Part shown: positions 1-64,000 of the stretch, piece after piece
Position numbering within the stretch: the stretch's first letter is position 1
Layout of the letters: every line of letters starts with the position of its first letter
Assembly: GCA_020625875.1 (NCBI GenBank)
Contig: JAHLAX010000033.1
Span: 1 to 64,000, forward strand
DNA length: 64,000 nucleotides
Reading direction: 5' to 3'
Source: a bacterium
Lineage (GTDB): Bacteria > Bacillota > Clostridia > Oscillospirales > Acutalibacteraceae
Position numbers and translations under genes: made by a program
The notes under the pieces: model-generated
Seen by the model: the letters and a program-made list of their open reading frames with translations, nothing else
What the model was told of the DNA's origin: nothing
Database searches by the model: none

Positions 1-92
1 TGTGGGAAGTATACTACCTCCAGAAAGCGTTTTCTACTTGAACTTTTTTGTACATTTTGAGTGAGCGATTTTGTGCATTTTCAGTTTAGCAT

Positions 93-293
93 TTATACAA
101 GATACAGTTCGTCGCCTATCGGCCAGAAATAATCAACCAATATATTATCAGTGGATTCACCGAATTCTTCCGCTTTAAATTTTTTTAAATCATTTATGGC
201 CGAATTGCATTCAGTGTCAGCCGATACCGAAACAACTGAAACAACAGAAAGCAGCATAGCAACCACGATCAACAGAGATGTAAACCTTTTCAT
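93..293 (-). CDS. small secreted protein (66 aa) with N-terminal signal peptide, unknown function
   Basis: ORF with RBS (AGGAGG) and hydrophobic signal peptide MKRFTSLLIVVAMLLSVVSVVSVSA. Confidence 0.6.
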   Translation of the reverse strand: MKRFTSLLIVVAMLLSVVSVVSVSADTECNSAINDLKKFKAEEFGESTDNILVDYFWPIGDELYLV

Positions 294-343
294 AACAAAA
301 CCTCCTAAAGAGATGTAAACCTTTTCATAACAAAACCTCCTAA
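274..343. repeat. 35-bp perfect tandem duplication covering RBS and start codon of the 93..293 ORF
   Basis: agagatgtaaaccttttcataacaaaacctcctaa at 274-308 and again at 309-343. Confidence 0.95.
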
Positions 344-348
344 ATCAA

Positions 349-382
349 TATATAAAAAATGCACAACACAAGCGTGTTGTGC
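349..382 (-). terminator. intrinsic terminator of candidate ncRNA
   Basis: minus strand GCACAACAC GCTT GTGTTGTGC ATTTTTT; 9-bp perfect stem followed by T-run. Confidence 0.8.
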
Positions 383-532
383 AATAAAACGCATAGCTCC
401 GATTGTGTTGCGGTACAATTTCAATACATGCTATAGCATTAGACAAGTATAGAGATACAGAGCATGCATTTTTACAAATTAAAAAGTAAAAACACATACA
501 TAGTCTAATGCTTTAATTTTGAATTATACCGC
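350..532 (-). ncRNA. candidate structured ncRNA (6S-like long hairpin architecture), identity unknown
   Basis: sigma-A promoter at 539-567 and terminator at 361-382; long-range pairing of arms 503-532 and 408-444, including perfect 10-bp AGCATTAGAC/GTCTAATGCT. Confidence 0.55.
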
Positions 533-538
533 ACAGAT

Positions 539-567
539 ATTATATCACAGCTATTTTTAAATTGCAA
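539..567 (-). promoter_or_regulatory. sigma-A-type promoter TTGCAA-17-TATAAT
   Basis: minus strand TTGCAATTTAAAAATAGCTGTGATATAAT, 17-bp spacer, located just after the lysA terminator. Confidence 0.75.
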
Positions 568-598
568 GAAAAAACGCGCGAAGTAGATCGCGCGTTTA
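567..598 (-). terminator. lysA intrinsic terminator
   Basis: minus strand AAACGCGCGA TCTACT TCGCGCGTTT TTTC. Confidence 0.9.
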
Positions 599-603
599 AG
601 CTT

Positions 604-1878
604 TTATAAATCAAATTCAGTGAAATCGAAGGTCGCGAAGTAATCTTTTGACGTCTCGGCTCTTCTGATAAGCTTGAATGAGCCGTCTTCTTTATAGAGA
701 ACCTCGGCACTGCGAAGCTTACCGTTATAGTTATAGCCCATCGAGAAGCCGTGAGCGCCCGTGTCGTGGATATAAACAATATCGCCTATATCAACCTTAG
801 GCAGCATTCTGTCAATCGCGAATTTATCGTTATTCTCGCAAAGACCGCCTGTAACATCATACATATGGTCACAGGGCTCGTTTTCCTTGCCGAGAATAGT
901 GATATGATGATATGAACCGTACATAGCGGGACGCATAAGGTTAGCCGCGCACGCGTCTAAACCAATGTAATCCTTATAAATATGCTTTTCGTGGATAGCT
1001 GTACCTACCAGCGCGCCGAACGGAGCGAGCATATATCTGCCGAGCTCTGTGAAGATTGAGATGTCCCCCATTCCCTCGGGAACAAGGATTTTTTCGAACT
1101 TCTTACGCACGCCTTCGCCTATATAAGCAATATCACTCTTGGGCTCTTCGGGCTTATAGTCAACGCCTACGCCGCCCGAAAGGTTGATAAAGCTTATATG
1201 TACGCCTGTCTTTTTGTGAAGTCTTACGGCGAGTTCAAAGAGAATGCCGGCAAGCTCTGGATAGTATTCATTAGATACTGTGTTTGAAGCTAAGAACGCG
1301 TGAATGCCAAAGTGCTCAACGCCGAGCTCCTTAAGCTCCATAAAAGCCTTTTCCATCTGCTCCTCGGTCATACCGTATTTGGAATCACCCGGGGTATCCA
1401 TAACCTGGATTTTGTCCTCGCTGCCCGCAAGCTCAAACACGCCGCCCGGATTATAACGGCAGCACATTGTCTTGGGCATTTCGGGGAAAATCTTTTTTAC
1501 AAACTCAACGTGAGTGTAGTCGTCAAGATTGATATACGCGCCTAAATCATAGGCGAGCTTCATATCCTCAATGGGTGTAACGTTTGAGCTGAACATAATG
1601 TCCTCGCCCATGATATTGCAGGCTTTAGTAAGCTCAAGCTCAGTATAAGATGAGCAGTCCATACCGCAGCCTTCCTCGTGAAGGATCTGCATAAGATAAG
1701 GATTCGGAGTAGCCTTTACAGCGAAATACTCCTTATAGCCCTTGTTCCAACTGAACGCTTTATTAAGCGCTCTGGCGTTTTCTCTGATGCCCTTCTCATC
1801 ATAAATATGAAAAGGAGTCGGGATTTCTTTTATAATTTCATTTGCTTTTTCGAGAGAGATAAAAGGTTTTTTCTCCAT
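604..1878 (-). CDS. lysA: diaminopimelate decarboxylase
   Basis: PLP decarboxylase fold: YFAVKATPNPYLMQIL, INLSGGVGVDY, TELGRYMLAPFG, GLCENNDKFA. Confidence 0.88.
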   Translation of the reverse strand: MEKKPFISLEKANEIIKEIPTPFHIYDEKGIRENARALNKAFSWNKGYKEYFAVKATPNPYLMQILHEEGCGMDCSSYTELELTKACNIMGEDIMFSSNVTPIEDMKLAYDLGAYINLDDYTHVEFVKKIFPEMPKTMCCRYNPGGVFELAGSEDKIQVMDTPGDSKYGMTEEQMEKAFMELKELGVEHFGIHAFLASNTVSNEYYPELAGILFELAVRLHKKTGVHISFINLSGGVGVDYKPEEPKSDIAYIGEGVRKKFEKILVPEGMGDISIFTELGRYMLAPFGALVGTAIHEKHIYKDYIGLDACAANLMRPAMYGSYHHITILGKENEPCDHMYDVTGGLCENNDKFAIDRMLPKVDIGDIVYIHDTGAHGFSMGYNYNGKLRSAEVLYKEDGSFKLIRRAETSKDYFATFDFTEFDL

Positions 1879-1890
1879 AAATGACCTCCA

Positions 1891-2481
1891 TTAGTCCAAA
1901 TCGTTTATATACTCCTCAATTACCTGTTTTATATCGTCAAGCCCGTCGCCGTTAACCGCGGAAAACGGAATCAGCTCTACCCCTTCGTATTCCTGAAGCT
2001 CGTCTAAAACCTCGTCAAGCCGCTTTTCGTAAGCGGTTTTTTTGAGCTTGTCCTTCTTAGTCAGAACAATCACAAAAGGAGCGTTCGATTCATAAAGGAA
2101 GCTGAGCATATTGTAGTCATCCTTTGTGGGCTTATGACGTATATCAATTATCTGAATAATCAGCGCGATATTTCTGTCAGCTGAAAAATATCCCTCAACA
2201 AGCTCCGCCCAGCGAGCTTTTTCAGCTTTAGATACTTTAGCGTAACCGTAACCAGGCAAGTCTACAAGCTTGAACTCATCAGCCTCAAAGAAATTGATTG
2301 TGGCGGTTTTACCAGGCTGAGAGCTGACTCTGGCGAGATTCTTTCGCTGTACAAGCTTATTTATCAATGAGCTTTTGCCGACATTAGAATGACCTGAAAA
2401 CACAATCTCGGGCTTGCCCTTAGGCGGCAGCTGCGCCGCTGTACCAGCCGACATTTCAAATTCTATCTTATTAAAACTCAT
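1891..2481 (-). CDS. ysxC: ribosome biogenesis GTP-binding protein YsxC/EngB
   Basis: SGHSNVGKSSLINKL, DLPGYGYAKV, TKKDK motifs; next to lon. Confidence 0.95.
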   Translation of the reverse strand: MSFNKIEFEMSAGTAAQLPPKGKPEIVFSGHSNVGKSSLINKLVQRKNLARVSSQPGKTATINFFEADEFKLVDLPGYGYAKVSKAEKARWAELVEGYFSADRNIALIIQIIDIRHKPTKDDYNMLSFLYESNAPFVIVLTKKDKLKKTAYEKRLDEVLDELQEYEGVELIPFSAVNGDGLDDIKQVIEEYINDLD

Positions 2482-2489
2482 AGGCTCAC

Positions 2490-4889
2490 CTACTGACGGA
2501 CAGCCGCGGAAGTTGAAACAGTGTTTTTAGGCAAAACTACATTCTGCTTTTCTTTAACGACAATCGGCTCAACCGTAGCGCTAAAAACAACGTCCGTAAA
2601 GCTTTCGCAGGCGACAAAATTAATCGCTTCTTTAACAACAGGGTCAAGCTCCTGTAAATCAGAAACATTGTCTTTCGGGATATAAACGGTTTTTATCCCC
2701 GCTTTATACGCCGCCATTGATTTTTCTTTTAAGCCGCCGATTTGAAGAATTTTACCGCGAAGTGTAATTTCACCTGTCATAGCTATATCGCGTCGTACAG
2801 GGCGCATAGAAAGCGCGGAATAGATAGCTGTAGCCATTGTTATGCCCGCTGACGGGCCGTCCTTGGGCACAGCGCCTTCGGGCGCGTGAATATGAATATC
2901 CTTTGTTTTATAGAATTCAGAATCAATACCAAGTAAATCAGCATGCGAGCGGATACAGGTTATCGCCGCCTGAGCGCTCTCCTGCATTACATCACCGAGA
3001 GAGCCTGTCAGATTAATCTTACCCGTACCCTCCATAACGGCAACCTCAATCGGGAGCGTTGTGCCGCCGACAGATGTCCACGCCAAGCCGTTTACCAAAC
3101 CGATTTCATCTTTAGCGTTGAGCTTATCCGAGGAATACTTTTTAACACCAAGATAATCACCGATGTTTTTATCTGTGAATTTTATTGACTCCTCTTCCCC
3201 GTTAACGAACTTTACGGCGAATTTTCGAATAGCTTTAGCAATTTCGTGTTCCAAACGTCTTACGCCCGCCTCTTTGGTGTAACTGTCAATCATTGAATAT
3301 ATAGCGGATGGAGCGAATTTGACTTCTTTTGAGGTAAGACCGTTTTCTTCAAGCTGCTTGGGAATTAGATGCTTCTTAGCTATATTGAACTTTTCCTCAC
3401 GCGTGTAGCTGTCGATGTTGATAACTTCCATTCGGTCATACAGAGGCGCGGGTATTGTCGAGGCGTCGTTCGCTGTTGTTATAAAGAACACCTTTGACAA
3501 ATCAAACGGAATGTCAATATAATGATCTACAAACTTATTATTCTGTTCAGCGTCAAGAACCTCAAGCAACGCCGAGGACGGGTCGCCCTTGTAATCGGCA
3601 CCGAGCTTGTCAACCTCGTCGAGTATCAAAAGCGGATTATTAGAGCCCGCTGACTTAATCGCCGCCATAATCCTGCCAGGCATAGAGCCGATATATGTAC
3701 GTCTGTGACCTCTGATTTCGGCTTCATCACGAACTCCGCCGAGCGCGATTCTGGCAGATTTTCTGCCTATAGCTTCAGCTACTGATTGTGCTATAGAAGT
3801 CTTACCGACACCGGGAGGACCTACAAGGCATAGAATCTGTCCCTTAGTATCGGGATTAAGCTTGCGAACTGCGAGCTGTTCAATTATGCGCTCCTTAACC
3901 TTAGTGAGACCGTAATGGTTCTTTTCCAGCTTATTCTTGACCGTTTTAAGATTTAGCTTATCCTTGGTACTGAGATTCCACGGAAGGTCAAGAACAGTGT
4001 CTAAATATGTTTTTATAACAGAAGCTTCCTGACTGCCAAACGGCATTTTAGATAGCTTTTTGCATTCTTTTATTAGTGTTGTTTCTGATTCATCATCAAG
4101 CTTGAGCGCTTTGATTTTATCAATCAGCTCATCAGCCTCACTCGAAGGGCTCTCACCTTCGCCGAGCTCGCTTTCAATTATATTACGCTGTTCACGCAGA
4201 AAATAATCACGCTGCTGCTCGTCGATACGCTCGCGCGCTTTAGCGGCGATCTCGTCCTCAATATCGAGAATATAAATCTCTTGATTGAGAATATCGAGCA
4301 GAGTTTCGAGTCTTTCTGAAGTATCAATCGTTTCAAGAATAAGCTGCTTGTCCTGATACTCGGGAATTACATTCGCCGTAATAAAGTCGGCTAACTCTCC
4401 CCCGTTCTCGCTCATAGCGACCTTGAACATAATGTCAGAGGACAGCTTCGGTACATACTTTGAATATCTTTCGAAAATCTCTTTTACAGAGCGTATCAAA
4501 GCAATCTCACGTGTTGAGCTGATTTTAGAATACTCGGGTATCAGCGTTACCTGAGCGAACAGGCATCTTTCGTTGTCGATATATTCATTTATGGACGCTC
4601 GTTTTTGTCCCTCAACAATTACCCTTGTAGCGCCGTCAGGCTGTTTTATAACCTGAATAATGGTGGCTACAACACCCATCGAGTATAAATCCGAGGGAAG
4701 CGGGTCTTTGATTGAAGGATTCTTTTGAGCTACAAGAAAAATCTGCTGATTTCTCTTCATAGCCAGATTTATAGCTTTTTGAGATTTATCTCTGCCCACA
4801 TCAAAATGTAAAAGCGTTTTTGGAAAAACAACAAGCCCGCGAAGCGGTAACACAGGCAGATTTAAAATCTCGTTATTTATACAATCCAT
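2490..4889 (-). CDS. lon: ATP-dependent endopeptidase Lon
   Basis: GPPGVGKTSIAQSVA Walker A; KDGPSAGITMATA catalytic Ser region. Confidence 0.97.
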   Translation of the reverse strand: MDCINNEILNLPVLPLRGLVVFPKTLLHFDVGRDKSQKAINLAMKRNQQIFLVAQKNPSIKDPLPSDLYSMGVVATIIQVIKQPDGATRVIVEGQKRASINEYIDNERCLFAQVTLIPEYSKISSTREIALIRSVKEIFERYSKYVPKLSSDIMFKVAMSENGGELADFITANVIPEYQDKQLILETIDTSERLETLLDILNQEIYILDIEDEIAAKARERIDEQQRDYFLREQRNIIESELGEGESPSSEADELIDKIKALKLDDESETTLIKECKKLSKMPFGSQEASVIKTYLDTVLDLPWNLSTKDKLNLKTVKNKLEKNHYGLTKVKERIIEQLAVRKLNPDTKGQILCLVGPPGVGKTSIAQSVAEAIGRKSARIALGGVRDEAEIRGHRRTYIGSMPGRIMAAIKSAGSNNPLLILDEVDKLGADYKGDPSSALLEVLDAEQNNKFVDHYIDIPFDLSKVFFITTANDASTIPAPLYDRMEVINIDSYTREEKFNIAKKHLIPKQLEENGLTSKEVKFAPSAIYSMIDSYTKEAGVRRLEHEIAKAIRKFAVKFVNGEEESIKFTDKNIGDYLGVKKYSSDKLNAKDEIGLVNGLAWTSVGGTTLPIEVAVMEGTGKINLTGSLGDVMQESAQAAITCIRSHADLLGIDSEFYKTKDIHIHAPEGAVPKDGPSAGITMATAIYSALSMRPVRRDIAMTGEITLRGKILQIGGLKEKSMAAYKAGIKTVYIPKDNVSDLQELDPVVKEAINFVACESFTDVVFSATVEPIVVKEKQNVVLPKNTVSTSAAVRQ

Positions 4890-5042
4890 ATAGTTACTCC
4901 TTAAAATCCAAAAGCTGTAGTGTAAAAACGCGACAGGAATTCACATTACAGCAAATAGATTTTTTAAGATAAAGGAAGTCGGACTCCAACCGCCGATAAT
5001 GAGAATTCTAAGTCTTTATCAGCTTATCGGCGACGCAACCCA

Positions 5043-6353
5043 TTATGAAACTTCTTCAGCGTCAATAACCTTTGAGTTTACGTTAGAACTGAACCTCGGT
5101 CTTGAACCGTCTCTGATTATTTCAGGTTCAGCTTTATTCTCTACTACATCACCATTGATGATGATTTTTGTTATAGTGTCATCGGACGGAACCTCAAACA
5201 TAAGGTCGTTGAGAATTCCCTCCATAATACCTCTTAAGCCTCTGGCGCCCGTTTTTTGTTCTCTAGCCTGATTCGCGACAGCAACCAAAGCGTCCTCTTC
5301 AAATTCAAGCTCAACACCGTCAAGCGCGAAAAGTCGTTTATACTGCTTTACAATTGAGTTCTTAGGCTCGGTTAGAATCTTAACAAGCGCCTCTGTATCA
5401 AGACCGTTAAGGGCTGTAATAACAGGGATTCGACCGACAAGCTCAGGGATTATTCCGTATTTGACAAGGTCATGAGCTACAACATCGTTCATCCAACCAG
5501 TTTCATCAAGAACGGCTTTTTCCTGAACATTAGCGCCGAATCCAACAATGGACGCGCCCTTGCGCTTTTCGACAATCTTTTCAAGTCCGTCAAACGCGCC
5601 GCCGCAGATAAACAAAATATCCTTTGTATTAATCTGGAGGAATTCCTGCTGAGGATGCTTTCTGCCGCCTGTAGGCGGAACATTCGCGACTGTTCCCTCG
5701 AGAATCTTGAGTAGCGCCTGCTGAACTCCCTCGCCGCTGACATCACGCGTAATGGACGGATTCTCGGACTTACGGGCGATTTTATCAATTTCGTCAATAT
5801 AAATTATACCGCGTTCTGCCTTTTCAATATCAAAATCAGCAGCCTGAATCAGTTTTAACAAAATGTTTTCAACGTCTTCGCCTACATATCCCGCTTCGGT
5901 AAGCGTTGTAGCGTCCGCTATAGCGAACGGAACATCCAGAGCTTTCGCGAGAGTCTGAGCGAGCAGAGTTTTGCCGACGCCTGTCGGGCCAAGCAAGAGA
6001 ACATTACTCTTGACAAACTCTATGTCGTCGTCATTGTTAAAAACTCTTTTGTAGTGATTATAGACAGCTACGCTGAGTGATTTTTTAGCTTTGTCCTGAC
6101 CAATAACATAATCATCCAGAATCGCCTTTATTTCAGCGGGCTTAAGAAGCTGTGGGATTTCTATACTGTTGTCAGGCTGTTGATGATTATTGTTATCAAT
6201 ACCTATATCAGCGTCCTCGAGAATATTGACACATAAATCGATACACTGATCACAGATATAAACACCGTTGCCGCCTTTTACAAGACGACCGACAAACTCC
6301 TGCGGCTTTCCGCAGAATGAACAATAAATATTGTTATCGGCATTGTTGGGCAT
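5043..6353 (-). CDS. clpX: ATP-dependent Clp protease ATP-binding subunit ClpX
   Basis: N-terminal zinc-binding domain CSFCGK...[23 protein letters not shown]. Confidence 0.97.
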
Positions 6354-6365
6354 AATTAACCTCGC

Positions 6366-6947
6366 TTATCTCTTTTCAAACACCTTATCAATTAGTCCGT
6401 ACTCAAGCGCCTGCTGAGCTGTCATAAAGTTATCGCGGTTTGTATCTCTGGCGATAACATCAACAGGCTGACCTGTGTTTTTGGCTAAGATTTCGTTTAA
6501 TCTTTTCTTTATATCAAGGATATGCTGAGTATGAATCTCCATATCTGTAGCCTGACCCTGAGCGCCGCCTGAGGGCTGATGAATCATAATATCAGAGTTA
6601 GGAAGCGCGTAACGCTTACCTTTAGCGCCCGCGGCTAAGAGGAAAGCACCCATGCTGGCAGCCATACCCATACAAATTGTGCTTACATCGCACTTGATAT
6701 AATTCATTGTGTCATAAATCGCGAAACCGTCAGTTACAGAGCCGCCCGGGCTGTTGATATAAAGGCTGATGTCCTTTGTAGGATCCTGAGCTTCAAGAAA
6801 CAGAAGCTGAGCAACAACCACGCTCGCGCTGGCGCTGTTGACTTCTTCGGTTAACATAACGATTCTATCATTTAAAAGGCGGGAATAAATATCATACGAA
6901 CGCTCGCCTCTGTTGGTTTGTTCAATAACATAAGGAATTAACGGCAT
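6366..6947 (-). CDS. clpP: ATP-dependent Clp protease proteolytic subunit
   Basis: [47 protein letters not shown]. Confidence 0.98.
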
Positions 6948-6999
6948 TTAAAACCATCCTTTCTAAAATATAATTAGCAGTTACAGTTGATTTATTCTC

Positions 7000-8280
7000 T
7001 TATTTAATCTTTGCGTTGTCACGGACAACCTGCATAGCTTTTTCAACTTTAATATCCTCAGCTAAAGCTTCTGAAGCGATGAAGTTCTTAACTTCCTCAG
7101 GCTTCATACTATAAGCGTCGGCGAGTTTCTTGTACTCGTTCTCTATATCCTCTTCACTTACCTCGATAGCTTCCTGGCGACCGATAGCTTCAAGAGCAAG
7201 GCGGATTTTAACGCGCTTTTCAGCCTGAGGCTTGTATGTAGCTTCAATAGCGCCCTGATCCATACCTGTGTACTTGAGATAAGTAGCAAGATCCATGCCC
7301 TGCTGACGAAGTCTCATATCGAATTCGTTGAGCATATCTCTAACTTCGTTATCAAACATAACCTCGGGGATTTCTTCAGTTACAAGTTCAACAATCGCGT
7401 CAGTAAGCTTGTCGTCAAAGTCCTTATCCGCCTTTTCCTCAAGGCGTTTAGCTACAGTCTCTTTGAGTTCTTCTTTGTATTCCTCCAGAGTATCTTTTTC
7501 AGATACATCCTTTACAAATTCATCATCAACCTCGGGGAGTTCCTTAGTCTTAATCTCGTGAATCTTAATCTTGAATTGAGCGTCTTTGCCTGCGAGATTC
7601 TCAGCATTGTAATCCTCTGGGAATGTAACGTCAATAGAAAACTCCTCGCCTGTTTTATGACCTACAATCGCGTCTTCAAAACCGGGGATAAAGTTGCCGT
7701 CGCCGAGCTTAAGGTTATAGTTCTCAGCCTTTCCGCCTTCAAAAGCCTCGCCGTCGCAGAAGCCTTCAAAATCTATAACAGTTGTGTCGCCGTTCTCGGC
7801 AGCTCTGTCCTCAACAGTAACCATTCTGCCGTTGCGCTCTCTTACAGCTTGAAGCTCCTCTTCTACAAGTTCGTCTGTTACTTCGGTTGAAAGCTTCTCA
7901 ACCTCGATACCCTTGTAACCGTCAACAGTGAGCTCGGGAGCTACGATGACAACCGCTGTAAAAGAATAACCGTCCTCAGATACATCATTAATCTTAATAT
8001 CATCAACGCCGACAGCTTTTAACTCAGCTTCAGCTGTAGCCTCGGAAAGAGCCTTGGGATATGTATCGTCAATAGCGTCCTCAAAGAAAACATTTTTTCC
8101 GTACATTCTCTCGATAATGTGCTTAGGAGCTTTACCCTTTCTGAATCCAGGAATATTAATATTCTTAACCTGTTTTTTATATGCTTTAGTTGTCGCCGCG
8201 GCAAAAGTTTCTTTATCTACAGCTACCTCTAACTCATATTTGTTAGCTTCTTCTAATTTTGTTGATTTTGTTAAACTCAT
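7000..8280 (-). CDS. tig: trigger factor
   Basis: NIPGFRKGKAPKHIIERMYG signature; located before clpP. Confidence 0.97.
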   Translation of the reverse strand: MSLTKSTKLEEANKYELEVAVDKETFAAATTKAYKKQVKNINIPGFRKGKAPKHIIERMYGKNVFFEDAIDDTYPKALSEATAEAELKAVGVDDIKINDVSEDGYSFTAVVIVAPELTVDGYKGIEVEKLSTEVTDELVEEELQAVRERNGRMVTVEDRAAENGDTTVIDFEGFCDGEAFEGGKAENYNLKLGDGNFIPGFEDAIVGHKTGEEFSIDVTFPEDYNAENLAGKDAQFKIKIHEIKTKELPEVDDEFVKDVSEKDTLEEYKEELKETVAKRLEEKADKDFDDKLTDAIVELVTEEIPEVMFDNEVRDMLNEFDMRLRQQGMDLATYLKYTGMDQGAIEATYKPQAEKRVKIRLALEAIGRQEAIEVSEEDIENEYKKLADAYSMKPEEVKNFIASEALAEDIKVEKAMQVVRDNAKIK

Positions 8281-8312
8281 AATTATCCTCCATAAAACTA
8301 TTTACACCAAGC

Positions 8313-8341
8313 ATTATAACATTTACTTTATAATCTGGCAA
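8313..8341 (-). promoter_or_regulatory. sigma-A promoter of tig-clpP-clpX
   Basis: minus strand TTGCCA-17-TATAAT. Confidence 0.65.
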
Positions 8342-8362
8342 TGTATATATTTTATTATTTGC

Positions 8363-9052
8363 TTATCGTACGAGCATCGGCATAAAGCCGAGCGCGTCGC
8401 AGGAAATAAGCTTAAATTTTATTCCTTTATATTCACCGTTAAAGGCGTTTTTAATGAGGTTTTGTCCGTGAATATGACCGTAATAGCACTTTTTCACATT
8501 ATACTCAAGCAGGATTTCTATAATATCACTTTGAATCTGCGAACCGAATATCGGCGGGTAATGCAAAAAAGCGACAGGTTCTTTGCCTGATTCCTTAGCG
8601 GATTCGAGCGACATTCTCAGCCGTCCGCACTCTCGCACCAAAATCTTTTTATCTTCATCTGTTTCGCTGTCGAGCGTCCAGCCGCGTGTACCGCATATTG
8701 CATATTCATCTACAACAAAACAGTTGTTGAACAATACTTTAATAGACTCAAAACTATGCTCAGATAATGTTCGGTCAATTTTGCTGACTGTATCCCACCA
8801 ATAATCGTGGTTGCCTTTTAAGAATATCTTTTCGCCTGGAAGCGAATCGATAAACTCAAAGTCCTTATAGGTTTCACTAAGCTTCATTGCCCAGGAAATA
8901 TCGCCCGCGATTACAACAGTATCATCATCAGAAATCAGCTTGCGCCAATTATCAGATAATCGGTCTACATAATTATCCCAACCGTGAAAAACATCCATTG
9001 GCTTGTCTGTACCAAGCGACAAATGCAAATCTGCAATTGCAAAAAGTGACAT
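8363..9052 (-). CDS. metallophosphoesterase family protein
   Basis: AIADLHLS, GDISWAM, GNHDYWW, HYPP, YGHIHG motifs. Confidence 0.9.
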   Translation of the reverse strand: MSLFAIADLHLSLGTDKPMDVFHGWDNYVDRLSDNWRKLISDDDTVVIAGDISWAMKLSETYKDFEFIDSLPGEKIFLKGNHDYWWDTVSKIDRTLSEHSFESIKVLFNNCFVVDEYAICGTRGWTLDSETDEDKKILVRECGRLRMSLESAKESGKEPVAFLHYPPIFGSQIQSDIIEILLEYNVKKCYYGHIHGQNLIKNAFNGEYKGIKFKLISCDALGFMPMLVR

Positions 9053-10561
9053 TTACTTTATTCCTAAGCTTTTGAGAACATAGTAAGGCATATTATCAAC
9101 CTTAACTACATCCGAGAATCTGGCTTTTTTATCTTTCAGACTTGCCAGAGGAGCGGGAATATCTACGCCAGTAATGTTATTGAGCATATCAACCATATCA
9201 AACTCGCTCTCGGGAAGCTCTTTGCCGTCATTAACAGCAGAAAGAACAGCCTTTGAGAATTTATAAGGACTGGCTGTTGACGCTATAACTGTAGGAGTTT
9301 TATCTCCTGTTTCAGTTATATATTGGTCATAAACATTGACAGCGACCGCTGTATGTGTATCACAAAGATAGCCCGCGTCCCTATACATTTTCGCGATTGT
9401 GGCTTTAGTGGCTTCATCATCACAATAGCCGCCGTAAAACGCTGTCGATACAGCGTCCTTGACCTCAGGAGTAACGGTGTATGAACCCTCGGTTTTAAGC
9501 TTAGTCATCCATTCTTTAGTAGAAATATCGCTGTCTCCCGATAGCTTATAAAGCAAACGTTCAAGATTTGACGAAACGAGAATATCCATTGAAGGTGAAA
9601 TAGTAGTATAGAACTGACGGTTCTTGTTGTATACACCTGTATTGATAAAATCAGTCAGAACATTGTTTGAATTCGAAGCGCAGATAAATTTATATATCGG
9701 AAGCCCCATACAATACGCATAATACGAAGCGAGGATATTGCCGAAATTACCTGTGGGAACAACAACATTCATCTTTTCGCCCAGTTGAATCTTACCGCTG
9801 TTTACCATTTCACAATACGCCGCGATATAATAAACAATCTGCGGAAGAAGCCTGCCCCAGTTAATTGAATTAGCGGAGCTGAACATCATATTATTCTTTT
9901 CAAGCTGTTTGGCTATTTCGGGAGTAGTAAAAATCTTTTTTACGCCCGTCTGAGCGTCATCGAAATTACCCTCAATAGCGCAGACTTTGACATTTGAACC
10001 CTCCTGCGTATTCATCTGATGCTTTTGCATCGGGCTTACGCCGTCAACGGGATAGAAGACAATAATCTTTGTATGTTCAACATCTTTAAATCCCTCTAAA
10101 GCGGCTTTGCCCGTATCGCCTGATGTAGCGACAAGAATAACAGCGTCCTTACCGTCATTTGTCTTTTTAAGGGATTTTGTAAGAAGATGCGGAAGAATCT
10201 GTAAAGCCATATCTTTAAAAGCGCATGTAGGACCGTGCCAAAGCTCAAGTATCCCTGCTTCATTACCATTATAGCTTTTAAAAGCTATAGGCGCGGGATT
10301 ATCTGAGCCGAATTTTTCTATTGTATACGCTTTTTCAACGCAATCTTTAATTTCATCTTCTGTAAAATCAGACAGATAGTCAGCAAAAACTTTCTGGGCT
10401 ATACCCTTATAATCAAGCTTTAATAAACCCTTAATTGTATTAAGGTCATACTTGGGTATTTCCTGAGGAACAAAAAGTCCGCCGTCCTTAGATATACCCT
10501 GAGCAATAGCCTGGGACGCGCTGACAACCTCTTTTTTATTTTCGGTGCTGTTGTATAACAT
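9053..10561 (-). CDS. thrC: threonine synthase
   Basis: GGLFVPQEIP, WHGPTCAFKDMALQ (PLP Lys), VATSGDTGKAAL. Confidence 0.95.
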   Translation of the reverse strand: MLYNSTENKKEVVSASQAIAQGISKDGGLFVPQEIPKYDLNTIKGLLKLDYKGIAQKVFADYLSDFTEDEIKDCVEKAYTIEKFGSDNPAPIAFKSYNGNEAGILELWHGPTCAFKDMALQILPHLLTKSLKKTNDGKDAVILVATSGDTGKAALEGFKDVEHTKIIVFYPVDGVSPMQKHQMNTQEGSNVKVCAIEGNFDDAQTGVKKIFTTPEIAKQLEKNNMMFSSANSINWGRLLPQIVYYIAAYCEMVNSGKIQLGEKMNVVVPTGNFGNILASYYAYCMGLPIYKFICASNSNNVLTDFINTGVYNKNRQFYTTISPSMDILVSSNLERLLYKLSGDSDISTKEWMTKLKTEGSYTVTPEVKDAVSTAFYGGYCDDEATKATIAKMYRDAGYLCDTHTAVAVNVYDQYITETGDKTPTVIASTASPYKFSKAVLSAVNDGKELPESEFDMVDMLNNITGVDIPAPLASLKDKKARFSDVVKVDNMPYYVLKSLGIK

Positions 10562-10601
10562 AAAATCACCCTTTCAACAACTTCTTATTGTACTATAAAA
10601 C

Positions 10602-11534
10602 TCAGTATTTGTCAAAGTTTTCGCAGAATTTTAATGCGTTTTTATAAAATATTTTATCGAGCAGTTCTTCGCTGTAATTGTGTTTTAAAAACATCTCATA
10701 AATATTATTCATTGAATCTATACCGTTAATATCACTCGCGAGCTCACAGCCGTCAAAATCAGCGCCAAAAGCAAGAGTGTTTTCGCCTCCAAGCGACAAA
10801 AAATGCTCCGCGTGTTTTAATATGTCAATTGAGCTTGCGGTTTTAGGTTTATTGTTCAAAAAATACTTATGAAGATTCAACCCGACAATTCCGTTTCTGC
10901 TTTTAATAATTTTAAACTGTTCATCGGTAAGATTGCGTTTTACATCGGTAATCTTTCGAGAGTTGGAGTGAGTAGCGGCAATAGGATTCTTTGAGTTTTT
11001 AACTACGTCATAAAACAGCCTGTCGCTCGCGTGAGAAACATCAATAGTAATACTATTTTTTTCAAGTTCTTTTATTACCTCGATTCCAAACGAAGTTATC
11101 CCATTAGAATGAGATACCATCGCTCCGTCGCCGAGTTCATTTCTTCCGTTCCATGTGAGCGTTACAAATTTAACATTATACTGTTTAAAAAGCTCAATGT
11201 TTTCAATATCACCAGCTAAGACAGAGGCATTCTCAACAGTAAAAATTGCGCCCTTTCCCCCGCTTCGGGTAATATCAATTATATCTTTATAGCTTTTAAT
11301 TACACGGATATTGTGATTTGCGCACTGTTCAATCAGTCGATTATAAGCGCTTTTAAACATATCTGTAGCTCTTTTACCTCTGAGTTCCTCGGGAACACAA
11401 ATAGCGTAGCACTGGATATATGGGGATAAATACTGTGATTTTAGAGGAGTAATATGAAAATCTGGATTAGAAATATCAGTTGCCTTAACAAGAGATTCAT
11501 AGATAGTATCGCAGTGTAAATCAAAATACCGCAT
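10602..11534 (-). CDS. membrane dipeptidase (peptidase M19 family)
   Basis: YFDLHCDTIYESL, TLTWNGRNELGDG, DVSHASDRLFYDV, GADFDG; start moved to MRYFDLHCD, which resembles family N-termini. Confidence 0.85.
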   Translation of the reverse strand: MRYFDLHCDTIYESLVKATDISNPDFHITPLKSQYLSPYIQCYAICVPEELRGKRATDMFKSAYNRLIEQCANHNIRVIKSYKDIIDITRSGGKGAIFTVENASVLAGDIENIELFKQYNVKFVTLTWNGRNELGDGAMVSHSNGITSFGIEVIKELEKNSITIDVSHASDRLFYDVVKNSKNPIAATHSNSRKITDVKRNLTDEQFKIIKSRNGIVGLNLHKYFLNNKPKTASSIDILKHAEHFLSLGGENTLAFGADFDGCELASDINGIDSMNNIYEMFLKHNYSEELLDKIFYKNALKFCENFDKY

Positions 11535-11901
11535 AATCATTACCCTCCTGTTCAAATGCTTTAGGTAAGTAGTTAATTGTAGTCTTACCTTTATAATCAA
11601 CTATTACTTCAGCAATATCATAGCGAGGCTGCTTTTTTATTTTAAACTTGTTGATATAATGTGTCGCCGCGCAAAAAATCCTGTGCTGTTTCTTTTTATC
11701 AACAGAGAGGCTTGGATTCAGCATTTGTCCCTCGGTTCGGGTTTTAACCTCGACAAAAGCAATAATTCTTCCTTTTTCAGCTATTATATCAATTTCACCT
11801 TTAATAGTTGAATAATTGGTATAAATAACTTCATACTTATTCTTTTTCAGATATTTGACTACAGCTTTTTCGCCCTTTTTGCCAAGTTCTTTAGTATTCA
11901 T
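11521..11901 (-). CDS. YraN/UPF0102 family endonuclease-like protein
   Basis: GKKGEKAVVKYLKK, EIDIIAEKGRIIAFVEVKTR; adjacent to rnhB. Confidence 0.9.
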   Translation of the reverse strand: MNTKELGKKGEKAVVKYLKKNKYEVIYTNYSTIKGEIDIIAEKGRIIAFVEVKTRTEGQMLNPSLSVDKKKQHRIFCAATHYINKFKIKKQPRYDIAEVIVDYKGKTTINYLPKAFEQEGNDYAVF

Positions 11902-12500
11902 TATTTCAGTATTTTCTTTAAAAAGCTCATCCTGTGAATCTCACAAGGACCGTATTCCAAAATAGCTTCCGTATGCGCTTTTGTACCATATCCTTTGTGT
12001 TTATCAAATCCGTACATCGGATACTTTTCGGCGTATTCATAGCATAGTCTGTCTCGGCTTACTTTCGCGAGAATCGAGGCGGCGGCTATCGACATTGATT
12101 TAGCGTCGCCCTTAACTACATACTCGCCCTGAATATCAAGCGGAGGAAAACGATTGCCGTCAATAAGCGCGTAATCAGCTTTAACGCTAAGACCTTCAAC
12201 AGCACGTTTCATAGCAAGCATAGTTGCGTTAAGAATATTCAATTCTTCTATTTCTTCAACAGTAGCGAAAGCAATAGAATAGGCTAAAACCTCATTCTTA
12301 ATCACATCAAAGAGAGCCTCGCGCTTTTTTTCGGAAAGCTTTTTAGAGTCATTAACTCCTTCGATAATTTGGTTATCTTTAAGAATAACGGCAGCGGCGC
12401 ACACAGGCCCCGCTAAAGGTCCTCTGCCCGCTTCATCTACGCCGCAGATATTTATAAAACCTTTATTCTTCGCTTCGTTTTCGTATAACAGCCAGTCCAT
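11901..12500 (-). CDS. rnhB: ribonuclease HII
   Basis: [28 protein letters not shown]. Confidence 0.97.
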
Positions 12501-12503
12501 ATT

Positions 12504-13373
12504 TTACTCTCCGGGATACTCCAATGTAATATTGCCGAATTTACCGTCACGATACTCGTCAAGTACCAGCGCGGCAGCTCGTTCTGTGTTAATCTCACCG
12601 CCTGAAATCAGCATTCCTCTTTTTCTGCCGATAAGCTGTAACAATTCGTAAGAATCATTATCACATAAATCATTTTCCTGCAGCTTGAATCTATCCATAA
12701 ATTGCTCGGTAGGATGTTTTTTCATTAAGTCGAGAAAATCACAGGCAAGCAATTCAATATCAAGAATATTGTCTTTAATAGCGCCTGTAAACGCAAGATT
12801 CTCCCCTACCTTCTGGTCGTCAAACTTAGGCCATAAAACTCCAGGGGTATCGAGCATTTCTAAATCTTTAGAGATTGTATACCACTGATTGCCGCGGGTA
12901 ACGCCTGGTCTGTCCTCAACTTTCGCTCTGCTCTGTTTTGAAACTCGGTTAATAAATGATGACTTACCAACGTTCGGAATACCGACAATCATAACTCTGA
13001 GAATAGGATTTTTAATACCTTTAGCTTGTTGAGCCTTGAATTTTTTATCAAGTATTTTTCTCAACGCGGGAACAAATTGATTTAAGCCCCTCCCTGTTTT
13101 ACAATCAACGGGCAAAGCTGTTATACCGTTCTCAGCGTAATATTTTACCCAGAGCGCTGTAGCGTTGCGGTCAGCTTTGTCGCATTTATTAAGTAAAACC
13201 AGCTTGGGCTTAGACTGTAACAATTCTTTTAAATCAGGATTACTGCTGCTCACAGGAATCCTGGCGTCAATTATCTCAACAACAACGTCAATCAGCTTTA
13301 ATGACGCCTGAATCTGACGTCTTGTTTTTGTCATATGCCCTGGGAACCACTGAATATTCTGTTTGTTATCCAT
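12504..13373 (-). CDS. rbgA: ribosome biogenesis GTPase YlqF/RbgA
   Basis: QWFPGHMTKTRR; circularly permuted GTPase NKCD...GIPNVGKSSFINR; start at MDNKQNIQ rather than the 13406 Met. Confidence 0.95.
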   Translation of the reverse strand: MDNKQNIQWFPGHMTKTRRQIQASLKLIDVVVEIIDARIPVSSSNPDLKELLQSKPKLVLLNKCDKADRNATALWVKYYAENGITALPVDCKTGRGLNQFVPALRKILDKKFKAQQAKGIKNPILRVMIVGIPNVGKSSFINRVSKQSRAKVEDRPGVTRGNQWYTISKDLEMLDTPGVLWPKFDDQKVGENLAFTGAIKDNILDIELLACDFLDLMKKHPTEQFMDRFKLQENDLCDNDSYELLQLIGRKRGMLISGGEINTERAAALVLDEYRDGKFGNITLEYPGE

Positions 13374-13395
13374 AATAAAACCTACTTTTATCCAA

Positions 13396-13425
13396 CAAAA
13401 ACCCACATAAGAATGTGGGTTTTTC
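13396..13425 (-). terminator. intrinsic terminator after lepB
   Basis: minus strand AAAACCCACAT TCTT ATGTGGGTTTTTG. Confidence 0.85.
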
Positions 13426-13427
13426 GC

Positions 13428-14069
13428 TTAATATAAATATTTAATATGATTAAACGGGAACACAACCACCTGAGCCTTACCGATAATATCGTTAATATCA
13501 ATAAGACCGATTTCTTTGGAACGACTATCCAGCGAAACACCGCGGTTATCACCCATTACGAACACTTTACCCTTAGGAATAACTTTGGGAATTTCAGCGT
13601 CCTCGGCGTGAGTAAAGCCCTGAATATACGGCTCGTCAAGCACTTTGCCGTCAACCGTGACTTTACCCTTGTCAAAATCTATTGATAAGGTCTGACCTTC
13701 TGTAGCTATAACACGCTTAATAATCGGGTCAGCGTACTCAGCGCCGTGGCTTATAACAATAATATCACCATCAGATGGTGTATAGAAAAAGTTTGTGACT
13801 ATAACTTTATCCTGATGCTTAAGTGTCGGCACCATAGAAGTACCGCTTACGTCCACAAGGCGCAGGAAAAAAGTTAATATAATAACCACAATCGCGACAG
13901 CAAAAACAAGAGAATGTATCCAATCATATAGACTGGCTGTACCCTCAGATTTTTTAAGATGAATTGTACGCGGTTCTATATTGCGTTTTTTCTTCTTTTT
14001 ATTCTTTTCTTCTTTCGCGGCTCTTGAGGATGTACGTTCTTTTATAACCGCTTTTTCTTCTTTTTTCAT
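13428..14069 (-). CDS. lepB: signal peptidase I
   Basis: single TM; VSGTSMVPTL (Ser), IIKRVIATEGQ (Lys), VFVMGDNRGVSLDSR. Confidence 0.95.
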   Translation of the reverse strand: MKKEEKAVIKERTSSRAAKEEKNKKKKKRNIEPRTIHLKKSEGTASLYDWIHSLVFAVAIVVIILTFFLRLVDVSGTSMVPTLKHQDKVIVTNFFYTPSDGDIIVISHGAEYADPIIKRVIATEGQTLSIDFDKGKVTVDGKVLDEPYIQGFTHAEDAEIPKVIPKGKVFVMGDNRGVSLDSRSKEIGLIDINDIIGKAQVVVFPFNHIKYLY

Positions 14070-14091
14070 AAAAACACCTTGTTAAGAAAGA

Positions 14092-14114
14092 AAGGGGCTT
14101 TAAAAAGCCCCCTT
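14092..14114 (-). terminator. intrinsic terminator after rplS
   Basis: AAGGGGGCTTTTTAAAGCCCCTTTCTTTC on the minus strand. Confidence 0.8.
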
Positions 14115-14121
14115 GATTACA

Positions 14122-14463
14122 TTAGATTTGTTCTTTAACCTTGGCAGCCTTACCTACACGATCACGGAGATAATAGAGTTTAGCTCTTCTTACCTTACCG
14201 CGGCGAACAACTTCAACCTTCCTTACGTTCGGGGAATGTACAGGAAATACTCTCTCTACACCAACACCGTACGCTACACGTCTTACTGTAAAGGTCTCGG
14301 CAACGCCTGAGCCTTTGCGCGCGATAACTGTGCCCTCAAACATCTGGATTCTTTCTCTCTGACCCTCGCGGATATTAACGGAAACCTTTACTGTGTCACC
14401 GATATGAAACACGGGGGCTTCTGCCTTTACGGAATCGGCAGCGATTGTTTTTAATGCGTCCAT
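14122..14463 (-). CDS. rplS: 50S ribosomal protein L19
   Basis: [37 protein letters not shown]. Confidence 0.98.
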
Positions 14464-14474
14464 AATCGAACCTC

Positions 14475-14585
14475 CTATAAAATTTCAGATATTCGTACAA
14501 TAAATGCAGAGGACTATCCGCTTCAAATTGCGGCTAAACGCCGTTATTGAACCCCATTACATAGTAACGGTATCCAAATGCCTAA
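14475..14585 (-). promoter_or_regulatory. probable L19 leader (ribosomal protein autoregulatory RNA)
   Basis: structured 5' UTR between promoter and rplS: GATACCGTTACTATGTAATGGGGTTCAATAACGGCGTTTAGCCGC with CCGTTA/TAACGG pairing. Confidence 0.55.
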
Positions 14586-14587
14586 AT

Positions 14588-14616
14588 ATAATACCACAAA
14601 CCAAAATGAAATGCAA
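14588..14616 (-). promoter_or_regulatory. sigma-A promoter of rplS
   Basis: TTGCAT-17-TATTAT on the minus strand. Confidence 0.6.
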
Positions 14617-14640
14617 GCATTTTTTTACATTAAAAGAAAA

Positions 14641-15564
14641 TTATTTACTTATATTTCTGAGCTTATTCAGATAAGAAGCAAAATACTCGGGTAATTCTGA
14701 TGTAAACTCCATATATTCACCGGTACTCGGATGAATAAAACCTATTTTTCGGGCGTGAAGACACTGACTGTCAAGACTTGTCTTTTCGTTTTTTACGCCG
14801 TATACCTTATCCCCTGACACAGGATGACCGATAAAAGCTGAATGAACGCGAATCTGGTGGGTTCTGCCTGTTTCGAGCTTGAACCTGACATAAGTATAGC
14901 CCTTAAGCCTCTCTATAACTTCATAATGAGTTACCGCGTTTTTGGAGTTTCTGTCGGTTACCGCCATACGCTTTCTGTCTGTATGATGTCTGCCGATGGG
15001 CGCGTCAATTACACCCGTATCATTTTTCAGGTTTCCAAAAACTATAGCCTCATACTCGCGTGTAAGACTGTGCTCTTTTATCTGAGCGGCAAGACTGTTA
15101 TGCGCTTTATCATTTTTAGCGACAAGTAAAAGTCCGCTTGTGTCTTTATCAATTCGGTGAACAATTCCGGGGCGCAGCACACCGTTGATACCCGACAAAT
15201 TATCTTTACAATGATAAAGAAGCGCGTTTACAAGAGTGCCTGTATAATTGCCCGCGGCGGGATGAACAACCATCCCTTTAGGCTTATTAACTACAATCAA
15301 ATCATCGTCTTCGTATACAATATCGAGTGGAATATTCTCGGCTTCCGCCTCGTATTCTACAGGTTTGGGAACATTCACTTCTATCGTGTCCCCTGCTCTG
15401 AGCTTATAGTTTTTATTTATTGACTTGTTATTAACAGTAACTCCGCCGTCAACAATAAGATTAACAATCGAGGAACGAGTCATATCAGATATATTATCAG
15501 AAAGATATTTGTCTATTCTTATACCTAAACTTTGGTCATCAATAACAAAAGAATAGTTATCCAT
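14641..15564 (-). CDS. rluD: RluA/RluD family 23S rRNA pseudouridine synthase
   Basis: S4 domain plus GIVHRIDKDTSGLLLVAK and LETGRTHQIRVH. Confidence 0.93.
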   Translation of the reverse strand: MDNYSFVIDDQSLGIRIDKYLSDNISDMTRSSIVNLIVDGGVTVNNKSINKNYKLRAGDTIEVNVPKPVEYEAEAENIPLDIVYEDDDLIVVNKPKGMVVHPAAGNYTGTLVNALLYHCKDNLSGINGVLRPGIVHRIDKDTSGLLLVAKNDKAHNSLAAQIKEHSLTREYEAIVFGNLKNDTGVIDAPIGRHHTDRKRMAVTDRNSKNAVTHYEVIERLKGYTYVRFKLETGRTHQIRVHSAFIGHPVSGDKVYGVKNEKTSLDSQCLHARKIGFIHPSTGEYMEFTSELPEYFASYLNKLRNISK

Positions 15565-16027
15565 TTTTCTTACCTTTTTTATTCAAAAAATCTGAGAAGA
15601 ACAATAAATATATAACCATTAACACAGCGCCTATAGTAATGCAGTAATCAGCAAAATTACATACGGGCGGGAAAAAGCTTATGCTCAGATAATCTACAAC
15701 ATAACCGTAGAAAATACGGTCAATAAGATTGCCAATACCGCCGCCGATGATTAATATTGCTGATACATAAAAAAGCTTATTTTGGATATTCTTTTTGATT
15801 ATAATATAGAATAACGCGATAATTATTACGATTGTAAATACAATAAAAATCCATCTCGCGTTCGAAAGCATACCGAACGCAGCGCCTTTATTCTCAACAT
15901 ATTTAAGAGAAAAGAATCCAGGAATAATCTCAACAGAGCCGACAGGCTTCAGATTATTCATAACAAGGATTTTTATGATATAGTCAATAGCCGCGATTAA
16001 AACGGAAAAACCTAAAACAAAAAACAT
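15557..16027 (-). CDS. lspA: lipoprotein signal peptidase
   Basis: four TM segments; VENKGAAFG, GGIGNLIDR, FNFAD-like VCNFADYCI. Confidence 0.95.
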   Translation of the reverse strand: MFFVLGFSVLIAAIDYIIKILVMNNLKPVGSVEIIPGFFSLKYVENKGAAFGMLSNARWIFIVFTIVIIIALFYIIIKKNIQNKLFYVSAILIIGGGIGNLIDRIFYGYVVDYLSISFFPPVCNFADYCITIGAVLMVIYLLFFSDFLNKKGKKNG

Positions 16028-16048
16028 TATAACACTCCGTATAGGAAA

Positions 16049-16076
16049 AATCGGTGTAGTGTGAGCTACACCGATT
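16049..16076 (-). terminator. intrinsic terminator after ileS
   Basis: minus strand ATCGGTGTAG CTCACA CTACACCGAT TTTTC. Confidence 0.88.
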
Positions 16077-16081
16077 AAAAC

Positions 16082-18847
16082 TTATTCAAAATATTTACAG
16101 CATTTGTCACATAATGTGGGATGATTGGCGTTTAAGCCGACCGTCTTGCTGATTGTCCAACAACGTTCGCACTTCTCACCCTCAGCCTTTTCGACAGTGA
16201 TTTCAAGCTCTCCGTTGCCCTCAACAACTTCAACATCAGAAACGATGAGCGCCGGCTTGATTTCATCCTCAACCTTTTTAAGAAACTCAAGATACTCTCC
16301 TGAAGCTGTGAGAGTAACCTTGGACTCTAATGAGGATTTGATAGTCTTGTCCTTGACAAGAATTTCTATTTCTTTCTTAACGCTGTCTCTGAGCTCGTGA
16401 ATCTTATTCCAAAGAGCCATAAACTCATCGTCAACATCAATAGCGATAACCTCAGGCATATCGTTAAAGAGAACGTTATCGGCGTTATCTGTGGACTTAT
16501 GAGGCATATAACTCCAGATTTCATCAGAAGTATAAGCGAGAATAGGAGCAAGCATTCTTGTCATAGCGTCAAGAATCAGATATATAGCTGTCTGAGCCGA
16601 ACGACGCGACAAGCTGTCTTTCTTCTCTGTATAAAGTCTGTCTTTTAAAACGTCAAGATAGAAGTTAGACATATCAACAACACAGAAATTATGAACGCTG
16701 TGATATACCTGATGGAACTCATACTTATCATAAGAAGCGTTAACCTTCTCGATGAGGTTGTTGAGTGTTTTAACAGCCCACTTGTCGATATTCATCATCT
16801 TATCTGTATCAACCATATCAGTATCGGGGTTGAAATCAGAAATATTGCCGAGAATATAGCGAGCGGTGTTACGAATCTTTCTGTAAGATTCAGACATCTG
16901 CTTTAAGATTTCTCTGGAAATGTTAATATCTGACTGATAGTCGGACGAAGCGACCCAGAGTCTGAGCACATCAGCGCCGTACTGCTGAATAACCTCCTGA
17001 GGGCTGATACCGTTGCCGAGAGACTTACTCATTTTGCGGCGTTCCATATCGAGAATCATACCGTGAGTAAGTACAGTCTTATAAGGAGCAACGCCCTCTG
17101 TCGCAACAGAAGTGAGCAGAGAAGACTGGAACCATCCTCTGTACTGGTCATTACCCTCAAGATACATATCAGCGGGGTATTTAAGATAATTACGGCGTTT
17201 CACTACTGCTGTATGGGACGAGCCAGAGTCGAACCAAACGTCCATAATATCTTTTTCTTTTTCAAATTCAGAGCATCCGCACTTGGGACATTTTGTGCCC
17301 TCGGGGAGAATCTCGCTCGCGTCCTTCTCAAACCAAGCGTTAGAGCCTTCTTTACCGAATAAATCGGCTACAGCGAGCATAGCGTCCTTATCAACAAAAG
17401 GTTCGCCGCAATCAGCACAATAAAAAATCGGAATTGGAACGCCCCATTTACGCTGACGGGAAATACACCAGTCCTTACGGTCGCGAACCATTGATGTGAT
17501 TCTGTCTTTACCCCATGCAGGTACCCATTCAACAGTATTGATAGCGTCGATTGCCTTATCCTTAAAGTCGTCAACCGAACAGAACCACTGGTCTGTCGCT
17601 CTAAAGAGAATAGGTGATTTACATCTCCAGCAGTGAGGATATTGGTGGATAATCTTTTTGAGAGCGAAGAGTGAGCCGCTTTCATCAAGATTAATGGCAA
17701 TCTTTTTATTGGCTTCTTCAGTAGTTAAGCCCTTAAACTGCCCCGCTTCTTCTGTCATAACGCCGTCGGCATTAACAGGACAAATAACAGGAATCTCGGG
17801 ATAATTCTGACATACGTTATAGTCGTCAACACCATGACCAGGCGCAGTATGAACACAGCCTGTGCCGCTTTCGAGAGTAACGTGTTCACCAACGATAATA
17901 AGTGATTCTCTATCGATAAACGGATGAGCTGTTTTCATATATTCGAGCTCACTGCCCTTGATTGTGGCAACTACTTCATAATCGGTTATTTCGGCGATTT
18001 CTAATGCCGACTTGTACAAGTCTGTAGCCATTACAAGGTATTCGTCGCCGACTTTGATTATTGAATACTCAAAACGAGGACCGACGCATATAGCTACGTT
18101 GGCTGGTAAAGTCCATGTTGTAGTTGTCCAGATAACAAAGCTCACTTTGGACGGGTCAATACCCATAGCCTCAAACTTACCTAAATCGTCAGTTACCTTG
18201 AATTTAACATAAATAGAATGACAGGGATCCTCAGCGTATTCTATTTCAGCCTCGGCAAGCGCAGTCTTACACTCGGGACACCAGTAAACAGGCTTTAAGC
18301 CCTTATAAATATATCCCTTAGAAGCCATTTCGGCAAACACCTTAATCTGCTCAGCCTCAAACTCATGCTTAAGTGTAATATATGGGTTATCCCACTCGCC
18401 GATACAGCCAAGACGCTTAAACTGATCGCGCTGGTCATTGATATAACCTGTTACAAACTCCTCGCACATCTTGCGAAGCTCAAGTACAGATATATCAGCG
18501 GAACTGCCGATTCCAGCTTTGGCTCTCGCCTTAAGCTCTGTGGGAAGGCCGTGAGTATCCCAACCTGGAACGAAAGGAGACTTATAGCCCGCCATATTCT
18601 TATGACGAACAATAAAATCCTTTAAAATCTTGTTAAGAGCATGACCAAGGTGAATATCACCGTTGGCATATGGAGGACCGTCGTGAAGAACGTAGAGAGG
18701 CTTGCCCTCGTTATGCTCCATAAGCTTATTATAAACATCGTTATCTTCCCATTTTTGCAGAGTAACAGGCTCACTCTTAGGTAAGCCTGCTCGCATAGGA
18801 AAGTCTGTTTTTGGAAGATTTAATGTGGAATTATAATCCTGAGACAT
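16082..18847 (-). CDS. ileS: isoleucyl-tRNA synthetase
   Basis: HLGHALNKILKD, GWDTHGLP, KMSKSLGNG, C-terminal zinc motif CERCW...CDKCCKYF. Confidence 0.98.
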   Translation of the reverse strand: MSQDYNSTLNLPKTDFPMRAGLPKSEPVTLQKWEDNDVYNKLMEHNEGKPLYVLHDGPPYANGDIHLGHALNKILKDFIVRHKNMAGYKSPFVPGWDTHGLPTELKARAKAGIGSSADISVLELRKMCEEFVTGYINDQRDQFKRLGCIGEWDNPYITLKHEFEAEQIKVFAEMASKGYIYKGLKPVYWCPECKTALAEAEIEYAEDPCHSIYVKFKVTDDLGKFEAMGIDPSKVSFVIWTTTTWTLPANVAICVGPRFEYSIIKVGDEYLVMATDLYKSALEIAEITDYEVVATIKGSELEYMKTAHPFIDRESLIIVGEHVTLESGTGCVHTAPGHGVDDYNVCQNYPEIPVICPVNADGVMTEEAGQFKGLTTEEANKKIAINLDESGSLFALKKIIHQYPHCWRCKSPILFRATDQWFCSVDDFKDKAIDAINTVEWVPAWGKDRITSMVRDRKDWCISRQRKWGVPIPIFYCADCGEPFVDKDAMLAVADLFGKEGSNAWFEKDASEILPEGTKCPKCGCSEFEKEKDIMDVWFDSGSSHTAVVKRRNYLKYPADMYLEGNDQYRGWFQSSLLTSVATEGVAPYKTVLTHGMILDMERRKMSKSLGNGISPQEVIQQYGADVLRLWVASSDYQSDINISREILKQMSESYRKIRNTARYILGNISDFNPDTDMVDTDKMMNIDKWAVKTLNNLIEKVNASYDKYEFHQVYHSVHNFCVVDMSNFYLDVLKDRLYTEKKDSLSRRSAQTAIYLILDAMTRMLAPILAYTSDEIWSYMPHKSTDNADNVLFNDMPEVIAIDVDDEFMALWNKIHELRDSVKKEIEILVKDKTIKSSLESKVTLTASGEYLEFLKKVEDEIKPALIVSDVEVVEGNGELEITVEKAEGEKCERCWTISKTVGLNANHPTLCDKCCKYFE

Positions 18848-18873
18848 AGTTTTAACTCTCCATAAAAAATTAA

Positions 18874-19560
18874 TTACTCAGCGCTGACGTCGTAATTTTC
18901 GCCAAATTTAAGGTTAGAAAACTTGCTGTCCTCTGAAACAAATTCTGTGCCTGTGCCAGCGTCAACAGGATCAAAAGTATCCTCAACCTCATTAATATCA
19001 ACAACATCCTCAGCTTCAGCGGTGAATTCAGGTTCTGCGGATTCTACAACCTCAGGCTCATCAACAGGAGTTGTAGGATACATACGATCGAGTTTTTCCT
19101 GCTCACGAACAACAGCTGCGTCAGTAGGAAGATCGTTAATAGCCTGAATGTGCTTTTTATAAAGCTCCTCCAGCTCATTTCTTAGCGCAACAGTATCGCT
19201 CTTTAATTTGAGATATACTTCTTTCTGTTTTGCGGTTAAGGCGTTTGATTCTTTCTGTACAGAAGCAGCCTTTGTCTCCGCTTCAGATAAAATAGCGGCA
19301 GCCTTGGCGTTAGCTTCTTTAACAGACTGATCGGCGATTCTCTGTGATGTCAAGAGAGCGTTTCTGACTGTTTCTTCATCAGCTCTGTACTGCTCAACAC
19401 GAGTAGCAAGAATGTCCATCTTTCTAATAAGATCGGACTTTTCTTTCTTCATCTGTTCAAAAGTAAGGATAACCTCATCGATAAAAGCGTCAACATCTTC
19501 GCCTCTGTAACCTCTACCCCTTCTAAAGGAAATATCCTTAATCTCATCAATTGTTAACAT
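18874..19560 (-). CDS. divIVA: DivIVA domain-containing protein
   Basis: MLTIDEIKDISFRRGRGYRGEDVDAFIDEV and coiled coil; next to ylmH. Confidence 0.92.
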   Translation of the reverse strand: MLTIDEIKDISFRRGRGYRGEDVDAFIDEVILTFEQMKKEKSDLIRKMDILATRVEQYRADEETVRNALLTSQRIADQSVKEANAKAAAILSEAETKAASVQKESNALTAKQKEVYLKLKSDTVALRNELEELYKKHIQAINDLPTDAAVVREQEKLDRMYPTTPVDEPEVVESAEPEFTAEAEDVVDINEVEDTFDPVDAGTGTEFVSEDSKFSNLKFGENYDVSAE

Positions 19561-19571
19561 ATTTACAACTC

Positions 19572-20321
19572 CTATCTGTATTGTTCTATATTAATTTTCA
19601 GCCTTCCTTTTTTTGTGGTTGACAGCTGATCTTTAATTACAAATTTACCTGACCCGCGGATTGTTAAAATATCATCGGGTTTTAAAATGTAACTGACATT
19701 ATTAATTTCTGAATAATTAACAAAAACCTTAGAACTTTGTATTAATGATGCCGATTTGCCTCTGGAGAGCCTTGCGGCTGCGGCCACCACAGCGTCAAGC
19801 CTCATCGAACTTACTATCAAAGACAACGTTTCGGTACAACGCTTATACGAAATATCGCATTCATCGTCAGAAACAATGTGTACCCCTACCCTGCCGATTT
19901 TTGTAAGTTGAGATTCAATGAAACCGCTTATCTCTTGTTTAACAAATACAGCGGCACAACCTTTGTCGACAATTATGTCGCCCACACAGCTTCTCTCAAT
20001 TCCAAGGGACATCAGCGCGCCCAGAAAATCTCTGTGAGATAATGAATCTTCACTTCTGAATTTAAAACACAGTTTGTTTATCTGATAGTCATCGTCAATA
20101 ATCTCATAGTCACACGCTCTCATAACCTTGCGTGCGGCATCCGTATATCCGCCGAAAAAAGTTATTCTGTCAGCGGCATAGCTAAAATGACGAGAGATAA
20201 GATACTGTTCTTTTTCGTTCAAAAAACCAAGATAACAGGGCTTCCCTCTTATTTCGGAAAGATTCAGTACATCTTCTGCTCTGGACAGAAGATTATTATC
20301 TTCTTTATCAGAAGTATACAC
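19572..20321 (-). CDS. ylmH: YlmH family RNA-binding (S4 domain) protein
   Basis: FLNEKEQYLISR, RLDAVVAAAARLSRGKSASLIQSSKVFVNY; gene context. Confidence 0.92.
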   Translation of the reverse strand: MYTSDKEDNNLLSRAEDVLNLSEIRGKPCYLGFLNEKEQYLISRHFSYAADRITFFGGYTDAARKVMRACDYEIIDDDYQINKLCFKFRSEDSLSHRDFLGALMSLGIERSCVGDIIVDKGCAAVFVKQEISGFIESQLTKIGRVGVHIVSDDECDISYKRCTETLSLIVSSMRLDAVVAAAARLSRGKSASLIQSSKVFVNYSEINNVSYILKPDDILTIRGSGKFVIKDQLSTTKKGRLKINIEQYR

Positions 20322-20760
20322 CGCTGTTTTCTAACTCATCGAGAAGATCATCGCCTGTGAGGTCTACGTTATTGGGAATAATGATAAATGTAGATGTAGC
20401 GACTCTCTTGATTTTGCCGCGGTTAGCATACGCTACGCCGCTTAAGAAATCAATAATTCTTCTTGAAATATCCTTTTTGGTTTCTTCAAGATTAAGTACA
20501 ACAGTATGTGTTTTAATAAGCTCGTCCGCAATAGCTCGCGTTTCTTCGCCGAAGTTCTCAGGTCTGAATATAGCAACCTTAAGCTTCGCGGTAGCGCTGA
20601 TATTAACAACCTTATTACGGCGTGAAGAAGGAGTATATGTACTTACTTCCTCGTATTCCTCCTCTTCGTTTTCCGCATAACCGTATTCGTCATAACCATT
20701 ATCGTACTCCTCGTCGGGAGCGTCCCACATACGTTTAAACTTGTCTACAAAATTCGCCAT
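20308..20760 (-). CDS. sepF: cell division protein SepF
   Basis: MANFVDKFKRMW; KVAIFRPENFGEE, VVLNLEETKKDISRRIIDFLSG. Confidence 0.94.
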   Translation of the reverse strand: MANFVDKFKRMWDAPDEEYDNGYDEYGYAENEEEEYEEVSTYTPSSRRNKVVNISATAKLKVAIFRPENFGEETRAIADELIKTHTVVLNLEETKKDISRRIIDFLSGVAYANRGKIKRVATSTFIIIPNNVDLTGDDLLDELENSGVYF

Positions 20761-20776
20761 TATCGTATCCTCCAAA

Positions 20777-21493
20777 TTAAATGTTATAATTACGAGCGCC
20801 AAAAAGCGAAGAGCCTACCCGCACCATATTAGCGCCTGACAAAATTGCTTCATAATAATCAGCGGACATTCCCATTGATAAAATGTCCATAGAAATATTA
20901 TCTATGTTTTTGCCTGAAATGTCAATAAATATATTGTTCATTTTATCAAAAAATTTAGAAATTTTTTGTTTACTATCACAAATCGGCGGTATAGTCATCA
21001 GACCTTTGACAGAAATATTCTCAAAATCCTTTATCTCGTCAAGCAATTCTAAAAGCCCATCGGGCATAACGCCGCTTTTGTTCTCCTCAGAGCCGATATT
21101 GACCTCTACAAGAACATTTGTAGTAAGATTGTTTTTAGCTGACTGCTTTGAAATCTCTTTAGCCAGCTTAACGGAATCAACGGATTGAATCATATCAACT
21201 TTATCGATAATCTGACGAACCTTGTTAGTCTGCAAATGACCGATAAACTGAAGCGAAGCGTCATTAAGATTATACTTGTCGTATTTTGAAAGGAGCTCTT
21301 GTGCTTTATTTTCACCTATATATTTTAAGCCGAGAGATATTGCGTAATTGATAACTTCAGCGTCAACGGTTTTTGTCGCTGCAAGGAATGTAATATCATC
21401 CCTGCTCTTGCCAACCTTTGATGCCGCTTCAGCGATTCTTTCTTCAATTGTATAATAATTGCGTTTTACGTTATCTAATAACTTTTCCGTCAT
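20777..21493 (-). CDS. yggS: YggS family PLP homeostasis protein
   Basis: FLAATKTV, GENKAQELLSK, HFIGHLQTNK-like FIGHLQTNKVR, LSMGMSADYYEAI. Confidence 0.95.
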   Translation of the reverse strand: MTEKLLDNVKRNYYTIEERIAEAASKVGKSRDDITFLAATKTVDAEVINYAISLGLKYIGENKAQELLSKYDKYNLNDASLQFIGHLQTNKVRQIIDKVDMIQSVDSVKLAKEISKQSAKNNLTTNVLVEVNIGSEENKSGVMPDGLLELLDEIKDFENISVKGLMTIPPICDSKQKISKFFDKMNNIFIDISGKNIDNISMDILSMGMSADYYEAILSGANMVRVGSSLFGARNYNI

Positions 21494-22766
21494 ACAGATT
21501 ATCTCCTTTCACTACAACCTGGTCATATAATTCAAGTGTTTCTCCTGTGAAAAGCGCGGTGTTCTCGGTAGATGGGTCACACAAAACATAATCACTTGAA
21601 GAATAGATAATAGAAATCTCTTTGAACTGAAGCTCAGAACCGTGAAGAACATAAACGCCCTGAACCTGTTTTTCTTTGGTAATCTTATTACCGTTTTTAT
21701 CTTTTACAGTTTTATTAACAACATCTTCATGTATAGCGCGTTTAGCGACTTTAATTCCTTCATATGAAAGTGTGGTGATTTCAAGCTTTTCGTTTCTCGC
21801 GGTTGAAAGATAACTGTTCATAAAGTCGCACAGCAATACCAAAACAGCGCTTTTGCGCTTTGAGCCCTGATTAATCGAGTATATTGTAGCCGGGATTTTC
21901 TCGGTTGTAAGCGACGGCATTTTTACATAAATTGAAATTTTATTATTATGAAGCTTTGTCAACGCTATAGCGTCATCAGCGCTGATTTCACAAACAATAT
22001 ACCACTCTGGATTTGTAACGACTTTGCCGATAACGTTATTAGGAATACTTTTCTTTTTAATATTCTTTAAATCTTCAAGGCGTATTTTATCGACTTTATT
22101 ATAATTGAATGTTTTTTCATAACCATCAGGAGAAGAAATAAAATATCCAGCTTTATCAGAAGATATATTGCCTATGCTTTCGGAACAGTTCTTTTCAAGA
22201 TCGTTCTTTTTGCTCTTAAGCTGCGAAATTTTAGACGAAAAGTCTTTGGCTTCGCCTGTAATCATCTGACGGTTACAAATCGAAAGCAAAAGATTATTAC
22301 AGGTTTTCTTAGCAGTCATATACTCGCCTGAATTCACATCAGTTAAAACAGAATAAATATTCGAGTTAATCTGAGCGTCAACAGTATCAAGACTTACACT
22401 GTCTTTATAGAAGGTTTCGCTTAATTCTCTAAGACTGTTGATTTGTGAGTTAATTGTTTTTATCTGCTGACGATATATCGCGTCATTTTCGTTGTTGAAT
22501 ACATCGGCTATTGTCTGACCGACGCTTACATCATCACCGTTATTCACGCTGTACGAAAGAACACCGTCAGATTGATTTGTAATATATTTTTCGTCTCGAA
22601 CAACAAAACAATCGGTATAAATAACATTATTTACGCTAGTATTAACAGCTTCTTCCGTATCAACCGTTTTAGCAAAGTTAGAATCGGTAATTAAATAAGC
22701 TAAATATGAAATTATCAGAATTAATAAAACCGCAATAAGTATTCGTTTAAACAATAATTTATCCAT
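21471..22766 (-). CDS. HlyD-like membrane-fusion/adaptor domain protein
   Basis: N-terminal TM, DGVLSYSVNNGDDVSVGQTIADVF lipoyl-like segment, coiled coil. Confidence 0.65.
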   Translation of the reverse strand: MDKLLFKRILIAVLLILIISYLAYLITDSNFAKTVDTEEAVNTSVNNVIYTDCFVVRDEKYITNQSDGVLSYSVNNGDDVSVGQTIADVFNNENDAIYRQQIKTINSQINSLRELSETFYKDSVSLDTVDAQINSNIYSVLTDVNSGEYMTAKKTCNNLLLSICNRQMITGEAKDFSSKISQLKSKKNDLEKNCSESIGNISSDKAGYFISSPDGYEKTFNYNKVDKIRLEDLKNIKKKSIPNNVIGKVVTNPEWYIVCEISADDAIALTKLHNNKISIYVKMPSLTTEKIPATIYSINQGSKRKSAVLVLLCDFMNSYLSTARNEKLEITTLSYEGIKVAKRAIHEDVVNKTVKDKNGNKITKEKQVQGVYVLHGSELQFKEISIIYSSSDYVLCDPSTENTALFTGETLELYDQVVVKGDNLYDGKVIR

Positions 22767-23700
22767 ATATAAAACCTCGTATGGTGTTATTAATCATATC
22801 AAATTGCTCTTCTGCAGATATATATTCATCAATGTTTATCCAGACAATGCTTTCATTACGTCTGAACCATGTTAACTGGCGTTTAGCGTAATGTCTGGTT
22901 TCTGTTTTTAACCTGTTTATACAGGATTCCAAATCTGACTCACCGTCAAAATATGGCTTGAATTGCTGGTATCCAATTGCTTTTGAAGCTGTTGGGCTTA
23001 AATCAGAGTTAAGCATTTTTTCAGCTTCTTCTATCAGACCGTTTTTAATCATTATATCAACGCGTTTGTTGATTCTGTCGTAGATATAGCTTCTATCTTT
23101 GGCTGTAAGACCTATAGTCAACGACTCAAACGGACTTTCATTCAGCTTACTGTTCTTAATCTGTTCAGTTATTGTAATGCCGGTCGTTTTATAAAACTCT
23201 ATAGCGCGGATAATACGTTTGGGATTGACTTCTGTTGAAAGACGTTCAGCCGATTCAGGATCAACCTCACGAAGAATATCAAGCATATAGTCAACGCCGT
23301 TTTCTTCATAAAGTTTTTTGAGCTCTGAGCGGGTTTCAGGGTTGTTGCTGTTATCGACAAAATCAATATCACTTAGTAGAGAGTCAACATATAATCCTGT
23401 TCCGCCGCAAATTACAGGAAGCTTGTCTTTTTTAGTTATTTCTTTTATAGCTTCTTTAGCGTCAATTACGAATTGACCGACGGAATAGCTCTCGTCAATA
23501 TCAAGAAAGTCTAATAAATGATGAGAAATTCCACTCTGTTCTTGTATTGTCGGCTTAGCTGTAGCGATGTCCATTCCCTTATAAATCTGCATACTGTCAG
23601 CGGAAATGATTTCACCGTTAAATCTTTTGGCGATTTCAACAGAGAGCGCGGTTTTGCCTGAAGCGGTAGGTCCAACGATAGTAATTATTTTTGTTTTCAT
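22759..23700 (-). CDS. miaA: tRNA dimethylallyltransferase
   Basis: IVGPTASGKTALSVEIAKRF, ISADSMQIYKGMDIATAKP. Confidence 0.97.
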   Translation of the reverse strand: MKTKIITIVGPTASGKTALSVEIAKRFNGEIISADSMQIYKGMDIATAKPTIQEQSGISHHLLDFLDIDESYSVGQFVIDAKEAIKEITKKDKLPVICGGTGLYVDSLLSDIDFVDNSNNPETRSELKKLYEENGVDYMLDILREVDPESAERLSTEVNPKRIIRAIEFYKTTGITITEQIKNSKLNESPFESLTIGLTAKDRSYIYDRINKRVDIMIKNGLIEEAEKMLNSDLSPTASKAIGYQQFKPYFDGESDLESCINRLKTETRHYAKRQLTWFRRNESIVWINIDEYISAEEQFDMINNTIRGFIYG

Positions 23701-25625
23701 TGTATTCTGCCAAACTGCTTTTCAAGCTCATAACGACTCATAACAACACATACAGGTCTGCCGTGTGGGCAATAGCGTAAGGTTGGGTCGTTATCAAGCT
23801 TATTGGCTATATCAATCAATTCCTCACGGGTGCTGATATTGCCGCCTTTAATAGCACTTCTGCACGCGACATTATGATATACCCAGTCCATCTTCTCGCT
23901 TCTTATATCTGATTTATGCTGAGCGATATAACCCGCCATCTCAATAACGGAACTCTCTATATCGTCTAAATCAAGATACTGCGGAGCGGCGCGAACTATA
24001 AGCGTGCCGTTACCAAAATCATCGACATCAAAAGCGCATTCTTTGAACATATCGAGATTATCAATAGCGTACTCGTAATCGGATTTATTCAGCACAACAG
24101 TAACAGGCTGCAGCAGAATTTGAGAAAATCCCGCTCCGCGTTCTTTCTTGAGCTTTTCATAAATCATACGCTCGTGAGCCGCGTGTTTATCTATTATAAC
24201 AATTTCTTTATCGTTCTTCTCGACTATAATGTATGTATTAAAAGCCTCGCCGACAAATTTAAGCTTATTCTCAGGCTGTTCATATAAAGGCTGGGGCTCA
24301 GTAACAACCGCAGGTTGTTCAATAAATTCTTCCGTCTTTTTTTCTTCAACCTTTTTTGTAATTATATTGTTAATTTTTTCTTCACGCTTAATAGATTCTT
24401 TTGAGTAAACTTCAAAAGGATTATCGTCTACATCGCTTACTGAAACATTTAGAACCGAGTCAATAGGTTTATTATTTATCTGGTTAAGCTCGGAAAATGG
24501 ATTGTCGGGCTTTACAGGTTCTGGTTTCTCAGGTTTTTTAAAAGAAGACGGAGCGGTGACAAACGCCTTGGGCTGACGAATTTCTGAAAAAGCGTTTTCC
24601 TTTTCATGTCCTTTAAAAGTTATTTCTTTGCGCTTATCTTTAGACGATAAGCAAGTTTTTACAGCGTGATAAACGGCGTCAAAAATCGGTCGCTCATTTA
24701 CGAAACGAACCTGAATTTTGGACGGATGAACATTAACGTCTATAGCCTCAAAAGGAACAGTAATATGCAAAACACAAGCCGGAAACTTGCCGACCATTAC
24801 GCTGCCTTTGCAGGCTTCTTCAAGAGCCGCGGTGGCTGTGCCTGATTTGACATAGCGGCCGTTAATAAAAAAATTCTGCATATTGCGGTTAGGCCGCGCG
24901 TTGATTGGTAATGAAATATACCCCTGAACTTTTATAGCGTTCAGCTCATAATTTACAGGAATTAATCCTTGAACAAAATCACGACCGTATACGGAATAAG
25001 CGGCAGATTTTATTTTGCCGTCGCCTGAAGTTGTGAGCACTCTCTTGCCGTCTCGTATAAACGTAAAGGCGATTTCGGGATGTGATAAAGCGATTTTATC
25101 AATCACATTGGCTACAGCGTTACCCTCTGCCCTGTCTTTCTTCAAGAATTTCATTCGAGCGGGAATATTATAGAACAAATCTCTGACTATAATCGTAGTG
25201 CCTTTCGGGCATCCAGCGTCGTCAAATGACAACTCCTCTCCGCCGTCTATCTCATAAGATGTGCCTATGCTTTCGCTCTCGTGGCATGTAAGAAGCTGAA
25301 GCTTTGAAACTGAAGAAATTGAAGCTAAAGCCTCTCCCCTGAAGCCTAAAGTTGAAATACAATCAAGATCATTTTCGAGCTTGATTTTACTTGTAGCGTG
25401 CGGCAGAAAAGCGAGCTTTACATCATCGCGCATAATACCGCAACCATTATCTGTTACGCGCATAAGGGTTATACCGCCGTTCTGAATTTCAACGGTAATA
25501 TCTGTAGCGCCAGCGTCTATTGAGTTTTCAATGAGCTCTTTAATCGCGGAGGCAGGTCTTTCGACAACCTCGCCCGCGGCGATAAGTTCAGCAACGTGCT
25601 TATCAAGTACGTTAATGACGCCCAT
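23697..25625 (-). CDS. mutL: DNA mismatch repair endonuclease MutL
   Basis: GEVVERPASAIKELIENSIDAG, GFRGEALASI, C-terminal DKHAAHERMIYE, CPHGRP. Confidence 0.97.
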   Translation of the reverse strand: MGVINVLDKHVAELIAAGEVVERPASAIKELIENSIDAGATDITVEIQNGGITLMRVTDNGCGIMRDDVKLAFLPHATSKIKLENDLDCISTLGFRGEALASISSVSKLQLLTCHESESIGTSYEIDGGEELSFDDAGCPKGTTIIVRDLFYNIPARMKFLKKDRAEGNAVANVIDKIALSHPEIAFTFIRDGKRVLTTSGDGKIKSAAYSVYGRDFVQGLIPVNYELNAIKVQGYISLPINARPNRNMQNFFINGRYVKSGTATAALEEACKGSVMVGKFPACVLHITVPFEAIDVNVHPSKIQVRFVNERPIFDAVYHAVKTCLSSKDKRKEITFKGHEKENAFSEIRQPKAFVTAPSSFKKPEKPEPVKPDNPFSELNQINNKPIDSVLNVSVSDVDDNPFEVYSKESIKREEKINNIITKKVEEKKTEEFIEQPAVVTEPQPLYEQPENKLKFVGEAFNTYIIVEKNDKEIVIIDKHAAHERMIYEKLKKERGAGFSQILLQPVTVVLNKSDYEYAIDNLDMFKECAFDVDDFGNGTLIVRAAPQYLDLDDIESSVIEMAGYIAQHKSDIRSEKMDWVYHNVACRSAIKGGNISTREELIDIANKLDNDPTLRYCPHGRPVCVVMSRYELEKQFGRIQ

Positions 25626-25637
25626 CTAATCACTTCC

Positions 25638-28238
25638 TTAAATAAGATTTTTTAATTCATAAAGTAAATTCATAGCCTCAATCGGCGTTAATGTGTTCAA
25701 ATCAACCTGAGAGAGCTTTTCGGAAATTGCGGAATTTGTGTCGGGCATTAAGCTAAGCTGCTCATCCTGTTCTTCTGCTCTGGGATGTAAAACAGGTTGA
25801 ATTGTACTGTTGCCGCTCTCGAGCTCTTTTAGAATTTCTTTAGCGCGCTCAATAATAGTGTCGGGAATACCCGCGAGCTTCGCGACCTCAATGCCGTAGC
25901 TGTCGTCAGCGCCGCCTGTGACGATTCTGCGAAGGAAGGTTATATCATCACCATGCTTTTTAACAGCAATATTATAGTTGTTAACCCCTTCTATAACCTG
26001 TTCCATAACAGTCAGCTCGTGATAATGCGTGGCAAAAAGCGTTTTAGCGCCAAGCTTCTTTTTATCAGCCGCGTATTCAAGCACAGCTCTGGCGATACTC
26101 ATACCGTCAAAGGTTGAAGTACCTCTACCGATTTCATCAAATATCAGTAATGATTTTTTGGTAGCGTTAGAAACAATATGAGCGACCTCGCTCATCTCAA
26201 CCATAAACGTTGATTGGCCAGACGCAAGATCGTCAGAAGCGCCTACTCGGGTAAAGATGCTGTCTACAATACCGATTTCAGCGGATGACGCGGGAACAAA
26301 GCTGCCTATCTGAGCCATTAAAACTATTAGCGCCACCTGACGCATATATGTGGATTTGCCCGCCATATTAGGACCGGTTATTATAGCGACTCTGTTGGCT
26401 GAGCAATTGAGATAAACGTCATTCGGTACAAACGGAGCGCCTTTGAGCAAGAGTTCAACAACGGGATGACGGCTGTCTTTTAGTATAATCTTATCAGACA
26501 AATTAACCTCCGGACGAATATATCTGTTATCAGAAGCAACATTAGCCAGAGAATTAAATACATCAAGAGCCGCGATGCAGGATGCTGAACGCTGAATACG
26601 CTCAAGATTATCAGCGGTTTTCTTGCGAATACTGTCGAATATCTCATATTCAAGCGCGACAGCCTTATCTTTAGCGCCGAGGATTCTGCCCTCGAGCTCC
26701 TTTAAATCCTGCGTTATATAGCGCTCGCAGTTTGTAAGAGTTTGTTTACGAATATAAGTCTCGGGAACCAAGTCTTTATAAGAATTGGTGACCTCAATAT
26801 AATAACCGAACACGCGGTTATAGCCCACTTTTAGCTTTGGTATGCCTGTTATCTCGCGCTGTTCCTGTTCAATTTGAGAGAGCAAACCTGTTGAGTTGTT
26901 CATATCGGAGCTGACTGAGTCAAGCTCTTTGTTGTAGCCGCGCTTAATCATTCCACCCTCGCGAACCGAGAAAGGCGGATCCTCAACAATAGCGTCGTCT
27001 ATCAGCTTATAAATATCATCAAGTGTGTCGAGATTTGAACAAACGGTTTTAAGCATAGTTGACGTGCATCCGCTCAAAAGCTCCTTGATTTGCGGGAGCT
27101 TTTCTATAGCTGACGAAAGTGAGCGAAGCTCACGCGCGTTAGCCGAGCCGTAGACAATCTTTGTCATAATACGCTCAATATCTAGAATACCAATCAAAGC
27201 GGCAGTTAAATCCAGCCTGAGAACAGTGTCGTTAACAAGCTCCTCTACAGCGCTTTGACGGTTAATAATCTTTGTTATATTAAGAAGCGGTTTTTCTACC
27301 CAGCTTCTGAGCAAGCGCTTGCCCATAGAGGTCTTGGTCTTATCAAGAACCCACAGAAGCGAGCCGCGCTTTTCTTTGTTGAGCATAGTCTGAGTAAGCT
27401 CAAGGTTGCGTTGAGTATTGAAATCAAGCTTCATAAACTGGTCTTCTGTGAATAAATCAATATGAGTAATGCGTTCGAGACCTGTTTTTTGTGTATCTTT
27501 TAAATATGTAAGCAGAGCTCCCAGAGTTGAAACAAGGATATGCTTGTCCTCGACAGTTGAATAATCGTTCTTAAACTGATTTTTGACAATATCAAGACAA
27601 GTTATATAAGCAAAATTCTCATCAGGATACATCTCTACTGAAGCCGAGAGCTTGTCCTTAATGAAACTAGCTAAATCCTTAAGCTTTATAATATCTCCGC
27701 CGATTAAAATCTCACGGGGATTGTAGCTTGAAAGCTGAGATTTAATCCTCTCGAGTATATCTTTACCGCTGAAATCTGTAGCGTATAATTCTCCTGTAGA
27801 AATATCGCAAAAACACATTGCGACATTTTTACCCTCGGAATAAATACATGAAATATAGTTGTTGCGGCTTTCGTCAAGCATACTGCTCTCGATTACAGTA
27901 CCCGGAGTTACAACACGGACAATATCGCGCTTGACAATAGTTTTAGTCTTTGAGGGGTCTTCCATTTGCTCGCAGATAGCGACCTTATAACCTTTTTGAA
28001 CAAGGCGCGCAATATAGCCCTCACAGCTGTGGAAAGGCACACCGCACATCGGCGCGCGCTCCTCAAGCCCGCAGTCTCTGCCTGTAAGAGTGAGTTCAAG
28101 CTCCTGTGACGCTAATTTTGCGTCGTCAAAGAACATCTCGTAAAAATCGCCGAGACGAAAGAACAGAATACTATCTTTGTTTTCATCTTTAATTTTAAGG
28201 TATTGCTGCATCATAGGGGATAATTTCTGTTCAGCCAT
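25638..28238 (-). CDS. mutS: DNA mismatch repair protein MutS
   Basis: FRLGDFYEMFFDDA, ITGPNMAGKSTYMRQ, DEIGRGTSTFDG. Confidence 0.98.
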   Translation of the reverse strand: MAEQKLSPMMQQYLKIKDENKDSILFFRLGDFYEMFFDDAKLASQELELTLTGRDCGLEERAPMCGVPFHSCEGYIARLVQKGYKVAICEQMEDPSKTKTIVKRDIVRVVTPGTVIESSMLDESRNNYISCIYSEGKNVAMCFCDISTGELYATDFSGKDILERIKSQLSSYNPREILIGGDIIKLKDLASFIKDKLSASVEMYPDENFAYITCLDIVKNQFKNDYSTVEDKHILVSTLGALLTYLKDTQKTGLERITHIDLFTEDQFMKLDFNTQRNLELTQTMLNKEKRGSLLWVLDKTKTSMGKRLLRSWVEKPLLNITKIINRQSAVEELVNDTVLRLDLTAALIGILDIERIMTKIVYGSANARELRSLSSAIEKLPQIKELLSGCTSTMLKTVCSNLDTLDDIYKLIDDAIVEDPPFSVREGGMIKRGYNKELDSVSSDMNNSTGLLSQIEQEQREITGIPKLKVGYNRVFGYYIEVTNSYKDLVPETYIRKQTLTNCERYITQDLKELEGRILGAKDKAVALEYEIFDSIRKKTADNLERIQRSASCIAALDVFNSLANVASDNRYIRPEVNLSDKIILKDSRHPVVELLLKGAPFVPNDVYLNCSANRVAIITGPNMAGKSTYMRQVALIVLMAQIGSFVPASSAEIGIVDSIFTRVGASDDLASGQSTFMVEMSEVAHIVSNATKKSLLIFDEIGRGTSTFDGMSIARAVLEYAADKKKLGAKTLFATHYHELTVMEQVIEGVNNYNIAVKKHGDDITFLRRIVTGGADDSYGIEVAKLAGIPDTIIERAKEILKELESGNSTIQPVLHPRAEEQDEQLSLMPDTNSAISEKLSQVDLNTLTPIEAMNLLYELKNLI

Positions 28239-28264
28239 AACTTACTCCTTAATAGTTTCTTGCT

Positions 28265-28669
28265 TTAGCCGCAACCGCCGCAGGTTGAGCAGCTTCCTGT
28301 GCAGGAAGCGTCAAAGTCAGTAGTATTCGGGTCTTCGCCCGCGATACAATTCTGTAAAATTGTATTTACTCTAACGGTTAATGTGTCATACTTTTGTTTA
28401 GCCTCATTATAAGCTGTCATATGCTCGTTAGACATAATATCTGAATAAACCTTCTGCATATCCATATTAAGCTGTTTAACTTTTTCGGGGTCTTTCTGAG
28501 CTTTAGCGTTTTCGGTGTTAATTGATAAGCGCTTAAGGTTAAACTCTTTGATAAGCTCCTGAAGCTCATTGTCAGCGTCAGCCGCTTTTTCAGCTTCTTT
28601 CATTTTCAAATAGCTTTCGTCGGCTTGAATCATTCTGCCGAGCTCTCTAACCTGTTCTATAATATCCAT
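28265..28669 (-). CDS. YlbF/YmcA (RicA/RicF) family protein with Cys-rich tail
   Basis: YlbF-like helical protein; C-terminus CTGSCSTCGGCG; adjacent to miaB. Confidence 0.75.
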   Translation of the reverse strand: MDIIEQVRELGRMIQADESYLKMKEAEKAADADNELQELIKEFNLKRLSINTENAKAQKDPEKVKQLNMDMQKVYSDIMSNEHMTAYNEAKQKYDTLTVRVNTILQNCIAGEDPNTTDFDASCTGSCSTCGGCG

Positions 28670-28683
28670 AAAACAATCTCCTT

Positions 28684-30102
28684 TTATACAAAATCGCCTT
28701 TCAGTATCCAGTTACCAGCGTTGGTAATCTTTACATTTTGAAAGGTTCCTATAAGTTCTTTACCGCCCTTAGCCTCAACAACAATGTTGCCGGAGGTGCG
28801 GGCGTTAAGAATATTATCCTTGCCCTTCTCGTTTTCAACAAGAACCTTTTGAGTTGTGCCAATCATCGACTTGCAGCGCTTTGCCGCGATTTCCTCCTGA
28901 ACGTCTAAAAGCTCCTGAAACCACTTTGATTTCTCAGCGGCGCTAATCGGGTCATCCATCGAGGCGGCGGGTGTGCCGACTCTTGGCGAATAAATAAATG
29001 TGAACAACGAGGTGTATTCAACCTCACGAATCAATGATAAGGTTTGTTTGAAATCCTCGTATGTTTCGCCAGGGAAACCGACAATAACGTCACTTGTAAG
29101 GCTGACGTCAGGGATTCTCTCTTTAGCGTAATTGATTATACCGAGATATTTCTCACGGTCATAATGACGATTCATCGCTTTGAGGATTCTGTCACTGCCT
29201 GATTGAAACGGAAGATGCAGATGCTTGCTAATATGCTTTGACTGAGCAATCGTATCAATAAGCTCTTTGGTACAATCCTTGGGATGTGAGGTCATAAACC
29301 TCAGCCAGTAATCGCCGTCAATATCGTCAATCTCTTTTATGAGTTCTGCGAAGCTCGGGCTGTTTTTAAGATTTTTACCGTAAGAATTGACATTCTGTCC
29401 TAAGAGAGTAATATCCTTATAACCTGAGTTTATCATCTCGCGGGCTTCACAAAGAATAATATCGCTTTCTCTGCTTCGCTCACGACCTCTTACATAAGGT
29501 ACAATACAATATGTACAGAAGTTGTTGCAGCCGTACATAATGGGCAGCCAGCCCTTAAACGCACCGTCACGCTTTACGGGAATACCCTCGTGAACCAGAC
29601 TGTCATCATTATCCCTGACATATACCCTCTTACCGCTCGATAAAGAACGATATAAAAGCTCAGGGAACTGATGAAGCGCGTGAGTGCCGAATACAAGACC
29701 GACATAAGGAAAGCTCTTGTACATTCTCTCGGCAATATGCTTTTGTTCCATCATACAGCCGCAAAGAGCGATTAAAGTGCGAGGATATTTGAGCTTAAGG
29801 TTCTTTAAAGCGCCAACATTACCGAAAACCCTGTCCTCGGCGTGTTCTCTTACAGCGCAGGTATTGAACAGAATAAAATCAGCGTTGTCGGGCTTATCTT
29901 CAAACTCAAAGCCCGCCTTCTGAAGCATACCCTTTATTCTCTCACCGTCGGCTACATTCTGCTGACAGCCGTATGTGCGGATAAAGGCAATCGGCTTTTC
30001 CCCGCGTTTGCGGTCCTGCATAATTTCATATATTAAATTAAGATACTCATCCTGAGAATCATTAAAATCATTTACCGTGCTGAATTTTTCAGTCAAAGAC
30101 AA
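28684..30102 (-). CDS. miaB: tRNA (N6-isopentenyl adenosine(37)-C2)-methylthiotransferase MiaB
   Basis: TYGCQQNVADGER, radical-SAM CNNFCTYCIVPYVRGRERSR, TRAM domain. Confidence 0.97.
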   Translation of the reverse strand: MSLTEKFSTVNDFNDSQDEYLNLIYEIMQDRKRGEKPIAFIRTYGCQQNVADGERIKGMLQKAGFEFEDKPDNADFILFNTCAVREHAEDRVFGNVGALKNLKLKYPRTLIALCGCMMEQKHIAERMYKSFPYVGLVFGTHALHQFPELLYRSLSSGKRVYVRDNDDSLVHEGIPVKRDGAFKGWLPIMYGCNNFCTYCIVPYVRGRERSRESDIILCEAREMINSGYKDITLLGQNVNSYGKNLKNSPSFAELIKEIDDIDGDYWLRFMTSHPKDCTKELIDTIAQSKHISKHLHLPFQSGSDRILKAMNRHYDREKYLGIINYAKERIPDVSLTSDVIVGFPGETYEDFKQTLSLIREVEYTSLFTFIYSPRVGTPAASMDDPISAAEKSKWFQELLDVQEEIAAKRCKSMIGTTQKVLVENEKGKDNILNARTSGNIVVEAKGGKELIGTFQNVKITNAGNWILKGDFV

Positions 30103-30129
30103 TACCCCAATCTAATTTACTATCCATAG

Positions 30130-30158
30130 AATTATAGCACAAATCAAATTGCAATACA
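30130..30158 (-). promoter_or_regulatory. sigma-A promoter of miaB
   Basis: minus strand TTGTAT-17-TATAAT. Confidence 0.55.
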
Positions 30159-30193
30159 ATAGATTTGCGCTATATTTTGTGTACAAATTGATA

Positions 30194-30832
30194 TTATCGT
30201 ACAATATCTGCGAATGTAGTTGGTGTTTCGCCCACTATAACGGTCTGAGCGATTTCATAATCGGTAGTAAATCTGTGCTCTTCGCTATACTCCGGGCTGA
30301 TTGTGATTATATCCGTTGTTACTATCATTTTTATATGATGAATAGTCTGGTTAACACCGCCGCTCTCGAATGAACTTTTGAGCTTACAATTAACAGAGCC
30401 AGTAAGAATAAAACTGATTTCTATATCAGGACCAAATGTACTGAGCATCGTAATATCTGTAAATGAACCGAGCGGCAGTTTAAAGCTGTATAGCTTTTCT
30501 TTATCAAGTTGCTTTTGGATTTCTCTTGTAACTTTAGATTTCAGCTTATTTACAAACACAGAATTTTCACTAATTGCTGAGATTTTTCCGTTATTGTTGT
30601 ATTGAATCTGTGCTAAATCAGAGTATGTATACCCGATTTTATTCTGTATTTTTTCTATTGATTCTGAGATAATTTTAGCTGATATAGCTTTAGATTGTTT
30701 TTTTACGCACTTTCTGGTAAAAGGAATAGCCTGAGCCTCAAACAATACCACGAGAGCTAAACACAGCGTAATTATAATTATAATAAATCTTCTTAGTTTT
30801 TTACGCTTGTGATTTTTTACCTTACACAACAA
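30194..30832 (-). CDS. yunB: sporulation protein YunB
   Basis: N-terminal TM, RKCVKKQSKAISAKIISESI, LGSFTDITMLSTFGPDI-like YunB signature. Confidence 0.85.
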   Translation of the reverse strand: MLCKVKNHKRKKLRRFIIIIITLCLALVVLFEAQAIPFTRKCVKKQSKAISAKIISESIEKIQNKIGYTYSDLAQIQYNNNGKISAISENSVFVNKLKSKVTREIQKQLDKEKLYSFKLPLGSFTDITMLSTFGPDIEISFILTGSVNCKLKSSFESGGVNQTIHHIKMIVTTDIITISPEYSEEHRFTTDYEIAQTVIVGETPTTFADIVR

Positions 30833-30836
30833 AATA

Positions 30837-30869
30837 ACACCCCTCGTTATACTACACGAGAGGTGTTTG
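30837..30869 (-). terminator. intrinsic terminator downstream of the efp-proximal Zn-ribbon gene
   Basis: minus strand ACACCTCTCGTG...CGAGGGGTGTTATTTTG. Confidence 0.6.
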
Positions 30870-30880
30870 AATGTTACATT

Positions 30881-31297
30881 TTAAAAAGGCAAGTCATCCT
30901 TGGAATCATCATTTTCATCGCTGAATAAGCTTGTAAAATCAAACTCCATTTCGCTGCCGCAGACAGGACAATTAATTTCGCCCTCTATAAGTGTATCCTC
31001 ATCAACCACGACTTCAGCGCCGCAGTCAGGACATACTACCTCATAATCAGGATTATCGGCATCGAAATCAAAATCATCTAAATCGTCATCGAAATCCTCG
31101 TCAGCGTTATAGAAATCATCCTCGAGCTCCTCAACGCGCTCTTCCATTATATTCATCTCATCTGTGATTTCATATAAAAGATCAAGCATAGCGTCAATAA
31201 GCTTACCCTCGGGCTTGGATTTATCGAGGTCTAAGCCTTCAGCTAAACCTTTTAGATAAGCTGCTTTCTCAGAAATGTTCATATATTCGTATGACAT
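30881..31297 (-). CDS. CD1247-like domain / zinc-ribbon acidic protein
   Basis: MSYEYMNISEKAAYLKGLAEGLDLD; acidic middle; CPDCGAEV...CPVCGSE. Confidence 0.75.
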   Translation of the reverse strand: MSYEYMNISEKAAYLKGLAEGLDLDKSKPEGKLIDAMLDLLYEITDEMNIMEERVEELEDDFYNADEDFDDDLDDFDFDADNPDYEVVCPDCGAEVVVDEDTLIEGEINCPVCGSEMEFDFTSLFSDENDDSKDDLPF

Positions 31298-31307
31298 AAT
31301 TTACCTC

Positions 31308-31865
31308 TTAAGCTCTGCCAAGATACTCGCCAGTACGTGTATCAATCTGGATAACCTCTCCCTCATTGATAAAGAGCGGAACCTTTACTTCGGCGCCTGT
31401 CTCTACTGTAGCGGGCTTTGTGGCGTTAGTAGCTGTGTTGCCGGCGAAACCGGGATCAGTCTTTGTAACCTCAAGCTCAACAAAGTTAGGCGGCTCTACG
31501 CCAAATACGTTGCCCTTGTAAGAAAGAATCTTGCACATCATATTCTCTTTGACGAATTTAAAGTTATCGCCGAGAACATTAGCGTTAATCGGGATTTGCT
31601 CCCAAGTCTCTGTATCCATAAAGTAATAGAGATCACCGTCGTTATAGCTGTACTCCATATCCTTTCTCTCGATAAACGCTGTGGGGTATTTATCGTTGGG
31701 GTTAAAGGATTTTTCAACAACAGCACCTGTAATAACGTTTCTGATTTTTGTTCTTACAAAAGCGGCGCCCTTACCGGGTTTTACGTGCTGGAACTCAATG
31801 ATAGAAACAACCTGTCCATCCATCTCGAAAGTTACACCGTTTCTGAAATCACCTGCAGAAATCAT
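31308..31865 (-). CDS. efp: elongation factor P
   Basis: [43 protein letters not shown]. Confidence 0.98.
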
Positions 31866-31907
31866 AAAAATACCTCCTAAAAATCATTTACATTAAATGT
31901 TAAATTT

Positions 31908-31936
31908 ATTATACATAAAAATCAATAAAAATGCAA
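31908..31936 (-). promoter_or_regulatory. sigma-A promoter of efp
   Basis: minus strand TTGCAT-17-TATAAT. Confidence 0.65.
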
Positions 31937-31939
31937 GTA

Positions 31940-33022
31940 TTATACGACAATTAGTTCTTTTGGTAAAGCAGCGAAATTATAATAGCCGTCATTTTTAACA
32001 AGAACCATATCTTCAATTCTCACTCCGAATTGGTTTTCAAGATAAATCCCCGGCTCAACAGTTATGACCATATTCTCTGAAAGGATTGTCTCACTCTTTG
32101 AGCTCACGAAAGGTTTTTCGTGTATATCGAGCCCGACACCGTGACCTGTTGAGTGACCGAAGCACTTGCCAAAGCCCGCTTCTGTAATAATGTCTCGTGC
32201 GGTTTTATCAACATCAGACGCTTTAACTCCCGCTCTCACAGATTCAAGAGCGGCATTCTGAGCCTTATAAACAATATCATAGATTTCTCTCTGATAATCG
32301 CTGCAGCTCCTGACAGCAATCGTTCGCGTCATATCGCTGTGATAACCTTTATAGAGCGCTCCTATATCCATAGTAAAGAAATCACCGTCTTTTATTATTG
32401 CGTCAGACGGAACCCCATGCGGGAGAGAAGTCTTTTTGCCGGTAATTGTTATTAAGTCAAACGACACACCCTCTGCCCCGTTTTTTCTAATCAAATGCTC
32501 AAGCTCAATCGCTATACTTCTTTCGCTGACACCAGGTTTTACAAAGTTCAAAACCTCATTATATGCTTTTTCGGTTATTCTCTGCGCTTCACTTATATAG
32601 GCGATTTCTTCATCACTTTTAATAATTCGAAGATTGTTGATTGCTTTAACAAGAGAATCATCGGATATAACAGACACACCTATTGAATTGAACTCTTTTA
32701 TAAATCTGTTATAAAGGCTGATACTGACACATTCGCTTTCAATTAAAAGAGCTTCTATGCTTTCCTGTTGCAATACAGCCTTAAGACTTTCAAAAAGTTT
32801 TGTGAACTCAATTACCTTACAGGACTTACAAATACTGCGAGCGGATTCTATATATCTGAAATCAACAAATAAATAGGCTTCATCGTTTGTTATCAATACG
32901 TAGCCCTCACAGTTCTGCATTCCCGAAAAATAATAGACGTTATTATTATCTTTAATCAGCGCGGCTTGTGAGTAATCCAGAGTTTTCTTTATCTTATTAA
33001 TTCTTTTTTCAAAAACTGACAA
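31940..33022 (-). CDS. Xaa-Pro aminopeptidase (M24 family)
   Basis: FFTMDIGALYKGYHSDMTRT, GHSTGHGVGLDIHE, ITVEPGIYLE. Confidence 0.93.
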   Translation of the reverse strand: MSVFEKRINKIKKTLDYSQAALIKDNNNVYYFSGMQNCEGYVLITNDEAYLFVDFRYIESARSICKSCKVIEFTKLFESLKAVLQQESIEALLIESECVSISLYNRFIKEFNSIGVSVISDDSLVKAINNLRIIKSDEEIAYISEAQRITEKAYNEVLNFVKPGVSERSIAIELEHLIRKNGAEGVSFDLITITGKKTSLPHGVPSDAIIKDGDFFTMDIGALYKGYHSDMTRTIAVRSCSDYQREIYDIVYKAQNAALESVRAGVKASDVDKTARDIITEAGFGKCFGHSTGHGVGLDIHEKPFVSSKSETILSENMVITVEPGIYLENQFGVRIEDMVLVKNDGYYNFAALPKELIVV

Positions 33023-33454
33023 TTAAATCAAGTCCTTTAAGGCGTTAATCGCCAAGAAGTAGCTCTGCTTGCCAAATCCCGCAATCTGTCCTACACACAC
33101 AGGAGTTATAACGGAAGTATGACGAAATTCCTCTCGCGCGTGAATGTTTGACATATGAACCTCAACGAACGGTATATCAACACAGGCGATAGCGTCTCTG
33201 AGAGAGTAGCTATAGTGAGTGAGCGCGCCAGCGTTGATAACGCATCCGTCAAAGTTATCTTTGGCAGAATGAATCTTATCTATGAGGTCGCCCTCGTGAT
33301 TAGACTGATATACTTCTGATGAAAAGCCGTTATTCTTAGCGTATTCTATAATCTGTTTTGATATATCTTCAGCTGTTTCGACTCCGTATATACCTTTTTC
33401 GCGAACACCAACCATATTAAGATTAGGGCCCAATAAAACTAGTAGCTTTTTCAT
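33023..33454 (-). CDS. aroQ: type II 3-dehydroquinate dehydratase
   Basis: VLLGPNLNMVGVRE, QSNHEGDLIDKIH, INAGALTHYSYSLRDA. Confidence 0.96.
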   Translation of the reverse strand: MKKLLVLLGPNLNMVGVREKGIYGVETAEDISKQIIEYAKNNGFSSEVYQSNHEGDLIDKIHSAKDNFDGCVINAGALTHYSYSLRDAIACVDIPFVEVHMSNIHAREEFRHTSVITPVCVGQIAGFGKQSYFLAINALKDLI

Positions 33455-33486
33455 AGCGTTCTCCTAAAATAATAATCTAAAGTATA

Positions 33487-33510
33487 AAAGCGGACAGTTA
33501 ACCTGTCCGC
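33487..33510 (-). terminator. intrinsic terminator after rpsU
   Basis: minus strand GCGGACAG GTTAA CTGTCCGC TTTTATAC. Confidence 0.8.
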
Positions 33511-33518
33511 TTAAATGT

Positions 33519-33695
33519 TTACCTATATTTGCGTTTACGAGCTGCTTCGGACTTTTTCTTACGCTTTACAGAAGGCTTTTCATACGCTTCTCTCTTGCGA
33601 ACCTCAGCAATAACGCCAGCTCTGGCACACTGTTTCTTAAATCTTCTCAAAGCACTTTCGAGAGATTCATTTTCTTTAAGTCTTACCTCTGACAT
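33519..33695 (-). CDS. rpsU: 30S ribosomal protein S21 (58 aa; absent from supplied ORF track)
   Basis: hand translation [58 protein letters not shown]. Confidence 0.97.
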
Positions 33696-33744
33696 TGTCT
33701 ATTTCCCTCCCATCTTAAATGGGTAATTTGCAATTTGCTTTTTT

Positions 33745-33774
33745 ATTATACACTAAGTAGACATAAATTGTCAA
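33745..33774 (-). promoter_or_regulatory. sigma-A promoter of rpsU
   Basis: minus strand TTGACA-18-TATAAT. Confidence 0.75.
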
Positions 33775-33816
33775 TACCTATCAAAAAATTAGTTAAAAAA
33801 GACTAAAATGTAAGAT

Positions 33817-36231
33817 TTAAGGCTTAACAACAATATTTACAATGCGTCCCTTAACGTAAATTTCTTTAATAATATTCATACCCTCAACCGCTTTTGCGAC
33901 GTTTTCGTCAGCCTTCGCGAGCGCCAAAACAGCATCCTGTTCAGCGTCTACGGGGATGTTAAGTCTTGTCTTGATTTTTCCGTTAACCTGTACCGCAATC
34001 TCAATAGTCTCTTCTACACACTTGCTTTCGTCGTACTCAGGCCAGCTTTGTTCAGCTACAATACCGTCTCCGAGTTCACAGGCTTCCCATACTTCCTCAG
34101 CTACATGAGGAGCAAAGGGGCTTAACAGAATGGCAAAAATGCCGAGCTCTTTCTTTGAGATTGAGCCAAACGCGGTAACATCATTAATTAATGACATCAA
34201 CGCGGCGATAGCTGTGTTAAACTTGATATTCTCAATATCCTCTCCTACCTTCTTAATAGCTTTATGGAAGGCACTTTCAAGCTCGGAACGAATACTATCA
34301 CCGTCAACAAGAATATTCTGTAAGTTCCAAAAACGCTCGACAAATCTGCGGCAACCGCGGATACTGGACGGGCTCCACGGAGCGGCTTTCTCGAAGTCGC
34401 CTATGAACATTTCATACAGACGCATAGTATCAGCGCCGTACTCGTTGACAATATCGTCGGGGTTAACAACATTACCTCTGGATTTCGACATCTTCTCGCC
34501 GTTCTCGCCGAGAATCATACCATGGCTTGTACGCTTAGCGTAAGGCTCGGGAGTAGGAACAACGCCAATATCAAAGAGGAATTTATGCCAGAAACGGCTA
34601 TAAAGCAAGTGGAGAGTAGTATGCTCCATACCGCCGTTATACCAGTCAACGGGCGACCAATACTCAAGCGCTTCTTTTGAGGCGAGAGCTTCATTGTTAT
34701 GCGGGTCCATATACCTGAGGAAATACCACGATGAACCGGCCCACTGAGGCATAGTGTCGGTTTCTCTTGTCGCTTTACCGCCGCAGCAGGGACAAGTAGT
34801 GCTTATCCAGTCAGTCATTTTAGCGAGCGGAGACTCACCAGTATCAGTAGGCTCATAAGAATCAACCATAGGAAGTCTCAAGGGCAATTCGCTTTCATCG
34901 ATAGGAACAAAGCCGCACTTCTCACAGTGCACAATCGGAATGGGCTCTCCCCAGTAACGCTGACGCGAGAATACCCAGTCACGAAGCTTATAGTTGACCT
35001 TGGCTCTACCGATTCCATTTTCTTCAAGCCATACAATCATCTTTTTCTGAGCTTCTTCAACAGAAAGGTCATTGATAAAGCCGGAATTAACGAGGATACC
35101 TGTAGCGCAGTCGGTAAATGCCTCTGCCTGAACATCCTTGCCGCCTTTTACTACCTCGATAATTGGGAGGTCAAACTTTTTGGCGAATTCCCAGTCACGG
35201 GTATCATGAGCGGGGACAGCCATAATAGCGCCTGTACCGTAAGAAACAAGAACATAGTCAGATACAAAAATCGGAATCTTTTTATTATTTACAGGGTTAA
35301 TCGCCTCGACACCGTCGAGCTTTATGCCTGTTTTATCCTTGGCTACTTCTGTTCTTTCAAAGTCTGATTTCTTGGAAGCCTGAAGCTGATAATCTCTGAT
35401 TTCATCAATATTATTAAGCTTATCAGCCCACTTCTCGATAAGCGGATGCTCTGGCGAGATTACCATATATGTAGCGCCGAATAACGTATCACAGCGAGTT
35501 GTATATACGGTTAATGTATCGCCGGTAGTTGCCTTAAAATCAACCTCAGCGCCAGTTGAACGACCAATCCAGTTTATCTGCTGAGCTTTTACTCTTGCGG
35601 GATAATCCACCAAATCAAGGTCGTTTATTAATCTGTCGGCATAAGCGGTGATTTTGAGCATCCACTGGGATTTAACCTTGTGGATAACCTCACTGCCGCA
35701 ACGCTCGCATACGCCGTTTACGACTTCTTCGTTTGCGAGAACGCACTTACAGGATGTACACCAGTTAACATTCATCTCTTTTTTATAGGCTAAACCGCGC
35801 TTAAAGAGCTGAAGGAAAATCCACTGTGTCCACTTGTAATAATCGGGGTCGGTTGTGTTTATCTCTCGGCTCCAGTCAAACGAAATACCAAGGGACTGGA
35901 TTTGCTTTTTGAAACGCGCGATATTGTTCTTTGTTACGATTTCGGGATGAATATGATTTTTAATCGCGTAGTTCTCGGTAGGAAGTCCGAAAGCATCCCA
36001 ACCGATTGGATAAAGAACATTATAGCCCTGCAAGCGTCTTTTACGCGCAACTGTATCAAGCGCGGTATAAGGACGCGGATGACCTACGTGAAGTCCCTGC
36101 CCCGAAGGATACGGGAACTCAATAAGCGCGTAGAACTTTTCTTTTGAGGTATCATCAGAGGCGTGAAAGACGCCCTTGTCCTCCCAGATTTTCTGCCATT
36201 TAGGCTCAACAGCCTTATGGTTGTACTTCAT
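33817..36231 (-). CDS. leuS: leucyl-tRNA synthetase
   Basis: [44 protein letters not shown]. Confidence 0.98.
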
Positions 36232-36247
36232 AAAATCACCTTCCGAA

Positions 36248-36604
36248 TTAATCAGTTAATATATCCGATAAATCTACTTCCTTGCCATCCTGCCACAGGC
36301 GTTCAAGGTCGTAGAAATTTCTTGCTTCTTCATTAAACACACTTACGATAACGTCAGTATAATCGAGTAAAATCCAACTGTTTGAGCGATGCCCCTCAAT
36401 ATGATTAACTTTAATGCCAAGCTCACCCATTTTAAATTCCACTTCATCAGCCAGCGCCTTAACCTGTGTGCTGCTGCGTCCTGTAGCGAAAACCATATAA
36501 TCGGCTAATACGGTTACATCAGTAACCTCGATTATTCTAATATCCTGACCGAGCTTTGTATCTAGTATTTTAGCAATTTTTACAGCCTGTTCATAAGTTG
36601 TCAT
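36248..36604 (-). CDS. rsfS: ribosome silencing factor
   Basis: [35 protein letters not shown]. Confidence 0.95.
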
Positions 36605-37185
36605 TATAACAAACCTTTCTTTTCTAAACTAATTATTGTATCGTTATAACACGCCAGAGCGTTTGTATGTATTGTCAGCTTGCGCTTTGTTAAGTCGCTG
36701 ATTGTAAATTGCAAGCCGAAGAGCATCGCGTCCTCTATGCACTCAAAAGCTTTTTGACGCATAATATCAACGCCGTCATAATCGCGCTCATCCGAAATAA
36801 AATCAGCGGTGAAAATAATTTTTTCGAGCAGCGACATTCCAGCTCTGCCCGTTGTATGATAACGGATTGAATTAATAATATCCTCGTCCTTAATGCCGAG
36901 CACATCACGAACATATACACTCCCCGCTATCGCGTGCCAAAGCTTTGAGGTGCCCTGTTCGACAGCGTCAAGTATTATACCACCGTCAAGCATTATTTGC
37001 AACATTTCATCCTTAGGGATTTCTTTGCAACAATCGTGAAGAATACCCGCAACCTCTGCTTTTTCTACATCCGCGCCGTAATGCTCAGCAAGCTCAACAG
37101 CAGCCTTTGCGACATTGACGCTGTGGATATAGCGCCTTTGACCCATTCGCTCTTTTATAAGGGATAGATATTCGGACTTATTCAT
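36604..37185 (-). CDS. yqeK: HD domain protein YqeK (Ap4A hydrolase family)
   Basis: RYIHSVNVAKAAVELAEHYG, AGILHDCCKE, HTTGRAGMS. Confidence 0.93.
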   Translation of the reverse strand: MNKSEYLSLIKERMGQRRYIHSVNVAKAAVELAEHYGADVEKAEVAGILHDCCKEIPKDEMLQIMLDGGIILDAVEQGTSKLWHAIAGSVYVRDVLGIKDEDIINSIRYHTTGRAGMSLLEKIIFTADFISDERDYDGVDIMRQKAFECIEDAMLFGLQFTISDLTKRKLTIHTNALACYNDTIISLEKKGLL

Positions 37186-37211
37186 ACAATCACGCCCTTT
37201 ATTATAATGAA

Positions 37212-37514
37212 CTACGTTTTACTTTTCGGCAATCTTATAACAGGTTCGTCGGGATTTGGTCTGTATAGAACAAATTTTGAGCCTATTATCTGTACAGAAT
37301 CGCTGTCGGTTTTCTCGGAAAGAATATCAGCCGCTTCACGTGGAGTTAAAGGACAATTTTCAAGACATTTACCTTTAATAATCTCACGCGCGGTTAAAGC
37401 GTCATCAACCTGTTTTACAATTTGTTCAGTCATTCCGCCTTTACCGACATATACAATCGTATCTATACTATTAGCTAAACCGCGCAAATAAGCGCGCTGT
37501 TTACTGGTCAGCAT
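37212..37514 (-). CDS. yhbY: YhbY family RNA-binding (CRM domain) protein
   Basis: LTSKQRAYLRGLANSIDTIVYVGKGGMTEQIVKQVDDALTARE. Confidence 0.93.
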   Translation of the reverse strand: MLTSKQRAYLRGLANSIDTIVYVGKGGMTEQIVKQVDDALTAREIIKGKCLENCPLTPREAADILSEKTDSDSVQIIGSKFVLYRPNPDEPVIRLPKSKT

Positions 37515-38103
37515 GTTTATCCTCCAAATATTTTTTTAGCTCCTGCTTAAAAGCTCTGAGCGCCTTTCCTCTATGACTCACTTTATCCTTTTCTTCAGAT
37601 GTAAAGTTACCGAACGACACGCCATCATAAAGGAAAATCGGGTCGTAACCAAATCCGCCGTTGCCCTCGGGCTTTTGAGCAATCTCACCGTAACAATAAT
37701 CCTCAACCTGTATAATATCACCGTTCGGGAAAACGCAGGTAATTGCGCAGGTGTAGTGAGCTCCTCTGTCTTTGATGCCTGCAAGCTTATTTAGTATTAA
37801 TTCATTTTTATCTGTATCAGTCGCGTTTTTTTCTCCAAAACGAGCTGAATATATACCAGGCTCACCGTTCAGAGCGTCAACGCATATTCCAGAATCATCA
37901 GCTATTGCGGGCAAGCCTGATTTCTGGCATGCGGCGTAAGCTTTGATGTAGGAGTTATCTTTAAATGTCTCGCCGTTTTCTTCAACATCATCAAGGGATA
38001 TTCCCTCTTGCTTAGCTGTAACGGCGTTTATTCCCAAAGGACTGAGAATACGCTCAAGTTCTATTAATTTTTTTTGATTATTTGTAGCAATAATATACTT
38101 CAT
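37501..38103 (-). CDS. rdgB: RdgB/HAM1 non-canonical purine NTP pyrophosphatase
   Basis: YIIATNNQKKLIEL, IADDSGICVDALNGEPGIYSARF, GGFGYDPIF. Confidence 0.95.
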   Translation of the reverse strand: MKYIIATNNQKKLIELERILSPLGINAVTAKQEGISLDDVEENGETFKDNSYIKAYAACQKSGLPAIADDSGICVDALNGEPGIYSARFGEKNATDTDKNELILNKLAGIKDRGAHYTCAITCVFPNGDIIQVEDYCYGEIAQKPEGNGGFGYDPIFLYDGVSFGNFTSEEKDKVSHRGKALRAFKQELKKYLEDKHADQ

Positions 38104-38105
38104 AA

Positions 38106-39017
38106 TTAACTGAAATCAAACAACGCTTTTGAAAATTCCTCGGGATCAAACGGCTGCAGGTCATCAATCTGTTCGCCTACGCCAATGAACTTAACGGGAA
38201 CATCAAGCGTATTCTTAATAGCAAGAATAATTCCGCCCTTGGCTGTACCATCGAGCTTGGTTAAAACTATACCAGTGATACCTGTAGCTTCTTTAAAGTG
38301 CTCAACCTGAGAAACAGCATTCTGCCCAGTTGTAGCGTCGAGCACGAGCAGAACCTCTTTATCTGCGTCGGGCAGTTCTCTGTCAATAACTCTGTTAATT
38401 TTTGCGAGCTCATCCATAAGATGCTTTTTGTTATGAAGTCTGCCCGCTGTATCCGCAATAATAACATCCGCGCCTCTTGCCTTAGCGGCAGAGATAGAAT
38501 CATAAACTACAGCTGCGGGGTCACTGCCCTCGTTTTGTTTGATTATATCACAGCCGCTTCTGTCAGCCCAGATTTCAAGCTGGTCAATAGCCGCCGCGCG
38601 GAAAGTATCGGCAGCCGCAAGCAATACCTTTTTGCCCTCGCTTTTGAAACGGTTAGCCATTTTGCCGATGGTTGTGGTTTTACCGACGCCGTTAACGCCG
38701 ATTACCAGAATCACTGAAGGCTTGGTGTTAAGATTGAGTTCCTGACCGCCGGTCAGCATTTCGGTGACAACCTCCTGAAGAAGTCCGCGGATTTCTTCGG
38801 GGTCGGTTGTACCTTTTTCTTTTACTTTAATTTTTACTTTATCACATATTTCTTCAGCAGTGGCAACGCCGACATCACCCATCACAAGAAGCTCCTCAAG
38901 TTCTTCAAAAAGCTCCTCGTCAATTTTTGTGAATGACTTGAGCATAGAGTCAATCTGACCTATGACACTGTCACGCGTTTTTTTAAGACCTTCTTTTATC
39001 TTTTTAAAAAGCCCCAT
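38106..39017 (-). CDS. ftsY: signal recognition particle receptor FtsY
   Basis: [38 protein letters not shown]. Confidence 0.97.
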
Positions 39018-39040
39018 TATTCATCTTCCTTTTAATATTA

Positions 39041-42000
39041 TTATATTCCAAGTTTTGCTGAAACCTCGCTTACTCTCAACTCAAGCAATTTGGAAACGCC
39101 CTCGTCCTGCATCGTAACGCCGTAGAGCACGTCGGCTTCTTCCATAGTACCGCGTCTGTGAGTGATGAGAATAAACTGAGTTTTGCCAGTAAGATTACGC
39201 ACATACTGAGCGAAGCGGTCAACATTAACCTCGTCCAGCGCCGCCTCAATCTCGTCCATTACACAGAATGGAGCGGGACGAACTTTCATTATAGCGAAGT
39301 AAAGAGCAATCGCTACAAGCGCCTTTTCGCCGCCTGACAGAGCGTCGAGATGAACGACGATTTTTCCGGGTGGGTGGACGATTATGTCAATTCCGCTTGT
39401 GAGAATATCCTCGGGGTCAGTGAGTGAAAGCGATGCTGTACCTCCGCCGAACAATTCTTTGAATGTAAAAGTGAAGTTTCGGTTAATCTCCTCAAACGCC
39501 TTTATAAACTCCTCCTGCATTTGTTTGGTGAGGTCACTTATAAGACGCTCAATCTCTTTCTTGGATTTTTCAACATCCTCAACCTGAGCGCTTATGAATT
39601 CATATCTTTCGGATACCTCTTTATATTCCTCGATAGCGCCTACGTTGACGTTTCCGAGATTACGTATTTTAGATTTCAACTCATTAAGCCTTGTTTTCGC
39701 GGTTGAAATGTTTTCAATCTCAATGGCGTTATCTTCAGCCTCTTTCTTTGTGAGCTGATACTCCTCCCAAAGCTTGGAAATAATATTGTCATATTCCTTT
39801 TGAAGATTGATTTTTCTTTCTTCAAGTCTGGCAAGCTCTCTGCCCGCGAGCTCACGCTCACTGGTTTTATCCTTTTCGAGAGTTCTGAGCTCAACAGAGC
39901 GTTTTTCAAGATTATTCTTTTTATTATTAATTCTCTCTATATCGTTGTTAAGAGAATTAATTTTATCTTTTAATTCAGAAATATCGTTGTTATAAGAATC
40001 TATGCGCTGAAGCGTAGAGCTGATTAGATAATTATACTGACCAATATCAGCTCTAATCTGAGCCTTGCGGTTATCTCTGTCTTTTTCGGATGTCATAGCA
40101 AATGATATTTCAGAATTGAGCGTTTCAATATCCTTTTTAGCTGTAACAATCTCCAGGCGGATATTCTGTAGTTGCTCTGACATTTCCTCACGCTGCTCAG
40201 AGAGCTTAGAACGACTGCCTGTGATGTCATTCACAAGCGCCTCATACTCGGATATAGCTGAATTAATATCGTCAAGACCGCTTTTAGCCTTTTGTTCATC
40301 AGCCTTAAACTGTTCAATTCTGGACTTGCAGGACTCAACCTCTGACTTTGCGTTTTCGATAGCAGATTTTCTGTTATTCAAATCATTTTCGCAGGCTTTT
40401 GCCTCTGTAAGTATTCTGATTTGTTCCTGTTTAGAATTTGAGATCTCGGCTCTTGTCGCCTGAATATCGGCTTCGATAACAGTGTAGTCATCCAAAGCCT
40501 TTTGAGCGAGCTTTGCAGCTTCGTCAGCCTTAATCTGCAGCTGCTCGGCTTTCTTTTTGTTTTTTGTTATTTCACTCGCTCTTGATAACAAGCCCGACTT
40601 CTTGCCGAGGGAACCGCCCGTAAGAGAGCCGCCCGCGTTGACAACCTGACCGTCAAGAGTTACAACCTTAAACTTGTATCCATATTTTTTGGCAATAGAA
40701 GCGGCGCTGTTAATATCCTCGGCGACAACAATTCTGCCAAGTAAGGATTTTAGAATATTATCATACTCAGGTTTACAGGAACACAAATCTGAAGCTATCC
40801 CGATAAAACCATAGCAGTCATCAAGACCGTTTTCGTTCAAAAATTTCGGCTTAATCGTGTTTATCGGCAGGAATGTCGCGCGTCCGCCGTCAGTTTTCTT
40901 GAGATGAGATATTGCCGCTTTGGCATCTTGCTCTGTAGCAACAACAACATTCTGCATCGCAGCGCCTAAAGCAATCTCAACAGCGACGGTGTATTCCTCG
41001 GGCACCTCAATAATACGAGAGACAGGACCTCTGATGCCTTTAAGTCTGCCCTCTTTATAGCTCTTCATTACATTCTTAACGGAATATGAAAAGCCCTCCA
41101 GATTACGCTCTAAATCCTCAAGCAGTTTTACACGCCTTAGCGCTTCCTGAGCGTCAAGACCCAAAGTATCAGCCTGAACTTTAAGCTCATCACGTTTTTT
41201 ACGGCGTGAATCAAGCTTGATCTCGAGACCTTTCAGAGAATTCGATAAAGAGTCAACTTTTTCATTTATCTCGTTAAGTTGAGTTTTATAATTCTCAAAC
41301 ATTTCAAGAGTAGTATCGTACTGCTCCTGCCTGTCTGTATTAGTGCTTAAAATGTCCTCAATTCTGGACTGAAGCTCGTTTACGGAAGTTACACTCGTCA
41401 TCATTGTGACGCGGGCGTCAGCAGACTGAGCGGTAAGCTCGGCGAGTTTAGCGCTAAGCTCCTGAAGCTTATCGCTGCTGCGGCTCGAATCCGTATTAAC
41501 TATATTAAGCTTATCGGAAGTTTCGTCATAGTCGTTTTGCTTACTTTCAATTAACGCTTTAAGCTCTTCGATTTTTGCTCTTTTTACACCAATATCGGTT
41601 AAAGCGTTTTCAGCGTCGTTGTCAACCTTCTCAATTTCGGTTTCAAGGCGCTTGATATTATCTTCGTTATGCTGAATATCATTTTCAGCAACTGATACCG
41701 AGGATTTTTTTGAGCTTATTTCTGCTTGAATATTGTTTATTTCCTCACGGATTGACTCAATTTTTGTAGAATACTCAGCGCTAGCAATATAGTTTTTCTC
41801 TGTTTCGAGCTGAATATTGTCAAGCTCTTTGTCGACGTTATCATGCTGAAGGCGAAAAATTTGGAGCTTGTCCTCTTCCTCTTTCAGAACCTTATTGCTG
41901 TTGTTTAAAGTATTTACCCACAAAGCAATTTCTATATTTTTCTTTTCGCCTGAGTATTCAAGGAATTTTTCGGCTTTTTTAGACTGAGTTTTAAGTGGTC

Positions 42001-42607
42001 CGACACGTTCCTCAAGCTCGGTTACAATATCTCTTAGTCTTAAAAGATTATCCTCTGTGTGCTTAAGTTTTCTTTCGGATTCAAGCTTTTTATATCGGTA
42101 TCTTGAGATACCCGCCGCTTCCTCAAATATTTCTCGTCTGTCTTCGCTTTTAGATGAAACGATACTGTCAATTTTACCCTGACCTATCATCGAGTATCCG
42201 TCACGGCCGAGACCTGTATCCATAAATAGCTCGTTGACATCTTTAAGGCGAACCTGAGCGCCGTTTATAAGATACTCGCTGTCGCCGCTTCTGTAATATC
42301 GACGTGTAACGGCTACGTCATCGCCGTTATATGGCAGAAACCTGTCCTTGTTCTCAATATTCAGAGTAACCTCGGCGTAACCCTGAGCCTTTCGGTCATC
42401 GGTACCGTTAAAGACAACATCTTCCATTTTGGAGCAACGCAGACTTTTGGGCGATTGCTCGCCAAGCACCCAACGGATAGCGTCGCTTATATTGCTTTTA
42501 CCTGATCCGTTAGGTCCTACTACAGAAGTCATACCTGTATCAAAGGTTAATTTAGTTTTATCGGGAAATGTCTTAAAGCCTTGAAGTTCAAGGGATTTTA
42601 AAAGCAT
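39041..42607 (-). CDS. smc: chromosome segregation protein SMC
   Basis: VGPNGSGKSNISDAIRWVLGEQS, hinge region, coiled coils, LSGGEKALVAIALYFAI. Confidence 0.98.
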   Translation of the reverse strand: MLLKSLELQGFKTFPDKTKLTFDTGMTSVVGPNGSGKSNISDAIRWVLGEQSPKSLRCSKMEDVVFNGTDDRKAQGYAEVTLNIENKDRFLPYNGDDVAVTRRYYRSGDSEYLINGAQVRLKDVNELFMDTGLGRDGYSMIGQGKIDSIVSSKSEDRREIFEEAAGISRYRYKKLESERKLKHTEDNLLRLRDIVTELEERVGPLKTQSKKAEKFLEYSGEKKNIEIALWVNTLNNSNKVLKEEEDKLQIFRLQHDNVDKELDNIQLETEKNYIASAEYSTKIESIREEINNIQAEISSKKSSVSVAENDIQHNEDNIKRLETEIEKVDNDAENALTDIGVKRAKIEELKALIESKQNDYDETSDKLNIVNTDSSRSSDKLQELSAKLAELTAQSADARVTMMTSVTSVNELQSRIEDILSTNTDRQEQYDTTLEMFENYKTQLNEINEKVDSLSNSLKGLEIKLDSRRKKRDELKVQADTLGLDAQEALRRVKLLEDLERNLEGFSYSVKNVMKSYKEGRLKGIRGPVSRIIEVPEEYTVAVEIALGAAMQNVVVATEQDAKAAISHLKKTDGGRATFLPINTIKPKFLNENGLDDCYGFIGIASDLCSCKPEYDNILKSLLGRIVVAEDINSAASIAKKYGYKFKVVTLDGQVVNAGGSLTGGSLGKKSGLLSRASEITKNKKKAEQLQIKADEAAKLAQKALDDYTVIEADIQATRAEISNSKQEQIRILTEAKACENDLNNRKSAIENAKSEVESCKSRIEQFKADEQKAKSGLDDINSAISEYEALVNDITGSRSKLSEQREEMSEQLQNIRLEIVTAKKDIETLNSEISFAMTSEKDRDNRKAQIRADIGQYNYLISSTLQRIDSYNNDISELKDKINSLNNDIERINNKKNNLEKRSVELRTLEKDKTSERELAGRELARLEERKINLQKEYDNIISKLWEEYQLTKKEAEDNAIEIENISTAKTRLNELKSKIRNLGNVNVGAIEEYKEVSERYEFISAQVEDVEKSKKEIERLISDLTKQMQEEFIKAFEEINRNFTFTFKELFGGGTASLSLTDPEDILTSGIDIIVHPPGKIVVHLDALSGGEKALVAIALYFAIMKVRPAPFCVMDEIEAALDEVNVDRFAQYVRNLTGKTQFILITHRRGTMEEADVLYGVTMQDEGVSKLLELRVSEVSAKLGI

Positions 42608-42611
42608 TTAA

Positions 42612-43607
42612 TCACCTTTTATCCTTTATATCTATATCATATTTACCAAGATTATTATCTTTTTTAATTGTTACGTTATATCCCATATCCGACAAAGCGT
42701 TTATATTTGACTTGTTCTGTCCGATTAGTTTTGAAACTGACGAGGGATTAACTGTTACAATTATATCTTTTGAAGCGATATTATTAATGTTTTTAAAGAT
42801 TTTATCCAAAAAAATTTTATTCTCGCAGAGCTCTTTAAAAGCGGGATGATAATTATCACTTATACTGCCGTCTATAAGAGTATCACTGTAATGAAGACCG
42901 ACACGAATAACATCAATATTATTTTCTTCAAACATTAATAATAGTTTTGAACATAAATCAACAGATTCATGGAGTGTATATGGGACATATTCGCCTGTTT
43001 GATAAAAAACAGCGAGTTCTGTATCCTTCATTGTAATTGTCGGATAAATTCTAACGCAATCAGGCTTGAGCGCGATAAAATCCACAGCGGTTTTTAAATC
43101 GCTTTGAAAATCAGCTTTATACAAGCCTGTCATCATCTGTAATCCAAGATTAAAAGAATATGATTTTATCAATTTACAGGCTTTGATAATATCGTCCTTG
43201 CTGTGTCCCCTTTTATTCGCTGATAAAACATTGTCATCAGTGGACTGCGCCCCAAGCTCTATGGTAGTTACGCCATAGCTTTTGAGTACAGATAAAATTT
43301 CATCGTCAATATAATCCGGGCGGGTAGATATTCTTATACCCTTAAATTTATTAATAAACGGTTTAACCGAATCCAACAGTGAAAGCATATACGCTCTGTC
43401 AATCGCGGTAAAACTGCCGCCGAAAAATGCAATCTCGTAATCAGAGCTTTTTTCGCCTAAATCATCGAGCGCTTTTAATATTGTAGCTTTAACGTCGTCA
43501 GGAGTCGGTTGATATGACTGTCCCGTAATACGTTTCTGATTGCAGAATGAACACTGATGCGGACATCCGTTATGCGGAATAAACAGCGCAATATTACCGT
43601 GTTTAAT
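42612..43607 (-). CDS. radical SAM protein (Elp3-like), probable ATT start
   Basis: hand translation upstream of the 43388 Met: (I)KHGNIALFIPHNGCPHQCSFCNQKRITGQSYQPTPDDVKATILKALDDLGEKSSDYEIAFFGGSFTAIDRAY, joined in frame to MLSLLDSV; CxxxCxxC present. Confidence 0.85.
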   Translation of the reverse strand: MKHGNIALFIPHNGCPHQCSFCNQKRITGQSYQPTPDDVKATILKALDDLGEKSSDYEIAFFGGSFTAIDRAYMLSLLDSVKPFINKFKGIRISTRPDYIDDEILSVLKSYGVTTIELGAQSTDDNVLSANKRGHSKDDIIKACKLIKSYSFNLGLQMMTGLYKADFQSDLKTAVDFIALKPDCVRIYPTITMKDTELAVFYQTGEYVPYTLHESVDLCSKLLLMFEENNIDVIRVGLHYSDTLIDGSISDNYHPAFKELCENKIFLDKIFKNINNIASKDIIVTVNPSSVSKLIGQNKSNINALSDMGYNVTIKKDNNLGKYDIDIKDKR

Positions 43608-44280
43608 AGCCCATCAACTCCAAAGCTTCTCGAGCGGCGTTCTGTTCGGCTTCTTTCTTGCTTCTGCCGCCGCCCTTACCAATAACGTTGCTGTTTAAGC
43701 GCACCTCAAACACAAAATGCTTGTCGTGGTCGGGACCGCTCTCAGATACCAGCTTATAATCAATTCTCTCCCCAGGATTTTTCTGCACAATCTCCTGGAG
43801 AGTTGTTTTATAATCCTTGAAAGGCTTTTTATTCTGGCTCTTAATTTCGGGAATCACAAACCTGAGAATATGTTTTTTTGCGGGTTCCATACCTCCGTCA
43901 AGATAAATAGCGGCGATTACTGCTTCAAAAGCGTCAGATACTATTGACGGTCTATCAGCTCCTCCGCCGTTCTTTTCGCCTTTACTGAGATACAAATAGC
44001 TGCCAAGATTAATCATCTTGCCAAATTTATAGAGAGCTTTTTCGCATACAAGCGCAGAACGCAGCTTTGTAAGCTCACCCTCGGGTAATTCGGGACAATT
44101 CTCGTATATGTATTCCGCGACAACAATCGAAAGCACAGCGTCGCCTAAAAATTCAAGGCGCTCGTTATGCTTGACGTTGCTTCCCTTATGCTCATTAGCG
44201 AATGATGAATGAGTCAACGCCTGTCGCAAAAGGTTTTTATTATTAAAGGTATAATTAATCTGTTTTTCAAAGTCTTTCAT
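43603..44280 (-). CDS. rnc: ribonuclease III
   Basis: NERLEFLGDAVLSIVVAEYIY, dsRNA-binding domain at C-terminus. Confidence 0.98.
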   Translation of the reverse strand: MKDFEKQINYTFNNKNLLRQALTHSSFANEHKGSNVKHNERLEFLGDAVLSIVVAEYIYENCPELPEGELTKLRSALVCEKALYKFGKMINLGSYLYLSKGEKNGGGADRPSIVSDAFEAVIAAIYLDGGMEPAKKHILRFVIPEIKSQNKKPFKDYKTTLQEIVQKNPGERIDYKLVSESGPDHDKHFVFEVRLNSNVIGKGGGRSKKEAEQNAAREALELMGY

Positions 44281-44283
44281 CTT

Positions 44284-45270
44284 TTATCCTATTGCTTTTG
44301 ATATTTCCGAAATAACGTTGCCATCTACATAATCTTTAGTCAAACGAATGGCGTTTTTAAAGGTTTTTGCTTTGGAACTGCCGTGAGCCTTGAAAACAGG
44401 CTTAGCTGTACCCATAATCGGCGCTCCGCCAACTTCGTCATAATCAAATTCTTTAGCCATAGCTTTTAAATCGGACATAATGAGTCCAGCGGCAATTTTA
44501 TTCTTAAAACTCTTTGTAAAAAGGCCTTTGACTTTCTTCAACAAAGCTTTAGCGACACCCTCATAGGTTTTGAGAATCATATTACCTGTGAATCCGTCGC
44601 ATACGCATACATCGCATACACCGTAGGGCAAATCTCTCGCTTCAACGTTACCTACAAAGTTGAGGTCTGAATCTTTTAATAACGCGTAGGTATTATGCTG
44701 GAGCTCCAAGCCCTTGTGCTCCTCTGTACCAACATTAGCGAGTCCTACTCTGGGTTTATTAATTTTCATTACCTTTTCCATATAAGCCGAAGCCATTACA
44801 GCGTACTGCATAAGCATCTCGGGACGACTCTCAAGATTAGCTCCAGCGTCAATAAGCATAAAATAACCGCCGCCAAAATGCGGAAGCACTGGCGCGAAAG
44901 CAGGTCTTTTAACCTTCTTGATACGCTTAACGATAAGAGTGCCGCCAACACATATAGCCCCACTGTTGCCAGCGCTGACAATAGCGTCACCCTTACCTTC
45001 AGCAAGTAATTTCATACCAACCGAAAGAGAGCTGTCAGGCTTCTTTTTTAGAACAGAATCGGCGTCCTCGTCTGTCGCGATTACTTCACTGGCGTGAAAA
45101 ATCTCCATTTTAGAAATATCAATACTGTTGTCAGCGGCGGTTTTCTCGATTCTGACCTTATCGCCTACAAGAATAATGTCAACATTGTATTCTGCGGCGG
45201 CTTCAGCAGAACCTTTTACGATTTCTAAGGGAGCGTTGTCGCCGCCCATAGCGTCTACAATAATTTTCAT
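44284..45270 (-). CDS. plsX: phosphate acyltransferase PlsX
   Basis: MKIIVDAMGGDNAPLEIVKG, GNSGAICVGGTLIV. Confidence 0.97.
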   Translation of the reverse strand: MKIIVDAMGGDNAPLEIVKGSAEAAAEYNVDIILVGDKVRIEKTAADNSIDISKMEIFHASEVIATDEDADSVLKKKPDSSLSVGMKLLAEGKGDAIVSAGNSGAICVGGTLIVKRIKKVKRPAFAPVLPHFGGGYFMLIDAGANLESRPEMLMQYAVMASAYMEKVMKINKPRVGLANVGTEEHKGLELQHNTYALLKDSDLNFVGNVEARDLPYGVCDVCVCDGFTGNMILKTYEGVAKALLKKVKGLFTKSFKNKIAAGLIMSDLKAMAKEFDYDEVGGAPIMGTAKPVFKAHGSSKAKTFKNAIRLTKDYVDGNVISEISKAIG

Positions 45271-46583
45271 ATAATCACGCTTTCTTCAATGTAATTTTCT
45301 AAATCCTTTAGAGCGCGGTCAGCGTAAGCTTGTCCGCGTTCCTGTTTATTTCTCGGACGATTTTCAAGCTCGGGAATAATACCGAAATTGGCGCCCATCG
45401 GCTGAAAATCAACAACGGATTCATCTGAAATATATCTGGAAAGGCAGCCAATCATTGTGGTGTCAGGCAGCAACAGGCTGTCCTGTCCATTGTATCTTCT
45501 CGCGGCGTTGATACCCGCGATTATACCTGATGACGCGCTTTCCATATAACCCTCAACGCCAGTAATCTGACCAGCGAAAAAGATATTATTATTTACTTTT
45601 GTACTGAAATCAAAGTTGAGTACCTTGGGCGAATTTAAAAATGTATTGCGGTGCATTACTCCGTAACGAACAAACTCGGCGTATTTAAGCGCGGGAATCA
45701 GTCCGAAAACACGTTTTTGTTCGGGAAATTTCAAATTAGTTTGAAATCCTACAAGATTAAACATCGTACCCGAGGCGTTTTCCTTACGAAGCTGCAACAC
45801 GGCCCACGGACGATGACCTGTACGCGGGTCAGTCAGACCGACAGGCTTCATTGGACCGAAACGAATTGTATCGTAACCGCGCTGCGCCATAACCTCAATC
45901 GGCATACATCCCTCATAAACCTTAGGATCGCGTACGTCAAAATCATGAACGGGAGCGCGCTCGGCGCTTACCAACGCATCATAGAATACTTCATATTCCT
46001 CTTTATTCAGCGGACAGTTGAGATAATCCGTGCCGTCTCCTTTGCCGTATCTGGACTCAAAGAACGCGCGGTTCATATCGATACTATCAAAGGTAACAAT
46101 CGGGGCCGCCGCGTCAAAAAACGAGAGCGCCTCACCATATTTCGAGTAAATCGTTTTAGCGAAATCATCCGAAGTCAGCGGGCCTGTAGCGATAACGGTT
46201 ATTTCATCATCTGGAAAATCAGTAATCTCTCGATTAATTAGAGTAATCTTGTCATCCGCCATTAAAGTATCAGTAATATACTTTGAAAACACATCTCTGT
46301 CCACGGCTAAAGCGCCGCCCGCGGGAACGCGTGAATAGTCGGCTGCTTTAAGCAAAAGAGAGTCTAAACGACGCATCTCAGCTTTTAACAAGCCAGCAGC
46401 TGACGAAACTCTGTCCGCCTTAAACGAGTTTGAGCAAACAAGCTCCGCAAGCATAGATGACTTATGAGCGGGACTCATTTTTGTAGGCTTCATTTCATAA
46501 ATATTTACATCAATACCTCGTTTTGCGATTTGATAAGCCGCCTCACAGCCTGCAAGACCAGCGCCGATTACGTTGATACTCAC
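45267..46583 (-). CDS. trmFO: methylenetetrahydrofolate-tRNA-(uracil-5-)-methyltransferase TrmFO
   Basis: NVIGAGLAGCEAAYQIAKRGIDVNIYEMKP, AELVCSNSF. Confidence 0.97.
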   Translation of the reverse strand: MSINVIGAGLAGCEAAYQIAKRGIDVNIYEMKPTKMSPAHKSSMLAELVCSNSFKADRVSSAAGLLKAEMRRLDSLLLKAADYSRVPAGGALAVDRDVFSKYITDTLMADDKITLINREITDFPDDEITVIATGPLTSDDFAKTIYSKYGEALSFFDAAAPIVTFDSIDMNRAFFESRYGKGDGTDYLNCPLNKEEYEVFYDALVSAERAPVHDFDVRDPKVYEGCMPIEVMAQRGYDTIRFGPMKPVGLTDPRTGHRPWAVLQLRKENASGTMFNLVGFQTNLKFPEQKRVFGLIPALKYAEFVRYGVMHRNTFLNSPKVLNFDFSTKVNNNIFFAGQITGVEGYMESASSGIIAGINAARRYNGQDSLLLPDTTMIGCLSRYISDESVVDFQPMGANFGIIPELENRPRNKQERGQAYADRALKDLENYIEESVII

Positions 46584-48658
46584 TTGGATTTAACGGCTTT
46601 TTCGTAGCCGCAATCTTTATTTTCACAGAACAGAATCTGTTTTTTACCTTTTTTCTTAAACAATACTTCACCACAATTGGGGCATCTTTCGTTCGTTGGC
46701 TCGTTCCAGGATACAAAATCACAATTGGGATAATTGCTGCAACCATAGAAAACAGTTTTGCGCTTAGTCTGCTTGGTGATTACATCGCCATCGCCGCACT
46801 TGGGGCATTTAATACCTGTTTTCTGAACATATTTTTTAACATTCTTACACTCGGGATAACCGGGGCACGCGATAAATTTACCGTATCTGCCGACTTTGAT
46901 AACCATATTGCGTCCGCACTTTTCACAGATAATATCTGTTTTATCCTCTTCGAGCTGAATCTTAACGCCGTCCATATCAGTTTTGGCTTTGGCTAAAGTC
47001 TTTTCAAAATCCTTATAGAAATCGTCAATAAGAGCTCTCCACTCAACATCACCGCTTTCTACAGTATCGAGACTCTGCTCCATCTGAGCGGTAAACTTAA
47101 GGTTTACAATCTTCGGGAAGCGCTCCTTCATAAGCTTAACCATAGCCTCGCCAAGCTCTGTGGGTACAAGAACCTTGCTCTCGCGTTTTACATACTCACG
47201 ACTTGTAATTGTCGATATTGTAGCGGCGTAGGTAGAAGGTCTGCCTATACCATTCTCCTCAAGTGTTTTAATTAGAGAAGCCTCTGTATATCTCGGCGGA
47301 GCCTGTGTAAAGTGCTGATTAGGCACAATTTCTCTCTTGCGAACACTCATACCCTTTTCGAGAGGCGGAAGCTCCAGAGATTTCTCCTCAGCGGTATCCT
47401 TGCTCTCGGTATAAAGCATAGTAAAACCGTCGAAGTCCACAGTATAACCCGAAGCCTTAAATACATATCCGTTACCTTCAATATCAGCTCTTGTGGTTTT
47501 CTGAACACAATCAGACATCTGAGAAGCTACAAAACGCTTCCAGATAAGATTATAGAGTTTATATTGGTCACTTGTAAGGTTATGCTTTATTTTATCAGGC
47601 TCAAGCGACGGCATAGTAGGTCTGATAGCCTCGTGTCCGTCCTGAGCGTTAGAGCGTGATTTAAAGAATCTGGGCTTTGAGGGCAGATATTTATCGCCAT
47701 AATTAGCTCCGATATAATTAGTGACCTCGGAAATAGCCTGATTAGAGATTCTGAGAGAATCGGTTCTCATATATGTGATAAGACCCGTAGCGCCGAGTTC
47801 ATCAATTTCGATACCCTCATAAAGCTCCTGCGCTACTTTCATAGTCCTTCTGGACTGGAAGCCCAGCTTACGCGAAGCCTCCTGCTGTAATGTCGAGGTG
47901 ATAAACGGCGGAGCGGGAGATTTTTTGCGGGTTCCGTGCTTTACTTCTGTAACCGTATATTCAGCGTTCTCGAGTTCAGAGAGTATTTTTTCAGCCTGTT
48001 CCTGGTTCTTTATCTTCTCTTTGCCCAGATATAACGTAGCGGGGAAAGATTTACGCGAACCCTTGGGAATGAATTTGGCGTCGATTGTCCAGTATTCCTC
48101 TGGTTTAAACGCGCGGATTTCCTCTTCTCTGTCAACAATAATTCTGACAGCCACAGACTGAACACGTCCAGCGGACATACCGCGGCGAATTTTCTGGGAT
48201 ACAAAAGGACTGAGCTTGTAACCGACCAGACGGTCGAGAACACGCCTTGCCTGCTGAGCGTTTACAAGATTAAGATTGATACTGCGCGGCGATTCCATAC
48301 CGTTTTTGACGCCGGTTTTTGTGATTTCGTTGAATTCGACTCGGTTATTCTCATTTAAATCCAAATCAAGAATATATGCCAAATGCCAGGATATAGCCTC
48401 ACCCTCACGGTCAGGGTCAGTCGCGAGAAATACTTTATCGCATGACTCAGCCTGGCTCTTGATATCTTTGACTAGAGATTCTTTACCTTTAATGATTGAA
48501 TAATTAGGCTCGTAATTATTCTTAATATCTACACTAAGTCGAGCGTTAGGCAGGTCACGAACATGACCCATAGACGCGATTACATCGTAATCTTTACCTA
48601 AATACTTTTTGATAGTCTTCGCCTTTGCGGGCGACTCAACAATAACTAAGTTAGACAT
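46580..48658 (-). CDS. topA: DNA topoisomerase I
   Basis: LVIVESPAKAKTIKKYLG, TDPDREGEAISWHLA, ITYMRTDS, C-terminal zinc fingers. Confidence 0.98.
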   Translation of the reverse strand: MSNLVIVESPAKAKTIKKYLGKDYDVIASMGHVRDLPNARLSVDIKNNYEPNYSIIKGKESLVKDIKSQAESCDKVFLATDPDREGEAISWHLAYILDLDLNENNRVEFNEITKTGVKNGMESPRSINLNLVNAQQARRVLDRLVGYKLSPFVSQKIRRGMSAGRVQSVAVRIIVDREEEIRAFKPEEYWTIDAKFIPKGSRKSFPATLYLGKEKIKNQEQAEKILSELENAEYTVTEVKHGTRKKSPAPPFITSTLQQEASRKLGFQSRRTMKVAQELYEGIEIDELGATGLITYMRTDSLRISNQAISEVTNYIGANYGDKYLPSKPRFFKSRSNAQDGHEAIRPTMPSLEPDKIKHNLTSDQYKLYNLIWKRFVASQMSDCVQKTTRADIEGNGYVFKASGYTVDFDGFTMLYTESKDTAEEKSLELPPLEKGMSVRKREIVPNQHFTQAPPRYTEASLIKTLEENGIGRPSTYAATISTITSREYVKRESKVLVPTELGEAMVKLMKERFPKIVNLKFTAQMEQSLDTVESGDVEWRALIDDFYKDFEKTLAKAKTDMDGVKIQLEEDKTDIICEKCGRNMVIKVGRYGKFIACPGYPECKNVKKYVQKTGIKCPKCGDGDVITKQTKRKTVFYGCSNYPNCDFVSWNEPTNERCPNCGEVLFKKKGKKQILFCENKDCGYEKAVKSK

Positions 48659-48670
48659 AATACCTCCAAA

Positions 48671-49867
48671 TTAGTATAATATATAGCTTCTACCCTGTAC
48701 GCATTTTATCAGCTTTTTAACTTCAAGCACAGTAAGGATAGATGAGATTTTATAAACAGGGAGCTTTGTTATTTCCGAAATCTTATCAATATGGATAGGT
48801 TCGTTGTTGATTGAATAATATACCTTTTTTTCGTCCTCAGATAGATTTAAGCCCTCTTTATGAACAGGCGCCTCGGACAAATCATTTGTCCTCAGACCGT
48901 TTATATTGTCGGGAGCCTTGCCCTTTACGGGAATAACATCAACTTCTTCATCAATGCTGTTAAGCTCGGGCGCTAACTCCTCGGTAACATAGATATTATC
49001 AAAATCATCAATTATATCTTTATAGTCAGTCACAAGCTTCGCGACTCTGTCTTTGATAAGCTCATTTGTGCCAAAAAAGTGTGGATCGGCGGGACCAGCG
49101 AGCGCGAAAATCTTTTTATCGGGATTCTGTTCAAGCGCTGAGTTCACGGTAATAAGCGCTCCGCTCTTTTTACTTGCCTCAACAACAAGAATACCGTCCG
49201 AAAAAGCCGAAATAATCCTGTTGCGCTGAGGAAAATGAAAAGCATACGGCTCTGTATCAGGCGGATACTCTGACACTACCGCGCCTCTGAAAGTTATATC
49301 GCTTCTCATTTTAGCGTTCTCACGAAGATAGTCATAATTAATCCCGCAACCGAGAACACAGACTGTGACACCCTCAGCAGCCAACGCGCCAAGATGAGCT
49401 GAACAATCAATTCCCAAAGCGCCTCCGCTGATAATAGTTACGCCGCACTTGGCTAAATTATACGAAAAGCCGTGCGCGGTCCTTATACCATACATTGACG
49501 CTTTTCTGGTACCTACCACGCCGATAGTCAACCTGTCATCAACATCGGGCAACATCCCCGAAACATACAAAACCGCGGGCGGATCGTCAATATCAAGAAG
49601 GCATCTTGGATAATACGGATTATCAATCGAAATAATTTCATAACAATACTTATTGCATTTTGAAATTATTTCATCAGCAATTGAGAAATCTGTAGATAAA
49701 AGCTTATTAATCTCGGAATTAGAAAACAATCCCGAAAGCCTCCACTCGGATTCTCCGCCTTTAAAGAAATCCTCTGTATCATCATATATTTCGAGGAGCT
49801 GTTTTGCTTTTGGCGTACAATAGCCGACAGCCTGAGTAAACCATATCCAATATCTTATATCAGTCAT
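48671..49867 (-). CDS. dprA: DNA processing protein DprA
   Basis: VGTRKASMYG, ISGGALGIDCSAHLGAL, FPQRNRIISAFSDGILVVEA. Confidence 0.95.
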   Translation of the reverse strand: MTDIRYWIWFTQAVGYCTPKAKQLLEIYDDTEDFFKGGESEWRLSGLFSNSEINKLLSTDFSIADEIISKCNKYCYEIISIDNPYYPRCLLDIDDPPAVLYVSGMLPDVDDRLTIGVVGTRKASMYGIRTAHGFSYNLAKCGVTIISGGALGIDCSAHLGALAAEGVTVCVLGCGINYDYLRENAKMRSDITFRGAVVSEYPPDTEPYAFHFPQRNRIISAFSDGILVVEASKKSGALITVNSALEQNPDKKIFALAGPADPHFFGTNELIKDRVAKLVTDYKDIIDDFDNIYVTEELAPELNSIDEEVDVIPVKGKAPDNINGLRTNDLSEAPVHKEGLNLSEDEKKVYYSINNEPIHIDKISEITKLPVYKISSILTVLEVKKLIKCVQGRSYILY

Positions 49868-50649
49868 TTAACCATTTCCCACATAATGATGCTCGCGGCA
49901 ACCGAAGCGTTCAGGCTCTCAGCTCTGCCCTTCATCGGAATTGTAAACGACAAAGAACAAGCGTCGACTGTAGATTTTTTTAGTCCGTTAGCTTCGTTGC
50001 CTATAACAACACATGATGCTCTATCTCTGAAACTGATTTCGGTAAGCTTTTTCGCGTCGGAATTAACTACAGCCGCATAAGAATCAATATTTTGATACTC
50101 TTTCAAAAAATCAGCTATATTATCCGTGACACAATATGATAATCTAAAAACAGCGCCCATACTCCCCCTGACGACTTTAGGTGAGTATATATCACAGCAG
50201 TCAGCAGACATAATAACGCCGTCAATACCAACAGCCTCGGCTGTTCTTAAAATTGTGCCGAGGTTTGAAGGATCCTGAATATTATCAAGCGCCAAAAATT
50301 TACCGTTACATTTTATTTTATCAAATAGAGTAGGATTGTCAAGGGCTTTTATAACACAAAGTATTCCCTGAGGCGATTTGGTGTCAGAAATCCGAGAAAA
50401 CAAAGCGTCGGGAACAATATATGATTTATCTGCTTTACATACGAGCTCATCAATAAGCTCGGGATAATTATCAAGCGCGCTGTCTGATATAACAAGCGAA
50501 GAAATATCAGCGTCGGATACCAGCGCGTCCTCACAAAGGCGAGCGCCCTCAGCGATGAATTCTCGGCATTCACCACGATAACCGGCGGATTTCATCAGTT
50601 TATTAATATGTTTAATTAGAGGATTATCCTTGGCTGAAATACGTTTCAT
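49864..50649 (-). CDS. SpoU/TrmH family RNA methyltransferase
   Basis: LDNIQDPSNLGTILRTAEAVGIDGVIMS, VVIGNEANGL, IPMKGRAESLNASVAASI. Confidence 0.95.
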   Translation of the reverse strand: MKRISAKDNPLIKHINKLMKSAGYRGECREFIAEGARLCEDALVSDADISSLVISDSALDNYPELIDELVCKADKSYIVPDALFSRISDTKSPQGILCVIKALDNPTLFDKIKCNGKFLALDNIQDPSNLGTILRTAEAVGIDGVIMSADCCDIYSPKVVRGSMGAVFRLSYCVTDNIADFLKEYQNIDSYAAVVNSDAKKLTEISFRDRASCVVIGNEANGLKKSTVDACSLSFTIPMKGRAESLNASVAASIIMWEMVK

Positions 50650-50689
50650 AATATCACCGAATGTAATAAAAACTTATAATCAATAAAAT

Positions 50690-50720
50690 AGCAAAAGCGT
50701 TTGGAAAACTCCAAACGCAA
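50690..50720 (-). terminator. intrinsic terminator after rplT
   Basis: minus strand GCGTTTGGA GTTT TCCAAACGC TTTTGCTATTTT. Confidence 0.85.
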
Positions 50721-50730
50721 TTACGTTTTA

Positions 50731-51084
50731 TTATTTTGCAGCCTTAGCCTGCTCTACGAGCGATGTGAAAGCGGCGGGATCCGAAATAGCGATTTCGGAA
50801 AGCATCTTACGGTTAAGCGTAATACCAGCTTTTTTAAGACCGTTCATAAATGTTGAATAGTTAACGCCGTTAGCCTTACAAGCGGCTGAGATACGTGTAA
50901 TCCAAAGACGACGGAAATCTCTCTTCTTCTGCTTACGTCCGATATAAGCGTAGTTACCTGATTTATTAACCGCCTGCTTAGCCATTTTAAAATGTCTTGA
51001 TTTAGCTCCAAAATAGCCCTTAGCAAGCTTTAATACTTTTTTTCTTCTTTTGCGAGTAGCCATCGCGCCTTTAACTCGTGCCAT
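50731..51084 (-). CDS. rplT: 50S ribosomal protein L20
   Basis: [33 protein letters not shown]. Confidence 0.98.
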
Positions 51085-51117
51085 ATTTATTACCTCCGTT
51101 CAGTTAGAAATCAATAA

Positions 51118-51315
51118 TTATTTATAGGGAATCAGACGTTTGATCTGAGCCACGTTGGTCTTATCAGCACAAACTGTTTTGCGAAGACCTCTCTTACGTT
51201 TTGTTGTTTTTTTGTTAAGAATGTGAGATTTGTTGGCGTGAGCGCGAATAACCTTACCATTCTTGGAGAGCTTAAAGCGTTTTTTAGCTCCGCTGTGTGT
51301 TTTAATCTTAGGCAT
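51118..51315 (-). CDS. rpmI: 50S ribosomal protein L35
   Basis: [37 protein letters not shown]. Confidence 0.98.
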
Positions 51316-51340
51316 AATATTTATCCTCCTTAACTATAAT

Positions 51341-51862
51341 TTACTTATTTGGCTTTGGTGAAAGAAACATAACCATATTGCGGCCTTCAACCTTTGAGGG
51401 TTTAGCAACAGTAGCGTATTCCTCGCAAGCTTCTGAAAAGCGATTCATAAGATCATAGCCGAATTCAGTGTGACCCATTTCACGTCCTCTGAAACGAATT
51501 GAAACCTTAACCTTATCACCGTGCTTCAAAAACTTAATCGCGTTATTAAGCTTGGTGTTGAAATCATGAGTATCAATATTAAGTGACAGTCTGACTTCTT
51601 TGGTTTCAATAATCTTCTGGTTTTTTCTGGCTTCTTTTTCTTTTTTTGCTTTTTCAAACTTGTACTTACCGTAATCCATAATCTTGCACACAGGCGGTTT
51701 AGCCTGAGGCGCGATTTTTACGAGATCAAGGTCTTCTTTTGCCGCTAAATCAAGAGCCTGCTCGGACGACATAATGCCGAGCTGTTCTCCGCTCGCGCTG
51801 ATAACTCTGAGTTCGCTGTCGCGGATATCCTCATTGATTTGAATGTCCTGTTTCTTGCTGAT
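51341..51862 (-). CDS. infC: translation initiation factor IF-3, probable ATC start
   Basis: ISKKQDIQINEDIRDSELRVISASGEQLGIMS; RBS GGAGG 9 nt upstream of ATC; no in-frame ATG/GTG/TTG between RBS and conserved N-terminus. Confidence 0.92.
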   Translation of the reverse strand: MSKKQDIQINEDIRDSELRVISASGEQLGIMSSEQALDLAAKEDLDLVKIAPQAKPPVCKIMDYGKYKFEKAKKEKEARKNQKIIETKEVRLSLNIDTHDFNTKLNNAIKFLKHGDKVKVSIRFRGREMGHTEFGYDLMNRFSEACEEYATVAKPSKVEGRNMVMFLSPKPNK

Positions 51863-51884
51863 AACAAAGCACCTCCATATGGAA

Positions 51885-51922
51885 AATAGAAAAAATAAAT
51901 GCGGACAGAATTCCGTCCGCAT
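51885..51922 (-). terminator. attenuator-type terminator in infC leader
   Basis: minus strand ATGCGGAC GGAATTCT GTCCGCAT TTATTTTTTC immediately before the infC RBS. Confidence 0.75.
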
Positions 51923-52015
51923 TACAATACAAATATAAACAACTAAGTTCATCAGTATTGACCCGTGCAGACGACACCCCACAGGTGAAAGCATTACTGC
52001 CTTACTTTATTTTAC
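51885..52015 (-). promoter_or_regulatory. L20-leader-type autoregulatory 5' UTR of infC-rpmI-rplT
   Basis: about 150-nt leader between consensus promoter and terminator; location matches the known Firmicutes L20 leader. Confidence 0.65.
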
Positions 52016-52021
52016 CAATGT

Positions 52022-52050
52022 ATTATATAACAAATATATTAGGTTGTCAA
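52022..52050 (-). promoter_or_regulatory. consensus sigma-A promoter of infC operon
   Basis: minus strand TTGACA-ACCTAATATATTTGTTA(17)-TATAAT. Confidence 0.85.
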
Positions 52051-53846
52051 GACTTTTTTACAAGGCTATAAATCAAGTCGGCGATTCTTTGTGAGGAATT
52101 GCCATCGAGATTATCAAAGAACATATCTCTGAACGCGGGTATTCTATCCGCTTCGTAGTCTTCTTCAAGAATAGCTGTAATGAGTTCATCCTCACTCTTG
52201 CAGATTTTACCGGGGATATTAGCCTCAAAATCAAAATAGAAGTCTCTGTCTTTGATATAGCTCTTAAGGTCAAAAGCATAGAAAAGCATCGGAACCTCAA
52301 GCAGCGAAGCCTCAAATACAAGCGATGAGTAGTCGGTAATGATAACATCAGAAATAAAGAGCAAATCATTGATTTCTGAGTTTTCGGAAAGGTCAATAAC
52401 TCTGTCTTTATATTTTTCGGGAATATAATGCTGCTCAGTTACAAACGGATGATGCTTGATAATAATAGCGTAATCATCCCCAAGCTTTTTGCAAACCTTA
52501 TTAACGTCAAACAAGTCAATTGGATAGTAAGCGGATTCCTTGACGTTGCCTCTGAATGTAGGTGCAAAAAGAATTATTTTTTTATCCTTCAAATCTGGAT
52601 ATTCTTTATAGAATTTTTTAATAAAGTTTTCTTTATATTCTTTATCAAACAGCACGTCTGTTCTGGCGATACCTGTTGGTATTACATTATCTGTAGCAAT
52701 ACCAAAGCCTTCCGAGTGACATTTCTTGCAATACTCAGAACTGACAGTAACATAATCATAAGAACGGTGCATCCTTGTTTTTTGAGGAGAACCCTTTGGT
52801 TTACCCAAACGTGTAAAGCCAAAAGTTTTAAACGCGCCGCAGGCATGCCAAAGCTGAACAATCTTAGTCTCGGGTTTAAGGTCAAGTAAGTGAATTTGTG
52901 GTGTAAACTCATCAAGTACAATAACTTTACTTGTAGCGCAAGCTTCGCCGAATTCCTTAATCTGCTCTTTTGTCATGAACCTGAATGTGTTGGTGTTGAA
53001 CAAAAACTGAATGTCAAGATCCTTATGCTCTTTAAGCTTATTATATACAAACTCAAAGTTGCCAGATATTTCATTTCTACGTGCTGAATAGAATGTGACG
53101 CGGTTTTCAACGACGTTTTTCTTTTTGTTGCGTTTATACGCTTTGCGAATCGCTCTTCTCTTGAATCTAACTTTCGAGAAATTCTCACGACAAACCGTTG
53201 ACATTCTATATACAACATAAGACGCGAGACGCACGAGCTTATTCTCCGCGCTGATTCTCGAAGGCATATTGATATAGCCTGTGAAAGTCAGCAATCCCAT
53301 AACAATATAAATAGGAACAAGCGGAATTGATAAAAGAAAAGCGACCTTCTTTAAGAGTGAATCAAAAAGAACAACGAATTTTTGCTTTTTAATATCTTTT
53401 TTAATCGCCTTAGGATTAACGGTAAAATCAATATGATTATCTGTAATCTTACAACTATAAAAGTTATTGTCCTGTTCAAAAAACTCGGGCTGAATCTTTA
53501 CGGGAATCTTTTCTTCATAAAAACCTGCACAGCTTAAATTGATATACATTTGAAAAGGAAGGTTTTTCATTCGGGTTTTCCAGAAAATATAATTCAGGAA
53601 ATAGGTGTACTCCCCTTTAAACATTATTTTTCCATCAACACGTGTAATATTATTAGCCTTGATTACAAATGGAATTCTTCTGTCTTCATTTCCGTTTTCA
53701 AAATAAAGAATGACCTTCGGTGTAGATAAAGTATCTTCATCAAAAGAAGAATCCAAAAACTCACCCGATATTCCAAGTGTTAAATTTTGGTTTTCAATAT
53801 TAACGTTATCTACAGATAATTTGTATTGCAACCCCAATTCCTCCAA
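52047..53846 (-). CDS. CDP-glycerol glycerophosphotransferase family protein (TagB/TagF/TarL-like)
   Basis: VQLWHACGAFKTFGFTRLG, ILFAPTFRGN, IIKHHPFV, VIITDYSSLVFEASLLEVPMLFYAFDL; N-terminal domain and TM segment. Confidence 0.9.
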   Translation of the reverse strand: MEELGLQYKLSVDNVNIENQNLTLGISGEFLDSSFDEDTLSTPKVILYFENGNEDRRIPFVIKANNITRVDGKIMFKGEYTYFLNYIFWKTRMKNLPFQMYINLSCAGFYEEKIPVKIQPEFFEQDNNFYSCKITDNHIDFTVNPKAIKKDIKKQKFVVLFDSLLKKVAFLLSIPLVPIYIVMGLLTFTGYINMPSRISAENKLVRLASYVVYRMSTVCRENFSKVRFKRRAIRKAYKRNKKKNVVENRVTFYSARRNEISGNFEFVYNKLKEHKDLDIQFLFNTNTFRFMTKEQIKEFGEACATSKVIVLDEFTPQIHLLDLKPETKIVQLWHACGAFKTFGFTRLGKPKGSPQKTRMHRSYDYVTVSSEYCKKCHSEGFGIATDNVIPTGIARTDVLFDKEYKENFIKKFYKEYPDLKDKKIILFAPTFRGNVKESAYYPIDLFDVNKVCKKLGDDYAIIIKHHPFVTEQHYIPEKYKDRVIDLSENSEINDLLFISDVIITDYSSLVFEASLLEVPMLFYAFDLKSYIKDRDFYFDFEANIPGKICKSEDELITAILEEDYEADRIPAFRDMFFDNLDGNSSQRIADLIYSLVKKS

Positions 53847-53859
53847 AACACAATCTATA

Positions 53860-54525
53860 TTACTTAACTAAGCTGTAAAAAACTCTTACAGCTTCATCGA
53901 GAGGATATTTTTTACCATAAACAGACGAAGAACCGGCAACAAAAATATCGGCTCCGTTCTCTCTCATTTCAACACAGTGATCCCAGCTCACATTGCCGTC
54001 AACCTCTATTTTTATATCCTTACCCGAAGCGACGACCAATTCTTTAAGCTTCTTGAGCCTTTCCATGCTCTTAGGAGCCAAAGGCTGACCCGCGAATCCG
54101 GGGTAAACAGTCATAAGCAAAAAGGCGTCAACCTCACTGAAGAAGTCTTTCACTACTTCAACAGGAGTATCGGGGCTTATAGCAAGACACGGCGAAGCTC
54201 CGCGGGAACGTATATCGGCAAGAACCTTGTGCGCGTCCTCACAAGCCTCATAATGCACCGATACCATATCACCCTTCGAAATCTCCATAGCGTCAAAGAA
54301 TTGCTGAGGTTCAAAAGCCATAATGTGGATATCTCTGCGAATGGTTCTCATTGGTTTTTTAAAGCTTTTGACCATATTTGTATCAAAAGTTATATTTGGA
54401 ACAAACTTGTTGTCCATAAAATCAATATGAAGAAACTCAACGCCTAAGGAATCAAGCATTTCAATCTCATCATAAAGATGTAATAAATCAGCACACATCA
54501 CTGATGGTGATAACATTCCGCCCAT
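53860..54525 (-). CDS. ribulose-phosphate 3-epimerase family protein
   Basis: LSPSVMCADLLHLYDEIEMLDSLGVEFLHIDFMD, MTVYPGFAGQ, EVDGNVSWDH. Confidence 0.88.
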   Translation of the reverse strand: MGGMLSPSVMCADLLHLYDEIEMLDSLGVEFLHIDFMDNKFVPNITFDTNMVKSFKKPMRTIRRDIHIMAFEPQQFFDAMEISKGDMVSVHYEACEDAHKVLADIRSRGASPCLAISPDTPVEVVKDFFSEVDAFLLMTVYPGFAGQPLAPKSMERLKKLKELVVASGKDIKIEVDGNVSWDHCVEMRENGADIFVAGSSSVYGKKYPLDEAVRVFYSLVK

Positions 54526-54534
54526 AATTCACCT

Positions 54535-55587
54535 TTAGTCGATTACGACCATTACCTTACTATAAAACTCTTTGCCTTCTTTCATAATTTCAAGGCCTTT
54601 ATCCATATCCTCAAGGCTGAATTTATGAGTAATCAGCGGCTTAACGCTAACGGCTCCCGAAGACATAGCGTCTACAACAATAGCCCAGTCACTCTGGGGA
54701 GTATTATTGTAAGCCGAATTCCATGTGCCGAAAATTTTAAGCTGCTTTCTCAAAATCTGCCAGTAAGTGTTTTGAGCAAAGGTAAAGTCGCCGTGAGGAT
54801 TACCGACAAATATAACCTTACCGCCGGAGCAAACGCTGTCAAGACAGTTATTAGCGGTTACAGCGATACCGACAGCCTCAATAGCGATATCAGCACCGTT
54901 GCCGTTAGTCTGCTCCATAACCCACTCAATAGGATCGCCGTGAGAAGCGTTGAAATAATCATAGAAGCCAAGGCTCTCGATAAAATCATAATTATTCATA
55001 TCAGTGCCGACAAGAAGAACCTTGCCAGCGCCCCACGCTTTAGCCCACTGAGCAATAAGCATACCGATTGTACCGGGTCCATAAATCACTACAGTATCGC
55101 CGATCTCAACACCGGCTCTTCTTAAAGCGTGAAGAGCAACCGCTGTCGGCTCAGCCATAGCGGCTTCCTCAAATGAAACATTATCCGCTATCGGAACAAG
55201 ATTCCATACGGGAACTCTTACATATTCCGCGAAAGCTCCGTCGGAACGCGAACCAAGATAGTCATAGTTTTTGCAGGTTTCATACACGCCTTTGTTGCAG
55301 CTTGTACATTCTCTGCAAGGAATCAATGGAAAAACCGCCGCGCGGGTTCCGATGTACTTTTCGTTTTCTTTAGTAGCCGCGGCAACAACCTCGCCCGCGA
55401 ACTCATGACCCGGGATTGTCGGAAAATGATAAGTTCCGTTAACAAAAATTCTCGGAATATCAGAGCCGCAGATTCCGCAGGCTTTAACCCTCATCAAAAC
55501 CTCATCGGGCTTAAGTTCGGGAATCGGATAATCCTCATATCTTAAATCTCCTACCGCGTGCAGTACTCTGGCTTTCATAGTATCCAC
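54535..55587 (-). CDS. zinc-dependent medium-chain (polyol-phosphate) dehydrogenase
   Basis: CGICGSDIPRIF, GHEFAGEVV, CRECTSCNKGVYETC, VVIYGPGTIGMLIAQ. Confidence 0.9.
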   Translation of the reverse strand: MDTMKARVLHAVGDLRYEDYPIPELKPDEVLMRVKACGICGSDIPRIFVNGTYHFPTIPGHEFAGEVVAAATKENEKYIGTRAAVFPLIPCRECTSCNKGVYETCKNYDYLGSRSDGAFAEYVRVPVWNLVPIADNVSFEEAAMAEPTAVALHALRRAGVEIGDTVVIYGPGTIGMLIAQWAKAWGAGKVLLVGTDMNNYDFIESLGFYDYFNASHGDPIEWVMEQTNGNGADIAIEAVGIAVTANNCLDSVCSGGKVIFVGNPHGDFTFAQNTYWQILRKQLKIFGTWNSAYNNTPQSDWAIVVDAMSSGAVSVKPLITHKFSLEDMDKGLEIMKEGKEFYSKVMVVID

Positions 55588-55601
55588 AGTTTTCCCTCCT
55601 A

Positions 55602-56291
55602 TCAGGAATTAATTATAGTTTCAAAAGTTTCTAAATCTTCTATTGTAGTAATCTTAAAATTGCGCTCACTGCCCTCAACCAATCTGATTTTCATACCATG
55701 GCGATATGCAATCTCGCTGCTGCCGGCAGTAGAGGCAATTTCTTCATCGGTAACTGAATTATGAATATCAAGATATTCCCTGAATTTAAAACTCTCAGGA
55801 GCCTGTCCAGCGAAAAGCTCGGAACGTTTTAGAAGCTTATAAATAGATTTGCCGTCTTTGCTCTGATATACAGTATCCTTAACGGTTATTACAGGCATAG
55901 CTCCATCGTCCTCAACAGCGCCCAACAGACAATCAGAAATAATCTTATCGGAAACCAAAGGACGAGCAGCGTCATGTATAATACAAACCGTAGTATCAGG
56001 AGCGTTCTTCTCGGTTGATTTCAGCCCGTTATAAATAGAATGCTGTCGTGTTTCGCCCGCGGGAGCATAACCGCAGACTTTTGAAATGCCGAATTTCTCA
56101 ACATTTTCTTCTACATAATCCTTCCATTCATCGCTGACAACTATAACTACATTGTCTATTTCATTATGTTTTTCAAAAATTTCAAGACAATAAACGATAA
56201 TAGGTTTATCCCCTACCATAAGATATTGCTTAGGACGGTCGACGCCCATTCGACTTCCAACTCCGCCCGCAAGAATAATAGCTGTATTCAT
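55602..56291 (-). CDS. IspD/TarI family cytidylyltransferase
   Basis: AIILAGGVGSRMGVDRPKQYLMVGDKPIIVYCLE, IIHDAARPLVS, ITTIEDLE. Confidence 0.9.
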   Translation of the reverse strand: MNTAIILAGGVGSRMGVDRPKQYLMVGDKPIIVYCLEIFEKHNEIDNVVIVVSDEWKDYVEENVEKFGISKVCGYAPAGETRQHSIYNGLKSTEKNAPDTTVCIIHDAARPLVSDKIISDCLLGAVEDDGAMPVITVKDTVYQSKDGKSIYKLLKRSELFAGQAPESFKFREYLDIHNSVTDEEIASTAGSSEIAYRHGMKIRLVEGSERNFKITTIEDLETFETIINS

Positions 56292-56386
56292 AATTCACCT
56301 CCGAGGCACTTTTAATAATTTTACCAAAAATAGTGAATAAAGTCAATAAAAACGACTTTTTTCTCTGCTGTTTTACAATTAATTTT

Positions 56387-56415
56387 AGTATAATCTTTAC
56401 GCATAATACTGTCAA
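56387..56415 (-). promoter_or_regulatory. sigma-A promoter of the CDP-polyol/TagF-like operon
   Basis: minus strand TTGACA-17-TATACT. Confidence 0.75.
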
Positions 56416-56497
56416 TTTTTGTAAAAAGAATGTAACTTTTAAAATATATAATACATTCTTGATTTAAAACAGCATTTATGATAGTATTTATTCGGAT

Positions 56498-57463
56498 GTG
56501 ATGCATATGAATAAAGAAGCAATATACGCGATAAAAAAGACATCGAGCGGGCTCGGTTTTATGCTGTTTATTTCGTCAGCTTCGATGTATATTCTTACAT
56601 TGATTATATCAGTATTCTTATATAATCGCCTGGATACATCTTCTATACTCTTGCTGAATATTGTTATTTCAATAATCAGTTTATTCTTGGTCAGCTTTTT
56701 TTATTGCTGGTTTTCAAAAACGGATTTAGGTGAGGTTATCAAGGTTAAGTGGGTAAAACTGGAGCTAGCTCTCCCCCTCATCTTTATTGCTATAGCAATA
56801 TCTTTTACAGCGGACTATCTGACTGACATTATACAAAACAATTTTTCAATTTTCGGTATAAAAAACAGTGTTGACTTATCAACTGAAAGCAGCACTCCTT
56901 TTGAGAGTTTTTTGAATATTGTTTCAGTTTGTGTTATTCCAGCTCTTGTAGAGGAGTTCCTTTTCAGAGGAATTGTGCTTGGAAAGCTCAGATTCTTCGG
57001 TGAATCATTCGCGTTATTTATGTCGTCAATGCTTTTCGCTTTGATGCACGGCAATATCATACAAATACCGTTCGCTTTTATTGTAGGTCTTTCTTTAGCG
57101 TTTATTAATATAAAAACAAATTCGATTCTCCCGTGTATTATTGTTCATTTTCTGATTAATTTCAGAAGCGTATTTGTTTCTATTTTATTAGATAATAATC
57201 TAGTAGCCGAAAACATTTTAAATAATGTATATTTAATAATACTGTTTGTACTTTTCGTGATGGGTATACTCAGCGCGGCGATACTAAGCAAAAGAAAAAA
57301 CTTCTTCAAAACAGAGGAAAAGGCAGAATATCCTTTCAGAACAACATTTAGAGCTTCAATATTTTCAGTAGGAATGATATTCTTTCTGATTCATTGTTTG
57401 ACAACAACATTACAATCACTCTCAATCAGTTTTTTACCTGATAGTTTATTCAGTGGATTTTAA
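56498..57463 (+). CDS. CPBP family intramembrane metalloprotease
   Basis: multi-TM; PALVEEFLFRGIVLGKLR, ALMHGN, CIIVHFLIN. Confidence 0.88.
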   Translation: MMHMNKEAIYAIKKTSSGLGFMLFISSASMYILTLIISVFLYNRLDTSSILLLNIVISIISLFLVSFFYCWFSKTDLGEVIKVKWVKLELALPLIFIAIAISFTADYLTDIIQNNFSIFGIKNSVDLSTESSTPFESFLNIVSVCVIPALVEEFLFRGIVLGKLRFFGESFALFMSSMLFALMHGNIIQIPFAFIVGLSLAFINIKTNSILPCIIVHFLINFRSVFVSILLDNNLVAENILNNVYLIILFVLFVMGILSAAILSKRKNFFKTEEKAEYPFRTTFRASIFSVGMIFFLIHCLTTTLQSLSISFLPDSLFSGF

Positions 57464-57923
57464 AATGAAACACGAAGATTATATGAGAATAGCCCTATCA
57501 GAAGCCGAGAAAGCGTATCAGCTCGGTGAAATACCGATAGGCGCGGTTATTACAAAGGGAAATGAAATAGTATCAACAGCCTATAACAGACGCGAAACTG
57601 GCAAAAACGCTCTGTTTCACGCTGAAACCGAGGCGATATACAAAGCATGCGAGAAACTCGGCGGCTGGCGGTTATGGGAATGCAGCCTTTATGTCACGCT
57701 TGAGCCCTGCCCTATGTGCGCGGGAGCAATTGTAAACGCCAGAATACCCGAGGTGTTTTTCGGAGCCTATGATGTAAAAAACGGCGCGTGTTCTTCTAAT
57801 CTACACATATTTAATATGACAAATAACTTCAGACCTAATTATATCGGAGGAATACTTGAAGAAGAATGCAGCGGATTAATAAAAAAATTCTTTATAGATA
57901 TGAGAAACGGGTTGGCGCATTAG
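57453..57923 (+). CDS. tadA: tRNA-specific adenosine deaminase
   Basis: HAETEAIYKACEKLGGWRLWECSLYVTLEPCPMCAGAIVNARI. Confidence 0.96.
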   Translation: MDFKMKHEDYMRIALSEAEKAYQLGEIPIGAVITKGNEIVSTAYNRRETGKNALFHAETEAIYKACEKLGGWRLWECSLYVTLEPCPMCAGAIVNARIPEVFFGAYDVKNGACSSNLHIFNMTNNFRPNYIGGILEEECSGLIKKFFIDMRNGLAH

Positions 57924-57940
57924 CGTCAACCCGTTTGATT
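57907..57940. terminator. terminator overlapping 3' end of tadA, possibly bidirectional
   Basis: acgggttggcgc atta gcgtcaacccgt ttgatt; the tadA stop codon is in the loop. Confidence 0.75.
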
Positions 57941-57952
57941 AAGCATATTAAA

Positions 57953-58762
57953 TTAAGCTCTGTCGAAAAATCTCATATTACCGCTTGAAGTAACAAAGGT
58001 CTGGCTCTCGTGCCAATCACTTGAAACCATATCTGAAGAATAGAAGTAGAGGATTCTGTGATCAACCGCTCTTCCGTCGCTGTCAAAGATATAAGATACA
58101 GCGCTCTTAACAGCGGATGAAGGAGTATTGTTAGTCGAAGCGTCATAACCATATGTACCGATGATGCTTTCGACAGATGTAGTGCCTGATTCAACCATAC
58201 TGTCATGAACAGCCTGAGCGACAAGTGCGCAGCAATCATAGCCGTTTCCGCCTGCCTCACCCATTACAAGACCTTCTAAAAGAGTTCTCTCGTAATCGCT
58301 GAGTTCAATATGAGTTCCAGATACCGTTGAAGCAGCAGCTTCGGTTACGGCTTCTGTCTCAGCCTCAGTTTCGGGTTCAGTCTCGGGAGCATCTGTGACT
58401 TCTTCTGTTTCGGGCTCTGTAGCCTCTGTAGTCACGGGCTCGGTTGTCTGAGCGACAGTTTCTTCAGTCGCTTTAGTCTTTTTGACTTTGGCTTCTTTCT
58501 TTTCAGTTTCGGCAACGATAGCATTACTTAATACTTCTGTGTCGCCTACACTGATTGTAGGTTTCTGTCCGTCAGATACAGCGGCAACATTCTGCACTAA
58601 GCTGATGCTGGGAATAACAATTGCCGATAAAACAATAAAAGCTGTTAATATCAACGAACCGATTTTTGAATACTTCTTAACCTTGTTTTCAGGTTTAGAG
58701 TTTTTTCTGTCTGTACTTTTTGTACTATTGTTTTTTAAATGCTTATAATTTGAACTTCTCAA
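57953..58762 (-). CDS. SleB-like cell wall hydrolase with TM anchor and Thr/Glu-rich linker
   Basis: TM near residues 33-55, ETEEV/TEPE repeats, C-terminal SDYERTLLEGLVMGEAGGNGYDCCALVAQAVHD. Confidence 0.8.
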   Translation of the reverse strand: MRSSNYKHLKNNSTKSTDRKNSKPENKVKKYSKIGSLILTAFIVLSAIVIPSISLVQNVAAVSDGQKPTISVGDTEVLSNAIVAETEKKEAKVKKTKATEETVAQTTEPVTTEATEPETEEVTDAPETEPETEAETEAVTEAAASTVSGTHIELSDYERTLLEGLVMGEAGGNGYDCCALVAQAVHDSMVESGTTSVESIIGTYGYDASTNNTPSSAVKSAVSYIFDSDGRAVDHRILYFYSSDMVSSDWHESQTFVTSSGNMRFFDRA

Positions 58763-58854
58763 AATCTTTTCCTCCTATCGAGTTACGCTCTAAATCACTA
58801 CGCAATCTTTAGCAAGTAAATTAAATTGATCGTTCACACAATTTTCATTGGCGA

Positions 58855-58884
58855 TATTAAAACACATATTTTCAAAAAAATCAA
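58855..58884 (-). promoter_or_regulatory. candidate promoter of SleB-like gene
   Basis: minus strand TTGATT-18-TTAATA. Confidence 0.45.
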
Positions 58885-59035
58885 GTTACAACGCGGGTTT
58901 CAAAGATTAAATACGGTTACAACGGTAACATTCTGTAATTTTATTTCTTTAAAGAGAAAATAAACTTATACACAATTAACAAAAAGAATTACCCTTGTAT
59001 AAAAGTTTTTTTAACAAGGCAGAAATGCAAAAAAA

Positions 59036-59323
59036 TCAAAATTTATTGAAAAAACGGCGTTTTTTGCGCTCTGAACGCCTGAATTCACCCTCTGAACTAA
59101 CCAGTATCGTATCCTCTCCAATCAATTCTATTCTATCCCAAGGAATTACGCAATCGTCCTTTCTGCCTAATAAACCGAACAATTTGAACCTTCCGTATAT
59201 TATAATAGCGCATACCCGCGCATCACGGGTGTTCACATCTAAATCGTCTACATATCCTATTCTGCAACCGTTACGGCTGTTTATTACCTCTTTATTCCTT
59301 AATTGTGATAAACTGCAATTCAT
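59036..59323 (-). CDS. YlmC/YmxH family PRC-barrel sporulation protein
   Basis: LRNKEVINSRNGCRIGYVDDLDVNTRDARVCAIIIYGR...VIPWDRIELIGEDTILV. Confidence 0.9.
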   Translation of the reverse strand: MNCSLSQLRNKEVINSRNGCRIGYVDDLDVNTRDARVCAIIIYGRFKLFGLLGRKDDCVIPWDRIELIGEDTILVSSEGEFRRSERKKRRFFNKF

Positions 59324-59340
59324 AAATATTCATTCCTTTG

Positions 59341-59369
59341 TTGACTTTTAAAAACGTATTTATTATAAT
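59341..59369 (+). promoter_or_regulatory. sigma-A promoter of degV gene
   Basis: TTGACT-17-TATAAT. Confidence 0.75.
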
Positions 59370-59410
59370 TAATATGTAAGAATATATAAATATATGATTC
59401 GGAGGCAGTT

Positions 59411-60298
59411 ATGAGCAAATACGGTGATTATGTTCTTTTCACAGATTCCACCTGTGATTTACCTAACAATATGGCTGAAGATATGAATATAAAGGTTATG
59501 GCCATGGGCTTTCTTATGGAAGAAAAGGCGTATAACCATTATCTTGACGCGCGCGAAATGAGCCTCGATGAATTCTACAAAAAGCTCAAATCAGGCATTC
59601 AGTCTCAGACTACACAGATTGCTTTTAACAGCTATACCGATTATTGGGAGCCGTATCTTAAAGCGGGCAAAGATATTGTATACATCTCTTTTACCTCGGG
59701 TTTAAGCGGAACATACAACACAAGCAAAATAGCCGCCAGAGACCTTCTTGAAAACTATCCCGACAGAAGCATCACGATTATTGATTCTCTGTGCGCCAGC
59801 GCGGGCCAGGGAGCATTAATGTATTATGTCGGTAACAAGTATAAAAACGAAAAGCCCTCAAGCGAAGAGCTCGTGGCATACGCTGAGAATATAAAGCTTA
59901 AGATATGCCATTGGTTTGTTGTTGATGATATTGACCAGCTCAAACGCGGAGGCAGAATATCAGGCGTTACCGCCACATTCGCTAAGGCGCTTCAGATAAA
60001 GCCTGTCCTCAGTCTTGACAACGAGGGCAAGCTTATAAATGTAGGTAAGATTCGCGGTAACAACAACGTAAACGACTTGCTTATTAAAAAAATGAAACAG
60101 GACGCTGAAAATTACAAAAGTCAGACAGTATTTGTTGCTCACGCTGATAATATTGAAGGCGCTAAGGAACTTAAAAAGGAGCTCAAAGGTCTGGTTAATG
60201 ATGTATTAATCTTTGACATTGGTCCTGTTATCGGCACACATGTCGGCTCTGGAATGCTTGCGCTTGTTTTTCTAGGAAAAAGAAATCTGGAAATGTAA
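59411..60298 (+). CDS. DegV family (fatty-acid-binding) protein
   Basis: LFTDSTCDLPNNMAED, SFTSGLSGTYNTSKIA, RGGRISG. Confidence 0.93.
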   Translation: MSKYGDYVLFTDSTCDLPNNMAEDMNIKVMAMGFLMEEKAYNHYLDAREMSLDEFYKKLKSGIQSQTTQIAFNSYTDYWEPYLKAGKDIVYISFTSGLSGTYNTSKIAARDLLENYPDRSITIIDSLCASAGQGALMYYVGNKYKNEKPSSEELVAYAENIKLKICHWFVVDDIDQLKRGGRISGVTATFAKALQIKPVLSLDNEGKLINVGKIRGNNNVNDLLIKKMKQDAENYKSQTVFVAHADNIEGAKELKKELKGLVNDVLIFDIGPVIGTHVGSGMLALVFLGKRNLEM

Positions 60299-60309
60299 TA
60301 CTATAAAGT

Positions 60310-60341
60310 TAAGGCACGATTCAAAATGAATCGTGCCTTAT
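60310..60341. terminator. bidirectional terminator-like stem-loop between degV and small minus-strand ORF
   Basis: aaggcacgattc aaaat gaatcgtgcctt, 12-bp perfect stem. Confidence 0.75.
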
Positions 60342-60494
60342 TCAGTTTTGTAGTTTATCAACAAACTGTTCGAGTTTTTTAGATGTATAATTTAAAACTT
60401 TATTTGATAAGTCATTAATAATATCTATCGCGGAGAGCTCGATGTTCTCCGCTTTTTCTTTTACGCTTTTATTTTTTGATTTATCTTTGTTCAT
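60342..60494 (-). CDS. small charged protein, 50 aa (not in ORF track)
   Basis: hand translation MNKDKSKNKSVKEKAENIELSAIDIINDLSNKVLNYTSKKLEQFVDKLQN; AGGAAT/GAGGAAT upstream, terminator directly downstream. Confidence 0.5.
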   Translation of the reverse strand: MNKDKSKNKSVKEKAENIELSAIDIINDLSNKVLNYTSKKLEQFVDKLQN

Positions 60495-60499
60495 ATTCC

Positions 60500-60583
60500 T
60501 CATTTATAATAGTTCATCATTGCCATTGTACCTACGCCGATAAAGGCACCTATAAAAACTCCTGATATTACATTAAAGAACAT
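60500..60583 (-). CDS. tiny hydrophobic protein, 27 aa (DUF3789-like appearance; not in ORF track)
   Basis: hand translation MFFNVISGVFIGAFIGVGTMAMMNYYK; RBS GGGGAG upstream. Confidence 0.5.
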   Translation of the reverse strand: MFFNVISGVFIGAFIGVGTMAMMNYYK

Positions 60584-60638
60584 TTTACACTCCCCTATTA
60601 TGACAGAGTATTCAGCACTGGGGTGAGATAATTAATAT

Positions 60639-61433
60639 ATGCAAACGGTATATATTGACGTATTTGTTTTTATAAATATATTTGAAGATTTTTTATTATT
60701 ACTCGCCGTAAAGCGCATTTTGAGGCTTAACGCTAAATACTACCGCATAATACTTGGCAGCGCTGTAGGCGGGTTATTAAGCTTAACAGCATTAAAAGAC
60801 CTTCCATTTATATTAAATATTATTCTTAAACTCTGTGAAGCAAGTTTTATCGTACTTGTTTCCTTTGGTTATAAGAATCGTAAAGCATTTTTAAAAAACA
60901 CAGCTTTGCTTATTATTATCACGTTTCTTGTCAGCGGAGCGCTGATATGTTTTTATCTAGCGCTTAAACCTAGCGGAATGGCGATAATAAACAATACCAT
61001 ATATTTTAATATCTCTCCCTTGTTATTGATTATTTTAACCCTCGGGATTTATTTTATTCTGTTGTTATTCAAAAAAATTTTCAAGAATCACAGCAAAACT
61101 GAATTAATAAAAAATGTTGAAGTTTATTATAATAATCAACACTATAAAGTAAAATGCAAAGTTGACAGCGGATTGAATATAAAAGAACCGTTTTCCGGCA
61201 GCAGCGTTATTATCATTGAAAAAAGCTCAATTGATAATATAACAGACAAAACCAAATGCAGAATAATTCCTTTTAAAAGCCTTGGCGGAAACGGAATAAT
61301 ATGGGGATTTAAAGCTGATAAAGTTGTTGTTGATAATAAAGACACTGATGAGGAAATATATATCGGTATAACTGATAAGCAATTCAATTCGGAATATAAT
61401 GGACTTATTCCGATAAACATAACTGGAGAATAA
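60639..61433 (+). CDS. spoIIGA: sigma-E processing peptidase SpoIIGA
   Basis: VYIDVFVFINIFEDFLLLLAVKRIL, multi-TM N-terminus, KVDSGLNIKEPFSG aspartic protease motif; followed by sigE. Confidence 0.92.
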   Translation: MQTVYIDVFVFINIFEDFLLLLAVKRILRLNAKYYRIILGSAVGGLLSLTALKDLPFILNIILKLCEASFIVLVSFGYKNRKAFLKNTALLIIITFLVSGALICFYLALKPSGMAIINNTIYFNISPLLLIILTLGIYFILLLFKKIFKNHSKTELIKNVEVYYNNQHYKVKCKVDSGLNIKEPFSGSSVIIIEKSSIDNITDKTKCRIIPFKSLGGNGIIWGFKADKVVVDNKDTDEEIYIGITDKQFNSEYNGLIPINITGE

Positions 61434-61436
61434 AAA

Positions 61437-62138
61437 ATGAAACTTTTTAGAATCAAAGCATTATTATCAAAGTTATTTATAACTGACGATGAGATATATT
61501 ATATTAACGGCAGCGAAACCCTTCCTCCTCCATTACGCAAAGATGAAGAAGCTGAAATAATGGATAAAATACGATTAGGTGACGACAGCGGCAAAGAAAA
61601 GCTGATTGTCCATAATCTAAGGCTTGTAGTATATATCGCCAAACGCTTTGAAAGCGCGGGCGCGAACATAGAAGATTTAATATCGATAGGAACAATCGGA
61701 CTTATAAAAGCAGTCAACACTTTTAAACCAGATAAAAAAATAAAACTTGCTACATACGCCTCAAGATGTATCGAAAATGAAATACTGATGTTTTTAAGAA
61801 AAAGCAGTCAGCTCAAAAATGAGGTGAGTATTGACGAACCGCTCAACACCGACTGGGACGGAAACGAACTATTGTTATGCGATGTGCTAGGTTCTGATCC
61901 TGATATAATTAACAGAAACATTGAAAACGAAATCGAGTGCAGTCAATTGCTAAAAGCTGTTTCAAAGCTCAACAACCGCGAGTCGCTTATTATGGAAATG
62001 CGGTTCGGACTTAACGGAAAGAAAGAGCACACTCAAAAAGAAGTCGCCGATAAGCTTGGCATATCTCAATCATATATATCAAGACTAGAAAAGAAAATAA
62101 TAAAAAAATTAAAAAGAGAATTGGAGAAAGTTGTTTAA
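61437..62138 (+). CDS. sigE: RNA polymerase sporulation sigma factor SigE
   Basis: [62 protein letters not shown]. Confidence 0.93.
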
Positions 62139-62163
62139 AAAAGGCTGGCTAAAAAGCCAGCCC
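62136..62163 (-). terminator. intrinsic terminator after small lipoprotein gene (convergent with sigE)
   Basis: minus strand GGCTGGCT TTTT AGCCAGCC TTTTTTAAAC. Confidence 0.85.
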
Positions 62164-62164
62164 C

Positions 62165-62377
62165 TTAATCTACGTTCCCATTGTCATTAGTTTCGTCTGT
62201 AACGTCTCCGTCAGTGTTGCTCATCATATCGCTGACAGATTTAGATACGGTTTCACCCGCGTCAGACACAAGCTTTTCGGCTTCGCTGCCCGCGTTATCC
62301 ACATTGTTTTCACCACAGCTCGTAAATGAAAACGCCGCAATCAAAGCGACTGACAACAGCGCGATTAATCTTTTCAT
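62165..62377 (-). CDS. small putative lipoprotein
   Basis: MKRLIALLSVALIAAFSFTSCGENN lipobox, acidic/Ser-rich tail. Confidence 0.6.
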   Translation of the reverse strand: MKRLIALLSVALIAAFSFTSCGENNVDNAGSEAEKLVSDAGETVSKSVSDMMSNTDGDVTDETNDNGNVD

Positions 62378-62397
62378 ATTATCACCTTTATATATAG

Positions 62398-62424
62398 AAA
62401 TTACCGTTCCAACGGAACGGTAAT
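62398..62424 (-). terminator. intrinsic terminator after MORN protein gene
   Basis: ttaccgttcc aac ggaacggtaa perfect 10-bp stem, followed on minus by TTTCTATATA. Confidence 0.65.
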
Positions 62425-62446
62425 AGCATTTGTATTTATTCTATTT

Positions 62447-63748
62447 TTATTCATTTTTATTAAGATGATCTATTAAATCATCAATCTTATAGGAAGCTAT
62501 AACATTATCATCCTTAAACTCGGAAATAATAAATGAGCCGTCGGTATCAAGGGTAATACCTTTACCTTGTTTTTTGCCGTTGACATAATTACCGAGGAAG
62601 ATAAAGTCTCCATCCTTGTCAAAACGAGCGCCCAAGCCGTCGGGAGTATTGTTGTTCCACTTTCCGATATGAGCGGAACCGTCGGAGCCTCTGAAACCTA
62701 CACCGAAACCCTGGCGGGCGTTCGACAACCAGTTACCTACATAATTAAGTCTTCCGTCTTTATAATAGAAAGCGCCGAACCCGTCACGTTTATCGTTCTT
62801 ATACTCACCCTCATAAGCTGTCGTGCCTGAAGAAGTAATTGTTCTTCCAAAGCCGTCGCGCTGCCTGCTTTCGTTTAATTCGCCAAAGTACTTATATACT
62901 TCACCGGAGCTGCCGATAGTGATGTCGGGTTCTTTTTCTTCTTTGTCATACACCTCAACATCAGAATCGTCAAACTTCTCTTCAAAATCGTTTTGGGGCT
63001 TTTCTTTAATTTCATTGAACGGAGCATTGGTTTCATAATGCAGAGGATTACCGTTCTCATCAGATAAATACTCCGCCTCGGAAACATCAAAGGTTTTGTT
63101 AAGATTGCGGTTGAGATTAAAATCTACCGCGTCAAAATCAAATCCTCCAAGATTGCTTACAGAAGAATCGTGAATAAGTGTTTTTGAAATAAACTTATTA
63201 TTTGGAACAGAATTGAAATATAAAAACCCCTTATCTGAATAAGCCAATACAGAATAATCGCCGTTCTCGGGCATATCTGTTTTGGGATATAAAAAAGACT
63301 TAATCTTGCTGTCAGGGGCATTATGGATTTTCACTATAACAGGCTTATCATCAATAACAGAGGGATATAATACATATTCAGGATAATCGCTGTTCTCATA
63401 TAAATACTCGGATTTAATCCAGATATGCTCAAAATTATAATACTCTCGTTTGAATACGTTGCCCTTATGGTTAAAAGTATTAACCCTGTAAAGATTAACC
63501 CCGCATGTTTCAGCATTCTGATAAAGTTCACCGTTTTTGTTAAACTTCCAGCTTAAAGGTTCGCCGTTGACCATATTATAAATGAAAAAATATGTTTTAT
63601 TATCAATATACTGAACAGAACGATTTGACTGAGGCTCAAGATTGCTGTTAAAAAAATTAGCTCTTATACCTGCAAGAAAATCATCGGTAAAATCAAGTAC
63701 ATCAAATTTTTCAAATGTTATTCCAAAATAAACAAAACCGTTTTCCAT
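62447..63748 (-). CDS. MORN repeat-containing protein
   Basis: C-terminal repeats YEGEYKNDKRDGFGAFYYKDG / YVGNWLSNARQGFGVGF / HIGKWNNNTPDGLGARF / FLGNYVNGKKQGKGITL. Confidence 0.85.
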   Translation of the reverse strand: MENGFVYFGITFEKFDVLDFTDDFLAGIRANFFNSNLEPQSNRSVQYIDNKTYFFIYNMVNGEPLSWKFNKNGELYQNAETCGVNLYRVNTFNHKGNVFKREYYNFEHIWIKSEYLYENSDYPEYVLYPSVIDDKPVIVKIHNAPDSKIKSFLYPKTDMPENGDYSVLAYSDKGFLYFNSVPNNKFISKTLIHDSSVSNLGGFDFDAVDFNLNRNLNKTFDVSEAEYLSDENGNPLHYETNAPFNEIKEKPQNDFEEKFDDSDVEVYDKEEKEPDITIGSSGEVYKYFGELNESRQRDGFGRTITSSGTTAYEGEYKNDKRDGFGAFYYKDGRLNYVGNWLSNARQGFGVGFRGSDGSAHIGKWNNNTPDGLGARFDKDGDFIFLGNYVNGKKQGKGITLDTDGSFIISEFKDDNVIASYKIDDLIDHLNKNE

Positions 63749-63760
63749 ACTAAATCCTTT

Positions 63761-63790
63761 TAATAAGCCGCCGCGTAAAGCGACGGCTTA
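63761..63790 (-). terminator. terminator-like hairpin after pfkA
   Basis: taagccgccgc gtaaa gcgacggctta, 11-bp stem with one G-U/mismatch. Confidence 0.6.
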
Positions 63791-63805
63791 AACTGCGTTA
63801 GATAA

Positions 63806-64000
63806 TTAAATTGAAATTGTCTTAGCTATTTTATAAAGCTTCTCGTCAAATACGCGAGGCATATTTAAAGCTTCGGTAATATCATAATCGACAATCTCAC
63901 CGTTATGCATAGCGACAACACGGTTGCCCTTACCCTCATAGAGCAAATCTACAGCCTTATGTCCCATCATCGACGCGACAACACGATCTCTGAGCGTCGG
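63806..64000 (-). CDS. pfkA: 6-phosphofructokinase, C-terminal part (truncated by window edge)
   Basis: hand translation PTLRDRVVASMMGHKAVDLLYEGKGNRVVAMHNGEIVDYDITEALNMPRVFDEKLYKIAKTISI. Confidence 0.88.
   Translation of the reverse strand, partial: PTLRDRVVASMMGHKAVDLLYEGKGNRVVAMHNGEIVDYDITEALNMPRVFDEKLYKIAKTISI

What the first reader, a model, noticed from the sequence alone, without database searches (positions are those of the whole stretch)
350..567. Independent ~180-nt structured ncRNA transcription unit downstream of lysA
On the minus strand, right after the lysA terminator (572-597), there is TTGCAA-17-TATAAT (562-567/539-544), then a non-coding stretch with two long complementary arms, then a strong terminator (361-382). 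The arms are GTGCGGTATAATTCAA (517-532) with TTGAAATTGTACCGCAACAC (408-427), and a perfect AGCATTAGAC/GTCTAATGCT 10-bp helix further in. An internal bubble separates the helices and an apical TTTTTAC/GTAAAAA hairpin sits on top. A closing stem, central bubble and upper stem recall 6S RNA, but I cannot assign a family. A riboswitch or attenuator controlling the small secreted ORF downstream is an alternative.
Basis: partly seen in the sequence, partly recalled or inferred. Interest (0 to 1): 0.62.

Follow-up and report, generated by a model that had tools for sequence, protein, structure and literature searches.

The report
New multicopy switch-like leader RNA
The stretch beside lysA is one copy of a large, previously uncatalogued family of folded RNAs in Clostridia that start at their own promoter, can refold between competing shapes ending in a stop signal, and usually sit just before a gene for a secreted or accessory protein, so they most likely act as on/off switches for those genes.

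Summary
In detail: promoter, long-range helices and terminator lie where stated, and the fold is far stronger than shuffled sequence (z = -6.8). It is not 6S: no Rfam family matches, and the genome has a real 6S RNA elsewhere. It belongs to an RNA family absent from Rfam 15. A covariance model finds it in 96 of 161 genomes of the genus (up to 15 copies each), in many families of the order and class, and in no sampled genome outside the class. Base-paired positions covary massively. Nearly every copy starts 4 nt after an extended -10 promoter and ends in a terminator; most are followed within about 60 nt by a ribosome site and start codon, mainly of secreted or surface proteins. Two further pairings covary: the hairpin's 3' strand with a segment after the outer stem (1:2), and that segment with the terminator's 5' arm (2:3). 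Mutually exclusive 1:2, 2:3 and terminator helices are the hallmark of transcription attenuation. The window copy looks half-decayed: weak 2:3 pairing and a truncated downstream gene.

The parts
539..567 (-). Promoter: TTGCAA (567-562), 17-nt spacer, extended -10 TGATATAAT with TATAAT at 544-539
   Evidence: in the family 137 of 159 copies have TTG + 16-18 nt + extended -10, against 30 of 3180 shuffled, and 4 nt separate the -10 from the RNA in 126 of 137
354..534 (-). The leader RNA, about 180 nt, from outer stem to terminator
   Evidence: R1 match 386-534 at 144.4 bits, R2 match 96.7 bits
519..533 (-). P1 5' strand (outer closing stem)
   Evidence: pairs with 409-424; P1 96.6% and 95.0% paired with double changes in nearly all pairs
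409..424 (-). P1 3' strand
495..512 (-). P2 5' strand (P2a 512-503, P2b 501-495)
   Evidence: P2 sequence is almost free while pairing is kept (92-93% paired, 18-19 of 19 pairs with double changes)
435..451 (-). P2 3' strand (P2b 451-445, P2a 444-435)
486..494 (-). P3 5' strand UGUUUUUAC; resembles segment 2 and competes with it for segment 1
   Evidence: the A tract it pairs with is nearly invariant
459..474 (-). Segment 1: UAAAAAUGCAUGCUCU, P3 3' strand plus the bulge that pairs with segment 2
   Evidence: 1:2 pairing 96-97% kept with compensatory changes
386..400 (-). Segment 2: GGAGCUAUGCGUUUU
354..383 (-). Intrinsic terminator (hairpin 383-360, U-tract 359-354); its 5' arm is segment 3
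   Evidence: a terminator follows in 149 of 157 copies
93..293 (-). Downstream signal-peptide ORF, 66 aa, truncated relative of the 281-aa protein that follows the RNA in L010/L011
275..344 (-). 35-bp tandem duplication carrying ribosome site and start codon; the first copy stops after 7 codons
   Evidence: read directly

Best explanation
This is one copy of an undescribed family of cis-acting leader RNAs (riboswitch-like transcription attenuators) of Clostridia. Transcription starts at the base of P1. The RNA folds P1, P2 and P3. Segment 1 (P3 3' strand plus the GCUC bulge) can instead pair with segment 2, just after P1, first as a GCUC/GAGC pseudoknot and then by strand invasion of P3. Segment 2 can also pair with the terminator's 5' arm as an antiterminator. 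Inferred switch: if the 1:2 fold is stabilised by an unknown input, segment 2 is taken away, the terminator forms and the downstream gene is off; if not, the 2:3 hairpin, which emerges first, blocks the terminator and the gene is read. Shown: family, structure, covariation of P1, P2, P3, 1:2 and 2:3, promoter, terminator, gene order. Inferred: regulation itself, its direction and the existence of a ligand. Unknown: the input.
For: Covariation: 94.9% of cells paired and 736 double-change cells against 202 in shuffles on 85 sequences; 94.6%, 682 against 200, on 78 sequences from a second, mostly new set of loci. 1:2 helix: 96-97% paired with compensatory changes, GC to AU in 20 sequences at one pair of each alignment. 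Matched duplex energies beat swapped ones for 1:2 (-15.5 vs -13.7, sd 0.17) and 2:3 (-18.1 vs -15.3, sd 0.22), 0 of 2000 permutations, while the control 1:3 shows nothing (-7.32 vs -7.34). Terminator in 149 of 157. Next long ORF co-directional 126 to 17 downstream against 99 to 46 upstream; start codons cluster 45-60 nt after segment 2 (77 of 136).
Against: Tandem copies each carry their own promoter and terminator, so the upstream ones cannot simply be leaders of an adjacent ORF. Some copies have no ORF close by. Few conserved unpaired bases mark an obvious ligand pocket. In the window copy the 2:3 pairing is weak (11th weakest of 157). No transcript or binding data exist. Permutation and shuffle tests do not correct for relatedness.
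Confidence: 0.78

Rival explanations
1. Independent small RNA genes acting in trans (for example binding a protein or base-pairing with mRNAs), each ending at its terminator; the neighbouring ORF is incidental or read only by leak-through.
For: Nearly every copy has its own promoter and terminator, tandem arrays exist, and some copies lack a nearby ORF.
Against: The preferred short spacing to a ribosome site and start codon, the co-directional bias, and the covarying antiterminator are not expected of a free-standing sRNA.
Confidence: 0.14
2. A processive antitermination element (like EAR or put RNA) that modifies RNA polymerase so that it reads its own terminator and later ones.
For: Cis position, pseudoknotted structure, and many long downstream genes.
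Against: Alternative pairings with the adjacent terminator already explain readthrough; nothing in Rfam matches.
Confidence: 0.04
3. A 6S RNA or second 6S paralogue.
For: Long hairpin with internal loops and about 180 nt length; read from sequence and fold only.
Against: No RF00013 match; a true 6S exists in the same genome and is not matched by this family's model; up to 15 copies per genome.
Confidence: 0.01
4. A DNA-level repeat or mobile element (MITE-like inverted repeats or an integration site) with RNA structure only as a by-product.
For: Multicopy, and serine-recombinase elements sit in the terminator loop of several copies.
Against: G-U pairs are tolerated, the inner helix varies almost freely while pairing is kept, and only one strand carries the conserved promoter and terminator.
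Confidence: 0.03

Closest known systems
Terminator-type riboswitches as a kind (for example SAM-I, c-di-GMP-II)
   Same: 5' leader of mRNAs; structured, pseudoknotted domain; mutually exclusive antiterminator and terminator; several copies per genome controlling dispersed genes.
   Different: No match to any Rfam family; no identified ligand; the switching strand lies inside the apical hairpin of the upstream domain rather than in P1.
c-di-GMP riboswitches (GEMM-I RF01051, c-di-GMP-II RF01786)
   Same: Many copies per genome and a regulon rich in surface proteins in Clostridia (own knowledge for the known families).
   Different: Different fold; no Rfam match; RNA-rich complete genomes such as G217 (15 copies) and G156 lack any GGDEF domain.
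6S RNA (RF00013)
   Same: Similar length and a long irregular hairpin with a closing stem.
   Different: 6S is a separate gene in this genome; this family is multicopy, pseudoknotted and followed by genes.
EAR / put processive antitermination RNAs
   Same: Cis-acting structured RNA near the 5' end of long transcription units (own knowledge).
   Different: Those do not rely on pairing with an adjacent own terminator (own knowledge); no Rfam match here.

Membership tests
6S RNA (RF00013) | Match to the 6S covariance model | tested here: not met
   no match in window or relatives; true 6S at G000:C141:128273-128463, 58.7 bits
6S RNA (RF00013) | One or two genes per genome, free-standing | tested here: not met
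   three copies in the own genome, up to 15 per genome in the genus, mostly ahead of a gene
6S RNA (RF00013) | Binds RNA polymerase holoenzyme as a promoter mimic | not testable with these tools
   needs biochemistry
Riboswitch / transcription attenuator (functional kind) | Located in the 5' leader of an mRNA | tested here: met
   start codon mostly 45-60 nt after segment 2, co-directional; readthrough transcript itself not shown
Riboswitch / transcription attenuator (functional kind) | Conserved structured domain | tested here: met
Riboswitch / transcription attenuator (functional kind) | Expression platform with mutually exclusive helices | tested here: met
   1:2, 2:3 and terminator compete; first two covary; terminator in 149 of 157
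Riboswitch / transcription attenuator (functional kind) | Direct binding of a small ligand that changes expression | not testable with these tools
   no ligand known; in-line probing needed
c-di-GMP riboswitch | Match to RF01051/RF01786 and host makes c-di-GMP | tested here: not met
   no Rfam match; no GGDEF in several RNA-rich genomes
Any family in Rfam 15 | Score above gathering threshold | tested here: not met
   window, 18 and 20 further loci: only one unrelated tRNA; permissive scans give only chance-level hits

The most novel reading that the evidence does not exclude
A new riboswitch class of Clostridia that senses a small molecule, perhaps a signalling nucleotide other than c-di-GMP, and through up to 15 or more copies per genome controls a regulon of surface, secreted and accessory proteins, using strand invasion of its own apical hairpin as the switch.
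Probability: 0.4. Interest if true: 0.92.

Novelty: new variant of a known kind. Interest (0 to 1): 0.8.

Why it matters
An RNA class present in dozens of families of Clostridia (many from gut and rumen samples), often in several copies per genome, with very strong covariation, is missing from Rfam 15. It defines a shared regulon of surface and secreted proteins (BspA-type leucine-rich repeats, CHAP and M23 peptidases, lectins, dockerin proteins) and small regulators, so finding its input would show how these bacteria control their cell surface. The covarying three-helix switch also gives a direct, testable mechanism.

Tried and rejected
6S family membership. Known Rfam family hidden below threshold (only chance-level hits to unrelated families). 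Phage origin: a pattern of the core found nothing in viral contigs. c-di-GMP as general input: several RNA-rich genomes have no GGDEF domain. MITE or inverted-repeat element. A U-A-U triple helix between the U tracts and P3: the downstream strand runs antiparallel to the A tract, which fits Watson-Crick strand exchange, not a Hoogsteen third strand. Blast-level hits L024, L026, L027, L030, L031, L033 were judged spurious: L027, L031 and L033 lack the structure, and L024, L026 and L030 match only at the query's 5' end. Literature searches found no description of such an element, but paywalled papers are not held.

Full report
The observation. The 183-nt strand folds at -59.6 kcal/mol, against -35.6 (sd 3.6) for shuffles (z -6.8). 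Single-site scans for promoter and terminator do not beat chance, so comparative evidence was needed.

Known families. Rfam 15 gives no match in the whole window, only chance-level hits at a permissive threshold, and nothing relevant in 38 homologous loci. The same genome has an ordinary 6S RNA at contig C141:128273-128463 (58.7 bits), which the new family's model does not match.

A family. Blastn finds relatives in the genus. A covariance model R1, built from five sequences with structure P1/P2/P3, finds the RNA in 96 of 161 genomes of the genus, up to 15 per genome and with tandem copies about 230 bp apart. A second model R2 finds it in 96 of 300 genomes of the family sample (52 of 135 genera), 124 of 394 of the order sample and 74 of 291 of the class sample, including families outside the order. 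In 349 genomes drawn across the phylum only the window's own genome matches, which is also a good specificity control. Copy numbers in multi-genome scans are lower bounds, because only 8-19 candidates per genome were scored; the own genome, scored with 150 candidates, has three copies: C141:386-534 (this one), C120:5470-5607 and C176:12018-12146. Named records with the core pattern are Ruminococcus sp., Ruminococcaceae, Oscillospiraceae, Eubacterium sp. and unclassified Clostridia metagenome-assembled genomes, some of them from rumen, cecum or colon. No viral contig matched the pattern.

Structure. On 85 distinct sequences 94.9% of pair cells are standard, with 736 double-change cells against 202 in shuffles, and slid controls collapse. 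On a second set of 78 sequences, mostly new loci (a few repeat members of the first set), the result is the same (94.6%, 682 against 200). Relatedness is not removed by these controls, and the alignments were fitted to the structure, which favours it; but the inner helix P2 has all pair types at nearly every position while remaining paired, which inheritance alone would not give.

Competing pairings. The P3 3' strand and following bulge (segment 1, UAAAAAYRCAKGCUCU) are complementary to a conserved segment right after P1 (segment 2, GGAGCUAUGYGUUUUU). Counted on the two alignments, this helix is paired in 96.0% and 96.7% of cells with compensatory changes; read directly, examples are GCUC/GAGC, GCUU/AAGC (L074), ACUC/GAGU (L068:2515) and CCUC/GAGG (L076). 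Segment 1 therefore covaries with two partners that exclude each other over the A tract. Segment 2 in turn pairs with the terminator's 5' arm (segment 3), up to about 15 bp, for example AAACGGAGCUAUGUG with the arm ending UUCCGUUU in L114 and L118. Matched duplex energies exceed swapped ones for 1:2 (-15.5 vs -13.7) and 2:3 (-18.1 vs -15.3), 0 of 2000 permutations each, while the control 1:3 shows no effect.

Ends and neighbours. TTG plus 16-18 nt plus an extended -10 precedes 137 of 159 copies (30 of 3180 shuffled), and the -10 lies 4 nt before the model start in 126 of those 137. A terminator follows in 149 of 157. An RBS-preceded start codon lies 45-60 nt after segment 2 in 77 of 136 copies with a downstream ORF. 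The next long ORF is co-directional in 126 against 17; several of the 17 have a small sense ORF in between or a mobile element inserted in the terminator. Upstream the ratio is 99 to 46. Of 103 downstream proteins 25 hold BspA-type LRR_5 repeats; others hold HTH_3-type regulators, CHAP, M23, lectin, dockerin, Cu_amine_oxidN1, zinc-ribbon and YpsA domains. By a crude rule, 61 of 95 close ORFs have a signal-peptide-like start.

Mechanism. The simplest account is transcription attenuation with three mutually exclusive helices. Because 2:3 is complete before the terminator's 3' arm is made, I infer readthrough as default and termination when the 1:2 fold is stabilised; the direction is a guess. 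Conserved unpaired bases are few, so the input could be a small molecule, a protein or another RNA. c-di-GMP is unlikely in general, since several RNA-rich genomes, including G217 and G156 at 100% completeness, have no GGDEF domain.

The window copy. Its 2:3 pairing is the 11th weakest of 157. Its downstream gene carries a 35-bp tandem duplication (344-310/309-275) whose first start codon reaches a stop after seven codons, and the remaining 66-aa ORF is homologous only to the first ~57 residues of the 281-aa protein in the same lysA context in L010/L011. So this is a genuine but probably decaying member; L205 or L118 would be better bench subjects.

Novelty. It is not in Rfam 15 and no description turned up in the open-access library; paywalled reports cannot be excluded. 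The kind (attenuating leader RNA) is known; the family, its switch geometry and its input are new.

Noticed in passing
L140, L175, L180, L086, probably L132; L149 (G239 contig end): Mobile elements interrupt this RNA's terminator hairpin loop at about GTAGCTTC; L140, L175 and L086 encode large serine recombinases (Recombinase, Zn_ribbon_recom and DUF4368 domains). The conserved terminator may serve as an integration site.
   Followed up: partly
window 275-344 (-): 35-bp tandem duplication of ribosome site and start codon in front of a truncated secreted-protein gene.
   Followed up: yes
G217:C1:151851-152455, G217:C15:14868-15483, L076, L032, L167, L168: Tandem arrays of two or three diverged copies of the RNA, each with its own promoter and terminator.
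   Followed up: partly
L205 (C176:12018-12146) and L168, L173, L182: Very small proteins of unknown function directly downstream of some copies.
   Followed up: no
L035: A copy whose 3' half is replaced by coding sequence, leaving promoter, P1 5' strand and P3 only.
   Followed up: no
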